A DNA stretch of 40,105 nt from a virus: positions 1 to 40,105 of IMG/VR virus record IMGVR_UViG_3300028844_000953; one strand, 5' to 3'. This document shows, one piece after another, positions 1 to 40,105 of the stretch. The notes under the pieces were generated by a model, which worked only from the letters and a program-made list of their open reading frames with translations, did no database searches and was not told the DNA's origin. Within the stretch, counting starts at the first letter, position 1. Each line of letters starts with the position of its first letter. Both the position numbers and the translations under genes were made by a program.

Positions 1-1
1 C

Positions 2-739
2 ATTTCCCCACACAGAGCAAATGTTGTTGGAGAAACAAATACAACTACACAGACTAGCAATCTGGTCAAGTATTACTCACCTATCACTTCCTCGTCCTAC
101 GCGGTATTTGATAGTGGATATAAGTATACATATGACAGATTCAACAATGAGTTCCGTTATGTTCCTTTGAATGGTGACATTGCGGGTCTGATGGTTAGAA
201 CTAGCATTGAATCATTCCCTTGGTTCTCACCTGCTGGTCAGCAAAGAGGCAACATTAACAATGCTGTCAAACTGGCGTACAATCCCAATAAGGCACAGAG
301 AGATGTGCTCTATGGCAACAGAATCAACCCTGTAATCAATCAGAACGGTCAAGGAGTCATCCTATTTGGCGACAAGACTGGTCTCAGTTACAGTTCTGCG
401 TTTGATAGAATCAACGTTCGCCGCCTGTTCCTCACAGTCGAGCAAGCACTTGAAGAAGCAGCAAATGATCAACTCTTTGAACTTAACGATGAGGAAACAA
501 GAGAGAACTTCGTCAACATTGTCATTCCTTACCTGAGAGATATTCAGGCACAAAGAGGAATTGAAGAGTTCACAGTTGTTTGTGATGAAACTAACAACAC
601 GCCTGCTGTCGTTGATAACAACGAATTCAGAGCGGACATCTTCATCTCACCTGCGAGATCCATTAACTACATCACTCTGACGTTCGTCGCAACCAGGTCT
701 GGAATCTCATTTGATGAAGTAGTTGGCACAGCAGCCTAA
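2..739 (+). CDS. gp18: Tail sheath protein gp18, C-terminal 245 residues (5' partial)
   Basis: The reading frame is open from base 2, so the gene begins before the window; the first in-frame alternative start (TTG at 167) is not a real start. The protein forms the contractile sheath around the tail tube of T4-like phages. The visible part contains the conserved sheath stretch PWFSPAGQQRG followed by NAVKLAYNPNKAQRDVLY and a C-terminal domain with RTSIESFPW upstream and the end typical of the family (NYITLTFVATRSGISFDE). It is followed after 34 bases by the tail tube gene, the standard T4 18-19 order. Identification rests on recognition of the family sequence. Confidence 0.93.
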   Translation: MSPHRANVVGETNTTTQTSNLVKYYSPITSSSYAVFDSGYKYTYDRFNNEFRYVPLNGDIAGLMVRTSIESFPWFSPAGQQRGNINNAVKLAYNPNKAQRDVLYGNRINPVINQNGQGVILFGDKTGLSYSSAFDRINVRRLFLTVEQALEEAANDQLFELNDEETRENFVNIVIPYLRDIQAQRGIEEFTVVCDETNNTPAVVDNNEFRADIFISPARSINYITLTFVATRSGISFDEVVGTAA

Positions 740-773
740 TCTACTAATATCAAACATTTAAGAGGAAAAACCA

Positions 774-1412
774 ATGCCACAAACTAGAACCTTATCACAA
801 TTCAAAAACAGATTGGCGGGCGGCGGCGCTCGCCCCAATCTATTTGAAGTTAATATTCCATCGTTCCCTGCTGCTCTTGGTAGAAGAGTTTGGAGAAATG
901 GTGGAAAAAGAGAAAACGGAACCTTTAAATTCTTGGCGAAAGCGGCTCAGTTGCCTGCTTCCACTATTGCTGAAGTACCCGTTCCTTTCAGAGGTAGAAT
1001 CTTGAAGGTTGCTGGAGACAGAACCTTCGATACCTGGACCGTCACCATCATCAATGATGAGGACTTCCAACTCAGAACTGCTTTCGAGCAGTGGATGAAC
1101 GTCATGAGTAAGTTGAATGATGCGACTGGTGTTACCAATCCATCATCCTATATGACTGACGCTTATGTCACTCAACTGGGTAGAGGTAGAGTTGCCGAAT
1201 CAACGAGAAACAGAAGAGGTAGAAGGTCTTCTACGCTTAGAAACTACAAGTTCTTTGATGTCTTCCCAACTGAAGTTTCTGCTATCGAACTGTCCTACGA
1301 CAATACCGATCAGATTGAAGAATTCACTGTTACCTTCCAGGTTCAGTACTTCACAATCGGTAACTCCCTGGTCAGAAACAGAGGCGCTAGAGGTCAGGTA
1401 CTGATTCAGTGA
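774..1412 (+). CDS. gp19: Tail tube protein gp19
   Basis: This 212-residue protein is the expected tail tube subunit, which polymerises inside the sheath and carries DNA during ejection. The N-terminus (SQFKNRLAGGGARPNLFEV) and the later stretch PASTIAEVPVPFRGR, then DRTFDTWTVTIINDEDF and a C-terminal FTVTFQVQYF strand, are characteristic of gp19/gp54-type tube proteins. T4 gp19 is 163 residues, so the cyanophage form is longer. AGAGGAAAAACC lies just before the ATG as a ribosome binding site. It sits between gp18 and gp20 as in T4. Its TGA stop overlaps the late promoter box at 1411. Confidence 0.92.
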   Translation: MPQTRTLSQFKNRLAGGGARPNLFEVNIPSFPAALGRRVWRNGGKRENGTFKFLAKAAQLPASTIAEVPVPFRGRILKVAGDRTFDTWTVTIINDEDFQLRTAFEQWMNVMSKLNDATGVTNPSSYMTDAYVTQLGRGRVAESTRNRRGRRSSTLRNYKFFDVFPTEVSAIELSYDNTDQIEEFTVTFQVQYFTIGNSLVRNRGARGQVLIQ

Positions 1413-1418
1413 TAAATA
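1411..1418 (+). promoter_or_regulatory. Late promoter box upstream of gp20
   Basis: GATAAATA matches the T4-like late promoter consensus TATAAATA (NATAAATA in cyanophages), recognised by gp55 with the gp45 clamp. It starts inside the gp19 stop codon and lies about 30 bases before the portal start. A small hairpin (1419-1439, ACTAGAA pairing with TTCTAGT) follows in the leader. Confidence 0.6.
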
Positions 1419-1449
1419 ACTAGAACGAACGTTTCTAGTCTTATTAATA

Positions 1450-3114
1450 ATGGCGAGATTATTTGGATTCTCAATTGAAGATAACGATAAGAACCCGCCG
1501 GGAGTAGTATCTCCGATTCCACCTTCTAACCAAGATGGATCTGAGCACTACGTCTCGTCGGGTTTTTATGGTTCCTACGTTGATATTGAAGGAAAATATA
1601 AGAACGAGAATGATCTAATTAGACGATATCGCTCAATGGCATTGTATCCAGAGTGCGATAGTGCGATTGAAGATGTTGTTAATGAAGCAATTGTATCAGA
1701 CACTAATGACAGTCCTATTTCAATTGAACTGTCTAATCTAAAAGCCAGTGATGGTATCAAAAAGAAAGTAAGGGATGAATTCAAATATATCCTAGAACTG
1801 CTTGATTTTGATAAAAAGGCACACGAAATCTTCCGCAATTGGTATATTGATGGAAGACTTTACTATAATAAAGTTATTGACCAGAAGAATCCACAAAATG
1901 GTATTCAGGAGTTAAGATATATTGACTCATCTAAGATGCGTTATATTCGTCAGTTGAAGAAAAAAGGTAAGGATAGTGTTCAAAGTATAAGAAATAATCT
2001 AGACAGAGACAATCCTACTACCTATAATTATCCAGAGATTGAAGAGTTTTTCATTTATAATCCAGGAAGTTCAACATCTTCTGGTGGATATAGTGCTATC
2101 AATCAAACCACCAAAGGCGTCAGAATGACACGCGATTCTGTCACCTATTGTACTTCTGGTTTGGTAGATAGAAATAAAGGAACAACATTGTCTTGGTTGC
2201 ATAAGTCAATCAAACCACTTAATCAGTTAATGATGATTGAGGATTCTCTCGTCATTTATCGTTTATCAAGAGCACCAGAACGTAGAATCTTCTACATTGA
2301 TGTTGGTAATCTTCCAAAGCAAAAGGCAGAACAGTACCTGCGTGATGTGATGATGCGTTATAGAAACAAACTTGTCTATGATGCTAATACTGGTGAAGTC
2401 AGAGATGACAAAAAGTTTATGTCTATGATGGAAGATTTCTGGTTACCTAGAAGAGAAGGCGGTAGAGGAACTGAAATTACTACACTTCCTGGTGGTCAGA
2501 ATCTTGGTGAAATTACTGATATTAACTACTTCCAGAAGAAACTTTATAGAGCATTAAATGTTCCCGAAAGTCGTATCCAAGGTGATACTGGTTTTTCAAT
2601 GGGTCGTTCATCTGAAATTTTAAGAGATGAGGTTAAGTTCTCTAAATTTGTTGGTAGACTGAGAAAGAGATTCTCGGACATGTTCAATGACATGTTGAAA
2701 ACTCAACTAATTCTGAAGAACGTTGTCACTCCCGAAGATTGGGAAACTATGGCAGATCATATTCAATATGATTTCCTGTATGATAATCACTTTGCTGAAT
2801 TAAAAGATACAGAACTATCAACAGAAAGAATCAACCTTGCTCAACTGTACGAACCATACATTGGTAAGTATTATTCTAATGATTATATCAGAAGAAATGT
2901 TCTACGTCAGTCTGATCAAGAAATTGAAGAGCAGGATAAGTTGATTGAAAAAGAAATTGATTCTGGAATGATTCCTGATCCAGAAGAGATGGGTATTAAT
3001 CCTGTCACTGGTGAACCTTTACCACCAGAACCTGGTGCTCCCGCTGATGCTATGGCAGCACCTCCAATGCCAACAACACCTGAGATTAAACCACCAAAAG
3101 GTGGTGAAATCTAA
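1450..3114 (+). CDS. gp20: Portal vertex protein gp20
   Basis: This 554-residue protein is the dodecameric portal at the head-tail vertex through which the terminase packages DNA; T4 gp20 is 524 residues. Characteristic stretches include YRSMALYPECDSAIEDVVNE near the N-terminus, LSRAPERRIFYIDVGNLPK in the middle, and the wing/stem region YFQKKLYRALNVPESRI followed by RSSEILRDEVKFSKFV. The C-terminus is proline-rich and probably flexible. No strong Shine-Dalgarno precedes the ATG; the start was chosen because MARLFGF is the usual cyanophage N-terminus. The order 19-20-21-22-23 is conserved. Confidence 0.95.
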   Translation: MARLFGFSIEDNDKNPPGVVSPIPPSNQDGSEHYVSSGFYGSYVDIEGKYKNENDLIRRYRSMALYPECDSAIEDVVNEAIVSDTNDSPISIELSNLKASDGIKKKVRDEFKYILELLDFDKKAHEIFRNWYIDGRLYYNKVIDQKNPQNGIQELRYIDSSKMRYIRQLKKKGKDSVQSIRNNLDRDNPTTYNYPEIEEFFIYNPGSSTSSGGYSAINQTTKGVRMTRDSVTYCTSGLVDRNKGTTLSWLHKSIKPLNQLMMIEDSLVIYRLSRAPERRIFYIDVGNLPKQKAEQYLRDVMMRYRNKLVYDANTGEVRDDKKFMSMMEDFWLPRREGGRGTEITTLPGGQNLGEITDINYFQKKLYRALNVPESRIQGDTGFSMGRSSEILRDEVKFSKFVGRLRKRFSDMFNDMLKTQLILKNVVTPEDWETMADHIQYDFLYDNHFAELKDTELSTERINLAQLYEPYIGKYYSNDYIRRNVLRQSDQEIEEQDKLIEKEIDSGMIPDPEEMGINPVTGEPLPPEPGAPADAMAAPPMPTTPEIKPPKGGEI

Positions 3115-3117
3115 ATA
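3110..3117 (+). promoter_or_regulatory. Possible variant late promoter box
   Basis: TCTAAATA differs from NATAAATA at one position, spans the gp20 stop codon and lies 25 bases before the small core gene at 3143. The spacing matches the better boxes, but the mismatch makes this a weak call. Confidence 0.3.
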
Positions 3118-3142
3118 ACAACACACAAGTATTTTATACAAA

Positions 3143-3328
3143 ATGGAAGAATTAATGGATTTGCTTGTTGCTGATGAGTCTCCGACTCAAGTTAGTGACA
3201 AAATTAAAGATATTTTGTTTGCTAAATCGGCAGACAGAATCACAAATATTCGTCCTCAAGTGGCAGCATCTATCTTTGATAATCCAGTGGAGATTGAAGT
3301 AGATGATACCCCAGAGGAAGAAGTATAA
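3143..3328 (+). CDS. Small prohead core protein, gp67-like
   Basis: This 61-residue acidic protein lies between the portal and the protease genes, exactly where T4 encodes gp67 (and gp68), a small internal core protein that is cut by gp21 during head maturation. The sequence shows an N-terminal helix (MEELMDLLVADE), a middle AKSADRITNIRPQVAASIF and an acidic tail (EVDDTPEEEV). T4 gp67 has the same organisation of a short helical N-terminus and an acid-rich tail. The function is inferred from position, size and this resemblance, not from a strong sequence match. Confidence 0.6.
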   Translation: MEELMDLLVADESPTQVSDKIKDILFAKSADRITNIRPQVAASIFDNPVEIEVDDTPEEEV

Positions 3329-3334
3329 TAAATA
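3327..3334 (+). promoter_or_regulatory. Late promoter box upstream of gene at 3364
   Basis: AATAAATA fits NATAAATA. Its first two bases are the last two of the preceding TAA stop codon. The next start codon is 30 bases downstream. Confidence 0.5.
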
Positions 3335-3363
3335 TTGTTTAGGACTTATTGTAATTTAAGATA

Positions 3364-3912
3364 ATGGCCATCAAACCAGTAGGCATTAACACAGTAATTG
3401 CGACATCTACATCATCTGCACAATCTTCTGCTATTTCGCAACAGGTTGAGAATATCAGAGTTGTAGCGGAATCTGTTGGATGCTACGTCGCAATTGGAAC
3501 TAACCCAGTTGCTACGAATGAGAACTTTTATGTTGATAGTTCTGGTGGTGCTGAAGAGATTGCTATTGGTTTCCCAGCAGCACAAAGAGTTGTTGGAATT
3601 ATCACTGGTACTACAACTACAATTGATTTCCCAGAGGGAACAGGTTCTCCTTTTGCCGTAGGTGATGCGGTTACATTATCCGCTGGACAATCTAACTTTG
3701 ATTTTGCTCATAAAATTGTATCATCTATTGACCAAACAAATGGTTCTGCTGGATTTTACAATACGAGAATTGTGATTGATTACAATTCATCCTCGGTAAC
3801 AGATACATTTGATCCTAATAACTGGACTCAATTGAGAAAGTCAATCAAAGTCGCTGTTAAATCAGAGACTGGAAGTGGCAAAGCATATATCCAACAAGTA
3901 CAAGTTTCCTGA
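3364..3912 (+). CDS. Conserved cyanophage protein, probable head-associated structural protein
   Basis: I do not recognise a named family. The 182-residue protein is rich in Ser, Thr, Val, Gly and Ile, with no membrane segment or catalytic motif, and reads like a mostly beta protein (for example VVGIITGTTTTIDFPEG and NTRIVIDYNSSS). It begins with MAIKPVGINTVIATSTSSA. It is transcribed behind its own late promoter box and lies between the core and protease genes, which suggests a virion or prohead role such as a decoration or neck component. T4 has gp68 at this place, but there is no visible similarity to it. The role is an inference from context. Confidence 0.6.
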   Translation: MAIKPVGINTVIATSTSSAQSSAISQQVENIRVVAESVGCYVAIGTNPVATNENFYVDSSGGAEEIAIGFPAAQRVVGIITGTTTTIDFPEGTGSPFAVGDAVTLSAGQSNFDFAHKIVSSIDQTNGSAGFYNTRIVIDYNSSSVTDTFDPNNWTQLRKSIKVAVKSETGSGKAYIQQVQVS

Positions 3913-3920
3913 AAAAACCA

Positions 3921-4571
3921 ATGAAACTCATTAGAGAAGAAATCGAAACAGTTGATTTTATCGTTGAAGAACGCAACGGTAAAAAGAATATGTTCATTGA
4001 GGGTATCTTCCTGCAGGGAGATCTCAAGAACAGAAATGGTCGTATGTATCCCATGGAGACTTTGAGAAAAGAAGTCCAGAGATACACAGAGAACCATGTT
4101 GCTGCTGGGAGGGCTCTTGGAGAACTCGGACATCCAGATGGCCCAACTGTTAATCTGGATCGCGTCAGTCACAAGATTGTTTCGCTCAAGGAAAACGGAA
4201 CCAATTTTATCGGTAAAGCAAAGATCCTTTCTACTCCGATGGGTAAAATTGCAGAGTCTCTCATCAGTGAGGGCGTTAAACTTGGTGTTTCTTCTAGAGG
4301 TATCGGATCCCTCAAACAAACAAGAGAAGGCGTAAACATCGTTGGTGATGACTTTATGCTTTCAACTGCTGCTGATATTGTAGCAGATCCCTCTGCCCCC
4401 GACGCTTTTGTTGAGGGAATTATGGAAGGAAAGAACTGGGTATGGGATGGTGGAATCTTGAGAGAGCAACAAGCTGCCAAAACATACAAACAGATCAACA
4501 CCTTGGTTGATCAAAAACAACTTGATGAGAAGAAAATTAGTCTCTTTAATGATTTTCTCAATAATCTGTAA
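3921..4571 (+). CDS. gp21: Prohead core scaffold protein and protease gp21
   Basis: This 216-residue protein is the maturation protease of the T4-type prohead, which cuts the scaffold, the major capsid protein and internal proteins after the consensus (I/L)-x-E. The N-terminal part has GIFLQGDLKNRNGRMYP, then the conserved ELGHPDGP with the likely catalytic His71, and GVKLGVSSRGIGSL with the likely nucleophile Ser124 or Ser125. The fold family is related to herpesvirus assemblin-type proteases. T4 gp21 is 212 residues, so this gene is full length. It lies directly before scaffold gp22 and capsid gp23, its substrates. Confidence 0.95.
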   Translation: MKLIREEIETVDFIVEERNGKKNMFIEGIFLQGDLKNRNGRMYPMETLRKEVQRYTENHVAAGRALGELGHPDGPTVNLDRVSHKIVSLKENGTNFIGKAKILSTPMGKIAESLISEGVKLGVSSRGIGSLKQTREGVNIVGDDFMLSTAADIVADPSAPDAFVEGIMEGKNWVWDGGILREQQAAKTYKQINTLVDQKQLDEKKISLFNDFLNNL

Positions 4572-4583
4572 AAGATTCTAATT

Positions 4584-4591
4584 TATAAATA
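4584..4591 (+). promoter_or_regulatory. Late promoter box for gp22-gp23
   Basis: TATAAATA is a perfect match to the T4 late consensus, 36 bases before the gp22 start. No comparable box lies between gp22 and gp23, so this promoter probably drives both the scaffold and the abundant major capsid protein, up to the terminator at 7213. Confidence 0.75.
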
Positions 4592-4626
4592 AATATAGAT
4601 TAATTAAGGTTAATTCGGAGAGTAAA

Positions 4627-5715
4627 ATGTCTCGTGGAGATTTACAAGAAATGGAGCAATCTAAAACTGCTGTGAACGCTAGTGCAAAGCCTGCCGAGGC
4701 GATGCCAAAGCTATCCAATCCTGGCGAAGGTCAGTCCCCTTCTTACGAAGATCTGGGCGGTCCAACACCCGAGAACTACAGGTCCGACGATGATTCTGCA
4801 AAGCTCAAAGAGCCTAAGATCAAAACCGTCAAGGATGTAGTTAACAAAGGAGCGAAAGCAGCGGACGCAATGGATTCATCTAAAAAGAATACATACGGCG
4901 AAGAATCAGAAGTAGACGAGGAAACTCTTGAAGAAGAGGAAACTTCTACTGATGAAATCGTTGCCGAAGAAGAAACTGTAGAAGAGTATAACGTCGAGGA
5001 AGACGTTAACGCTCTCCTCGGTGGCGAAGAACTCTCCGAAGAATTCAGAGAAAAAGCAAAGGTTATCTTTGAAGCCGCTCTTAATTCTAAAATTAAAGAA
5101 GTCCAGGAAACTCTGGAACTTCAGTATGCCGAAAAACTTGCTGAAGAAAAGGAAGGTCTTAAAGACACCCTGACCGAGAGAGTCGATGCGTATCTTGAGT
5201 ACGTCTGCGAAGAGTGGATGACCGAGAACGAACTGGCTGTTGAGGCTGGACTTAAGACTGAAATGACCGAATCATTCCTTTCTGGAATGAAGGGTCTTTT
5301 TGAAGAACATTATGTAACAATCCCTGAAGAGAAATATGATGTGCTGGAAAGCATGGTAGAAAAACTTGATGAAATGGAGACCAAGCTCAATGAGCAGATC
5401 GACAAGAACATCGGACTGAATAAGAGACTCGCTGAGTCCACTGCCGATGTTGTTCTTGATCAAGTTTCTGAAGGACTCGCGTCCACTCAGAAAGAGAAGC
5501 TCGCTTCACTTGCCGAAAGTGTTGAGTTTGAAAGTGAAGAAGAATATCGTGAAAAGCTGGAAACTCTAAAGGAGTCTTACTTCTCTAGAAACACTCCCGC
5601 CGCTAAAGCATCCGCACCTCAAACCCTTTCTGAGGGTGTAGATACGACTGATGCTCCTGTACAAGCAGGAATGGATTCATATCTGAAGGCACTGGGTGCA
5701 TTTAGAAACTCTTGA
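4627..5715 (+). CDS. gp22: Prohead core scaffolding protein gp22
   Basis: This 362-residue, very acidic and helix-rich protein is the main component of the internal scaffold on which the capsid assembles and which is degraded by gp21. Residues about 90-140 are a Glu-rich stretch, followed by a long predicted coiled coil with AALNSKIKEVQETLELQYAE, and later MVEKLDEMETKLNEQI and DVVLDQVSEGLASTQKEKL, which resemble the T4 gp22 core. T4 gp22 is 269 residues; the extra length is an N-terminal low-complexity extension. GGAG six bases before the ATG gives a good ribosome binding site. It sits between protease and capsid genes, as in T4. Confidence 0.92.
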   Translation: MSRGDLQEMEQSKTAVNASAKPAEAMPKLSNPGEGQSPSYEDLGGPTPENYRSDDDSAKLKEPKIKTVKDVVNKGAKAADAMDSSKKNTYGEESEVDEETLEEEETSTDEIVAEEETVEEYNVEEDVNALLGGEELSEEFREKAKVIFEAALNSKIKEVQETLELQYAEKLAEEKEGLKDTLTERVDAYLEYVCEEWMTENELAVEAGLKTEMTESFLSGMKGLFEEHYVTIPEEKYDVLESMVEKLDEMETKLNEQIDKNIGLNKRLAESTADVVLDQVSEGLASTQKEKLASLAESVEFESEEEYREKLETLKESYFSRNTPAAKASAPQTLSEGVDTTDAPVQAGMDSYLKALGAFRNS

Positions 5716-5761
5716 ATTTATTATTAATTCAAACAAAACTGTAACTTAAAGGTAAAAGCAA

Positions 5762-7192
5762 ATGTTCCAATCCGAGCATCTGCAGGAAAAGTGGAGTCCT
5801 CTTCTCGACTATGAGGGTCTTGATCAAATCAAAGATTCCCACAGAAGAGCTGTAACCGCTGTCCTGCTTGAGAACCAAGAAAAATTCCTCAAAGAGGAAT
5901 CAGCATTTAACACAGGTATTAACCTGATGGAAACCCCCACCAATAGCGGTAACGCTGCTGGTGCGTCTGGTGGATTTGGTGGCGCTGACAGTCAAGCGGC
6001 CGGTCCTGTTGCTGGTTTCGACCCCGTTCTGATTTCTTTGATCAGACGCGCAATGCCCAACCTGGTCGCTTATGACCTGGCTGGCGTTCAACCAATGAAC
6101 GGTCCTACTGGACTTATCTTCGCAATGCGTTCCCGCTATGAAAGTCAGAGCGGCAATGAAACCTTCTTCGATGAAGTCGATACCGCATTCTCCGGTCAGG
6201 ATGATGGTAAGAACCTGACCGCTGGTTTCTCAGACGTTAACGCTGGTCTGGGTACAACCGCACAAGGTTCGGGCACCAATCCTTCCGTCCTCAACCCTGT
6301 CGGAACCGCTACCTCTACCGCCTATGATGTCGGTCAGGGAATGGTCACTGGCGATTCTGAGAACCTGGGCAATGGCACAGGCAATCAGTTCAACCAGATG
6401 GCATTCTCTATTGAGAAAGTCACCGTAACCGCTAAATCCAGAGCTCTGAAAGCAGAGTACTCCTTGGAACTGGCACAAGACCTGAAGGCAATTCACGGTC
6501 TTAACGCTGAAGCAGAACTTGCTAATATCCTCTCTACTGAGATCCTCGCTGAGATCAACAGAGAAGTTATCAGAACGATCTACAAGATTGCTGAGCAAGG
6601 TGCTGTTTCTAACACCGCTACTGCTGGTGTATTCGACCTGGACGTTGACTCCAATGGTCGTTGGTCCGTTGAGAAGTTCAAAGGACTTCTATTCCAAATC
6701 GAGCGTGATGCTAACGCCATCGCACAAAGAACTCGTAGAGGAAAGGGCAACATGATCATGTGCTCGGCAGACGTTGCCTCCGCACTGACCATGGCAGGAA
6801 TCCTGGACTACACTCCAGCACTCAACGCTAACTTGAACGTTGATGACACCGGTAACACCTTTGCTGGTACGATTAACGGCAAGTTCCGCGTCTACATCGA
6901 CCCCTATGCTGCTAACTTGGCACCTGGTAACGCTACCGGTGGTAATCAGTATTACGTCGTTGGTTATAAAGGTTCTTCACCTTATGACGCTGGACTGTTC
7001 TACTGTCCTTACGTTCCCCTTCAGATGGTTCGCGCCGTTGGAGAGGACACCTTCCAACCTAAAATTGGTTTCAAGACGCGCTACGGCATCGTCGCAAACC
7101 CATTCGCAGAAGGAACCACTCAAGGTCTTGGACGCCTCCGCGTCAACAGCAACCGCTACTATCGTCGCGTTGCCGTCAAGAACCTCATGTGA
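5762..7192 (+). CDS. gp23: Major capsid protein gp23 (precursor)
   Basis: This 476-residue protein is the HK97-fold major capsid protein. The conserved RRAMPNLVAYDLAGVQPM is the well-known gp23 signature used in marine phage surveys, and the C-terminus FKTRYGIVANPF is also typical. The N-terminal propeptide should be removed by gp21; candidate sites of the (I/L)-x-E type are after Glu45 (FLKE) and after Glu57 (NLME). A Gly/Ala-rich linker then leads to GPVAGFDPVL at residues 81-90, a motif shared with two small proteins near the end of the window. Codons are richer in C-ending forms (ACC, GTC, AAC, CGC) than in neighbouring genes, consistent with very high expression. A terminator follows at once. 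Confidence 0.97.
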   Translation: MFQSEHLQEKWSPLLDYEGLDQIKDSHRRAVTAVLLENQEKFLKEESAFNTGINLMETPTNSGNAAGASGGFGGADSQAAGPVAGFDPVLISLIRRAMPNLVAYDLAGVQPMNGPTGLIFAMRSRYESQSGNETFFDEVDTAFSGQDDGKNLTAGFSDVNAGLGTTAQGSGTNPSVLNPVGTATSTAYDVGQGMVTGDSENLGNGTGNQFNQMAFSIEKVTVTAKSRALKAEYSLELAQDLKAIHGLNAEAELANILSTEILAEINREVIRTIYKIAEQGAVSNTATAGVFDLDVDSNGRWSVEKFKGLLFQIERDANAIAQRTRRGKGNMIMCSADVASALTMAGILDYTPALNANLNVDDTGNTFAGTINGKFRVYIDPYAANLAPGNATGGNQYYVVGYKGSSPYDAGLFYCPYVPLQMVRAVGEDTFQPKIGFKTRYGIVANPFAEGTTQGLGRLRVNSNRYYRRVAVKNLM

Positions 7193-7212
7193 TCACGGTT
7201 CACATATTTCTT

Positions 7213-7237
7213 GGAGACCTTCGGGTCTCCTTTTTTT
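7213..7237 (+). terminator. Intrinsic terminator after gp23
   Basis: A perfect 7-bp stem (GGAGACC / GGTCTCC) with the very stable TTCG tetraloop is followed by seven T residues. It lies 20 bases after the gp23 stop codon. The same stem sequence recurs in the terminator at 36920. Confidence 0.92.
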
Positions 7238-7246
7238 ATGTCTATT

Positions 7247-7254
7247 GATAAATA
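7247..7254 (+). promoter_or_regulatory. Late promoter box upstream of the gp3-like gene
   Basis: GATAAATA lies 10 bases after the T-run of the gp23 terminator and 13 bases before the next start codon, restarting late transcription after termination. The short spacing would leave only a short leader. Confidence 0.55.
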
Positions 7255-7266
7255 ATCAGAAAGGAT

Positions 7267-7920
7267 ATGGCAACGAATCCTAGGCGTAGTGGTCTTAATC
7301 CATTAAGCACTGCTGCTCAAGTTAGAATTAGACAACCTATAAGAGGTAATAGTCTATACAGAAAGACAAAGTTAAAGCAGATTGCTGATAGAAACTTCTT
7401 ACAACCTTCTGGGTTTAAGATGATTATTTCAAGAGCACCTAAGATTGCTTTCTTTGGTAATGCTGTTAATATTCCAGAACTCTTACTTGGTACAACGATT
7501 CAACCAACACAGGCATTAAAGAATCTACCGCAACCCGGAGAGATCATTGAATTTGGTGATCTTACACTTCAGTTTATGGTTGATGAAAATCTTGAAAACT
7601 ATCTTGAATGTCAAAATTGGATTCGTGGTATTGGATTTCCAGAAACTATAGATCAAATTTATGATTTTCAAAATGAATCAGAAGGAATTTCAAGACCAGA
7701 CTTGAATGATGGGTTGAATATTTACTCTGATGGAACATTGATTGTATATGATTCTCTAATGAACCCTAACTTCAAAGTTACATTTGAGAACATGTTCCCA
7801 TACTCCTTGTCAACTATTCAGTTTGATGCTACACTACCAGACACGCAGTATTTTACAGCAGAGGTGTCCTTTAAGTATGATATATACAACATTGAATCTG
7901 TGGGGTGCTGCCCTGATTAA
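7267..7920 (+). CDS. gp3: Tail completion / sheath stabiliser protein, gp3-like
   Basis: This 217-residue protein follows the major capsid gene, where T4-like cyanophages carry gene 3, whose product caps the tail tube and stabilises the sheath. The body has NFLQPSGFKMIISRAPKIAF, then FGDLTLQFMVDENLENYLEC, a pattern shared with the tail-tube-related family (tube, tube initiator and terminator proteins). A basic N-terminus precedes it. The late promoter box at 7247 suits a virion gene. I am sure it is a tube-like tail protein; the exact assignment to gp3 rather than another tube-family member rests on gene order and memory of cyanophage genomes. Confidence 0.65.
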   Translation: MATNPRRSGLNPLSTAAQVRIRQPIRGNSLYRKTKLKQIADRNFLQPSGFKMIISRAPKIAFFGNAVNIPELLLGTTIQPTQALKNLPQPGEIIEFGDLTLQFMVDENLENYLECQNWIRGIGFPETIDQIYDFQNESEGISRPDLNDGLNIYSDGTLIVYDSLMNPNFKVTFENMFPYSLSTIQFDATLPDTQYFTAEVSFKYDIYNIESVGCCPD

Positions 7921-7922
7921 TT

Positions 7923-8357
7923 ATGATTGATTTGGAGACAATCCAAAGCATGTGGGAAAGTGACTCAAAAATTGATCCAGATAACTTACATACTGAATCT
8001 TTAAATATTCCCATTCTTCATGCTAAATATTATGAGATGTACAATACTGTGATGCTTCTTCGCAAGAAGGCGGAACAGCAAAGAAAGAATATCAGACACG
8101 AACGATACGAATACTTCTCTGGTAAATCGGACCCAGAAGTATACATTGAAAATCCCTTTCCTAAGAAGATAAGAGATAAGGATACGATGCAGAAGTATCT
8201 TGATGCTGATGAAAAATTATCAAAGTGTAGTCTTAAAATCGATTACTATGAAACAACCTTAAGATATCTTGAAGAGATACTTAAACAGGTTGGTAATCGT
8301 ACATATCAAATTAAGAATGCTATCGAATTCATGCGGTTTAGTTCAGGATTAGGATGA
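7923..8357 (+). CDS. uvsY: UvsY recombination mediator
   Basis: This 144-residue protein matches T4 UvsY (137 residues), which loads the UvsX recombinase onto gp32-coated single-stranded DNA. Shared features are the N-terminal segment with DPDNLHTESLNIPILHAKYY, the basic helix with RHERYEYFSGKSD (T4 has RLDYYSGRGD), and a C-terminal helical region ending in IKNAIEFMRF. It begins 2 bases after the gp3-like gene and its stop overlaps the next start (ATGA). Its partners uvsW, gp46/47 and uvsX are all encoded downstream in this window. Confidence 0.85.
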   Translation: MIDLETIQSMWESDSKIDPDNLHTESLNIPILHAKYYEMYNTVMLLRKKAEQQRKNIRHERYEYFSGKSDPEVYIENPFPKKIRDKDTMQKYLDADEKLSKCSLKIDYYETTLRYLEEILKQVGNRTYQIKNAIEFMRFSSGLG

Positions 8358-8554
8358 ACCAAGAAGAACCAATTTACGACTATAGTATGAACGTCACAAT
8401 AGATGACGTTCGTCTTCTACATTATTGTGTGAAAGAATCTATTAGAGTCTGGCCAGGTTCTCCTGCTAGACCATATGAAGAGCAGGAACACATGTGGGCT
8501 ATGAGAGATCAGTTTCAAAGAATGTTACTAGATTATCAGTTTACAAACAGTTAA
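8354..8554 (+). CDS. Small conserved protein between uvsY and uvsW
   Basis: The 66-residue product has no family I can name. It starts at an ATG overlapping the uvsY stop (ATGA), which suggests translational coupling. The sequence shows a short acidic N-terminus, then NVTIDDVRLLHYCVKESIRV and WPGSPARPYEEQEHMWAMRD, ending in a Tyr/Phe-rich tail; it looks like a compact helical protein of conserved type in cyanophages. Position between uvsY and uvsW suggests a recombination-related accessory role, but that is only context. Confidence 0.7.
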   Translation: MNQEEPIYDYSMNVTIDDVRLLHYCVKESIRVWPGSPARPYEEQEHMWAMRDQFQRMLLDYQFTNS

Positions 8555-8560
8555 TAAATA
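8553..8560 (+). promoter_or_regulatory. Late promoter box upstream of uvsW
   Basis: AATAAATA begins inside the TAA stop of the small upstream gene and lies 21 bases before uvsW. In T4, uvsW is expressed late, which supports the reading. Confidence 0.55.
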
Positions 8561-8580
8561 TCTCTAGGTGAGATTTTATT

Positions 8581-10044
8581 ATGGCTGACCTGGTTATTGA
8601 AAAGGTTAACGAGGTATATTTAAAAATTGAAACTGAACCTCATGTAGAGTATGAGCTACGTGATAGGTTTACGTTTGAAGTACCAAATATGAAGTTCATG
8701 CCTCAGTATCGCAAGAGGCATTGGAACGGAGAGATTCATCTGTTTGATATTAGAACGAAAAGAATCTATGTCGGACTATTAGATAAAGTTATTGCGTTCT
8801 GCGAGAAAGCAGGATATACATATAAGTTTGAACCTAATAAGTTCTATGGATTTCCATTTGAAGTTAATGAAATGGTGAGTCATGAAGGTGTCAAAGATTT
8901 CATGTCATCTATCACACCATTAAAACCCAGAGACTATCAGATAGAAGCAGTATCTGATGCTTTACGATACAATAGAAAACTTCTCATATCTCCCACGGCA
9001 TCTGGTAAGTCATTTATGATTTACTCTATTGTAAGGTTCTTTGTGAATGCTGGCAAAAAGATTCTATTAGTGGTGCCTACGACATCTCTGGTAGAGCAGA
9101 TGTATAAAGACTTCCAAGATTATGGATGGGATGCTGAAAACTACTGTCACAGAATCTATGCTGGTCGTGAGAGAGTTAATACTAATGAGGTAACTATTAC
9201 TACCTGGCAGTCTGTCTATCAATTAGATAGAAAATTCTTTGAAGAGTATGATGTAGTAATTGGCGATGAGGCGCACCTTTTTAAGAGTAAGTCTCTTGTA
9301 GGTATTATGGACAAGTTACATCATGCCAAATATAGATATGGGTTCACAGGAACATTAGACGGCACACAGACGCATAAGTGGGTGTTAGAGGGACTGTTTG
9401 GTCCATCATATAAGGTAACGGGGACCAAGAAACTTATTGATGAAGGACACCTTGCCAATCTTGATATTCAATGTTTAGTTTTAAAATACAAACCAAAGAA
9501 GTTTGATACTTATGAAGATGAGATTCAGTTCTTAATTAGTCATGAAAGAAGAAATAATTTTATCAAGAATCTAGCGATAGATCTAAACGGTAACTCTCTG
9601 ATACTGTTCAGTCGCGTAGAGGCTCATGGTAAGGTCCTTTATGAATTGATAAATAAAAATGTTAGTGAAGGAAGAAGGGTGTTCTTCGTTCACGGTGGTG
9701 TTGATGCTGAAGATCGTGAGTTAGTCAGAGAAATTACAGAAACACAAAAAGACGCAATTATTGTCGCATCTTATGGCACCTTCTCAACTGGAATCAACAT
9801 TAAGAACTTGCATAATGTAATCTTTGCCTCTCCATCCAAGTCTCGTATTCGGAACTTACAGAGTATTGGTAGAGTCCTTCGCAAAGGCAAAGATAAGGTA
9901 AGTGCCAAACTATATGATATTGCTGATGATCTGACCACAGGATCAAGAAAGAATTATACTCTTAATCACTTTATTGAAAGAGTTAAGATTTACGTCCAAG
10001 AAGAATTCAATTATGACATTATATCAATTGACATAAAAGACTAG
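8581..10044 (+). CDS. uvsW: UvsW RNA-DNA / branched-DNA helicase
   Basis: This 487-residue superfamily 2 helicase is close in length to T4 UvsW (503). An N-terminal DNA-binding region (residues 1-110, with MPQYRKRHWNGEIHLFD) precedes the helicase core. Motif I is SPTASGKSF at about residues 137-145, the Walker B DEAH box is at 229-232 (VVIGDEAHLF), motif III is GFTGTLDG, and motif VI is QSIGRVLRKG near residue 426. UvsW unwinds R-loops and branched intermediates, switching T4 from origin-initiated to recombination-dependent replication late in infection. The late promoter box at 8553 fits that timing. Confidence 0.95.
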   Translation: MADLVIEKVNEVYLKIETEPHVEYELRDRFTFEVPNMKFMPQYRKRHWNGEIHLFDIRTKRIYVGLLDKVIAFCEKAGYTYKFEPNKFYGFPFEVNEMVSHEGVKDFMSSITPLKPRDYQIEAVSDALRYNRKLLISPTASGKSFMIYSIVRFFVNAGKKILLVVPTTSLVEQMYKDFQDYGWDAENYCHRIYAGRERVNTNEVTITTWQSVYQLDRKFFEEYDVVIGDEAHLFKSKSLVGIMDKLHHAKYRYGFTGTLDGTQTHKWVLEGLFGPSYKVTGTKKLIDEGHLANLDIQCLVLKYKPKKFDTYEDEIQFLISHERRNNFIKNLAIDLNGNSLILFSRVEAHGKVLYELINKNVSEGRRVFFVHGGVDAEDRELVREITETQKDAIIVASYGTFSTGINIKNLHNVIFASPSKSRIRNLQSIGRVLRKGKDKVSAKLYDIADDLTTGSRKNYTLNHFIERVKIYVQEEFNYDIISIDIKD

Positions 10045-10060
10045 AAAAGGAGAATAGCCT

Positions 10061-10447
10061 ATGATTGAAGATGATTTTTACGCAACTATAAAACTTAAAG
10101 GTGGTGATGAGGTCTTCTGTAAGGTAGCAGCATCAGAAGAAGACAACAGGACAATGTTATTGGTATCAAATCCAATTGTAGTATCAGAAATTAAAGTTAG
10201 AGGAACAGTACAAGGATATAATTTTGAACCATGGTTAAAGACAACTAAAGAAGATATGTTTATTATGAATCTAGAAGATGTCTTGACAATGAGTGAATCA
10301 GAAGATATTGAAATGATTCTATACTATCAAGATTATATTCGTAAACAGAGTAAAGGGAACTTTGCTAAACTAGATAGGAAGATGGGATACTTGGCTTCTG
10401 TCCATGAGGCTAAAGAGGTTTTAGAGAAACTCTATAATAATAGCTAG
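10061..10447 (+). CDS. Sm-like small protein, paralogue 1
   Basis: This 128-residue protein belongs with the genes at 20834 and 23849. All three share an N-terminal strand pattern with a Gly (GGDEVFCKV here), a central -P- with hydrophobics (LVSNPIVV, Pro38), a Pro-Trp pair (EPWLKTTKED, residues 57-58), and a following strand ending in V-L-x-x-x-E (EDVLTMSE). The pattern suggests a small five-stranded beta barrel like Sm/LSm/Hfq proteins. This copy has an extra C-terminal helical part. AAAGGAG precedes the ATG. The Sm-like fold is an inference; the family resemblance is directly visible. It lies between uvsW and the sigma factor gene. Confidence 0.6.
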   Translation: MIEDDFYATIKLKGGDEVFCKVAASEEDNRTMLLVSNPIVVSEIKVRGTVQGYNFEPWLKTTKEDMFIMNLEDVLTMSESEDIEMILYYQDYIRKQSKGNFAKLDRKMGYLASVHEAKEVLEKLYNNS

Positions 10448-10496
10448 AACTTATTCTTCAAAGGCGACAAACCCAGTCTATACCGTATTGAGTATC

Positions 10497-10525
10497 TTGT
10501 CAAGTGCCTTCTAATCTGTTATAAT
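10497..10525 (+). promoter_or_regulatory. Host-type sigma70 promoter before gp55
   Basis: TTGTCA (10497-10502) and a perfect TATAAT (10520-10525) are separated by 17 bases, in the 102-base gap before the late sigma factor gene. This should be read by host RNA polymerase early in infection, before gp55-dependent transcription starts. Confidence 0.75.
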
Positions 10526-10549
10526 AAGTGAAACGGATTTAAATATATT

Positions 10550-11053
10550 ATGGCTGTTAACAATGCTTATGGGGTTATGCCGAGACCAAAGAAATCAGAA
10601 CATTACGTCAATAACAAAGATTTTCTTAATGCTTTGGAATTGTACTTTGCTCAAGTGGCAAGAGCAAAGTTGAATGATCAACCTAAACCTCCTATCCCTA
10701 GGTACATCGGTGAATGCTTCCTGAAGATTGCCAATCACCTATCGTACAAACCAAACTTTGTCAACTACATGTTTAAGGATGACATGATCTGTGACGGTAT
10801 TGAGAATTGTGTTAGATACGTTCATAACTTTAATCCAGAGAAATCAAAGAACCCATTCGCATATTTCACTCAAATCATCTACTATGCCTTCTTGAGACGT
10901 ATTCAGCAAGAGAAGAAGCAGTTAGAGATTAAGAACAAGATTCTTGAGAAGACAGATTTTGATGAGGTGTTTGATGCCAATGAGATTGACAGCCAGAATT
11001 ATTCGGACTATAATTCCATCAAGGATGCTGTCCATTCCAAACTTCGTAACTGA
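10550..11053 (+). CDS. gp55: Late transcription sigma factor gp55
   Basis: This 167-residue protein is the small sigma factor that directs host RNA polymerase to the TATAAATA late promoters. The hallmark segment is NPFAYFTQIIYYAFLRRIQQ, the sigma region 2-like part that contacts polymerase and the -10 region; upstream are IPRYIGECFLKIANHLS and DMICDGIENCVRYVHNF. T4 gp55 is 185 residues. It has its own host-type promoter at 10497, matching its need to be made before late genes. The stop overlaps the gp47 start. Confidence 0.93.
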   Translation: MAVNNAYGVMPRPKKSEHYVNNKDFLNALELYFAQVARAKLNDQPKPPIPRYIGECFLKIANHLSYKPNFVNYMFKDDMICDGIENCVRYVHNFNPEKSKNPFAYFTQIIYYAFLRRIQQEKKQLEIKNKILEKTDFDEVFDANEIDSQNYSDYNSIKDAVHSKLRN

Positions 11054-12099
11054 TGCTCGTAGCGATTATCACTGACACTCATTATGGTGCTCGTAAAGGG
11101 TCTAAACTCTTTCACGATTACTTTGAGAAATTTTATAAAGATGTATTCTTTCCTACTCTAGACAAGATGGGCATTACTCATGTGATTCATATGGGTGATG
11201 CTTTTGATAGTAGAAAGGGAATTGAGTTTAAATCTCTTGACTGGGCAAAGCGTGTTGTGTTTGAACCTCTGAAAGAGAGGAACATCACAATGGATTTGAT
11301 GGTAGGCAATCATGATGCGTACTATAAGAACACCAATTCTATCAATGCGGTAGAACTGCTACTTAAAGAATATGATAATGTTATTACCTATTCTAGAGCA
11401 CAGGAAGTCAAGATTGGTAACTTAAACGTACTGTACATTCCATGGATTTGTGAGGAAAATGAAAAGGATACTATTAAATCTATTAAAAATTCAACTAGCA
11501 AGTGTGCGATGGGGCACCTTGAACTCCAAGGATTTAGAGCTCATCGTGGATGCGTCATGGAGCATGGTATGGAAAGCAAACTATATCAGAAGTTCCAGCG
11601 GGTATTTTCGGGTCATTACCATACAAGGTCAGATGATGGAACAGTCTTCTACCTAGGTAATCCTTATGAGATGTTCTGGAATGATGTAAATGATGTTCGT
11701 GGTTTTCACCTCTTTGATACAGAGACGATGGAACACACACCTGTTAACAATCCGTATACATTATTCAAGATAATCTATTACGAAGATACTGATCACCAAC
11801 TATTTGACACCAGAGAATATGAAGGCAAGATTGTAAAAGTTATTGTCCGCAAGAAGTCTGATAGTGTTCAATTTGAGAAGTTCATCGATAAGTTGTACTC
11901 TTCAAATGTTGCTGATTTAAAGATTGTTGAAAACTTTGTTCTCAATGATGAAGATGTTGACATAGATGGATTAGAAACAGAAGATACTCTTTCTATTCTT
12001 GATAGATATATTGAAGAAGCAGACATTAGTCTTGATAAGTCTATGTTCAAAAACTTCATGAGATCAACATATCAAGAGGCTTGTGAATTAATTTTCTGA
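11053..12099 (+). CDS. gp47: Recombination nuclease subunit gp47 (SbcD/Mre11-like)
   Basis: This 348-residue protein is the nuclease half of the gp46/47 complex, which resects DNA ends for recombination-dependent replication. The calcineurin-type metallophosphoesterase motifs are all present: DTHYG (Asp8, His10), GDAFDSR (Asp49), GNHD (Asn86, His87), a His at 155 in GHLE, and GHYH (His188, His190). Length is close to T4 gp47 (339). The ATG overlaps the gp55 stop by one base (TGATG). Its partner gp46 follows after a small DUF3110 gene. Confidence 0.95.
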   Translation: MLVAIITDTHYGARKGSKLFHDYFEKFYKDVFFPTLDKMGITHVIHMGDAFDSRKGIEFKSLDWAKRVVFEPLKERNITMDLMVGNHDAYYKNTNSINAVELLLKEYDNVITYSRAQEVKIGNLNVLYIPWICEENEKDTIKSIKNSTSKCAMGHLELQGFRAHRGCVMEHGMESKLYQKFQRVFSGHYHTRSDDGTVFYLGNPYEMFWNDVNDVRGFHLFDTETMEHTPVNNPYTLFKIIYYEDTDHQLFDTREYEGKIVKVIVRKKSDSVQFEKFIDKLYSSNVADLKIVENFVLNDEDVDIDGLETEDTLSILDRYIEEADISLDKSMFKNFMRSTYQEACELIF

Positions 12100-12371
12100 T
12101 GTTTATACTTACTGACGCAGGCAAAGAGAAAGACGGAGCATATTCAGTCGTAGATGATGACGGAGAACAAGTTCTCTATATTTTCGACCAAGAAGATGAT
12201 GCCATGCGATATGCGATGCATCTGGAAGAGCTTGACTATCCAGAGATGCATGTGCTAGAAGTAGAAGATGAAGTGATGATCAAGACATGCGAAATGCATG
12301 ACCATCGCTATACTGTGATTACTAGAAATGACATTGTGATTCCCCCTGATAACGCGAATGATTACCTTTAA
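12099..12371 (+). CDS. DUF3110 protein between gp47 and gp46
   Basis: This 90-residue acidic protein resembles DUF3110, a small family found in cyanobacteria and cyanophages. The typical pattern is a first beta strand (MFILTDAG), a short strand with VLYIFDQEDDAMRYAMHLEE, then DYPEMHVLEVEDE and a C-terminal PP. The function of the family is unknown. It overlaps the gp47 stop by one base and the gp46 start by 14 bases, so all three are cotranslated. T4 has a small gene, 47.1, at the same place. The shared family with the host suggests past exchange with cyanobacteria. Confidence 0.75.
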   Translation: MFILTDAGKEKDGAYSVVDDDGEQVLYIFDQEDDAMRYAMHLEELDYPEMHVLEVEDEVMIKTCEMHDHRYTVITRNDIVIPPDNANDYL

Positions 12372-14070
12372 GACTATTTTATGGAAAAACTTTTTATCAA
12401 CCGGGAATCAACCCACTACTGTTCAACTTGATAGAAAGTCTACATCTTTAATTATTGGATCGAATGGTGCTGGTAAGTCAACTATTCTGGATGCTCTTAC
12501 TTTCTCTTTATATGGTAAGTCCTTTCGTAAGATTAATAAGGGACAACTGGTTAATAGTGTTAATGAAAAGAACTGTTTTGTAGAAATTGAGTTTGACATT
12601 GGCGGTATCATATGGAAGGTAGAGCGTGGGATCAAACCAAATATCTTTAAGATATTCCGTAATGATGAAGAATTAAATCAGAATGCTTCTGCGATTGATC
12701 AGCAGAAGTGGTTAGAGCAAAATGTCTTGAAGATGAACTACAAGTCATTTACGCAGATTGTTATTCTAGGTAGCAGCACCTTTGTTCCTTTCATGCAACT
12801 TCCTGTGTCAAGTCGCAGAGAAGTTGTCGAGGACCTGTTGGATATTAAGATCTTTTCCTCAATGAATGATATTGTCAAAGGAAAGATCAGACTCCTTAAA
12901 GATGAAATTAAAACTCTTGATCTTAAGAAAGAATCCTTAAAGGATAAAGTTGAGATGCAGAAAGGATTTATTAATAAGATTGAGAGTCAAACAAAAAATG
13001 ATATCGATAAGAAGAAACAACTGATTACTTCTTACGAAGAAAATGTTCATAATCGATATCAAGATGGATTTAATCTTGAGAATCAAATGCAGGACTTGAA
13101 AAATGAAATGGAGAAATATTCTAACGCTACTAAACGTTTGAGAGATTTTGGTGGTATTAAAGGTAAACTGTCACAACGTATCGGTAAACTTGTAGGGGAC
13201 CATAAGTTCTTTTCTGACAATTCGGTATGCCCTACATGCGGTCAAGATATAGAAGAATCGTTCCGTGTAAATAGAATTAAGGATTCCCAAGATAAAGCAG
13301 AAGAGTTGCGTAAGGGGTTTGAAGAACTTCAACAAGCAATTAAAGATGAGGAGTTGAGGGAATCCAATTTTTCAAAACTATCCCAAGAGGTAAGTTCTTC
13401 TCTTAATGGCATTTCTACTAACAATACTGAAATCACTGGACTCCAAAGACAAATCAGTCGATTGGAATCAGAAATTCAAACTATTACCACAGAAATCGAA
13501 AATCAAAGTATTGAGCATGAGAAGTTAGCAGAACTAAACGAATCTCTTCAGGAAACATACGATAATCTTGCTGAAAGAAAAGACAAGGTATCATACCAAG
13601 ACTTCATCTATAATCTTCTCAAGGATGGTGGAGTTAAGGCAAAGATTATCAATAAGTATCTACCACTCATTAATCAGCAGGTTAATCGTTATCTGCAGAT
13701 GATGGATTTCTATATCAACTTTAAGTTGGATGAAGAGTTTAACGAGACTATTGAAACTCCGATTCACGAAGACTTCACCTATTCTTCTTTCTCTGAAGGA
13801 GAGAAGATGAGGGTTGACTTGTCTCTACTTTTCACCTGGAGAGAGATTGCTAGACTTAAGAATTCTGTTAATACTAACCTCTTGATTATGGATGAAGTGT
13901 TTGATTCATCTCTTGATGGATTTGGTACAGAGGAGTTCTTGAAGATTATTAGATTCGTAATCAAGGATGCCAATATCTTTGTCATCTCTCACAAGACTGG
14001 TCTTGAGGATAAGTTTGATGAGGTCTTAAAATTTGAAAAGATTAAGGGATTTAGCAGAATGTTGAGTTAG
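12358..14070 (+). CDS. gp46: Recombination nuclease subunit gp46 (SbcC/Rad50-like)
   Basis: This 570-residue ATPase pairs with gp47 as the Rad50-like arm. The N-terminal Walker A is GSNGAGKST at residues 34-42, the Q-loop region includes FTQIVILGSSTFVPFM, and two coiled-coil arms flank a zinc hook, CPTCGQ, starting at Cys291. The C-terminal ATPase half has the signature FSEGEKMRVDLSLLF, Walker B LLIMDEVFDSSLDG (Asp512) and the switch His in VISHK. T4 gp46 is 560 residues. The start was chosen at ATGATTACC inside the end of the DUF3110 gene, because MITFKTILWKNFLSTG is the conserved N-terminus. Confidence 0.96.
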   Translation: MITFKTILWKNFLSTGNQPTTVQLDRKSTSLIIGSNGAGKSTILDALTFSLYGKSFRKINKGQLVNSVNEKNCFVEIEFDIGGIIWKVERGIKPNIFKIFRNDEELNQNASAIDQQKWLEQNVLKMNYKSFTQIVILGSSTFVPFMQLPVSSRREVVEDLLDIKIFSSMNDIVKGKIRLLKDEIKTLDLKKESLKDKVEMQKGFINKIESQTKNDIDKKKQLITSYEENVHNRYQDGFNLENQMQDLKNEMEKYSNATKRLRDFGGIKGKLSQRIGKLVGDHKFFSDNSVCPTCGQDIEESFRVNRIKDSQDKAEELRKGFEELQQAIKDEELRESNFSKLSQEVSSSLNGISTNNTEITGLQRQISRLESEIQTITTEIENQSIEHEKLAELNESLQETYDNLAERKDKVSYQDFIYNLLKDGGVKAKIINKYLPLINQQVNRYLQMMDFYINFKLDEEFNETIETPIHEDFTYSSFSEGEKMRVDLSLLFTWREIARLKNSVNTNLLIMDEVFDSSLDGFGTEEFLKIIRFVIKDANIFVISHKTGLEDKFDEVLKFEKIKGFSRMLS

Positions 14071-14138
14071 ATAACAATGTAACTAAAAGTCATTAAGTTA
14101 GCATACGCTGACTATATAATACAGTGACGGAGGTTATT

Positions 14139-14306
14139 ATGCGTAATCTTATCTCTCGCAATGAACTAGCATCATGGAAGTGGGACGAAAAGGCAACTAT
14201 CGATCAAAAATACGACCAAGTGTCCGAATACTTTCAATGCATTTCAGACTGTGAAATAATCGACCAAAACGCCAGGAGGGTCTGTAGACACATTCTAACT
14301 GAATAG
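14139..14306 (+). CDS. Small conserved protein after gp46
   Basis: The 55-residue product is not a family I can name. A strong ribosome binding site GGAGG (14129-14133) lies five bases before the ATG at 14139, so I prefer this to the GTG at 14124. A TATAAT-like box (14115-14120) lies just upstream but has no convincing -35. The peptide has WKWDEKATIDQKYDQVSEYF and CISDCEIIDQNARRVCRHIL, with three Cys residues and probable helices. Similar short genes sit near gp46 in other cyanophages. No function is proposed. Confidence 0.6.
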   Translation: MRNLISRNELASWKWDEKATIDQKYDQVSEYFQCISDCEIIDQNARRVCRHILTE

Positions 14307-14339
14307 GAAGTAAGCAACCTAACGGAGTAATACCACCAA

Positions 14340-14371
14340 AGTCCCCTGTATCCTTACGGATGCGGGGGATT
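14340..14371 (+). other. Strong RNA hairpin in the spacer before the VWA gene
   Basis: Bases 14342-14353 and 14358-14369 form an uninterrupted 12-bp stem (two G-T wobbles) closed by a TTAC tetraloop, with two more possible pairs outside. It is not followed by a T-run, so it is not a standard terminator. It lies in the 152-base spacer 14307-14458, which also holds a second inverted repeat (CAGTT / AACTG, 14383-14396) and a promoter candidate, but no gene and no tRNA-like fold. Confidence 0.6.
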
Positions 14372-14407
14372 GGTCTATGTGACAGTTGTCAAACTGGTAG
14401 GACCTGG

Positions 14408-14435
14408 TTTAAAACTGCTCTGACTGCGGTATGAT
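14408..14435 (+). promoter_or_regulatory. Possible host-type promoter before the VWA gene
   Basis: TTTAAA (14408-14413) and TATGAT (14430-14435) are separated by 16 bases, 23 bases before the start codon at 14459. The -10 is identical to the one at 23671. The -35 matches the consensus at four of six positions. Confidence 0.45.
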
Positions 14436-14458
14436 ATCTACATACAAAGCAAAGCACG

Positions 14459-16591
14459 ATGACTGTAAACTACGAAATCAAGTCACAACTTGCTCGTCTG
14501 CTTGCCACCGAGGACTTGGTGGTAGAGAATCGTAACGTCGCCACCGCACAGTTCAATATTGAAACCCGCGTACTGACGCTTCCAATGTGGAAGAGAGCAA
14601 GTGAGAATGTATATGATATGTTGGTAGGTCATGAGGTTGGTCATGCCCTGTTTACTCCTAACGAGTGGGACTGGGAGGGTCGTATCCCTAGACAGTTTGT
14701 TAATGTTGTAGAAGACGCTCGTATTGAGAAACTAATGAAGCGTCGGTATCCTGGTCTGTCCAAGAGTTTTTATAAAGGATATAAAGAACTAGTAGAGACT
14801 GATTTCTTCTGCTTGGAAGAAACTGATATTAATAATATGAATCTCGCTGATCGTGCCAACCTGTACTACAAGATTGGTAATTTCGTTGAGGTTCCTTTCA
14901 GTGATGAAGAGAAGACTTTTATCAAGATGATGTCAGATATTGAAACATTTGCTGATACGCTATTGGTAGCAGAGGAGATCTATCGCTACTGTAAGGATGT
15001 TGAAAAACCTGAAACTACCAAAACAGAACTTCCCTCACAGAAGACTGATCAGCAAGGCACACCTAATGAGTCAGTTGAAAATGCTAGTGATGATGGCACT
15101 GATGAAGATGAGTCGGAAGAAAACTTCATGACTCATGAGGAGATGCTTGAGGAAGCAGATCGTCGTGAATCTGCCAACAAGGAACCTGAAGTAACAACTG
15201 ATCAAATGTTTGAAGAGGGTGCTGAAGAATTTAATGGTAATATTGAAGGACAACATGACCCCATGTATTGTGAAGTCCCCAAAGTTGATCTTAAGCATTT
15301 CATTATCCCTAATGACAGAGTTCATAGTCTAATCAACGAATATTGGGAAGAGGGTTTGAATCCTAAACCAGTTTGGTGTCCTTACGATAAAAAATATGAG
15401 ACTCGCGATCCCTATAATTTTAGATACGCTGATACTGAGTTTGAGAAGTTTAAGAAGTCTGCTCAGAAAGAGATCAATTATATGGTGAAAGAGTTTGAGT
15501 GTAAGAAGTCTGCTGATGCTTATGCTCGGGCAGCAACTTCTCGCACTGGTGTTCTTGATTGCTCCAAACTTCATACTTATAAGTACAATGAAGATCTCTT
15601 CAAGAAAGTGACTGTTCTCCCTGATGGTAAGAATCATGGTTTAATCTTTATTCTTGATTGGTCTGGTTCTCTGGGAGACTGTATTGTTCCCACTATCAAG
15701 CAACTTTTATATATTGTTTGGTTCTGTAATAAGGTTAACATTCCTTTTGATGTTTATGCCTTTACTAATAACTGGGCAAAACCAGGTATGTATGGTATAG
15801 ATTGGGAAGATCTTGATACTCAGGAAAATGAACAGGGTATGTTTAACATCACTGGTGGTCATTTTAGTTTGTTGAATATGCTTTCCAGTAGTGCTAAAAA
15901 GGGGGAGATTGAGAAGCATATTCTAAATCTCTGGAGAGTTGCTTTTTCATTCAAGCACTGGGTTTCTTATAGTATTCCTTCAGAGGTGGGATTGTCTGGA
16001 ACTCCTCTTCATGAATCACTAATCTGTCTTCATGAAATTATCCCTCAGTTTAAAACAAAGCATGGTGTTCAGAAAACTCACTGTGTTATTTTGACTGACG
16101 GTGAGGCAAATAGTTTGCCAGTGTTCAAACGCATCACTGATTATAAGGGCGATGAACGTCTTGGATGTTGTTCTATCACCGCTGGTTCGTTTCTTCGTAA
16201 TCGTAAGACTGGACATACTTATAAGTTCTCTCAAGCGTATTATAAGTTTACCGATGTTCTTCTTCAAGATCTTCGTCAGACATTTCCAGAAACTAACTTC
16301 ATTGGTATTCGCCTTTGTAATGGTCGTGAGATGGGAGATGTCATTCGTCGTTATGAATGCGCGAGTGATGAGGCTATCAGGAAAGCAAAGAAGGTAAAGA
16401 GTTATGCTGTAAAGGACTCTGGATATACCAGTCTGTTCACCATGCTCTCCAATTCACTTGAAAATACTTCTGAACTTGATGTTGATGAAGGTGCTACCAA
16501 AGCAAAAATCAAGTCTGCTTTTATGAAGAATCTTAAAGCAAAGGCACTAAATAAAAAAGTGTTGAGTCAGTTCATGGATTTGGTTTGTTGA
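14459..16591 (+). CDS. Metallopeptidase-like / VWA-domain protein paired with CobS
   Basis: This 710-residue protein has an N-terminal zinc-peptidase-like region and a C-terminal von Willebrand A domain. The zinc motif is HEVGH at residues 58-62, followed by NVVEDARIEK, which supplies a likely third ligand. A central acidic linker (about residues 190-270) precedes the VWA part. The metal-ion-dependent adhesion site is complete: DWSGS from Asp400, a GTP loop in LSGTPLHESL, and TDGE from Asp547. Such proteins act with AAA+ ATPases of the MoxR/CobS type, and the next gene encodes one. It may be called CobT-like in cyanophage annotation, but the peptidase motif argues against a plain cobaltochelatase subunit. 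The substrate is unknown. Confidence 0.75.
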   Translation: MTVNYEIKSQLARLLATEDLVVENRNVATAQFNIETRVLTLPMWKRASENVYDMLVGHEVGHALFTPNEWDWEGRIPRQFVNVVEDARIEKLMKRRYPGLSKSFYKGYKELVETDFFCLEETDINNMNLADRANLYYKIGNFVEVPFSDEEKTFIKMMSDIETFADTLLVAEEIYRYCKDVEKPETTKTELPSQKTDQQGTPNESVENASDDGTDEDESEENFMTHEEMLEEADRRESANKEPEVTTDQMFEEGAEEFNGNIEGQHDPMYCEVPKVDLKHFIIPNDRVHSLINEYWEEGLNPKPVWCPYDKKYETRDPYNFRYADTEFEKFKKSAQKEINYMVKEFECKKSADAYARAATSRTGVLDCSKLHTYKYNEDLFKKVTVLPDGKNHGLIFILDWSGSLGDCIVPTIKQLLYIVWFCNKVNIPFDVYAFTNNWAKPGMYGIDWEDLDTQENEQGMFNITGGHFSLLNMLSSSAKKGEIEKHILNLWRVAFSFKHWVSYSIPSEVGLSGTPLHESLICLHEIIPQFKTKHGVQKTHCVILTDGEANSLPVFKRITDYKGDERLGCCSITAGSFLRNRKTGHTYKFSQAYYKFTDVLLQDLRQTFPETNFIGIRLCNGREMGDVIRRYECASDEAIRKAKKVKSYAVKDSGYTSLFTMLSNSLENTSELDVDEGATKAKIKSAFMKNLKAKALNKKVLSQFMDLVC

Positions 16592-16613
16592 CCAATCTTT
16601 AAACCGTCTACTA

Positions 16614-16631
16614 GGGACCGATAGTGGTCCC
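16614..16631 (+). other. Hairpin in the leader of cobS
   Basis: GGGACC and GGTCCC form a perfect 6-bp stem around a 6-base loop (GATAGT), 22 bases after the VWA stop and 43 bases before the chosen cobS start. There is no T-run. It could affect mRNA stability or cobS translation; this is an inference. Confidence 0.45.
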
Positions 16632-16673
16632 ACCTTGTCCTATACTAAACCTGTTGAACAAACGAACTACATC

Positions 16674-17750
16674 ATGGCGCTATCTACCGAATACGTTGTC
16701 TCTTCACTTCAAGCACTATATGGAGAAACAGTTACGTCTGGCGATGTAAAAGCATGGTGCCAGATGAATGATACTACCTATCAGACTGTCGTTAAGAAAC
16801 TAGACAACTATAAGTCTAGTCGCGGTAAGTGGGAACTCGTAGAAAAAGAAGAACTAGAAAAAACATATCAAGCACCAGCAGCAATGCCTGCTTTACAGAA
16901 AAACCTTATCCCGGCAAAAGATGATACCTTCGTCAGCTTTGGTAACTTCGCTGATATTAAAAAGATTGTTAAGTCCGGTCTATTCTACCCTACGTTTATC
17001 ACAGGTCTTTCGGGTAATGGTAAAACGTTTTCTGTTGAGCAAGCGTGTGCCCAATCAAAACGAGAACTTATCCGCGTAAACATTACAATCGAAACAGATG
17101 AAGATGATCTTATTGGCGGTTTCCGTCTTGTCGGCGGCAACACCGTCTGGCACAATGGACCAGTCATTGAAGCATTACGACGTGGAGCAATCTTGCTCCT
17201 TGACGAAATCGACCTTGCCTCAAACAAAATCCTTTGTCTCCAATCTATTCTCGAAGGAAAAGGAATTTTCCTCAAGAAGACTGGCGAATACATTACGCCC
17301 ACAGAAGGTTTCAATGTATTCGCAACCGCCAATACTAAAGGTAAAGGAAGTGAAGACGGACGATTCATTGGAACTAACGTGCTCAACGAAGCATTCCTTG
17401 AGCGATTCCCTGTAACCTTTGAACAGTCTTATCCTTCTTCTGCTACCGAGCAACGTATTCTAGAAGGTATTGCTCTAGACCTTAACATTGAGGATCGTGC
17501 GTTCTGTAAGTATCTCTGTGATTGGGCAGACATCATCCGTAAGACTTTCTATGATGGTGGGATTGAGGAGGTTATCAGTACTCGTCGTTTGGTTCATATC
17601 ATCCGTGCTTACAGCATCTTTGAAGATAAGTCCAAAGCAATTCAGGTCTGTATCAACCGATTTGATGAAGAAACCAAGGCATCCTTCATGGAACTCTATG
17701 ACAAAGTTGATGCTGACTTTGAGATGGTTGCCGATTCTGAGGAATCCTGA
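16674..17750 (+). CDS. cobS: CobS-like AAA+ ATPase (MoxR family)
   Basis: This 358-residue AAA+ ATPase is what cyanophage annotations call CobS, after the ATPase subunit of aerobic cobaltochelatase. Walker A is GLSGNGKT (residues 111-118), Walker B is ILLLDEID (Asp177), and sensor 1 lies in NVFATANTKGKG, with a later ERFPVTFE as arginine-finger region. The N-terminal 100 residues form a separate helical part. I chose ATG at 16674 rather than an in-frame TTG at 16635; neither has a good ribosome binding site. Its neighbour is a peptidase/VWA protein, the usual partner type of MoxR ATPases. Whether it serves cobalamin synthesis or another remodelling task cannot be decided from sequence. Confidence 0.85.
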   Translation: MALSTEYVVSSLQALYGETVTSGDVKAWCQMNDTTYQTVVKKLDNYKSSRGKWELVEKEELEKTYQAPAAMPALQKNLIPAKDDTFVSFGNFADIKKIVKSGLFYPTFITGLSGNGKTFSVEQACAQSKRELIRVNITIETDEDDLIGGFRLVGGNTVWHNGPVIEALRRGAILLLDEIDLASNKILCLQSILEGKGIFLKKTGEYITPTEGFNVFATANTKGKGSEDGRFIGTNVLNEAFLERFPVTFEQSYPSSATEQRILEGIALDLNIEDRAFCKYLCDWADIIRKTFYDGGIEEVISTRRLVHIIRAYSIFEDKSKAIQVCINRFDEETKASFMELYDKVDADFEMVADSEES

Positions 17751-17756
17751 TATAAT
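17728..17756 (+). promoter_or_regulatory. Host-type promoter before the DUF3310 gene
   Basis: TTGCCG (17728-17733), a 17-base spacer and TATAAT (17751-17756) lie across the end of cobS. A 7-bp hairpin (GGGAAGG / CCTTCCC, 17759-17780) forms in the short leader. This may start early transcription through gp45. Confidence 0.5.
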
Positions 17757-17818
17757 TGGGGAAGGTAAGTATGCCTTCCCTGATGAATGCCTGGTCTTTA
17801 CTTTATGAGGAATTGAAA

Positions 17819-18346
17819 ATGAGTGAAAATTTTGAAGATCGATATGAAGATAGTCTTAAATCCCCGTATTGGTACGACTATGATCGTAATGATCCAAACC
17901 GTGCTAACCCTTTTGTGGGTACTATAAGTGGTGCTGCTTCCTCTGATACAATCAACTTTGGAGCAGCACAACAAGTTCCTATGGATTATCTTTCTCCTCG
18001 TGATTATATTACATTTGACATAAATCCTAATCCTGATTCTAATAAGAATCCTTCAACTACTAAAGGTAGAAAGAAGTATAACGAAGACGAAATCCTTAAA
18101 GAAGTAGGAGATTATATTTCTGGAACATATGATCAACACTATTCAAATGATGGATTTCAAACTCTTGACCTTATAGAAGCATGTGGTGATGGTGAATCTT
18201 TCTGTAGATCTAATATCTTGAAGTATGCTTCTCGGTATGATAAGAAAGGCACTGCCCGACGTGACATTATGAAGATCTTGCATTATGCTGTTCTTCTGCT
18301 ACACTTTAACGATAAGAACGCACAACGCGAAACCTACCCTCAATGA
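17819..18346 (+). CDS. DUF3310-domain protein
   Basis: The 175-residue product carries a C-terminal DUF3310-like domain: HYSNDGFQTLDLIEA, then FCRSNILKYASRYDKKG and DIMKILHYAVLLLHF, matching the family pattern of Y-x-G-x-E-x-IDVI, GNxxKYxxRxxxKG and DxxKAxxY. The domain is common in phages and occurs in T7 gp1.7, a nucleotide kinase; whether this copy is enzymatic is unknown. The N-terminal 95 residues are polar and probably disordered. The ATG at 17819 was chosen because GAGG lies eight bases before it; an upstream in-frame start lies in the promoter hairpin. It precedes the sliding clamp gene. Confidence 0.7.
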   Translation: MSENFEDRYEDSLKSPYWYDYDRNDPNRANPFVGTISGAASSDTINFGAAQQVPMDYLSPRDYITFDINPNPDSNKNPSTTKGRKKYNEDEILKEVGDYISGTYDQHYSNDGFQTLDLIEACGDGESFCRSNILKYASRYDKKGTARRDIMKILHYAVLLLHFNDKNAQRETYPQ

Positions 18347-18348
18347 TT

Positions 18349-19014
18349 ATGAAACTTTCTGAGTCCACTGTTAATCTTCTGAAGAACTTCTCTTCTATCA
18401 ACCAGTCTATTCTTTTCAAGGAAGGAAACAAACTGCGTTCTATTTCGGTTATGAAGAACATTCTAGCAGAGGCAACTATTTCTGAAGAGTTTCCAAAGGA
18501 CTTTGGTATCTATGACCTGAATCAATTTCTTAATGGTCTGTCACTTCATAACAGTCCTGAACTGGACTTTGAGAACAATCAGTTTGTTGTGATTAAAGAA
18601 GGCAAGATGCGTTCCAAGTATTTCTTTGCTGACGCATCTGTAATTGTTTCTCCACCAGAAAAAGAGATTACCCTCCCAACAGAGGATGTGTGCTTCCAAC
18701 TTACCAGTCAACAACTGGAGAAGTTGAAGAAAGCAGCATCTGTCTATCAACTGCCTGACATCTCTGCCATCGGTGAGAACGGTGTTGTCAAACTGGTTGC
18801 TCGCGATAAGAAGAACGATACCTCTAACGATTTCTCAATCATTGTAGGTGAGACTGAGGATAGTTTCGTCTTCAATTTCAAAGAAGAGAACCTTAAAATT
18901 GTTCCTGGCACATATGATGTGATCGTATCTTCTAAACTTCTGTCTAAATTTACTAATCAGAATCTTGATGTCACCTATTATATCGCCCTTGAACCCGATT
19001 CGACATTCGGTTGA
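18349..19014 (+). CDS. gp45: DNA polymerase sliding clamp gp45
   Basis: This 221-residue protein is the trimeric sliding clamp, which tethers gp43 to DNA and also activates gp55-dependent late transcription. It aligns along its length with T4 gp45 (228 residues): MKLSESTVNLLKNFSSINQS at the start, FGIYDLNQFLNGLSL, and the ending YYIALEPDSTF (T4: YVVALEADST). I place the start at the second ATG (18349), which gives the conserved MKLS; the first ATG at 18343 overlaps the previous stop (ATGA) and would add two residues. It heads the replication cluster 45-44-62-regA-43. Confidence 0.94.
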   Translation: MKLSESTVNLLKNFSSINQSILFKEGNKLRSISVMKNILAEATISEEFPKDFGIYDLNQFLNGLSLHNSPELDFENNQFVVIKEGKMRSKYFFADASVIVSPPEKEITLPTEDVCFQLTSQQLEKLKKAASVYQLPDISAIGENGVVKLVARDKKNDTSNDFSIIVGETEDSFVFNFKEENLKIVPGTYDVIVSSKLLSKFTNQNLDVTYYIALEPDSTFG

Positions 19015-19021
19015 TATATGG

Positions 19022-19213
19022 ATGAGAGTAGTAGGCAGTGGTCTTGTTATCATTGCCTATTTTATTATCCTTCATGTTGACTTGATGACAGGAGTGATAA
19101 CACAATTTGTAGCAGACCTTATTTCAATTCCTTACTTTATTAGGACAAAATCATGGGATGTGGTTATGATGTTATCATTCTTACTTGCGATATCGCTATC
19201 TAAATTGTTATGA
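19022..19213 (+). CDS. Small membrane protein after gp45
   Basis: This 63-residue protein has two hydrophobic helices: VVGSGLVIIAYFIILHV near the N-terminus and WDVVMMLSFLLAISLSKLL at the C-terminus, with a short polar loop (DLMTGVITQFVADLISIPYF) between them. Start at 19022 was chosen as the first ATG after the gp45 stop; an upstream in-frame start would lie inside gp45. The stop overlaps the next start (ATGA). Its function is unknown; a role in bringing the replisome to the membrane is possible but only speculation. Confidence 0.65.
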   Translation: MRVVGSGLVIIAYFIILHVDLMTGVITQFVADLISIPYFIRTKSWDVVMMLSFLLAISLSKLL

Positions 19214-19737
19214 ACATTTTTGTAACTGATCCCAGTCCATACAAGTCTGCTATGGTTCTTCCTGACAAGCACATTGTCAAGATGCCCTTGGAGACCTGTC
19301 AGATGCTTGCTATTGTATGCTCTGAGAAATGGGGTCATGGTTTTGGCACCCTTCCCAAAGCAGACGGCACTCCCTATGCTACTGAGAAGGGTGCTTTTCG
19401 TAACCACCCATGTACCAAGTGGGCGAATGATTTTGTCATGAACTGGCAGTGGTTACTCGCACATGGGTTCGCCCTGTGTGAAGAGTATGCCGCTCGCTAT
19501 GGTAAAGTTCATACTTGCTTCTTGACTCTCTGTGCAGCAAAAGAGATCCTACCCACGGGTGATCCCACAGGACGCTCTGGCGAGGGACCTAAACCTTTTG
19601 TGTTTGCAGGACCTGATGAGTTCAAGTATGATACAAGCATCGATATCTACACTGCCTATAAGATGTACATTGCATCTAAACCTTGGGTATGCGATAATTA
19701 CATTCGCCTTCCTCATCGTAAACCTGATTGGATTTGA
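19210..19737 (+). CDS. Conserved phage protein, possible pyrimidine-dimer-glycosylase-like
   Basis: This 175-residue protein belongs to a phage family recognisable by MNIFVTDPSPYKSAMVLPDK, then HIVKMPLETCQMLAIVCSE, NHPCTKWA and WLLAHGFALCEEYAARYGK. The DKH-x-VKM and HPC-x-KW motifs suggest a catalytic or metal-binding site. The layout (D-x-H near the N-terminus, then a helix with FLxxRxxxLxxE-like spacing) is loosely reminiscent of T4 DenV, which removes pyrimidine dimers, but this is a weak resemblance. It is embedded between the clamp and clamp loader genes. Call the function unknown, with DNA repair as the leading guess. Confidence 0.6.
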   Translation: MNIFVTDPSPYKSAMVLPDKHIVKMPLETCQMLAIVCSEKWGHGFGTLPKADGTPYATEKGAFRNHPCTKWANDFVMNWQWLLAHGFALCEEYAARYGKVHTCFLTLCAAKEILPTGDPTGRSGEGPKPFVFAGPDEFKYDTSIDIYTAYKMYIASKPWVCDNYIRLPHRKPDWI

Positions 19738-19740
19738 TTT

Positions 19741-20688
19741 ATGAGTCGTAATGATTTTGTATGGGTTGAGAAATATCGACCCAAGACTATTGAAGAGTGT
19801 ATACTTCCTGACAATATTAAGAAGACCTTTCAGGATTTCCTAGATAAGGGTGAGGTTCCCAACTTGTTGTTGTCTGGACCTCCTGGATGTGGTAAAACCA
19901 CTGTCGCAAAAGCATTATGCGAAGAACTTGGAGTAGACTATTATGTCATCAATGGATCCGATGAGGGGCGATTCCTGGATACTGTCCGAAACAATGCGAA
20001 GAACTTCGCTTCGACCGTCTCGCTTTCTTCAACTGCAAAACACAAAGTCGTCATCATTGATGAGGCAGATAACACAACCCCAGATGTACAACTCTGCTTA
20101 CGGGCGTTTACTGAGGAGTTTATTGGCAACTGTAGATTCATCTTCACCTGTAACTACAAAAACAAAATCATCGCTCCACTTCATTCCCGATGTGCAGTGG
20201 TCGAATTTGGAATTAAGGGAAAAGAAAGACAGGGACTTGCAACCCAATTCTTCAAACGTATCCAAGACATCCTCGTTTTGGAGAGAGTTGATTTTGAAGG
20301 CAAAGTCCTTGCTGAACTAATCAACAAACATTTTCCTGACTGGCGTCGTGTACTCAATGAGTTGCAACGTTACTCTGTTAGTGGTAAAATAGATTCAGGC
20401 ATCCTTGCTGCGTTCAGTAATGTCAAAACAGATGATCTCTTCAAGTTCCTCAAAGAGAAGGACTTTCCCGCCACACGGAAGTGGGTTGTTGATAATCTGG
20501 ACAATGATCCTACTGTACTTCTGCGTAGCATTTACGATGCTCTTTACTCACACTTGGCAGGTCCTGGGATTGCTGCTGCTGTCCTCATTATTGCTAAGTA
20601 TCAGTATCAGAGTTCGTTCGTCGCAGACCAGGAAATAAATATGCTTGCTTGTCTAACTGAAATAATGGTGGAATGTGATTTTAAATGA
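19741..20688 (+). CDS. gp44: Clamp loader large subunit gp44
   Basis: This 315-residue AAA+ protein (T4 gp44: 319) forms the ATPase ring that, with gp62, opens the gp45 clamp onto primed DNA. FVWVEKYRPKTIEECILPDN starts it, Walker A is GPPGCGKT (residues 46-53), Walker B is VVIIDEAD near 103-110, and the SRC motif with arginine finger Arg150 follows LHSRCAV. FPDWRRVLNELQRYS marks the lid domain. Its partner gp62 is not adjacent as in T4: four genes, including a methylase, are inserted between them. Confidence 0.96.
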   Translation: MSRNDFVWVEKYRPKTIEECILPDNIKKTFQDFLDKGEVPNLLLSGPPGCGKTTVAKALCEELGVDYYVINGSDEGRFLDTVRNNAKNFASTVSLSSTAKHKVVIIDEADNTTPDVQLCLRAFTEEFIGNCRFIFTCNYKNKIIAPLHSRCAVVEFGIKGKERQGLATQFFKRIQDILVLERVDFEGKVLAELINKHFPDWRRVLNELQRYSVSGKIDSGILAAFSNVKTDDLFKFLKEKDFPATRKWVVDNLDNDPTVLLRSIYDALYSHLAGPGIAAAVLIIAKYQYQSSFVADQEINMLACLTEIMVECDFK

Positions 20689-20837
20689 GCAAAAAACCTA
20701 GACAAAACAAATCCAGATTATATTATTACTTCTGGGGAGTTGCTACCATATCTGTGGTAGTAGGACAAATTTACGTCGGTTCAGGGTATAGAGCAATGGC
20801 CGATTCAGTTACTAACCTTACAGAGAGAGTAAAATGA
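20685..20837 (+). CDS. 50-residue membrane protein after gp44
   Basis: A 50-codon gene starts at the ATG overlapping the gp44 stop (ATGA) and ends overlapping the next start (ATGA). The product begins with a basic segment (MSKKPRQNKSRLYYY), has one hydrophobic helix (FWGVATISVVVGQIYVG) and ends with a polar tail (SGYRAMADSVTNLTERVK). The double stop-start overlap and the normal protein-like composition support a real gene, though it is short. Similar Tyr-rich, single-span peptides occur beside gp44 in other cyanophages, to my recollection. Function unknown. Confidence 0.7.
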   Translation: MSKKPRQNKSRLYYYFWGVATISVVVGQIYVGSGYRAMADSVTNLTERVK

Positions 20838-21118
20838 ACGTTAAAGTATTACGAATGAACACGGGTGAAGAAATTATCTTTACCCTTATTAGTGAAGATG
20901 AAGAGAGTATTGAGGTAGAACACCCTCTTGTTGCTATTCCAAATTCACAGGGTCAGGTTGGATTTGCTCCCTGGTCTACTCTTGCTAAAGAAGACGAAAC
21001 TATTAAAGTTTCTAAGGAGTATGTTGTATATGTAATTGAGGCAAGAGATGAGATCGTGGAGAACTATGAAAAGATTTTCTCCCCCCTCGCAACTCCTAGT
21101 AAAAAACTAATCCTATGA
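20834..21118 (+). CDS. Sm-like small protein, paralogue 2
   Basis: This 94-residue protein is the cleanest member of the three-gene family in this window (others at 10061 and 23849). It shows VKVLRMNTGEEIIFTLI as strands 1-2, IEVEHPLVAIP with Pro31, the Pro46-Trp47 pair (GFAPWSTLAKED), then IKVSKEYVVYVIEAR and a C-terminal helix. The pattern suggests an Sm/LSm-type barrel, which would make it a candidate RNA-binding protein, but the fold is inferred. It is coupled to its neighbours on both sides by ATGA overlaps and lies inside the clamp loader operon. Confidence 0.6.
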   Translation: MNVKVLRMNTGEEIIFTLISEDEESIEVEHPLVAIPNSQGQVGFAPWSTLAKEDETIKVSKEYVVYVIEARDEIVENYEKIFSPLATPSKKLIL

Positions 21119-21381
21119 GGAAAGTAATCATTTCTTGCCTAACAATCTGTGCTGCTATCGCAGTTGCCGAACCAGCACTGGCACATAAAAGGCACGGTCA
21201 TAGACCACATTACCATGATTCTCATAGGCACTGTCACCATCACCCCAAAAAGGGATACTCTCATTGTCATAGGCATACACATAATGGACCTGATAGAGGT
21301 CATCATGGCAACAGGTGGATGCATCCTATTTGGGATCCTGAATACTTTGAATATCATTTTCACTTTAGTCATCACAGATGA
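21115..21381 (+). CDS. Secreted histidine-rich protein
   Basis: The 88-residue product has a signal peptide (MRKVIISCLTICAAIAVAEP, with a likely signal peptidase cut after ALA at residues 21-23) and a mature part in which His is the commonest residue: 21 of 88 in total, in runs such as HSHRHCHHH-like clusters, plus two Cys. The export signal and the His richness suggest a periplasmic metal-binding (nickel, zinc, copper or cobalt) peptide; the sequence does not say which. It overlaps both neighbours by ATGA. A His-rich gene can arise in an odd frame, but the signal peptide and coupled starts argue that it is real. Confidence 0.65.
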   Translation: MRKVIISCLTICAAIAVAEPALAHKRHGHRPHYHDSHRHCHHHPKKGYSHCHRHTHNGPDRGHHGNRWMHPIWDPEYFEYHFHFSHHR

Positions 21382-22232
21382 AATCTTTGAAAACTCCTCT
21401 TCGTTATCCTGGTGGTAAAAGTCGTGCCACCAAAAAGATTGGACCTTATATCCCTGATCTTCGTGATTATGACGAGTTCAGGGAACCTTTTTTGGGTGGT
21501 GGAAGTGTATCTCTTTATGTTATCAAGAAGTATCCAGATATAAAGATATGGGTCAATGATTTATACGAACCCCTAGTTAACTTCTGGCAGCAACTTCAAC
21601 AAAACGGACATGAACTTCGTCTCCAACTGATGCAGTTAAAGTCTCGTTATCCTGAACCTCTTTCTGCTAAGGGATTGTTCTTATCATCAAAGGACTATCT
21701 TGAGCATAATAATGAAGACCCTTTGTGGAGAGCAATATCTTTCTATATCATCAACAAGTGTTCTTTCTCTGGACTAACTGAGAGTTCTTCTTTTTCTGCT
21801 CAGGCATCAGATAGTAACTTTTCAATGAAGGGTATCTTGAAACTTGATGGGTATACTCAGTTGATTAAGAATTGGGAGATAACAAATCATTCTTATGAGA
21901 AACTTCTAGATGAAGGTTCTGAAAAGACTGCGTTTGTTTATTTGGATCCTCCTTATGATATCAAAGACAACCTTTATGGAAAGAAAGGATCTATGCATAA
22001 GAGATTTGATCATGATCGGTTTGCCATAGACTGTGATGATTGTTCTATGGATTGTCTTGTCAGTTACAATTCTGACCAGTTGGTTATGGACCGTTTCAAG
22101 TCATGGAATGCGGTTGAGTTTGACCTTACCTATACAATGCGTTCAGTAGGTGAGTATATGCGTGAGCAAAAACAACGCAAAGAATTATTGCTTTTTAATT
22201 ATGGAACTGAAGGATTGGTTGAACTCAATTAA
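21378..22232 (+). CDS. dam: DNA adenine methyltransferase, Dam (D12 class)
   Basis: This 284-residue protein is an N6-adenine methyltransferase. The S-adenosylmethionine-binding motif is near the N-terminus (LRYPGGKSRATKKI and EPFLGGGSVSL), and the catalytic motif is DPPY at residues 190-193 (VYLDPPYDI). T4 Dam is 259 residues. Phage methylases protect DNA from host nucleases or alter regulation; the target site, probably GATC, cannot be read from the gene. It is inserted between the two clamp loader subunit genes, and its last 32 bases overlap the gp62 start. Confidence 0.9.
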   Translation: MKSLKTPLRYPGGKSRATKKIGPYIPDLRDYDEFREPFLGGGSVSLYVIKKYPDIKIWVNDLYEPLVNFWQQLQQNGHELRLQLMQLKSRYPEPLSAKGLFLSSKDYLEHNNEDPLWRAISFYIINKCSFSGLTESSSFSAQASDSNFSMKGILKLDGYTQLIKNWEITNHSYEKLLDEGSEKTAFVYLDPPYDIKDNLYGKKGSMHKRFDHDRFAIDCDDCSMDCLVSYNSDQLVMDRFKSWNAVEFDLTYTMRSVGEYMREQKQRKELLLFNYGTEGLVELN

Positions 22233-22569
22233 TTTCTCAAAAGAGAATCTTAAAGATAATATTAATGAGTATCCACCCTACATTGTGAATCGGTGTCTGT
22301 CAGGTCACCTAGATTGTATTATGTTTGCCAATGAAATGAACCAGTATCATTTCTTAGACAAGGATATGCAATATGAATTTTATCTAAATATCTTGAGAAA
22401 GAGGAAGAGATTCTCTCCTTGGATCCGTAAGGATAAGGTCACCGACTTAGATTGTATCAAACAATACTATGGTTACAGTAATGAGAAAGCATCTCAAGCA
22501 CTGAAGATTTTATCAAATGAACAGATCGAATTTATTAAACAACGACTTGACACTGGTGGTACAAAATGA
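22201..22569 (+). CDS. gp62: Clamp loader small subunit gp62
   Basis: This 122-residue protein is the non-ATPase subunit that works with gp44 to load gp45. NEYPPYIVNRCLSGHLDC and YEFYLNILRKRKRFSPWIRK, followed by DCIKQYYGYSNEKASQALKI, correspond to the T4 gp62 region around RGKRYGKWAK. T4 gp62 is 187 residues, so this form is shorter, as usual in cyanophages. I chose the ATG at 22201 (MELKDWLNSINF), inside the end of dam; an earlier in-frame start would extend the overlap. It is followed by regA with an ATGA overlap. Confidence 0.85.
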   Translation: MELKDWLNSINFSKENLKDNINEYPPYIVNRCLSGHLDCIMFANEMNQYHFLDKDMQYEFYLNILRKRKRFSPWIRKDKVTDLDCIKQYYGYSNEKASQALKILSNEQIEFIKQRLDTGGTK

Positions 22570-23003
22570 CACAGACAACTGAACCGCAGGTTAATTGGTC
22601 TCAAGATAAGATGATTGAGGTCAGACTGAATGCCCCCGATGACTTTCTGAAGGTCCGAGAAACACTGACTCGTATTGGTGTTGCTTCTAGAAAAGAGAAG
22701 AAACTTTACCAATCTTGTCATATTCTGCATAAGCAAGGTAAATACTATATCGTACATTTTAAGGAGTTGTTTGCTCTTGATGGCAAGTACGCTAACCTTA
22801 CTGTTAACGACGTTCAGCGTAGGAACCGTATTACTCGCTTGCTTGCTGATTGGGGTCTCATTTCAGTAGTGATTGAAGATACTATTCTGGACATTGCTCC
22901 TTTGAATCAAATCAAAGTTCTCCCTTACAAAGAGAAAGGTAATTGGGTGCTTGAACAGAAATACAATATTGGGAAAAAGACAAAGACTGAAGAGAGCGAA
23001 TAA
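22566..23003 (+). CDS. regA: Translational repressor RegA
   Basis: This 145-residue protein is the RegA mRNA-binding repressor, which blocks ribosome access to many phage early mRNAs, including clamp genes in T4. Near identity to T4 RegA is visible in DDFLKVRETLTRIGVA, LYQSCHILHKQGKYYIVHFK and RITRLLADWGLI. T4 RegA has 122 residues and starts at the equivalent of the ATG at 22611; the start at 22566 overlaps the gp62 stop and adds 15 residues. A terminator follows 55 bases after the stop. Confidence 0.96.
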   Translation: MTQTTEPQVNWSQDKMIEVRLNAPDDFLKVRETLTRIGVASRKEKKLYQSCHILHKQGKYYIVHFKELFALDGKYANLTVNDVQRRNRITRLLADWGLISVVIEDTILDIAPLNQIKVLPYKEKGNWVLEQKYNIGKKTKTEESE

Positions 23004-23057
23004 ATAGGACTGAGACTCTTTTCGTGCGGTCTCTACAAAAGTCGGAAACCCTTATAA

Positions 23058-23090
23058 GGAGGTACGGTTGTCACCGTATCTTCTTTTTTT
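23058..23090 (+). terminator. Intrinsic terminator after regA
   Basis: An 11-bp stem (two G-T wobbles) at 23058-23068 and 23073-23083 closes a TGTC loop and is followed by seven T residues. A weaker hairpin (GAGAC / GTCTC, 23012-23033) precedes it. Together they separate regA from the hsp20 unit. Confidence 0.85.
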
Positions 23091-23099
23091 GTTTTCTGC

Positions 23100-23107
23100 T
23101 ATAAATA
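23100..23107 (+). promoter_or_regulatory. Late promoter box upstream of hsp20
   Basis: TATAAATA is a perfect match to the late consensus, nine bases after the terminator T-run and 59 bases before the hsp20 start. It implies that the heat-shock protein is made late. Confidence 0.7.
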
Positions 23108-23165
23108 TATTTGATTGCCTTCGGGGATCACAAAACACAAACTCGCTTTTATAGGAGCTACCATA

Positions 23166-23603
23166 ATGAGAACATTAGCACACTACGGTGCTGCGGATCT
23201 GGATCGCTTTGTCCGCGACATTGATAAGCATTCAATTGGATTGAATGAATGGTTTGATAAGCAACTCTCCACTACGGAAGACATTAATTATCCACCTTAC
23301 AACCTAGTTAAAGTAAACGACAATACTTATACTCTAGAACTGGCACTCGCTGGATTCAGTAGTAACGAAGTTAAAGCATACACTGAGTCAGGTCAACTGT
23401 TTGTAGAGGCAGCAAAGGAAGATACGGTAGAACGAGAGTACGTTCATCGTGGACTTGCCCTACGCTCTTTCAAACGCGCCTGGACGCTCTCTGAAGACGT
23501 TGAGGTAAGCAATGTAGAGTTCGTTGACGGCATCCTGTCTGTGGTTTTAGACCGTATTGTTCCAGAGAAACACCAGAAGAAACTCTGGTTCGGTGCAGAC
23601 TAA
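23166..23603 (+). CDS. hsp20: Small heat shock protein Hsp20
   Basis: This 145-residue protein is an alpha-crystallin-type chaperone, common in T4-like cyanophages. After an N-terminal arm (ADLDRFVRDIDKHSIG), the domain starts at YPPYNLVKVNDNTYTLELAL, followed by GFSSNEVKAYTESGQLFVEA, the conserved YVHRGLALRSFKRAWTL, and the closing VEFVDGILSVVLDRIVPE. I chose ATG 23166 because AGGAG lies 10 bases before it; a longer in-frame start would include the terminator region. It has its own late promoter and terminator, so it is an independent late gene. A role in capsid assembly or protecting the host photosystem has been proposed for such genes; the sequence does not decide. Confidence 0.93.
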   Translation: MRTLAHYGAADLDRFVRDIDKHSIGLNEWFDKQLSTTEDINYPPYNLVKVNDNTYTLELALAGFSSNEVKAYTESGQLFVEAAKEDTVEREYVHRGLALRSFKRAWTLSEDVEVSNVEFVDGILSVVLDRIVPEKHQKKLWFGAD

Positions 23604-23623
23604 ATAATCCATATCGTCGCCGC

Positions 23624-23666
23624 AGGGGTGCTACTGGCAAAATCCAGTGGACACCCCTCTTTTTTT
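23624..23666 (+). terminator. Intrinsic terminator after hsp20
   Basis: A two-tier hairpin: outer 7-bp stem AGGGGTG / CACCCCT and inner 5-bp stem ACTGG / CCAGT with a CAAAAT loop, followed by C and seven T residues. Its 3' arm contains the -35 element of the next promoter. Confidence 0.92.
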
Positions 23667-23676
23667 GTGCTATGAT
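23648..23676 (+). promoter_or_regulatory. Host-type promoter overlapping the hsp20 terminator
   Basis: TGGACA (23648-23653) and TATGAT (23671-23676) are separated by exactly 17 bases. The -35 is in the 3' arm of the terminator hairpin. It would start the unit leading to gp43. Confidence 0.6.
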
Positions 23677-23696
23677 ATCCCTGATAGGAGGACTGT

Positions 23697-23852
23697 ATGA
23701 CTAAGAAGTCAAAGACCAAGAAAGATAACAAAGGTCGTGAGGAAACTTGGGAGTGGGAAGAAACTTCTGAAGTAAAGGAAGCAATCGCTAAACTCCACAA
23801 GACGATCTACGAATTGGAACTAAACGCACCTGATTATGGAGTTGGCAAATGA
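23697..23852 (+). CDS. Small highly charged protein before the DNA polymerase
   Basis: A 51-codon gene starts at 23697 with a very good ribosome binding site (AGGAGG, 23686-23691, five bases before the ATG) and a host-type promoter just upstream. The product starts with a Lys-rich stretch (MTKKSKTKKDNKGREE), continues with TWEWEETSEVKEAIAKLHK, and ends in YELELNAPDYGVGK; it is probably helical. The stop overlaps the following start (ATGA). No known family is recognised. Promoter, ribosome binding site and coupling make it a convincing gene despite its size. Confidence 0.75.
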   Translation: MTKKSKTKKDNKGREETWEWEETSEVKEAIAKLHKTIYELELNAPDYGVGK

Positions 23853-24112
23853 ATGAAGACGCAAACTGTAAGATTCTATACATGTCTAGTGGTCTGATTC
23901 TGATCAGTCAAATTGATGAAGTGACCTCTGAATTGGGATCACCTGACTGTAAACTGACAGAACCATTCGTCATCAATGAGGATGGAACTCTATCTCCATG
24001 GTTGGTTGACCTGACTAATCAGAATACATTTATGATTCATTCGGATAAGGTCTTGACTATCGCTGAACCAACTGGTAAACTCAAAGATAAGTACGAAGGA
24101 TTGCTGAAGTGA
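23849..24112 (+). CDS. Sm-like small protein, paralogue 3
   Basis: This 87-residue protein is the third and most divergent copy of the family seen at 10061 and 20834. It keeps CKILYMSSGLILISQID, the Pro39 region (TEPFVINEDGTL), the Pro50-Trp51 pair (SPWLVDLTN), and TFMIHSDKVLTIAEP followed by a short C-terminal helix. The Sm-like barrel is an inference. It is coupled to the preceding gene by ATGA and to gp43 by a GTGA overlap, so it is translated with the polymerase. Confidence 0.6.
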   Translation: MNEDANCKILYMSSGLILISQIDEVTSELGSPDCKLTEPFVINEDGTLSPWLVDLTNQNTFMIHSDKVLTIAEPTGKLKDKYEGLLK

Positions 24113-26604
24113 GGTTTTACACCAACGTCCAGATGATTGGCAACAATTTTCTGTTTCGTGGATATGAGAATGGAAGAAAGGTATCATATAAGGAAGAGTT
24201 TCAACCCACACTTTATGTAAAATCAAAGAAAGATAGTAAGTGGAAAACACTTGAAGGAGATCATGTAGAACCGATTCAACCTGGGTCGGTTCGTGATTGT
24301 CGTGAATTCTATCGTAAGTATGATGACATTGACGGATTTAAAATCTACGGTCAAGACAGATTCCTTTATCAATACATCTCGGATAAGTATCCAGAGGATG
24401 AGATTAAGTTTGATATCTCAAATATTAATCTTGTAACTATTGATATTGAGGTTCAGGCAGAGCACGGATTTCCAGATCCAGAATCTTGTTCTGAAGAGAT
24501 GTTGACTATCTCTATTCAAGATTATAATACTAAAAAGATTACAACCTGGGGTCGTCATCAGTATGTTCCTACACAGGCAAATGTAACCTATCATCACTTC
24601 TCGGAAGAAGTTGCGATGCTAGAAGCATTCCTCTATTGGTGGCAACAGAATACACCTGATGTGGTGACTGGTTGGAACTGTCGTCTGTATGATATCCCTT
24701 ATATGTGTGGGCGCATCACCCGTATTATGGGCGAGAAGAAGATGAAGCAACTTTCCCCATGGGGATTGGTTACTCACGAAGAGATTCAAATCTCTGGTCG
24801 TCAGTTTAATATCTTTGACCTTCAAGGTGTCGCCACCCTTGACTACCTGGAACTTTATAAGAAGTTTACTTATAAGGCACAGGAATCCTATCGTTTGGAT
24901 TATATTGCCGAGGTAGAACTGGGTCAGAAGAAACTGGATCATAGTGAGTTTGATACCTTTCGTGACTTCTATCGTGGTAACTGGAAGAAGTTTGTAGATT
25001 ACAACATCGTTGACGTGGAACTTGTTGACCGAATGGAAGACAAGATGAAATTGATTGAGTTGGCACTCACGATGGCATATACTGCCAAGGTGAACTACAA
25101 TGATGTAATGTTCCAGGTTCGTATGTGGGACACCATCATCTACAACTATCTGAAGAAGAGGAACATTGTTATTCCTCCTAGAGATAGGTCTGATAAGAGT
25201 GAAAAGTATGCTGGAGCATATGTAAAAGAACCTAAACCAGGTAAGTATGATTGGGTCGTGTCTTTTGACCTTAACTCTCTGTATCCTCACTTGATGATGC
25301 AGTATAATATTTCACCTGAAACTTTGATTGAGGAGAAGCATCCATCAGTTACTGTTGATAAAATTCTCAATAAAGAACTTACCTTTGAGATGTATAAGGA
25401 CTATTCTGTATGTGCCAATGGTGCCATGTACAGAAAAGACATTAAGGGTTTCCTACCTGAATTGATGGAGAAGATGTATGCTGAACGAGTCATCTTTAAG
25501 AAACGAATGCTTACTGCCAAGCAGCAGTACGAGAAGACGCCTACTGTGGCACTTGAAAAGGAAATCGCTAGATGTAACAACATTCAAATGGCGAAGAAGA
25601 TTGCTCTTAATAGTGCTTATGGCGCTATCGGTAATCAATATTTCAGGTACTTTAAGTTAGCAAACGCTGAAGCAATTACGCTTTCCGGGCAAACTTCTAT
25701 CCGTTGGATTGAGAACCGTGTGAATGAGTATATAAATAACTTGCTCAAAACAAATAGTATCGATTATGTTATCGCATCCGATACTGACTCAATCTATATT
25801 AATTTCGGACCTCTTGTTGATAAATTTTATAGTAGTCGTATTAGCGAAACGACTAAACTTGTGGAAATCATTAACACGATCTGTGAAGAGAAGTTGGAAC
25901 CGTTCATCGAATCCTCTTATCAAGACCTTGCGACGTATGTGAATGCTTACGAGCAGAAGATGCAGATGAAGCGGGAGAACATCGCTGAACGTGGTATTTG
26001 GACTGCTAAGAAGAGATATATCCTCAATGTTTGGGACAGTGAGGGTGTGCGGTATGAAGAACCTAAATTGAAAATGATGGGCATTGAGGCGGTTAAGTCG
26101 TCTACTCCTGCTCCCTGTAGGAAGATGATTAAAGATGCCTTACATCTAATGATGAGTGGCACAGAAGATGAAGTGATTGACTTTATTGATGATGCTAGGG
26201 TGAAGTTTAGGAAGATGTCCCCAGAAGAGATTGCTTTCCCAAGGTCAATCTCTGATGTGAATAAACATAAGAACCATGCTACAATCTATGGAAAAGGTTG
26301 TCCCATGCATGTTCGTGGTGCTTTACTCTATAATTACTATATAAAGGAGAAGGGATTGACAAACAAGTATTCTCTTATCAATAATGGTGAGAAGATTAAG
26401 TTTGTCGCATTGAAAAAGGCAAATCCAATCAGAGAGAATGTAATATCTTTCATCTCGGATTTCCCTCATGAGTTGGGTCTTGACAAGTATATCGATTATG
26501 ATTTACAATTCAACAAGGCATTTTTAGAACCTGTAAAGGTCATACTTGACGCCATTGGATGGAACGTTGAGAAAGTTGTAAACCTAGAACTATTTTTTGG
26601 ATAA
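24109..26604 (+). CDS. gp43: DNA polymerase gp43 (family B)
   Basis: This 831-residue replicative polymerase (T4: 898) has both exonuclease and polymerase domains. Exo I is Asp112-Ile-Glu114 (TIDIEVQAEHGF), the same positions as in T4. Motif A is DLNSLYPHLM (Asp387), motif B is KKIALNSAYGAIGNQYFR near residue 495, and motif C is SDTDSIY with Asp558 and Asp560. The C-terminus NLELFFG resembles the clamp-binding peptide. The start is a GTG (24109) that overlaps the preceding stop; the conserved N-terminus MRFYTNVQMIGNNFLFRGY supports it. It ends one base into the uvsX start. Confidence 0.97.
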   Translation: MRFYTNVQMIGNNFLFRGYENGRKVSYKEEFQPTLYVKSKKDSKWKTLEGDHVEPIQPGSVRDCREFYRKYDDIDGFKIYGQDRFLYQYISDKYPEDEIKFDISNINLVTIDIEVQAEHGFPDPESCSEEMLTISIQDYNTKKITTWGRHQYVPTQANVTYHHFSEEVAMLEAFLYWWQQNTPDVVTGWNCRLYDIPYMCGRITRIMGEKKMKQLSPWGLVTHEEIQISGRQFNIFDLQGVATLDYLELYKKFTYKAQESYRLDYIAEVELGQKKLDHSEFDTFRDFYRGNWKKFVDYNIVDVELVDRMEDKMKLIELALTMAYTAKVNYNDVMFQVRMWDTIIYNYLKKRNIVIPPRDRSDKSEKYAGAYVKEPKPGKYDWVVSFDLNSLYPHLMMQYNISPETLIEEKHPSVTVDKILNKELTFEMYKDYSVCANGAMYRKDIKGFLPELMEKMYAERVIFKKRMLTAKQQYEKTPTVALEKEIARCNNIQMAKKIALNSAYGAIGNQYFRYFKLANAEAITLSGQTSIRWIENRVNEYINNLLKTNSIDYVIASDTDSIYINFGPLVDKFYSSRISETTKLVEIINTICEEKLEPFIESSYQDLATYVNAYEQKMQMKRENIAERGIWTAKKRYILNVWDSEGVRYEEPKLKMMGIEAVKSSTPAPCRKMIKDALHLMMSGTEDEVIDFIDDARVKFRKMSPEEIAFPRSISDVNKHKNHATIYGKGCPMHVRGALLYNYYIKEKGLTNKYSLINNGEKIKFVALKKANPIRENVISFISDFPHELGLDKYIDYDLQFNKAFLEPVKVILDAIGWNVEKVVNLELFFG

Positions 26605-27608
26605 TGGATTTCCTCAAAGATATTGTAAAAGAGATTGGAGATGACTACACAAAACTCGCAGCAGACATCGATGATACCGAAACGTTTGTGGACACGGGTT
26701 CTTACATTTTTAATTCACTGGTCTCAGGTAGCGTATTTGGTGGTGTTTCTGGGAATAAGATTACTGCCATTGCTGGGGAGTCTTCTACTGGCAAAACTTT
26801 CTTCTCTCTCGCCGTTGTCAAAAATTTCCTTGATTCTAACCCTGACGGGTATTGTTTATATTTTGACACTGAAGCCGCTGTTAATAAAAATCTTATCGCA
26901 AGTCGGGGTATTGACCTCCAACGGTTTGTCGTTGTCAATGTTGTAACCATTGAAGAGTTCCGCACCAAGGCACTCAAAGCGGTAGACATTTATCTTAAAA
27001 CCCCGATAGAGGATCGCAAACCATGTATGTTTGTGCTAGACTCATTGGGGATGCTTTCCACGGAGAAAGAAATTAGAGATGCTCTTGACGACAAACAGGT
27101 TCGCGACATGACCAAATCGCAACTTGTCAAGGGTGCTTTCAGGATGCTTACCTTGAAACTTGGTCAAGCAAATATTCCACTCTTAGTAACAAACCACACC
27201 TACGATGTCATCGGAACTTATGTCCCTACTAAGGAAATGGGAGGCGGCAGTGGCCTCAAGTATGCCGCGTCTACGATCATTTATCTCAGCAAGAAAAAAG
27301 AAAAGGATGGAACGGAAATTGTCGGAAATCTTATCAAGGCTAAGACGCACAAGTCGCGTTTAAGTAAGGAGAACAAGGATGTTACTATACGTCTTTATTA
27401 CGATGAGCGTGGTCTTGATCGATATTATGGTCTTCTTGAACTCGGTGAGATTGGCGGACTTTGGAAAAATGTAGCAGGTCGTTATGAGATTGATGGTAAG
27501 AAAGTGTATGCCAAAGCGATTCTGAAAGATCCTGAAACATACTTTACTGAGGAGGTTATGGAAAAGTTGGATGCTATTGCTAGGGAGGAGTTTTCTTACG
27601 GTTCATGA
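26604..27608 (+). CDS. uvsX: UvsX recombinase (RecA-like)
   Basis: This 334-residue protein is the RecA/Rad51-like strand exchange protein of T4-like phages (T4: 391), working with UvsY, gp32 and gp46/47. Walker A is GESSTGKT at residues 58-65, YCLYFDTEAAV provides the segment with the catalytic Glu, and PCMFVLDSLGML is Walker B. A conserved VTNHTYDVIGTYVP with GGGSGLKYAASTI forms the DNA-binding loop region. The ATG overlaps the gp43 stop. Its C-terminus overlaps the next gene. Confidence 0.95.
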   Translation: MDFLKDIVKEIGDDYTKLAADIDDTETFVDTGSYIFNSLVSGSVFGGVSGNKITAIAGESSTGKTFFSLAVVKNFLDSNPDGYCLYFDTEAAVNKNLIASRGIDLQRFVVVNVVTIEEFRTKALKAVDIYLKTPIEDRKPCMFVLDSLGMLSTEKEIRDALDDKQVRDMTKSQLVKGAFRMLTLKLGQANIPLLVTNHTYDVIGTYVPTKEMGGGSGLKYAASTIIYLSKKKEKDGTEIVGNLIKAKTHKSRLSKENKDVTIRLYYDERGLDRYYGLLELGEIGGLWKNVAGRYEIDGKKVYAKAILKDPETYFTEEVMEKLDAIAREEFSYGS

Positions 27609-28162
27609 ATGTACTTGACTTTGTTCTAAAAATTGATAATGTACTACCTGATAATATATGTGATGAACTAATTAAACTCTTTGAAGAAAGTGAACATAAA
27701 GATAGATTAGAAAGGGAAGGATATCCAAACTGGACTAATCTTTTTATTTGTAATCACCATCCTAAAGCAGAAGAAAAACTCAACAACGTATACTTAGCAG
27801 TTGCTCGTAAGTATCAGGAATGGTTAGGCGAGTATGGACTTTACTTCAATACAAGAGACTTTGACTTTGAAGGTTCTAATATAAAAAAGTATGTTGGTGG
27901 AACCGATGATGTATACAAGAGACATGCTGATGTAGGATGTGTTGGTACAAGTCGGAGATTTGTTGCAATGTTATTCTATCTCAATGACGATTTTGAAGGT
28001 GGAGAGACTATCTTTTATCCTGAAATGTCAATTAGACCCAAGAAAGGATCTGTGATAGTATTTCCTCCGTACTGGATGTTTCCTCATGAAGGCACCCCTG
28101 TAATCAAGGGTGAGAAATACATCATGTCAACATATTGTCTTTGGAATCATAAAGGAATTTAG
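27605..28162 (+). CDS. 2OG-Fe(II) oxygenase, prolyl-4-hydroxylase-like
   Basis: This 185-residue protein is a 2-oxoglutarate and iron dependent dioxygenase. The iron triad is complete: His107-x-Asp109 (RHADVG) and His161 (FPHEGTPV). Lys171 in GEKYIM occupies the place that binds 2-oxoglutarate in prolyl 4-hydroxylases, so it belongs to that subfamily. FYLNDDFEGGETIFYP and PKKGSVIVFPP are typical strands. The substrate is unknown; it might modify protein prolines or nucleic acid. It sits between uvsX and gp41, with a 4-base overlap on uvsX, and its AT-rich codon use looks different from gp43, so it may be a later insertion. Confidence 0.85.
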   Translation: MNVLDFVLKIDNVLPDNICDELIKLFEESEHKDRLEREGYPNWTNLFICNHHPKAEEKLNNVYLAVARKYQEWLGEYGLYFNTRDFDFEGSNIKKYVGGTDDVYKRHADVGCVGTSRRFVAMLFYLNDDFEGGETIFYPEMSIRPKKGSVIVFPPYWMFPHEGTPVIKGEKYIMSTYCLWNHKGI

Positions 28163-28163
28163 A

Positions 28164-29534
28164 ATGGACAAGATTGAGTTTTTAATTTTGAGAAACCTTC
28201 TTCACAATGAAGAGTTTTGGAGAAAGGTTATCCCTTTTGTGAAGTCTGAATATTTTGAAGATAGTAATCAAAAAATTGTATACGAGGAGATTCAGTCTTT
28301 TGTTACTCAATACAATGATATTCCTACCAAAGAGGTTTTGAACATTGAGGTTGAGAAACGCAATGATATCAATGAGCAGGTTTTTCAGCAGATTTCAAAA
28401 GTCATCAGTTGTCTTGATAGTGAACCTGTTGACCTAGAATGGTTGATGGATACCACTGAAAAATGGTGTCGTGATCGTGCTATATATCTGGCACTCCTTC
28501 AGTCAATTGGTATCGCTGATGGGAATGATGAGAAAAGAACAGCTGATGCTATTCCTTCAATTTTGTCGGAAGCTCTTGCTGTCTCTTTTGATAATCACAT
28601 TGGACATGATTACCTAGAAGATTACGAAGAGAGATATGATTCCTACAACAGGAAAGAATCCAGGATTCCGTTTGACCTTGAATTCTTTAACAGGATTACC
28701 AAAGGTGGTCTTCCTAATAAAACACTCAATATTGCTCTTGCTGGCACTGGTGTTGGCAAGTCTTTGTTTATGTGTCATATGGCTTCTGCTGTTCTACTTC
28801 AGAATAAAAACGTATTGTATATTACTGCTGAGATGGCTGAGGAGAAGATTGCGGAACGTATTGACGCAAATCTTTTGAATGTAAATATTCAAGATCTTGC
28901 TGATCTTCCCAAACAAATGTTTGAGAGTAAAGTTAATAACGTTGCTCAAAAGACACAGGGAACTCTTATAATTAAAGAATACGCAACGGCATCAGCACAT
29001 GCTGGACACTTTAGGTCACTTCTTAATGAACTTGCACTTAAGAAGTCATTTAGACCTGATATTATTTTTATTGATTACCTTAATATATGTGCTTCCGAAA
29101 GATATCGCGCTGGTAGCAATGTCAATTCATATACAGTTGTCAAAGCAATTGCTGAAGAGCTTCGAGGGTTGGCTGTCGAAGCAAACGTCCCTATCGTTTC
29201 TGCCACGCAGACCACTCGCTCTGGTTATGGCAGCAGTGATATTGAACTCACTGATACTAGTGAGTCCTTTGGTTTGCCTGCTACTGCTGATCTTATGTTT
29301 GCCCTTATTAAAACTGACGAGCTTGAAGAGTTGGGACAGATACTAGTCAAACAACTCAAGAACAGGTATAATGATATTACCTTGTATAAGAGATTTGTCG
29401 TGGGTATTGACAGAGCAAAGATGAGGTTGTATGATTGTGAACAATCGGCACAAGAAGACTTGCTTGAAAGTAAACAAGAGGAGTATGAGTACGAAGACAA
29501 ACCAAAAAAGTCCTTTGAGGGATTTAAATTCTGA
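28164..29534 (+). CDS. gp41: Replicative helicase gp41 (DnaB-like)
   Basis: This 456-residue protein is the hexameric 5'-3' replicative helicase that travels with primase gp61; T4 gp41 is 475. A helical N-terminal domain precedes the RecA-like core. Walker A is GTGVGKS (residues 194-200), ITAEMAEEKIAERIDANLL is the H1a region, DIIFIDYLNI is Walker B, and VPIVSATQTTRSGY contains the H3 Gln. The ATG at 28164 is preferred because the protein then starts MDKIEFLILRNLL, as expected; an earlier in-frame start would lie inside the oxygenase gene. gp61 is encoded 9.5 kb downstream rather than adjacent. Confidence 0.95.
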   Translation: MDKIEFLILRNLLHNEEFWRKVIPFVKSEYFEDSNQKIVYEEIQSFVTQYNDIPTKEVLNIEVEKRNDINEQVFQQISKVISCLDSEPVDLEWLMDTTEKWCRDRAIYLALLQSIGIADGNDEKRTADAIPSILSEALAVSFDNHIGHDYLEDYEERYDSYNRKESRIPFDLEFFNRITKGGLPNKTLNIALAGTGVGKSLFMCHMASAVLLQNKNVLYITAEMAEEKIAERIDANLLNVNIQDLADLPKQMFESKVNNVAQKTQGTLIIKEYATASAHAGHFRSLLNELALKKSFRPDIIFIDYLNICASERYRAGSNVNSYTVVKAIAEELRGLAVEANVPIVSATQTTRSGYGSSDIELTDTSESFGLPATADLMFALIKTDELEELGQILVKQLKNRYNDITLYKRFVVGIDRAKMRLYDCEQSAQEDLLESKQEEYEYEDKPKKSFEGFKF

Positions 29535-29535
29535 T

Positions 29536-29790
29536 ATGGGACTTACTAATAGAACACTACAATCGCAACTTGTAGTACCTAACGCCTCTTACATCTATGA
29601 GGTTAGAGATGAGGATGGTAATAGGTTTCGCCACAGTTCTTATCCAAACTATTCATTTCAAAGAGTATACCTTCCAGAACCTCCTAAGACTGTGGATGTT
29701 CCGTATATTAGGGTAGCACCTGATTTGGAACTACCGATGCAGCAAATTCTACCTGAAAGTCAACAAGAACCACTTAATTTAGAACTATGA
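29536..29790 (+). CDS. Small conserved protein after gp41
   Basis: The 84-residue product has no family I can name. It starts at ATG 29536, one base after the gp41 stop, with MGLTNRTLQSQLVV, then NASYIYEVRDEDGNRFRHS and a Pro-rich C-terminus (VYLPEPPKTVDVPYIR). There is no membrane segment. It overlaps mazG by ATGA. The coupling to gp41 and mazG suggests early or middle expression. Function unknown. Confidence 0.65.
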   Translation: MGLTNRTLQSQLVVPNASYIYEVRDEDGNRFRHSSYPNYSFQRVYLPEPPKTVDVPYIRVAPDLELPMQQILPESQQEPLNLEL

Positions 29791-30191
29791 CTATTGACCC
29801 CGCAAAATATATTGACTTCGTTTCTCAAACGACCAGTCGTCCCAGCACATACTTTCAGGATCTAGCAACAAGACTTGCTGAACTCGAAGGACTGGGTGCC
29901 GATGTTCCCAAGTTGACCACTGCTGCTCTGGGTATCACTGCGGAAGCAGGTGAGTTTGCCGAGATTGTCAAGAAGATCTTTCTTCAAGGAAAACCCTATG
30001 AGGAAGCAAACATCATTCATATGAAAAAAGAACTTGGTGATATCATGTGGTATATGGCGCAAGCATGTATGGCACTTGATACTGACTTCGACGAACTCAT
30101 GCAGATGAACGTTGATAAGTTGAGTGCTCGTTACCCATCGGGCACATTTGATGTCCATTATTCTGAAAACCGTAAGGAGGGAGACCTTTGA
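29787..30191 (+). CDS. mazG: MazG-like nucleotide pyrophosphohydrolase
   Basis: This 134-residue protein is a MazG-type all-alpha NTP pyrophosphohydrolase. The metal-binding Glu cluster is visible as ITAEAGEFAEIVKKI (Glu53, Glu56, Glu59) and KKELGDIMWYMAQ (Glu82, Asp85). MazG is a common cyanophage accessory gene and has been suggested to act on ppGpp or on dNTPs; family knowledge does not fix the substrate here. It is coupled by ATGA to the preceding gene and followed by a TTG-initiated gene. Confidence 0.9.
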   Translation: MTIDPAKYIDFVSQTTSRPSTYFQDLATRLAELEGLGADVPKLTTAALGITAEAGEFAEIVKKIFLQGKPYEEANIIHMKKELGDIMWYMAQACMALDTDFDELMQMNVDKLSARYPSGTFDVHYSENRKEGDL

Positions 30192-30400
30192 TTAATATTG
30201 AATTGGACGTAAGAACTGCCGCAGCAGTTCGTGAATCATTATTCCGAGACACAAAAGATTACACCTATGACCCAACTTGTTGTCCACAACGAGTTGTTGA
30301 TATTCGTAATGTGATTGTGAACCTAGATACACAGATTGAAGAAGAATTACAAAAAGCAGTAACAGCAATTAAGGAGAGCGATGAAACTTCTAACACTTGA
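30188..30400 (+). CDS. Small protein with TTG start after mazG
   Basis: This 70-residue protein begins at a TTG (30188) that overlaps the mazG stop (TTGA); AAGGAGGGA at 30174-30182 is an exceptionally good ribosome binding site at the right distance, which decides the start. The product has INIELDVRTAAAVRESLF, an acidic stretch, then CCPQRVVDIRNVIVNLDTQI and a helical C-terminus. Two adjacent Cys residues are present. The family is not known to me. It overlaps the next gene by 20 bases. Confidence 0.65.
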   Translation: MINIELDVRTAAAVRESLFRDTKDYTYDPTCCPQRVVDIRNVIVNLDTQIEEELQKAVTAIKESDETSNT

Positions 30401-30605
30401 TGATTATGAAAAGGCAGGCGTAGAGTTCTGGCCTAAGTATTGGTATATTGCTAACCAACTGGGAGAAAATGCCAAGACAGAAGACATTTTAAAAGTCATG
30501 GAAACAATCGGTGCTGTCGCGCTGAAGATTAAACTTGAAGATAAACTGTCTGGACCTTTTGGATTCAATAAGAAGAAAGAGGAAGATGATTCAGACATCG
30601 ACTAA
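30381..30605 (+). CDS. Small conserved protein, unknown
   Basis: The 74-residue product starts at ATG 30381, preceded by AAGGAGAG, inside the end of the previous gene. It has MKLLTLDDYEKAGVEFWPKY with several aromatic residues, then a helix (TEDILKVMETIGAVALKIKL) and a Lys/Glu/Asp-rich C-terminal tail. No enzyme motif or membrane helix is seen. It overlaps the next gene by 20 bases. No function is proposed. Confidence 0.65.
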   Translation: MKLLTLDDYEKAGVEFWPKYWYIANQLGENAKTEDILKVMETIGAVALKIKLEDKLSGPFGFNKKKEEDDSDID

Positions 30606-30837
30606 TACAGTAGTAGTGCCAGAGGGTGCGGAACTTATTGACGAATGCTTCTATGTCTGGGAAACTAGGTATGGATTGTATTCTACGATGACAAAACAAG
30701 GTCGTCAGATGATGACTGGCGCTACTAAAGATGGTGTCACTCTTATGACACGTTGGCATCTTAAATGTGAGCAAGAGGGTACACTTGAGAAATATACCAG
30801 AGTTGTTGGTAGTGCTACTGTAGACGGTAAGTTGTGA
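30586..30837 (+). CDS. Small conserved protein, unknown
   Basis: This 83-residue protein starts at ATG 30586, with AAAGAGGA just before it; the upstream in-frame ATG at 30535 would make a larger overlap. It contains TVVVPEGAELIDECFYVWET, RYGLYSTMTKQGRQMMTGA and TLMTRWHLKCEQEGTLEK, suggesting a small mixed alpha/beta protein, with two Cys. I do not recognise the family. It overlaps the following GTG start by 4 bases (GTGA). Confidence 0.6.
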   Translation: MIQTSTNTVVVPEGAELIDECFYVWETRYGLYSTMTKQGRQMMTGATKDGVTLMTRWHLKCEQEGTLEKYTRVVGSATVDGKL

Positions 30838-31043
30838 ATACAATTATCAGTTATGGATTAGCACTATGGACTACATTGATAGTTCCTTGTGTAACTCACC
30901 CTCCTAACTGGAAGTATTGTTTTAATGACTGGGATGTTTGGTTATATCCTGAGATACAAAAGGGGGTTGAGATCTATCTTAATCCTTCTTCTTTGTATTC
31001 TGAGGAACGAAAGCATCTAAACGGTATAAATATAAAAAAGTAA
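30834..31043 (+). CDS. Small protein with N-terminal hydrophobic segment, GTG start
   Basis: The 69-residue product begins at GTG (30834), overlapping the previous stop. Its N-terminus (IISYGLALWTTLIVPCV) is a hydrophobic helix that could be a membrane anchor or uncleaved signal, followed by a Trp/Tyr-rich region (PNWKYCFNDWDVWLYPE). Two Cys residues may be periplasmic. The end of the gene contains the TATAAATA late promoter of the next unit. Function unknown. Confidence 0.6.
   Translation: MNTIISYGLALWTTLIVPCVTHPPNWKYCFNDWDVWLYPEIQKGVEIYLNPSSLYSEERKHLNGINIKK
31025..31032 (+). promoter_or_regulatory. Late promoter box upstream of the 31-38 kb block
   Basis: TATAAATA, a perfect late consensus, lies inside the last codons of the previous gene and 24 bases before the start at 31056. 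It marks the change from replication genes to late genes. Confidence 0.65.
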
Positions 31044-31055
31044 TGTGTAAAGAAG

Positions 31056-32141
31056 ATGTCTTCAGCAATGCAAAACTTTATGGGAGCGTATGCCGCTGTC
31101 CATAACTCTGAGGCAAAAGAGGAGTATTACTCAGTTAGAGACGCAGTAAGTGAGATGAACACTGAAGTTCTTACTGATAATGACCTTCGTGAAATTGCTG
31201 AAGAAGTATGTGAGACTTTATTCAGTCAAGAAATGAAGTTAGAGGAAGTAGAAAATAATTTAACTGAAGTTCTTGAGGAAGGTCAGAACGTAGGTAGAAA
31301 TAGAAAGACTTCTAGAATTCTTGCGGCGTTTGTTGAAACCTTTGATCGTATTAAATCTAAAGCAAATAGACTTGAGTCGTTTGCCAAGTATAGAGAATCA
31401 AAGAAACTACGAGAAACTTGGTCTTCTAGATTCAATCAGGACAAGAGAGTTCAAAGACATCATAGTGCTCTGGTAGCAAACGAATGTGCTAATGTAAAGT
31501 CAGGTCTTCTTGAACTTTATAAGGGTAAGCACGGTCAGACTGAGAAACAGTATCAAGATAGTCGTTCTGATGCTGGCAAGATGGTCTCTGGCGACTCCAA
31601 GATGAGTGGTGCCAAGTACACCTCCGGTAGAAGAGTTAGTGATGGTGGTGCTGGTCCTCAACCCGCAGGTGGTTCTATGAAACCAAAAGCACAGGGTAGG
31701 ATGGACAGTGGATCCAGAGCAGACCTTCAATATCGTAAGGCAAACATGAAGAAGAAGTCCATGAAGGAATCATGGGCAGATGCTTATAATTCTGTTTACG
31801 AAGCAGCAAAACCTGATTATCTTGACTTTGATAAGGATAACAATAAAAAAGAGTCAATGAAGAAGGCTCTTAAGGATAAGAAGAAGCACGGTATGAAAGG
31901 TCATAAGTGCGATGATGATTGTGATGAGAAAATGGAAGAAGGATATGGCACAGGTGCTGCTATGATTCGTGGTGGTGGCAAACCTAAGAAGAAAGAAACA
32001 CAAGACCAAATTGATAAGCGTTTGATGTTGGGTAAGCACTCACCTGCTGTAAAGTATGCTAATATGAAGAAAGAAAGTGTACAGTTCTCCGAAGCAGAAC
32101 TCGCAAGAATTCAGGAGATTGTAAATAGCTGGATTGACTAA
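31056..32141 (+). CDS. Conserved late protein, highly charged, probable virion-associated
   Basis: This 361-residue protein has no named family. The N-terminal 130 residues are helical and acidic (DNDLREIAEEVCETLF, then ETFDRIKSKANRLESFAKYR). The middle is low in complexity, with Ser, Gly and Lys (VSGDSKMSGAKYTSGRR), and the C-terminal part has Lys-rich and acidic clusters, including CDDDCDEKMEE, ending with FSEAELARIQEIVNSWID. GAAG precedes the ATG. It is driven by a perfect late promoter and is coupled to the next gene (TAATG). Charged, processed-looking proteins of this type suggest an internal or scaffold-associated virion protein; this is inference. Confidence 0.65.
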   Translation: MSSAMQNFMGAYAAVHNSEAKEEYYSVRDAVSEMNTEVLTDNDLREIAEEVCETLFSQEMKLEEVENNLTEVLEEGQNVGRNRKTSRILAAFVETFDRIKSKANRLESFAKYRESKKLRETWSSRFNQDKRVQRHHSALVANECANVKSGLLELYKGKHGQTEKQYQDSRSDAGKMVSGDSKMSGAKYTSGRRVSDGGAGPQPAGGSMKPKAQGRMDSGSRADLQYRKANMKKKSMKESWADAYNSVYEAAKPDYLDFDKDNNKKESMKKALKDKKKHGMKGHKCDDDCDEKMEEGYGTGAAMIRGGGKPKKKETQDQIDKRLMLGKHSPAVKYANMKKESVQFSEAELARIQEIVNSWID

Positions 32142-33541
32142 TGGCAATTTCAAGGAATACACCTCTCGCTGTATTCAATGGCATTGAGCAGTTCTTAAAC
32201 GATCCTTCTATCAAAACGAAGGACGAATCATCTAAGGTGCGTATGAAGTATGTCTTCTCCGCACCTGATAGAATGGCACTCGCTGCTCAGATTCATGAGA
32301 ACTTTGATAAGGCGAAACTTGATTACAGCACGACAAAGATATCAGGGTCATCATTCCCTGCCACTGTTGTGCCTTTTCAAAATCAAGGTAAAGTAAAAAG
32401 TGCTGTCATTCAATATAAACCACTGGGTGGAAAGAAAGCAGATGCCAAGACAACATTGATGCAGGAGAAAGCATCAACGTATGTTTTTGAGCGTGTGTTG
32501 AAAGATAATAAGACCTGGAAAGATGTTCAGGCAATGATGGATGATGATGTCACAATGAAAGGCATCAAGGATGTATATCCATCTGTTGATTTTGAATGGT
32601 TGGAAGTCTTCCACAAACAGCATGAAAAGATGTTTTCTTTGTATAGTTCCTCACAGTTTGATGTGTTTGATCACAGCGGAACTGGTTCCTTCATGGACTA
32701 CATCTCTCAATTGGTTAATCAAAAGTTTGGTATTACCAAGAAAGACAACTGGGATCCCGCTGACATGTGGATCATCAAAGGTAGTGTCGCTACGGTGACA
32801 AAAGTAATTAATGATAATATCTCTGGATCAAAAGCAACTCAAACGATTGAAGAGTTGAATACGATCATGAGAGAAATGTTCAAGAAGAAGATTGTTGTTG
32901 GTGTTTCTCTTAAAAAGGTATCAGGAAGTCAGGCAAAGTGGGAAGAATTTAATGTTAAGGAACTTTCTTTAGAAGAAAGAGATGATTATAACTTCCCTAA
33001 TGTGGAATCTAAGATTAGATTAGACGCTAATATGTCTCAAGATACTGTAGTCAAACTTACAAAGTCTGGTGGTCAAGGATACAAGTTTCAGATTAAGGCA
33101 AATGATTCTAAAAGTTTCTCTAATTTGAAATGGGAAGCAACACAGATTGGTGCTGGTGCTGCTAGGGGTGGTAAGGCACAGGTTGATCTAGTTGTTCAAC
33201 TATTGAAGGATGCTGGTCAAGACTTTGATAAGTCAAACAAGAACTATCCTCAGAATATTGAAGAGTTTAGAAAGAAAGAGAGAGAATATGTAAATATGTT
33301 TAACTTTGTTAGTACAAAAGCAGATACAGATATTAACACCAGTGATGAGTTTGTTGCTAACATAGAGAACAAATTCTTGACAGAACCATACGTTGCTAAC
33401 TCAAAGTTGATGCAGTTGTCATTTCTGAATGCTCTTTATAAGATTAGTCCTAAGAAAGATCAACTTGAGGTGTGGACTGATATGGTCTTTCTTGCTATTA
33501 AGAAAGGTAATAAATTTGGACCCTTCGGAAAGTTATACTAA
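32141..33541 (+). CDS. Conserved late protein with possible PD-(D/E)xK-like nuclease core
   Basis: This 466-residue protein is coupled to the preceding gene by one base. I do not know a named family. One region, WDPADMWIIKGSV followed about 50 residues later by KKKIVVGVSLKKVSG, has the layout of a restriction-endonuclease-like core (Asp, then a strand with S-x-K in place of E-x-K). FNGIEQFLNDPSIK near the start and a Lys-rich C-terminus (KISPKKDQLEVWTD) flank it. Late expression suggests a virion or maturation role, perhaps DNA processing. The nuclease reading is a hypothesis based on pattern only. Confidence 0.55.
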   Translation: MAISRNTPLAVFNGIEQFLNDPSIKTKDESSKVRMKYVFSAPDRMALAAQIHENFDKAKLDYSTTKISGSSFPATVVPFQNQGKVKSAVIQYKPLGGKKADAKTTLMQEKASTYVFERVLKDNKTWKDVQAMMDDDVTMKGIKDVYPSVDFEWLEVFHKQHEKMFSLYSSSQFDVFDHSGTGSFMDYISQLVNQKFGITKKDNWDPADMWIIKGSVATVTKVINDNISGSKATQTIEELNTIMREMFKKKIVVGVSLKKVSGSQAKWEEFNVKELSLEERDDYNFPNVESKIRLDANMSQDTVVKLTKSGGQGYKFQIKANDSKSFSNLKWEATQIGAGAARGGKAQVDLVVQLLKDAGQDFDKSNKNYPQNIEEFRKKEREYVNMFNFVSTKADTDINTSDEFVANIENKFLTEPYVANSKLMQLSFLNALYKISPKKDQLEVWTDMVFLAIKKGNKFGPFGKLY

Positions 33542-33544
33542 ATA
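33537..33544 (+). promoter_or_regulatory. Possible variant late promoter box
   Basis: ACTAAATA has one mismatch to NATAAATA, spans the stop codon of the preceding gene and lies 22 bases before the next start. The spacing fits the other boxes. Confidence 0.35.
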
Positions 33545-33566
33545 TTTTTATGAGGATTAACAAATA

Positions 33567-34877
33567 ATGAAGTCGTTTTTTAATTTCTTAAAAGAAGCAA
33601 GAACATCTAATGCTTCAGATCAAGCGGAACGTCGCGGACTAACTGGCGATGGTCACGGAAATTGGTACGATAAAAACGGTAGACTTGCCGCTAAAACCAA
33701 AGGCGGCCGACTTGAACTTGTAAATCAGAAACAAAATTCTGCGAAGGAAGATGAACCAACAACAACCTCTAAATCTGAACCTGAACAAACTCAACAGCAA
33801 CCTACCTCTGCCCCAGAGGCAGATGGAGAATCATCAGAGTTTGGAAGTTTTGAAGATGGTAGTCCAAGACGAATGCCAGTACCTACGAGGGCAGATGGAT
33901 CTCCTAAAGAAGACCTTGGACCTCTGACAGTTGTATTTGGTAGGTTCAATCCACCAACTGTTGGGCATAAGAAACTACTAGATGCTGCTAGGAAGGCAGC
34001 AGGTAAAGGAAATTTCAAGATATATCCATCAAGATCGCAGGATAATAAGAAAAATCCATATGATCCTGATGAGAAGGTGGACATCATGAAGCAATCATTT
34101 CCTGATCATGCGGAAAATATTGTGAATGATCCCAATTCCAGGACTATTTTTGATGTTTTGAAGCAGGGGTATAGTGATGGACATTCAAGTGTTAAAATTG
34201 TGGTTGGTGGTGACAGGGTTAAGGAGTTTGAAAAACTCTCAGGAGATTACAATGGTAAACTCTATGATTTTTCTAGTGTGGAGACTGTATCTGCTGGAGA
34301 AAGAGATCCCGACTCTGAGGGTGTTGAAGGGATGTCGGCGTCCAAGATGAGAAAAGCGGCAGCATCTGATGATTTTGAGACATACCGAAAGGGTGTTCCT
34401 GATATTATTGATGATAAGACTGCCAAGAAAATGATGATGTCTCTTCGTAAGAAGATGCAGGTTAAAGAAGGTTGGAGTCTTTGGGAGATTGCTCCAAAGT
34501 TTGATTGGAGAAATTTAAGAGAGAACTATGTCACTGGAAAGATATTCAATATTAATCAAATAGTAGAGAATCTTAACACTGGATTGGTTGGTAAAATTGT
34601 TCGTAGAGGAACTAACTATCTTATCTGTGTCACAGAAGATAATGTCATGTTCAAATCGTGGATCAAAGACTTGAAAGAGTATACTGAAGTCAAGATGGAT
34701 AAGAAAGAAAGACTTCCTGGCAAAGCAAATACTTTGATTGGAACCAAGGGATACTTTAAGTATGCTGCTGATATGACACCTGGACATGAAGATGGTGGAC
34801 AGAACCTCCAACCAGGTGGAAAAGCGTATGATGGTAAAAGTGCTCGCTCATTCATAAATAAGTATAAGAAAAAGTAG
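33567..34877 (+). CDS. Nucleotidyltransferase-like protein with capsid-targeting N-terminus
   Basis: This 436-residue protein has three parts. Residues 1-10 (MKSFFNFLKE, followed by Ala-Arg) match the T4 capsid-targeting sequence MKTYQEFIAE of internal proteins, cut by gp21 after Glu10. Residues about 50-115 are a low-complexity Gln/Glu/Pro linker. Residues about 118-300 form a cytidylyltransferase/NMN adenylyltransferase-like domain: VVFGRFNPPTVGHKKLL with the (H/T)xGH-type site at 131-134, KIVVGGDRV, and MSASKMR (256-262) as the second nucleotide motif. The C-terminal third is a separate basic domain ending in Lys. GAGG precedes the ATG. It is probably packaged in the head and ejected with DNA; substrate unknown. 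Confidence 0.75.
   Translation: MKSFFNFLKEARTSNASDQAERRGLTGDGHGNWYDKNGRLAAKTKGGRLELVNQKQNSAKEDEPTTTSKSEPEQTQQQPTSAPEADGESSEFGSFEDGSPRRMPVPTRADGSPKEDLGPLTVVFGRFNPPTVGHKKLLDAARKAAGKGNFKIYPSRSQDNKKNPYDPDEKVDIMKQSFPDHAENIVNDPNSRTIFDVLKQGYSDGHSSVKIVVGGDRVKEFEKLSGDYNGKLYDFSSVETVSAGERDPDSEGVEGMSASKMRKAAASDDFETYRKGVPDIIDDKTAKKMMMSLRKKMQVKEGWSLWEIAPKFDWRNLRENYVTGKIFNINQIVENLNTGLVGKIVRRGTNYLICVTEDNVMFKSWIKDLKEYTEVKMDKKERLPGKANTLIGTKGYFKYAADMTPGHEDGGQNLQPGGKAYDGKSARSFINKYKKK
34853..34860 (+). promoter_or_regulatory. Late promoter box upstream of gene at 34884
   Basis: CATAAATA fits NATAAATA and lies 24 bases before the next start, at the same spacing as the box at 31025. It is within the last codons of the preceding gene. 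Confidence 0.5.
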
Positions 34878-34883
34878 AAAGTC

Positions 34884-35798
34884 ATGATTTCTGAAGAAGA
34901 TCTGGCGCAGGGTAATGCTCCTGACGAATCTAAACAACGTGTTAGGCAGATAACGAAAGCAATTCGTTATAAGGCAAGAAAGGAAGGCGGCAACCTTTTC
35001 AAAGCATTTAACGATTATATGAGTAGTGCCTCTGGTGTAACTGCGACTGATCGTGCTAGCGTCAAGCAATCCCTTGGATTGTCTGAAAGATTTTCTTCAT
35101 GGAGAGAGGAGATTCGCGAAATCGCTGACATCCCTTCATCTGAAGCAAAGAAAGACACAGAGATGTCTAAAGAAATTAAAGAGAAGAAAGTTAAAAATAA
35201 AATTATCATTAACCCTGATATGAAGGAGGCATTTGAAGAGATTGGTGCTGAAGTCCTTGATGTATATGAGTTGAGTGAAGAAGATATTCAGGAGATTGAT
35301 GAGGATGCGCCTACACAGAAAGAGGAAGCAGGTTCAACTACTGGGCAGATGGATCCCCAGCAGAAACAGCAACTCAAAAACAAAGAGCAAATGCTGAGAA
35401 AGCAGCAAATGCTTTCAAGACAGAGAATCCAAATGCAGAAACAAGGCAGACTGCCTATGGGGCATTCGGAGGGATATGCTCCTGGTGATGTTGACCAGAA
35501 GGTCGGTGCTGTAACTCCTATTCCTAAAAAAGATAGAGATGCTGCCCGTGATAGACTTCTTGCGAAGGCAAAGGCAAAGCGTGAGAAGATGAAAGAGTCT
35601 ACAGAAGATTCTCTGAGAGACCGTCGCATGGAGCGCGGTGGTGTGGATGGTAATGTTAGATATGACAGAGCACCTAAATCTGCTAACACTGCTGGTAAAA
35701 AGAAACCCTATGATGGGATGTCGGCACTTGAAAAAGTAAAGGCAAGCATCCGTGCTAAGCATGGACAGGGTGCCATTATGGATACTAAAAAGAAGTGA
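34884..35798 (+). CDS. Conserved late protein, charged and helical
   Basis: The 304-residue product is not a family I can name. It begins with MISEEDLAQGNAPDESKQR and a basic helical region, has a probable linker with RFSSWREEIREIADIPSSE, an acidic segment (ELSEEDIQEIDEDAP), a Gln/Lys-rich coiled stretch (QQKQQLKNKEQMLRKQQML) and a Lys/Arg-rich tail with KVKASIRAKHGQGAIM. IRE in the linker would fit a gp21 cleavage site. Late transcription and composition suggest a head-internal or DNA-binding virion protein, but no direct evidence is visible. One base separates it from the next gene. Confidence 0.6.
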   Translation: MISEEDLAQGNAPDESKQRVRQITKAIRYKARKEGGNLFKAFNDYMSSASGVTATDRASVKQSLGLSERFSSWREEIREIADIPSSEAKKDTEMSKEIKEKKVKNKIIINPDMKEAFEEIGAEVLDVYELSEEDIQEIDEDAPTQKEEAGSTTGQMDPQQKQQLKNKEQMLRKQQMLSRQRIQMQKQGRLPMGHSEGYAPGDVDQKVGAVTPIPKKDRDAARDRLLAKAKAKREKMKESTEDSLRDRRMERGGVDGNVRYDRAPKSANTAGKKKPYDGMSALEKVKASIRAKHGQGAIMDTKKK

Positions 35799-35799
35799 T

Positions 35800-36366
35800 A
35801 TGCCAGCAGTAAGTAAGGCACAACAAAGGTTTATGGGTATGGTCTATGCCACCAAAAAAGGTGAGATGACCAACCCATCGCCCGAAGTGAAGAAGGCAGC
35901 ATCATCCATGAATAAAAAAGATGCTAAAGATTTTGCTGGAACTAAACATAAAGGATTGCCTAATAAGGTAGAAGAGGAATCCAAAAAATGTAAGTTAGGA
36001 TACTATTATTGTTATACTGATAAAAAATGTAAACCAATTCCTAAAGGATTTAAAGTTGTAGGTCGCGCTGGAATGCTCCGTAAAGAGAATGGGCATACTG
36101 TTGATGACGACGATAATAAGAATGGCAATGGAAATGGTAATGGTAACGGTGATGGTGGCGGCATGGGTGAAGCAATTGATTATTCAGATCGCAAACTGAT
36201 GAAGCGTTATGACGATGAGAAGAAGCGTCATAAAGAACAAGATAATAGAATGAAATATGGTAAGTTTGTTGCCAAAGCAAAGGAAGCGAAGGATCGTCTG
36301 CGTCCTGGTGAAGTCAAACGTTATGATAAGAAACTAGGTAGATACGTCTCTAACAAAGAATCATGA
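35800..36366 (+). CDS. DUF3008 protein with Cys motif and Asn-Gly repeat
   Basis: This 188-residue protein carries an N-terminal DUF3008-like domain: MPAVSKAQQRFMGMVYATKK, then SPEVKKAASSMNKKDAKDF and AGTKHKGLP, matching the family closely. A short insert with three Cys (Cys64, Cys71, Cys77; CKLGYYYCYTDKKCKPIPKG) follows, then a DDDD and (Asn-Gly) repeat near residues 107-125, and a basic C-terminal domain. The ATG at 35800 gives the conserved MPA start. DUF3008 has no known function. It overlaps the next gene by 4 bases (ATGA). Confidence 0.75.
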   Translation: MPAVSKAQQRFMGMVYATKKGEMTNPSPEVKKAASSMNKKDAKDFAGTKHKGLPNKVEEESKKCKLGYYYCYTDKKCKPIPKGFKVVGRAGMLRKENGHTVDDDDNKNGNGNGNGNGDGGGMGEAIDYSDRKLMKRYDDEKKRHKEQDNRMKYGKFVAKAKEAKDRLRPGEVKRYDKKLGRYVSNKES

Positions 36367-36680
36367 GAGGAGGCAACGGGGCATATACTAATTCGGCATC
36401 TGCCTCGGGACCTTTTGCTGGTTTTGATAAGAGACTTTTTAAGGGTGATGATGATCTATTGTCGCAAGACTTTCAGACTGATGCTGAACCCGGTCAAAAT
36501 AGATACAATACTTTCTCCTCTGTATATCCAGTGATGAAAGTATCTCTTTCAAATAATATGGGAGATGGTCCATCCATTGACGCGCAGGTTGCTGCTTCAA
36601 AAGCCTTTGTAAATAAGATGGATGAATCAAGCAAGAAAAAGTTTACTGACTTTATGTTAGAGACACAATTAAAAGGTTGA
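36363..36680 (+). CDS. Small late protein with gp23-like GPxAGFD motif
   Basis: The 105-residue protein begins MRGGNGAYTNSASASGPFAG, and residues 16-25 read GPFAGFDKRL, matching gp23 residues 81-90 (GPVAGFDPVL) and the small protein at 38358 (GPTAGYDSNL). The rest has YNTFSSVYPVMKVSLS, MGDGPSIDAQVAASKAFVNK and a helical C-terminus. It is coupled to the preceding DUF3008 gene. I infer that it associates with the head or its maturation; the family is otherwise unknown. Confidence 0.6.
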   Translation: MRGGNGAYTNSASASGPFAGFDKRLFKGDDDLLSQDFQTDAEPGQNRYNTFSSVYPVMKVSLSNNMGDGPSIDAQVAASKAFVNKMDESSKKKFTDFMLETQLKG

Positions 36681-36709
36681 CCCATATATAGTTTACTTGC
36701 TAATTAATT

Positions 36710-36913
36710 ATGCTCGCATTCTTACTTCCACTTGCATCAAAAATTATTACCGATGCTATTAATAAAATTCCAGAAAATGAAGAACTGGGTGAGAAGATGG
36801 TTGAGATCTGTCTTGTTATTCTTGCTAAAGCAGTTAAGCTAACCAAGACTGATATGGACGATCAACTTCTTGAAGTTGTAACAAAAGCAATCAAAACAAG
36901 AGACGAAGAATAA
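36710..36913 (+). CDS. Small helical protein, unknown
   Basis: This 67-residue protein starts with a hydrophobic helix (MLAFLLPLASKIITDAI) and continues with two amphipathic helices (MVEICLVILAKAVKLTK and DDQLLEVVTKAIKTRDEE). It could be a small membrane-associated or holin-like protein, but a single hydrophobic stretch with a charged tail is not enough to say. It is followed by a terminator, so it ends the transcription unit that began at 34853 or earlier. Confidence 0.65.
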   Translation: MLAFLLPLASKIITDAINKIPENEELGEKMVEICLVILAKAVKLTKTDMDDQLLEVVTKAIKTRDEE

Positions 36914-36919
36914 TCATCT

Positions 36920-36944
36920 GGAGACCGGACGGTCTCCTATTTTT
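36920..36944 (+). terminator. Intrinsic terminator at 36.9 kb
   Basis: A 7-bp stem (GGAGACC / GGTCTCC, loop GGAC) is followed by TATTTTT. The stem is identical to that of the gp23 terminator (7213). Its T-run overlaps the next late promoter box. Confidence 0.88.
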
Positions 36945-36951
36945 ATAAATA
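36944..36951 (+). promoter_or_regulatory. Late promoter box upstream of gene at 36986
   Basis: TATAAATA, a perfect late consensus, directly adjoins the terminator and lies 35 bases before the start codon at 36986. Confidence 0.72.
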
Positions 36952-36985
36952 TTTGAAGCAAAGTTTTTTTATCTAGGGCAAAGAC

Positions 36986-37981
36986 ATGGCACTTTGGGGC
37001 AATAAGGATAATGTGGGGGCAGGCGGAACAGTCCTCCTTGATTACTCTACGGGAGTAGTTACTGGCGCAGGCACTACATTTGGAAATGTTGGTGCCGCCA
37101 AAACTGGCATGGTAATTAGAATTGGTGATAAAGCAGGCACCTATTATGGTGATGCGGTTATTATTAGTGTTGCATCAAATACTTCACTTACTATTGGTTC
37201 TACGATTGGTTTGAGTGGTGTAGCAATCGCTGCTACTACTTTCCAGGTGTCGGAACTTCCTAAGTATACTGTAACTAATCCAGAATTTAGTGAGAATTCT
37301 CTCTACAATAGAGAGGCTCCTTCCTTCAAGGTCGTTACGTCACAGCACGTTCAATCTCCTTCTGGCGTATCGGCAGGGTCCAGTATCCTTCCCACGTTCG
37401 CTAGTTATGTACAACAAGCAGGTATTGTGCCTGGTGATTTCTATGTTGATGGATCTGTTAATATCCCTGTTGCAGGACTTGGAACCGGTTCAATCGCTGT
37501 AGATAGTCAGTCTCCTATTGGATTCTTGACAGTATTCTTTGACACCACGCTTACACCAGCATTCGGTGCCGAGTTTGGATCTGGTTCTTTCTACGGACAA
37601 GACCTCGGTCAAGTAGTATCAACATCCTCTACTTCCGTCACCTTTACTAACGCACTTACCAAAGCAGCAGGTATTGGTTCTGTAGTTGATCTCAACAGTG
37701 CTTACTTCGTATCACTGGCAAGCACTATCGCCAATACCAAGGCACAAGGAGCAGTCCTTCAGTTTGGTCGCTACATGGCTGGTTATGACAAGTATGTTTA
37801 TGGTATCGGATCTACCGCTGCTGCTAACGCACAAGGTGGTCAGTATGCTGTCGCACACTCAGGTTGGGTTGGTGTTACCACTTATCTTCAGAACGATGGA
37901 CAATTGAGAGTTAAGCAAGAAGTCCTTGTTGCCGGTGTCGGTATTCAAACTGGCAATACTCCCACATACCCCCCTGCATGA
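36986..37981 (+). CDS. Virion structural protein (beta-rich, cyanophage family)
   Basis: This 331-residue protein is rich in Gly, Ser, Thr, Val and Ala and probably mostly beta. MALWGNKDNVGAGGTVLL, then GVVTGAGTTFGNVGAAKTG and TSLTIGSTIGLSG, are typical of a family of structural proteins common in marine T4-like phages; the C-terminus SGWVGVTTYLQNDGQLRVKQ is also characteristic. A perfect late promoter precedes it. It is likely a surface or fibre-associated protein; I have no evidence for the exact location in the virion. Confidence 0.65.
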   Translation: MALWGNKDNVGAGGTVLLDYSTGVVTGAGTTFGNVGAAKTGMVIRIGDKAGTYYGDAVIISVASNTSLTIGSTIGLSGVAIAATTFQVSELPKYTVTNPEFSENSLYNREAPSFKVVTSQHVQSPSGVSAGSSILPTFASYVQQAGIVPGDFYVDGSVNIPVAGLGTGSIAVDSQSPIGFLTVFFDTTLTPAFGAEFGSGSFYGQDLGQVVSTSSTSVTFTNALTKAAGIGSVVDLNSAYFVSLASTIANTKAQGAVLQFGRYMAGYDKYVYGIGSTAAANAQGGQYAVAHSGWVGVTTYLQNDGQLRVKQEVLVAGVGIQTGNTPTYPPA

Positions 37982-37984
37982 TAA

Positions 37985-38377
37985 ATGAGATTTGATGAGT
38001 TGACAGAAAGGAATTTTCTATTATTTGCTATTAAACATTATGAAAATCCTCAAGCAGTAACAAAAGAAGATTTTGATAAAGACCTTAATCATTTTCGATA
38101 TATTAAGAGGTTATTGAAACGATATAGATCAAGTAATGAACTCAAACTTCATCTCTTGATCAATCATTTCATTATCCTCTATAATATCTTTGGCAATGCT
38201 GCTACTCCAATGCTCTTTTTCAAAATAGAAAGAGACCTTTGGCCATATGTAAAGACATTTGTTGTGTTTTTGGACAGACTTCCTGAGTATCCTCATACTT
38301 ACATTCATGAAATTGAAGTCGATCAGCAAATACAAAGTCAATTAGAAAGGATGACAAATGGAGAAATCAAAAATTGA
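37985..38377 (+). CDS. Conserved T4-like phage protein, unknown
   Basis: This 130-residue helical protein starts at ATG 37985, four bases after the previous stop. It shows FLLFAIKHYENPQAVTKEDF, FRYIKRLLKRYRSS, ELKLHLLINHFIILYNIFGN and an aromatic C-terminal part (WPYVKTFVVFLDRLPEYPH). The pattern occurs in many T4-like phages, but I cannot give it a name or function. It overlaps the start of the next gene by 20 bases. Confidence 0.65.
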   Translation: MRFDELTERNFLLFAIKHYENPQAVTKEDFDKDLNHFRYIKRLLKRYRSSNELKLHLLINHFIILYNIFGNAATPMLFFKIERDLWPYVKTFVVFLDRLPEYPHTYIHEIEVDQQIQSQLERMTNGEIKN

Positions 38378-38669
38378 TAAGTTTGTTGATGCTTTTCGCA
38401 CAGCAATGCATCATGAGTTTAGTGTTTCTGAGGAAGGGATGGTAGCAAATCCTCCAGGAGGATCTGGTGGATTTAGTGCGTCCTCTGACGCTAAGGGTCC
38501 AACTGCTGGTTACGATTCTAACTTGAAATTTGATGGACGTAATAAGTTTGTAAGAAAAGCAATTCAAGATTTGATGAATAGAAAGGAAAAGAGATCAGCG
38601 AGGAAGGCAAAAAAGAAAGCAACGAACTTTAATCCTTACTTCAAACCTCAAGATGGACGATCAAGTTAA
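38358..38669 (+). CDS. Small late protein with gp23-like GPxAGYD motif
   Basis: The 103-residue protein has an N-terminal helix (KIDKFVDAFRTAMHHEF), then ANPPGGSGGFSASSDAKGPT and, at residues 47-56, GPTAGYDSNL. Its Gly-rich lead-in (GGSGGFSASSDAKGP) closely resembles gp23 residues 67-81 (GASGGFGGADSQAAGP), so the similarity is longer than the decamer. The C-terminus is basic (RKEKRSARKAKKKATNFNP). I infer a capsid or scaffold link. It overlaps the next gene by 17 bases. Confidence 0.6.
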   Translation: MEKSKIDKFVDAFRTAMHHEFSVSEEGMVANPPGGSGGFSASSDAKGPTAGYDSNLKFDGRNKFVRKAIQDLMNRKEKRSARKAKKKATNFNPYFKPQDGRSS

Positions 38670-39039
38670 GATTGCGGTACTAGAACAAAAGATAGAGGAC
38701 TTAAAACCAATTGTCCTCAGAATTGATGCTGCTATTGAAAAACTGAGTGAGGTAAATACTACAGTTAGTAGAATGCTCGCGATTCATGAAGAGCGAATTT
38801 CAAAACAGGAAGAAGTTGACAAAGTATTGTTTGTTAAAATTGACAAACTCCGTGATAAAATTGACAGGGATTATGACCGATTCGATCAAAGAATACGTCA
38901 ATTAGAGAAGAGAGTCTGGATGGCGATTGGTGCTGTGGTAGTCGCATCATTTGTCATGAATAACGCAGGGATATTGACAAAGGTATTGACAGCACCCGAA
39001 TCACAGTCTAAAATTACGAGTAGTTATGTAGAAGGTTGA
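38653..39039 (+). CDS. Coiled-coil protein with C-terminal membrane helix
   Basis: The 128-residue protein has a long coiled coil (residues about 5-90, with IAVLEQKIEDLKPIVLRIDA and DKLRDKIDRDYDRFDQRIRQ) and one hydrophobic helix (VWMAIGAVVVASFVMNN) followed by a short polar tail. The layout resembles XhlA-type phage proteins associated with lysis, or a membrane tether for the replisome or virion. No ligand or catalytic motif is seen. It lies directly before gp61. The choice between these roles is open. Confidence 0.65.
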   Translation: MDDQVKIAVLEQKIEDLKPIVLRIDAAIEKLSEVNTTVSRMLAIHEERISKQEEVDKVLFVKIDKLRDKIDRDYDRFDQRIRQLEKRVWMAIGAVVVASFVMNNAGILTKVLTAPESQSKITSSYVEG

Positions 39040-39042
39040 CGC

Positions 39043-40035
39043 ATGGATCATGTTGATGTGAAATACATCAATCTTATATCATCAAGACTTGGTAAATTCA
39101 AAAAAGTTAAACCACATCTGTACAATTTTCGTTGTCCTATTTGCGGTGACTCACAGAAGCAGAAGAATAAGGCAAGAGGATATCTGTATCGAGTAAAGAA
39201 CAATACAAACTACAAATGTCATAACTGTGGCATCAGTGTATCGTTTAGTAGTTTCTTAAAGAGTGTCGATCCAGAATCACATAAGCACTATACGTTTGAG
39301 AAGTTCAAGGATGGGAAGACAGGAAAGAACTTCCCTACAGAGAGTCCAGAGGACATATTCGCAACTGTAGATAGTGCCAGACCTAAATTCAAAAAGAAGG
39401 TTAGTATAGACCTTCCAGACGCTTTCTCTGTGCCTATCTCAAAGAAGTACCTGGAATCTAGGGCAATCTTTAATGGGAAGTTTTTTTATGCTGAAAACTT
39501 CAAAGAGTTTGTCAATACAATCAAACCAGATACGTTTGATGATGTGAAGTTTGGCGAGGAAAGAATCGTCATTCCTCTTATTGTAGATTCAAAACTTATA
39601 GGAGTTCAAGGTAGATCCCTATCTACAAACCCTATTAAATACTTAACCATAATGTTGGATGATGATGCGCCAAAACTCTACGGATTGGATAATGTCAGAA
39701 AAGATGAACCAGTCTATGTCACCGAAGGTCCTTTCGATTCCACGTTCATTTCAAACGCGATTGCTATGTGCGGAGCTGACGCTGATGTTGGTAACTGGGG
39801 TATCAGCAATCCTGTTTGGATATATGATAACGAACCCCGCAATCGAGAGATTGTCAATCGAATCGGCAGAACAATCGATAGTGGCGACTCCGTAGTCATA
39901 TGGCCATCTAATATCCGAGAGAAGGATCTTAATGATATGGTCCTTGCTGGACACAAGATTCAAGAACTAGTAGAATCAAATATCTACTCCGGTTTACAAG
40001 CAAAGTTAAAATTTAACACCTGGAAGAAAACATGA
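39043..40035 (+). CDS. gp61: DNA primase gp61
   Basis: This 330-residue protein (T4 gp61: 342) makes RNA primers at the fork with helicase gp41. The N-terminal zinc finger is CPICGDS (Cys31, Cys34) with CHNCG (Cys59, Cys62). The TOPRIM catalytic part includes YVTEGPFDSTF with Glu228, then NAIAMCGADADVG and VWIYDNEPRNREIVNRIG with the acidic pair. It overlaps the nrdA start by 4 bases (ATGA). It is separated from gp41 by the late block, unlike the T4 arrangement where 61 and 41 are neighbours. Confidence 0.94.
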   Translation: MDHVDVKYINLISSRLGKFKKVKPHLYNFRCPICGDSQKQKNKARGYLYRVKNNTNYKCHNCGISVSFSSFLKSVDPESHKHYTFEKFKDGKTGKNFPTESPEDIFATVDSARPKFKKKVSIDLPDAFSVPISKKYLESRAIFNGKFFYAENFKEFVNTIKPDTFDDVKFGEERIVIPLIVDSKLIGVQGRSLSTNPIKYLTIMLDDDAPKLYGLDNVRKDEPVYVTEGPFDSTFISNAIAMCGADADVGNWGISNPVWIYDNEPRNREIVNRIGRTIDSGDSVVIWPSNIREKDLNDMVLAGHKIQELVESNIYSGLQAKLKFNTWKKT

Positions 40036-40105
40036 GCAACGGAACAAAAGTAAAAAAGAGAGATGGGAGAATTGAGTCTCTTGACCTTGATAAGATGCAT
40101 TTGAT
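40032..40105 (+). CDS. nrdA: Ribonucleotide reductase large subunit NrdA (3' partial)
   Basis: The gene starts at ATG 40032, overlapping the gp61 stop, and runs off the window after 24 codons. The visible part reads VKKRDGRIESLDLDKMHL, a close match to the ATP-cone N-terminus of class Ia ribonucleotide reductase large subunits (consensus KRDGxxExFDxxKI). In cyanophages nrdA-nrdB commonly follow the replication genes and supply dNTPs. The assignment rests on this short stretch only. Confidence 0.7.
   Translation, partial: MSNGTKVKKRDGRIESLDLDKMHL

Follow-up and report, generated by a model that had tools for sequence, protein, structure and literature searches.

The window, that is, the whole 40,105-nucleotide stretch of marine viral DNA analysed here, taken from a viral contig of 41 kb, contains a gene whose 436-residue product begins with MKSFFNFLKEAR (Table 1). 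The product belongs to phrog_395 (E=1e-103), a family labelled 'cytidyltransferase' that has matches in 521 phage records, mainly T4-like Synechococcus and Prochlorococcus myoviruses. PF01467, the cytidylyltransferase-like superfamily, covers residues 123-223 with 32.1 bits, above the gathering score of 21. The short leader at the N-terminus is followed by a small module, a linker, the enzyme domain and a small beta domain, the last of which occurs as a stand-alone short gene in S-RSM4/S-PM2-type phages (S-RSM4 062, S-PM2p144).

Table 1. Features of the window, ordered by position; residue numbers refer to the product of the gene at 33567.
Feature	Position	Strand	Evidence or remark
gp21-type prohead protease, Peptidase_S77, predicted processing enzyme	3921..4571	+	E=7e-35
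gp22-type scaffold, with which the leader is expected to associate in the core	4627..5715	+	E=1e-81
gp23-type major capsid protein	5762..7192	+	putative gp21 site L55-M-E57/T
Neighbour, homologue of S-SCSM1_89 (annotated virion protein)	31056..32141	+	E=1e-33
CTS-tagged nucleotidyltransferase, 436 aa, phrog_395, PF01467	33567..34877	+	translation and profile matches
Residues 1-10, MKSFFNFLKE, capsid-targeting-like leader	33567..33596	+	helix 4-11 predicted; gp21 cut predicted at E10/A11-R12
Residues 15-52, small folded module DGHGxWYD...GxL	33609..33722	+	pLDDT 73-91, BLASTP, phrog_3561
Residues 56-116, mostly disordered linker	33732..33914	+	pLDDT largely <50
Residues 117-300, adenylyltransferase-fold domain	33915..34466	+	AlphaFold2 pLDDT ~90, VIA-align
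Residues 125-134, GRFNPPTVGH, nucleotide-binding (T/H)xGH motif	33939..33968	+	G125, R126, N128, P129, G133 and H134 (near-)invariant
Residues 257-262, SASKMR, ISTxxxR-type motif	34335..34352	+	S257 and R262 invariant
Residues 332-371, small beta domain	34560..34679	+	strands in model, phrog_4808 match
Neighbour, homologue of S-SCSM1_92 (annotated virion protein)	34884..35798	+	
Neighbour, DUF3008 (PF11450), homologue of S-SCSM1_93 (annotated virion protein)	35788..36366	+	73% identity

The prohead protease gp21, which the earlier note had located in the same window, is indeed encoded there, together with a scaffold and a major capsid protein. The major capsid proteins of S-SZBM1, S-CREM2 and S-SCSM1 contain L-x-E/A sites (LTE/A or LAE/A). 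Six open reading frames of the window, starting at 31056, 33567, 34884, 35788, 36986 and 38358, correspond to genes 89, 91, 92, 93, 95 and 97 of S-SCSM1, a run of annotated virion proteins, and the gene therefore sits in a virion-protein cluster. DUF3008 opens the frame at 35788-36366, and its S-SCSM1 homologue is a virion protein of 69 residues; in S-SZBM1_194 (L046:23252-25375) the N-terminus of this frame is joined to a C-terminal region that resembles a SAM-lyase-like protein. Two small frames (36363-36680 and 38358-38669) carry a copy of the N-arm motif of the major capsid protein, G-aromatic...GPxAG[FY]D, found there from residue 71 onward, and their relatives S-SCSM1_97 (61 residues) and S-CREM2 gp160 are virion proteins. 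By mimicking the capsid protein, these copies possibly provide another address to the head.

A comparison of the leader with the capsid-targeting sequence (CTS) of T4 bears out the claim that the protein starts with a sequence of this type. The T4 internal protein IpII begins with MKTYQEFIAEARVG, as retrieved with a 50-residue query that matched NC_000866 at 100%; the letters of the T4 leader were not found in the literature text. Over residues 1-12, six positions are identical (M1, K2, F7, E10, A11 and R12), and conservative replacements occupy three more (S/T3, F/Y4 and L/I8). The leader is located at the initiator methionine and has its own processing-type residues, L8, E10 and A11. In the T4 CTS, targeting depends on residues 4 and 7 and processing on residues 8 and 10, and an Asp at position 10 blocks cleavage with targeting kept (PMC9026906). 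Because chance alone would yield 0.09 loose CTS patterns among the 44 genes of the window, the match in a single window is suggestive only; a strict T4-like pattern had 0 occurrences in 2000 shuffles. The match becomes decisive because homologues conserve the leader and synonymous codons vary at its fixed positions.

A comparison of the first residues of the homologues, a check that the earlier note had proposed, revealed the CTS pattern at the start of 115 of 119 IMG/VR sequences. This count is slightly biased because the starts were selected with knowledge of the motif, although for nearly all of them the BLAST alignment reaches residue 1 unaided. One of the four exceptions lies on a truncated contig, and the others (L095, L098 and L134) are genuine losses or shifts in which Glu10 is lost or moved. 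Across the 113 motif-bearing sequences used for position counts, position 7 is always Phe, position 4 is Phe in 111 and Leu in 2, position 10 is Glu in 112 and Asp in 1, and position 11 is Ala in 96. Position 8 accepts Leu, Ile, Phe, Cys or Val, with Leu or Ile in 90 sequences and Phe in 19 where T4 has Ile or Leu, and positions 5, 6 and 9 are free to vary. At the fixed sites, F7 is encoded by TTC and TTT (57/56) and E10 by GAA and GAG (87/25). The conservation coincides with the functional positions 4, 7, 8 and 10 of T4; together with the gp21 gene of the window and the tagged orthologues reported in virions, it makes capsid targeting a well-supported prediction. The natural Asp10 variant, L032, reads MKSFLHFLTDAK; in T4 the same change targets yet blocks cleavage (PMC9026906).

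The leader is separable from the module of about 50 residues that follows it, as judged from the architectures of homologues. The module is absent from L138-L140, in which MKSFTKFIYEA and its relatives directly precede the enzyme; L039 has lost the DGHG module and kept the leader, and S-CREM2 gp154 (MKNFSSFLTEA) and S-SZBM1_140 (MRFRQFIIEA) have a leader without the module. The module itself, included in a phrog_3561 match to residues 2-63, recurs near the N-termini of cyanophage virion proteins that are unrelated to this one (BLASTP E 6e-7 to 3e-3), with the S-CREM2 kinase, the S-CRM01 kinase, S-CREM2 gp12 and S-B05_2943 as partners. Homologues without the ten N-terminal residues, which the earlier note regarded as telling against its reading, were found only in other architectures: domain-only proteins in S-RSM4, P-HM2 and the jumbo phages 121Q and MIJ3, and the S-PM2 homologue, in which the enzyme domain is fused behind another protein. 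Since leaderless domain-only homologues exist, being packaged is not an inherent property of the enzyme.

Passages of four proteome papers report members of the family in purified cyanophage particles, namely T4-GC190 of S-SM1 (PMC3037559), ORF91 of S-SCSM1 (PMC9602691), S-SZBM1_140 with a low emPAI of 0.26 (PMC9146016) and ORF154 (gp154) of S-CREM2 (PMC10665884). All four orthologues bear the leader, in agreement with the packaging in the head proposed by the earlier note. According to the pertinent passage, the leaderless S-PM2 homologue is absent from the virion proteome of that phage, a shallow data set that missed several true structural proteins too (PMC3037559). The passages from the S-SCSM1 (PMC9602691) and S-CREM2 (PMC10665884) papers leave carry-over possible, and those from the four papers contain no mention of a targeting leader. 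The presence of the family in virions is thus already known; the novelty lies in the targeting leader and in its deployment on unrelated cargo.

We further applied one loose motif, written from the T4 rules, to the genomes of S-CREM2, S-SZBM1 and S-SCSM1, for which proteomes are published, and assigned the matches to annotated starts by hand. In S-CREM2, all five matches at annotated starts (gp6 SAM hydrolase, gp13, gp14 kinase, gp136 and gp154) fall among the 52 virion-detected of 219 proteins (p=6e-4), in a test that was not fully blind because the N-termini of several virion proteins had been seen before the motif was written. S-SCSM1 was scored afterwards with the motif unchanged, and two of its four motif proteins are virion-detected. 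S-SZBM1 alone, with one of three tagged proteins detected, gave no significant enrichment. Pooling of the three phages yields 8 of 12 motif proteins in virions (p=3e-4), and 5 of 9 (p=0.013) when the phrog_395 family is left out. The motif proteins absent from the proteomes are 191 and 192 of S-SZBM1 and 30 and 88 of S-SCSM1, the last of which looks spurious. S-SZBM1_191 (L046:22311-22628) and S-SCSM1_30 represent a conserved leader protein of 105 residues (MKSFKSFLSESVNISGDFNG / MKTFKQFMSESVNISGDFNG) that adjoins virion genes and was detected in neither proteome.

Leaders close to that of T4 were found on SAM-lyase-like proteins (PF23780), a large family in marine viral contigs (L174, L153 and L191). 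The leader is present in 64 of 80 IMG/VR homologues; among the others, 12 are complete at the start and lack it. Examples are MKTYKEFIREA, MKTFKEFIQES and MKTFQEFVVEC, compared with MKTYQEFIAEA in T4 IpII, and this similarity suggests that these proteins may be packaged anti-restriction enzymes. Virion kinases share the leader as well, and a passage on S-CRM01 reports its kinase in the virions (PMC10665884); the S-CREM2 kinase, used as a query against IMG/VR for further tagged kinases, returned no pattern match. S-CREM2 gp12 (L049:7704-10313), a virion protein with the annotation 'Cas9/Csn1', and its relative S-B05_2943 (L063:4983-7046) both belong to phrog_3561 and contain the leader-adjacent module and, by eye, an HNH-like stretch, with no Pfam match. 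The leader motif is present in 0 of 44 members of the S-B05_2943 family, which has the variant leader M-x-DVFKYLK...LLE.

The nucleotidyltransferase core recognized by the earlier note is confirmed: residues 125-134 read GRFNPPTVGH and residues 256-262 MSASKMR. Homologues of 44-94% identity preserve both catalytic motifs (G125-H134 and S257-R262), and enzymatic function is therefore under selection. Residues 117-300, modelled by AlphaFold2 with a pLDDT of about 90, retrieve NaMN adenylyltransferases as the best Foldseek matches, with the tRNA ligase TmcAL also among the matches. In VIA-align, residues 117-299 of the model superimpose on phosphopantetheine adenylyltransferases (PPAT) with Z up to 13.5 and on NadM/NadD with 12.5, all values lying at about 12-13.5, within 1.5 Z. 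The scores for NadD (TIGR00482; 18.3 bits against an equivalog cut-off of 112.45) and CoaD/PPAT (TIGR01510; 18.4 bits against 103.3) place the protein in neither family, and among solved nucleotidyltransferases the profile search matched NadM-Nudix alone (E=0.098).

From the model and the conserved motifs we read the domain as a predicted active adenylyltransferase with no single substrate fixed. Of the earlier assignment to an NMN adenylyltransferase or cytidylyltransferase kind, the adenylyltransferase-type fold stands, and the proposed comparison with NMNAT structures did find NadM and NadD, with PPAT equally close; adenylyltransferases acting on phosphopantetheine and on nicotinate/nicotinamide mononucleotide come out level. 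The name 'cytidyltransferase' is taken from Pfam, and 'NMNAT' is guesswork. Assignment of the substrate by fold or family was discarded because PPAT, NadD and NadM tie, and so was membership of CoaD, as PPAT heads the VIA-align list with rows that are tied within 1 Z. The likeliest single chemistry is the adenylylation of NMN or NaMN, which would supply NAD at the start of infection and to which we give slightly less than an even chance. A packaged enzyme that makes another product (phosphopantetheine-, CDP-type or RNA-directed) is an evenly balanced prospect that contests the chemistry and leaves packaging untouched: the fold tie (Z 12.2-13.5), the equally weak NadD and CoaD matches (18.3 and 18.4 bits) and the presence of TmcAL speak for it, and the Foldseek ranking and the NadM-Nudix match (E=0.098) speak weakly against it. 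Reconstitution of NAD by phages is known (PMC12774641), and an early supply could, hypothetically, help against NAD-depleting defences.

Taken together, the protein is very probably an enzyme that a T4-like cyanophage packages in its head as cargo; it carries a CTS leader and is probably trimmed by gp21 after E10 and injected. The first ten residues would act as a T4-type CTS: they would form a short helix and may, as in T4, dock on the gp22 prohead core through the aromatic side chains at positions 4 and 7; because of this docking the protein would be enclosed at shell closure. By the T4 precedent, and in line with the L-x-E/A sites of the cyanophage major capsid proteins, gp21 probably cuts after Glu10 and releases the enzyme inside the head, from which it would enter the host along with the DNA. 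The enzyme itself would be ATP-dependent, transferring nucleotidyl (adenylyl) groups, and belong to the NMN/NaMN/phosphopantetheine adenylyltransferase superfamily, and the same leader would also address further cargo in these phages.

It is most improbable that the enzyme acts inside infected cells and simply co-purifies with particles, with its conserved N-terminus serving as a helix that has a structural or regulatory role within the protein. The carry-over raised in the passages by the S-SCSM1 and S-CREM2 authors and the existence of leaderless domain-only homologues would suit this origin, yet the separate reports from four phages, in the passages cited, argue against it, as do the leader on unrelated proteins, its retention without the adjacent module, the match of its conserved positions to the T4 CTS, and a virion enrichment that persists without the phrog_395 family. 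We also regard it as unlikely that the leader targets the prohead and the protein remains a core or structural component, neither ejected nor enzymatically important. Its place among homologues of annotated S-SCSM1 virion proteins and the low emPAI given in the S-SZBM1 passage are compatible with such a role, against which stands the selection on catalytic motifs described above.

Packaging as cargo, the preferred reading, extends to a general proposal that we consider likely: marine T4-like phages would use one short N-terminal address, often with a small shared module, to load varied enzymes and deliver them at infection, and this cargo (nucleotidyltransferase, SAM lyase, kinases and a Cas9-like-annotated protein) would be predictable from the genome alone. 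The authors of the cyanophage virion proteomes could not tell real cargo from particle-associated enzymes, and a conserved leader offers both a mechanism and a sequence rule. Such a rule would allow the prediction of packaged effectors in very common ocean viruses, and it suggests that metabolic enzymes, and possibly anti-restriction ones, are delivered ahead of any phage gene expression.

The enzyme shares the predicted fold and the (T/H)xGH and SxxxxR motifs with NadD, NadM and CoaD, and differs from NadD and CoaD in lying far under the NCBIfam equivalog cut-offs. T4 Alt is a packaged NAD-dependent ADP-ribosyltransferase. It resembles the present protein as a packaged enzyme with an N-terminal propeptide and, hypothetically, in a tie to NAD, whereas it is cleaved at ITE-6 and again C-terminally (PMC5694885), and its domain is unrelated to this enzyme. 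The virion 'NMNAT/cytidylyltransferase' of cyanophages (S-SCSM1 ORF91 and S-SM1 T4-GC190) has the same family, leader and a related module and is virion-detected; the passages on these proteins leave the packaging route open and mention no targeting leader. No open paper linking a capsid-targeting sequence to cyanophages was found, the sole co-mention being a T4 review. A close parallel is with T4 IpI, IpII and IpIII, which share the ten-residue N-terminal leader (Met-Lys, an aromatic residue at 4, Phe7, Ile/Leu8 and Glu10/Ala) and the presence of gp21 and gp22. The T4 internal proteins are small basic defence proteins, whereas the present cargo, an enzyme of 436 residues, has several domains and an additional folded module behind its leader.
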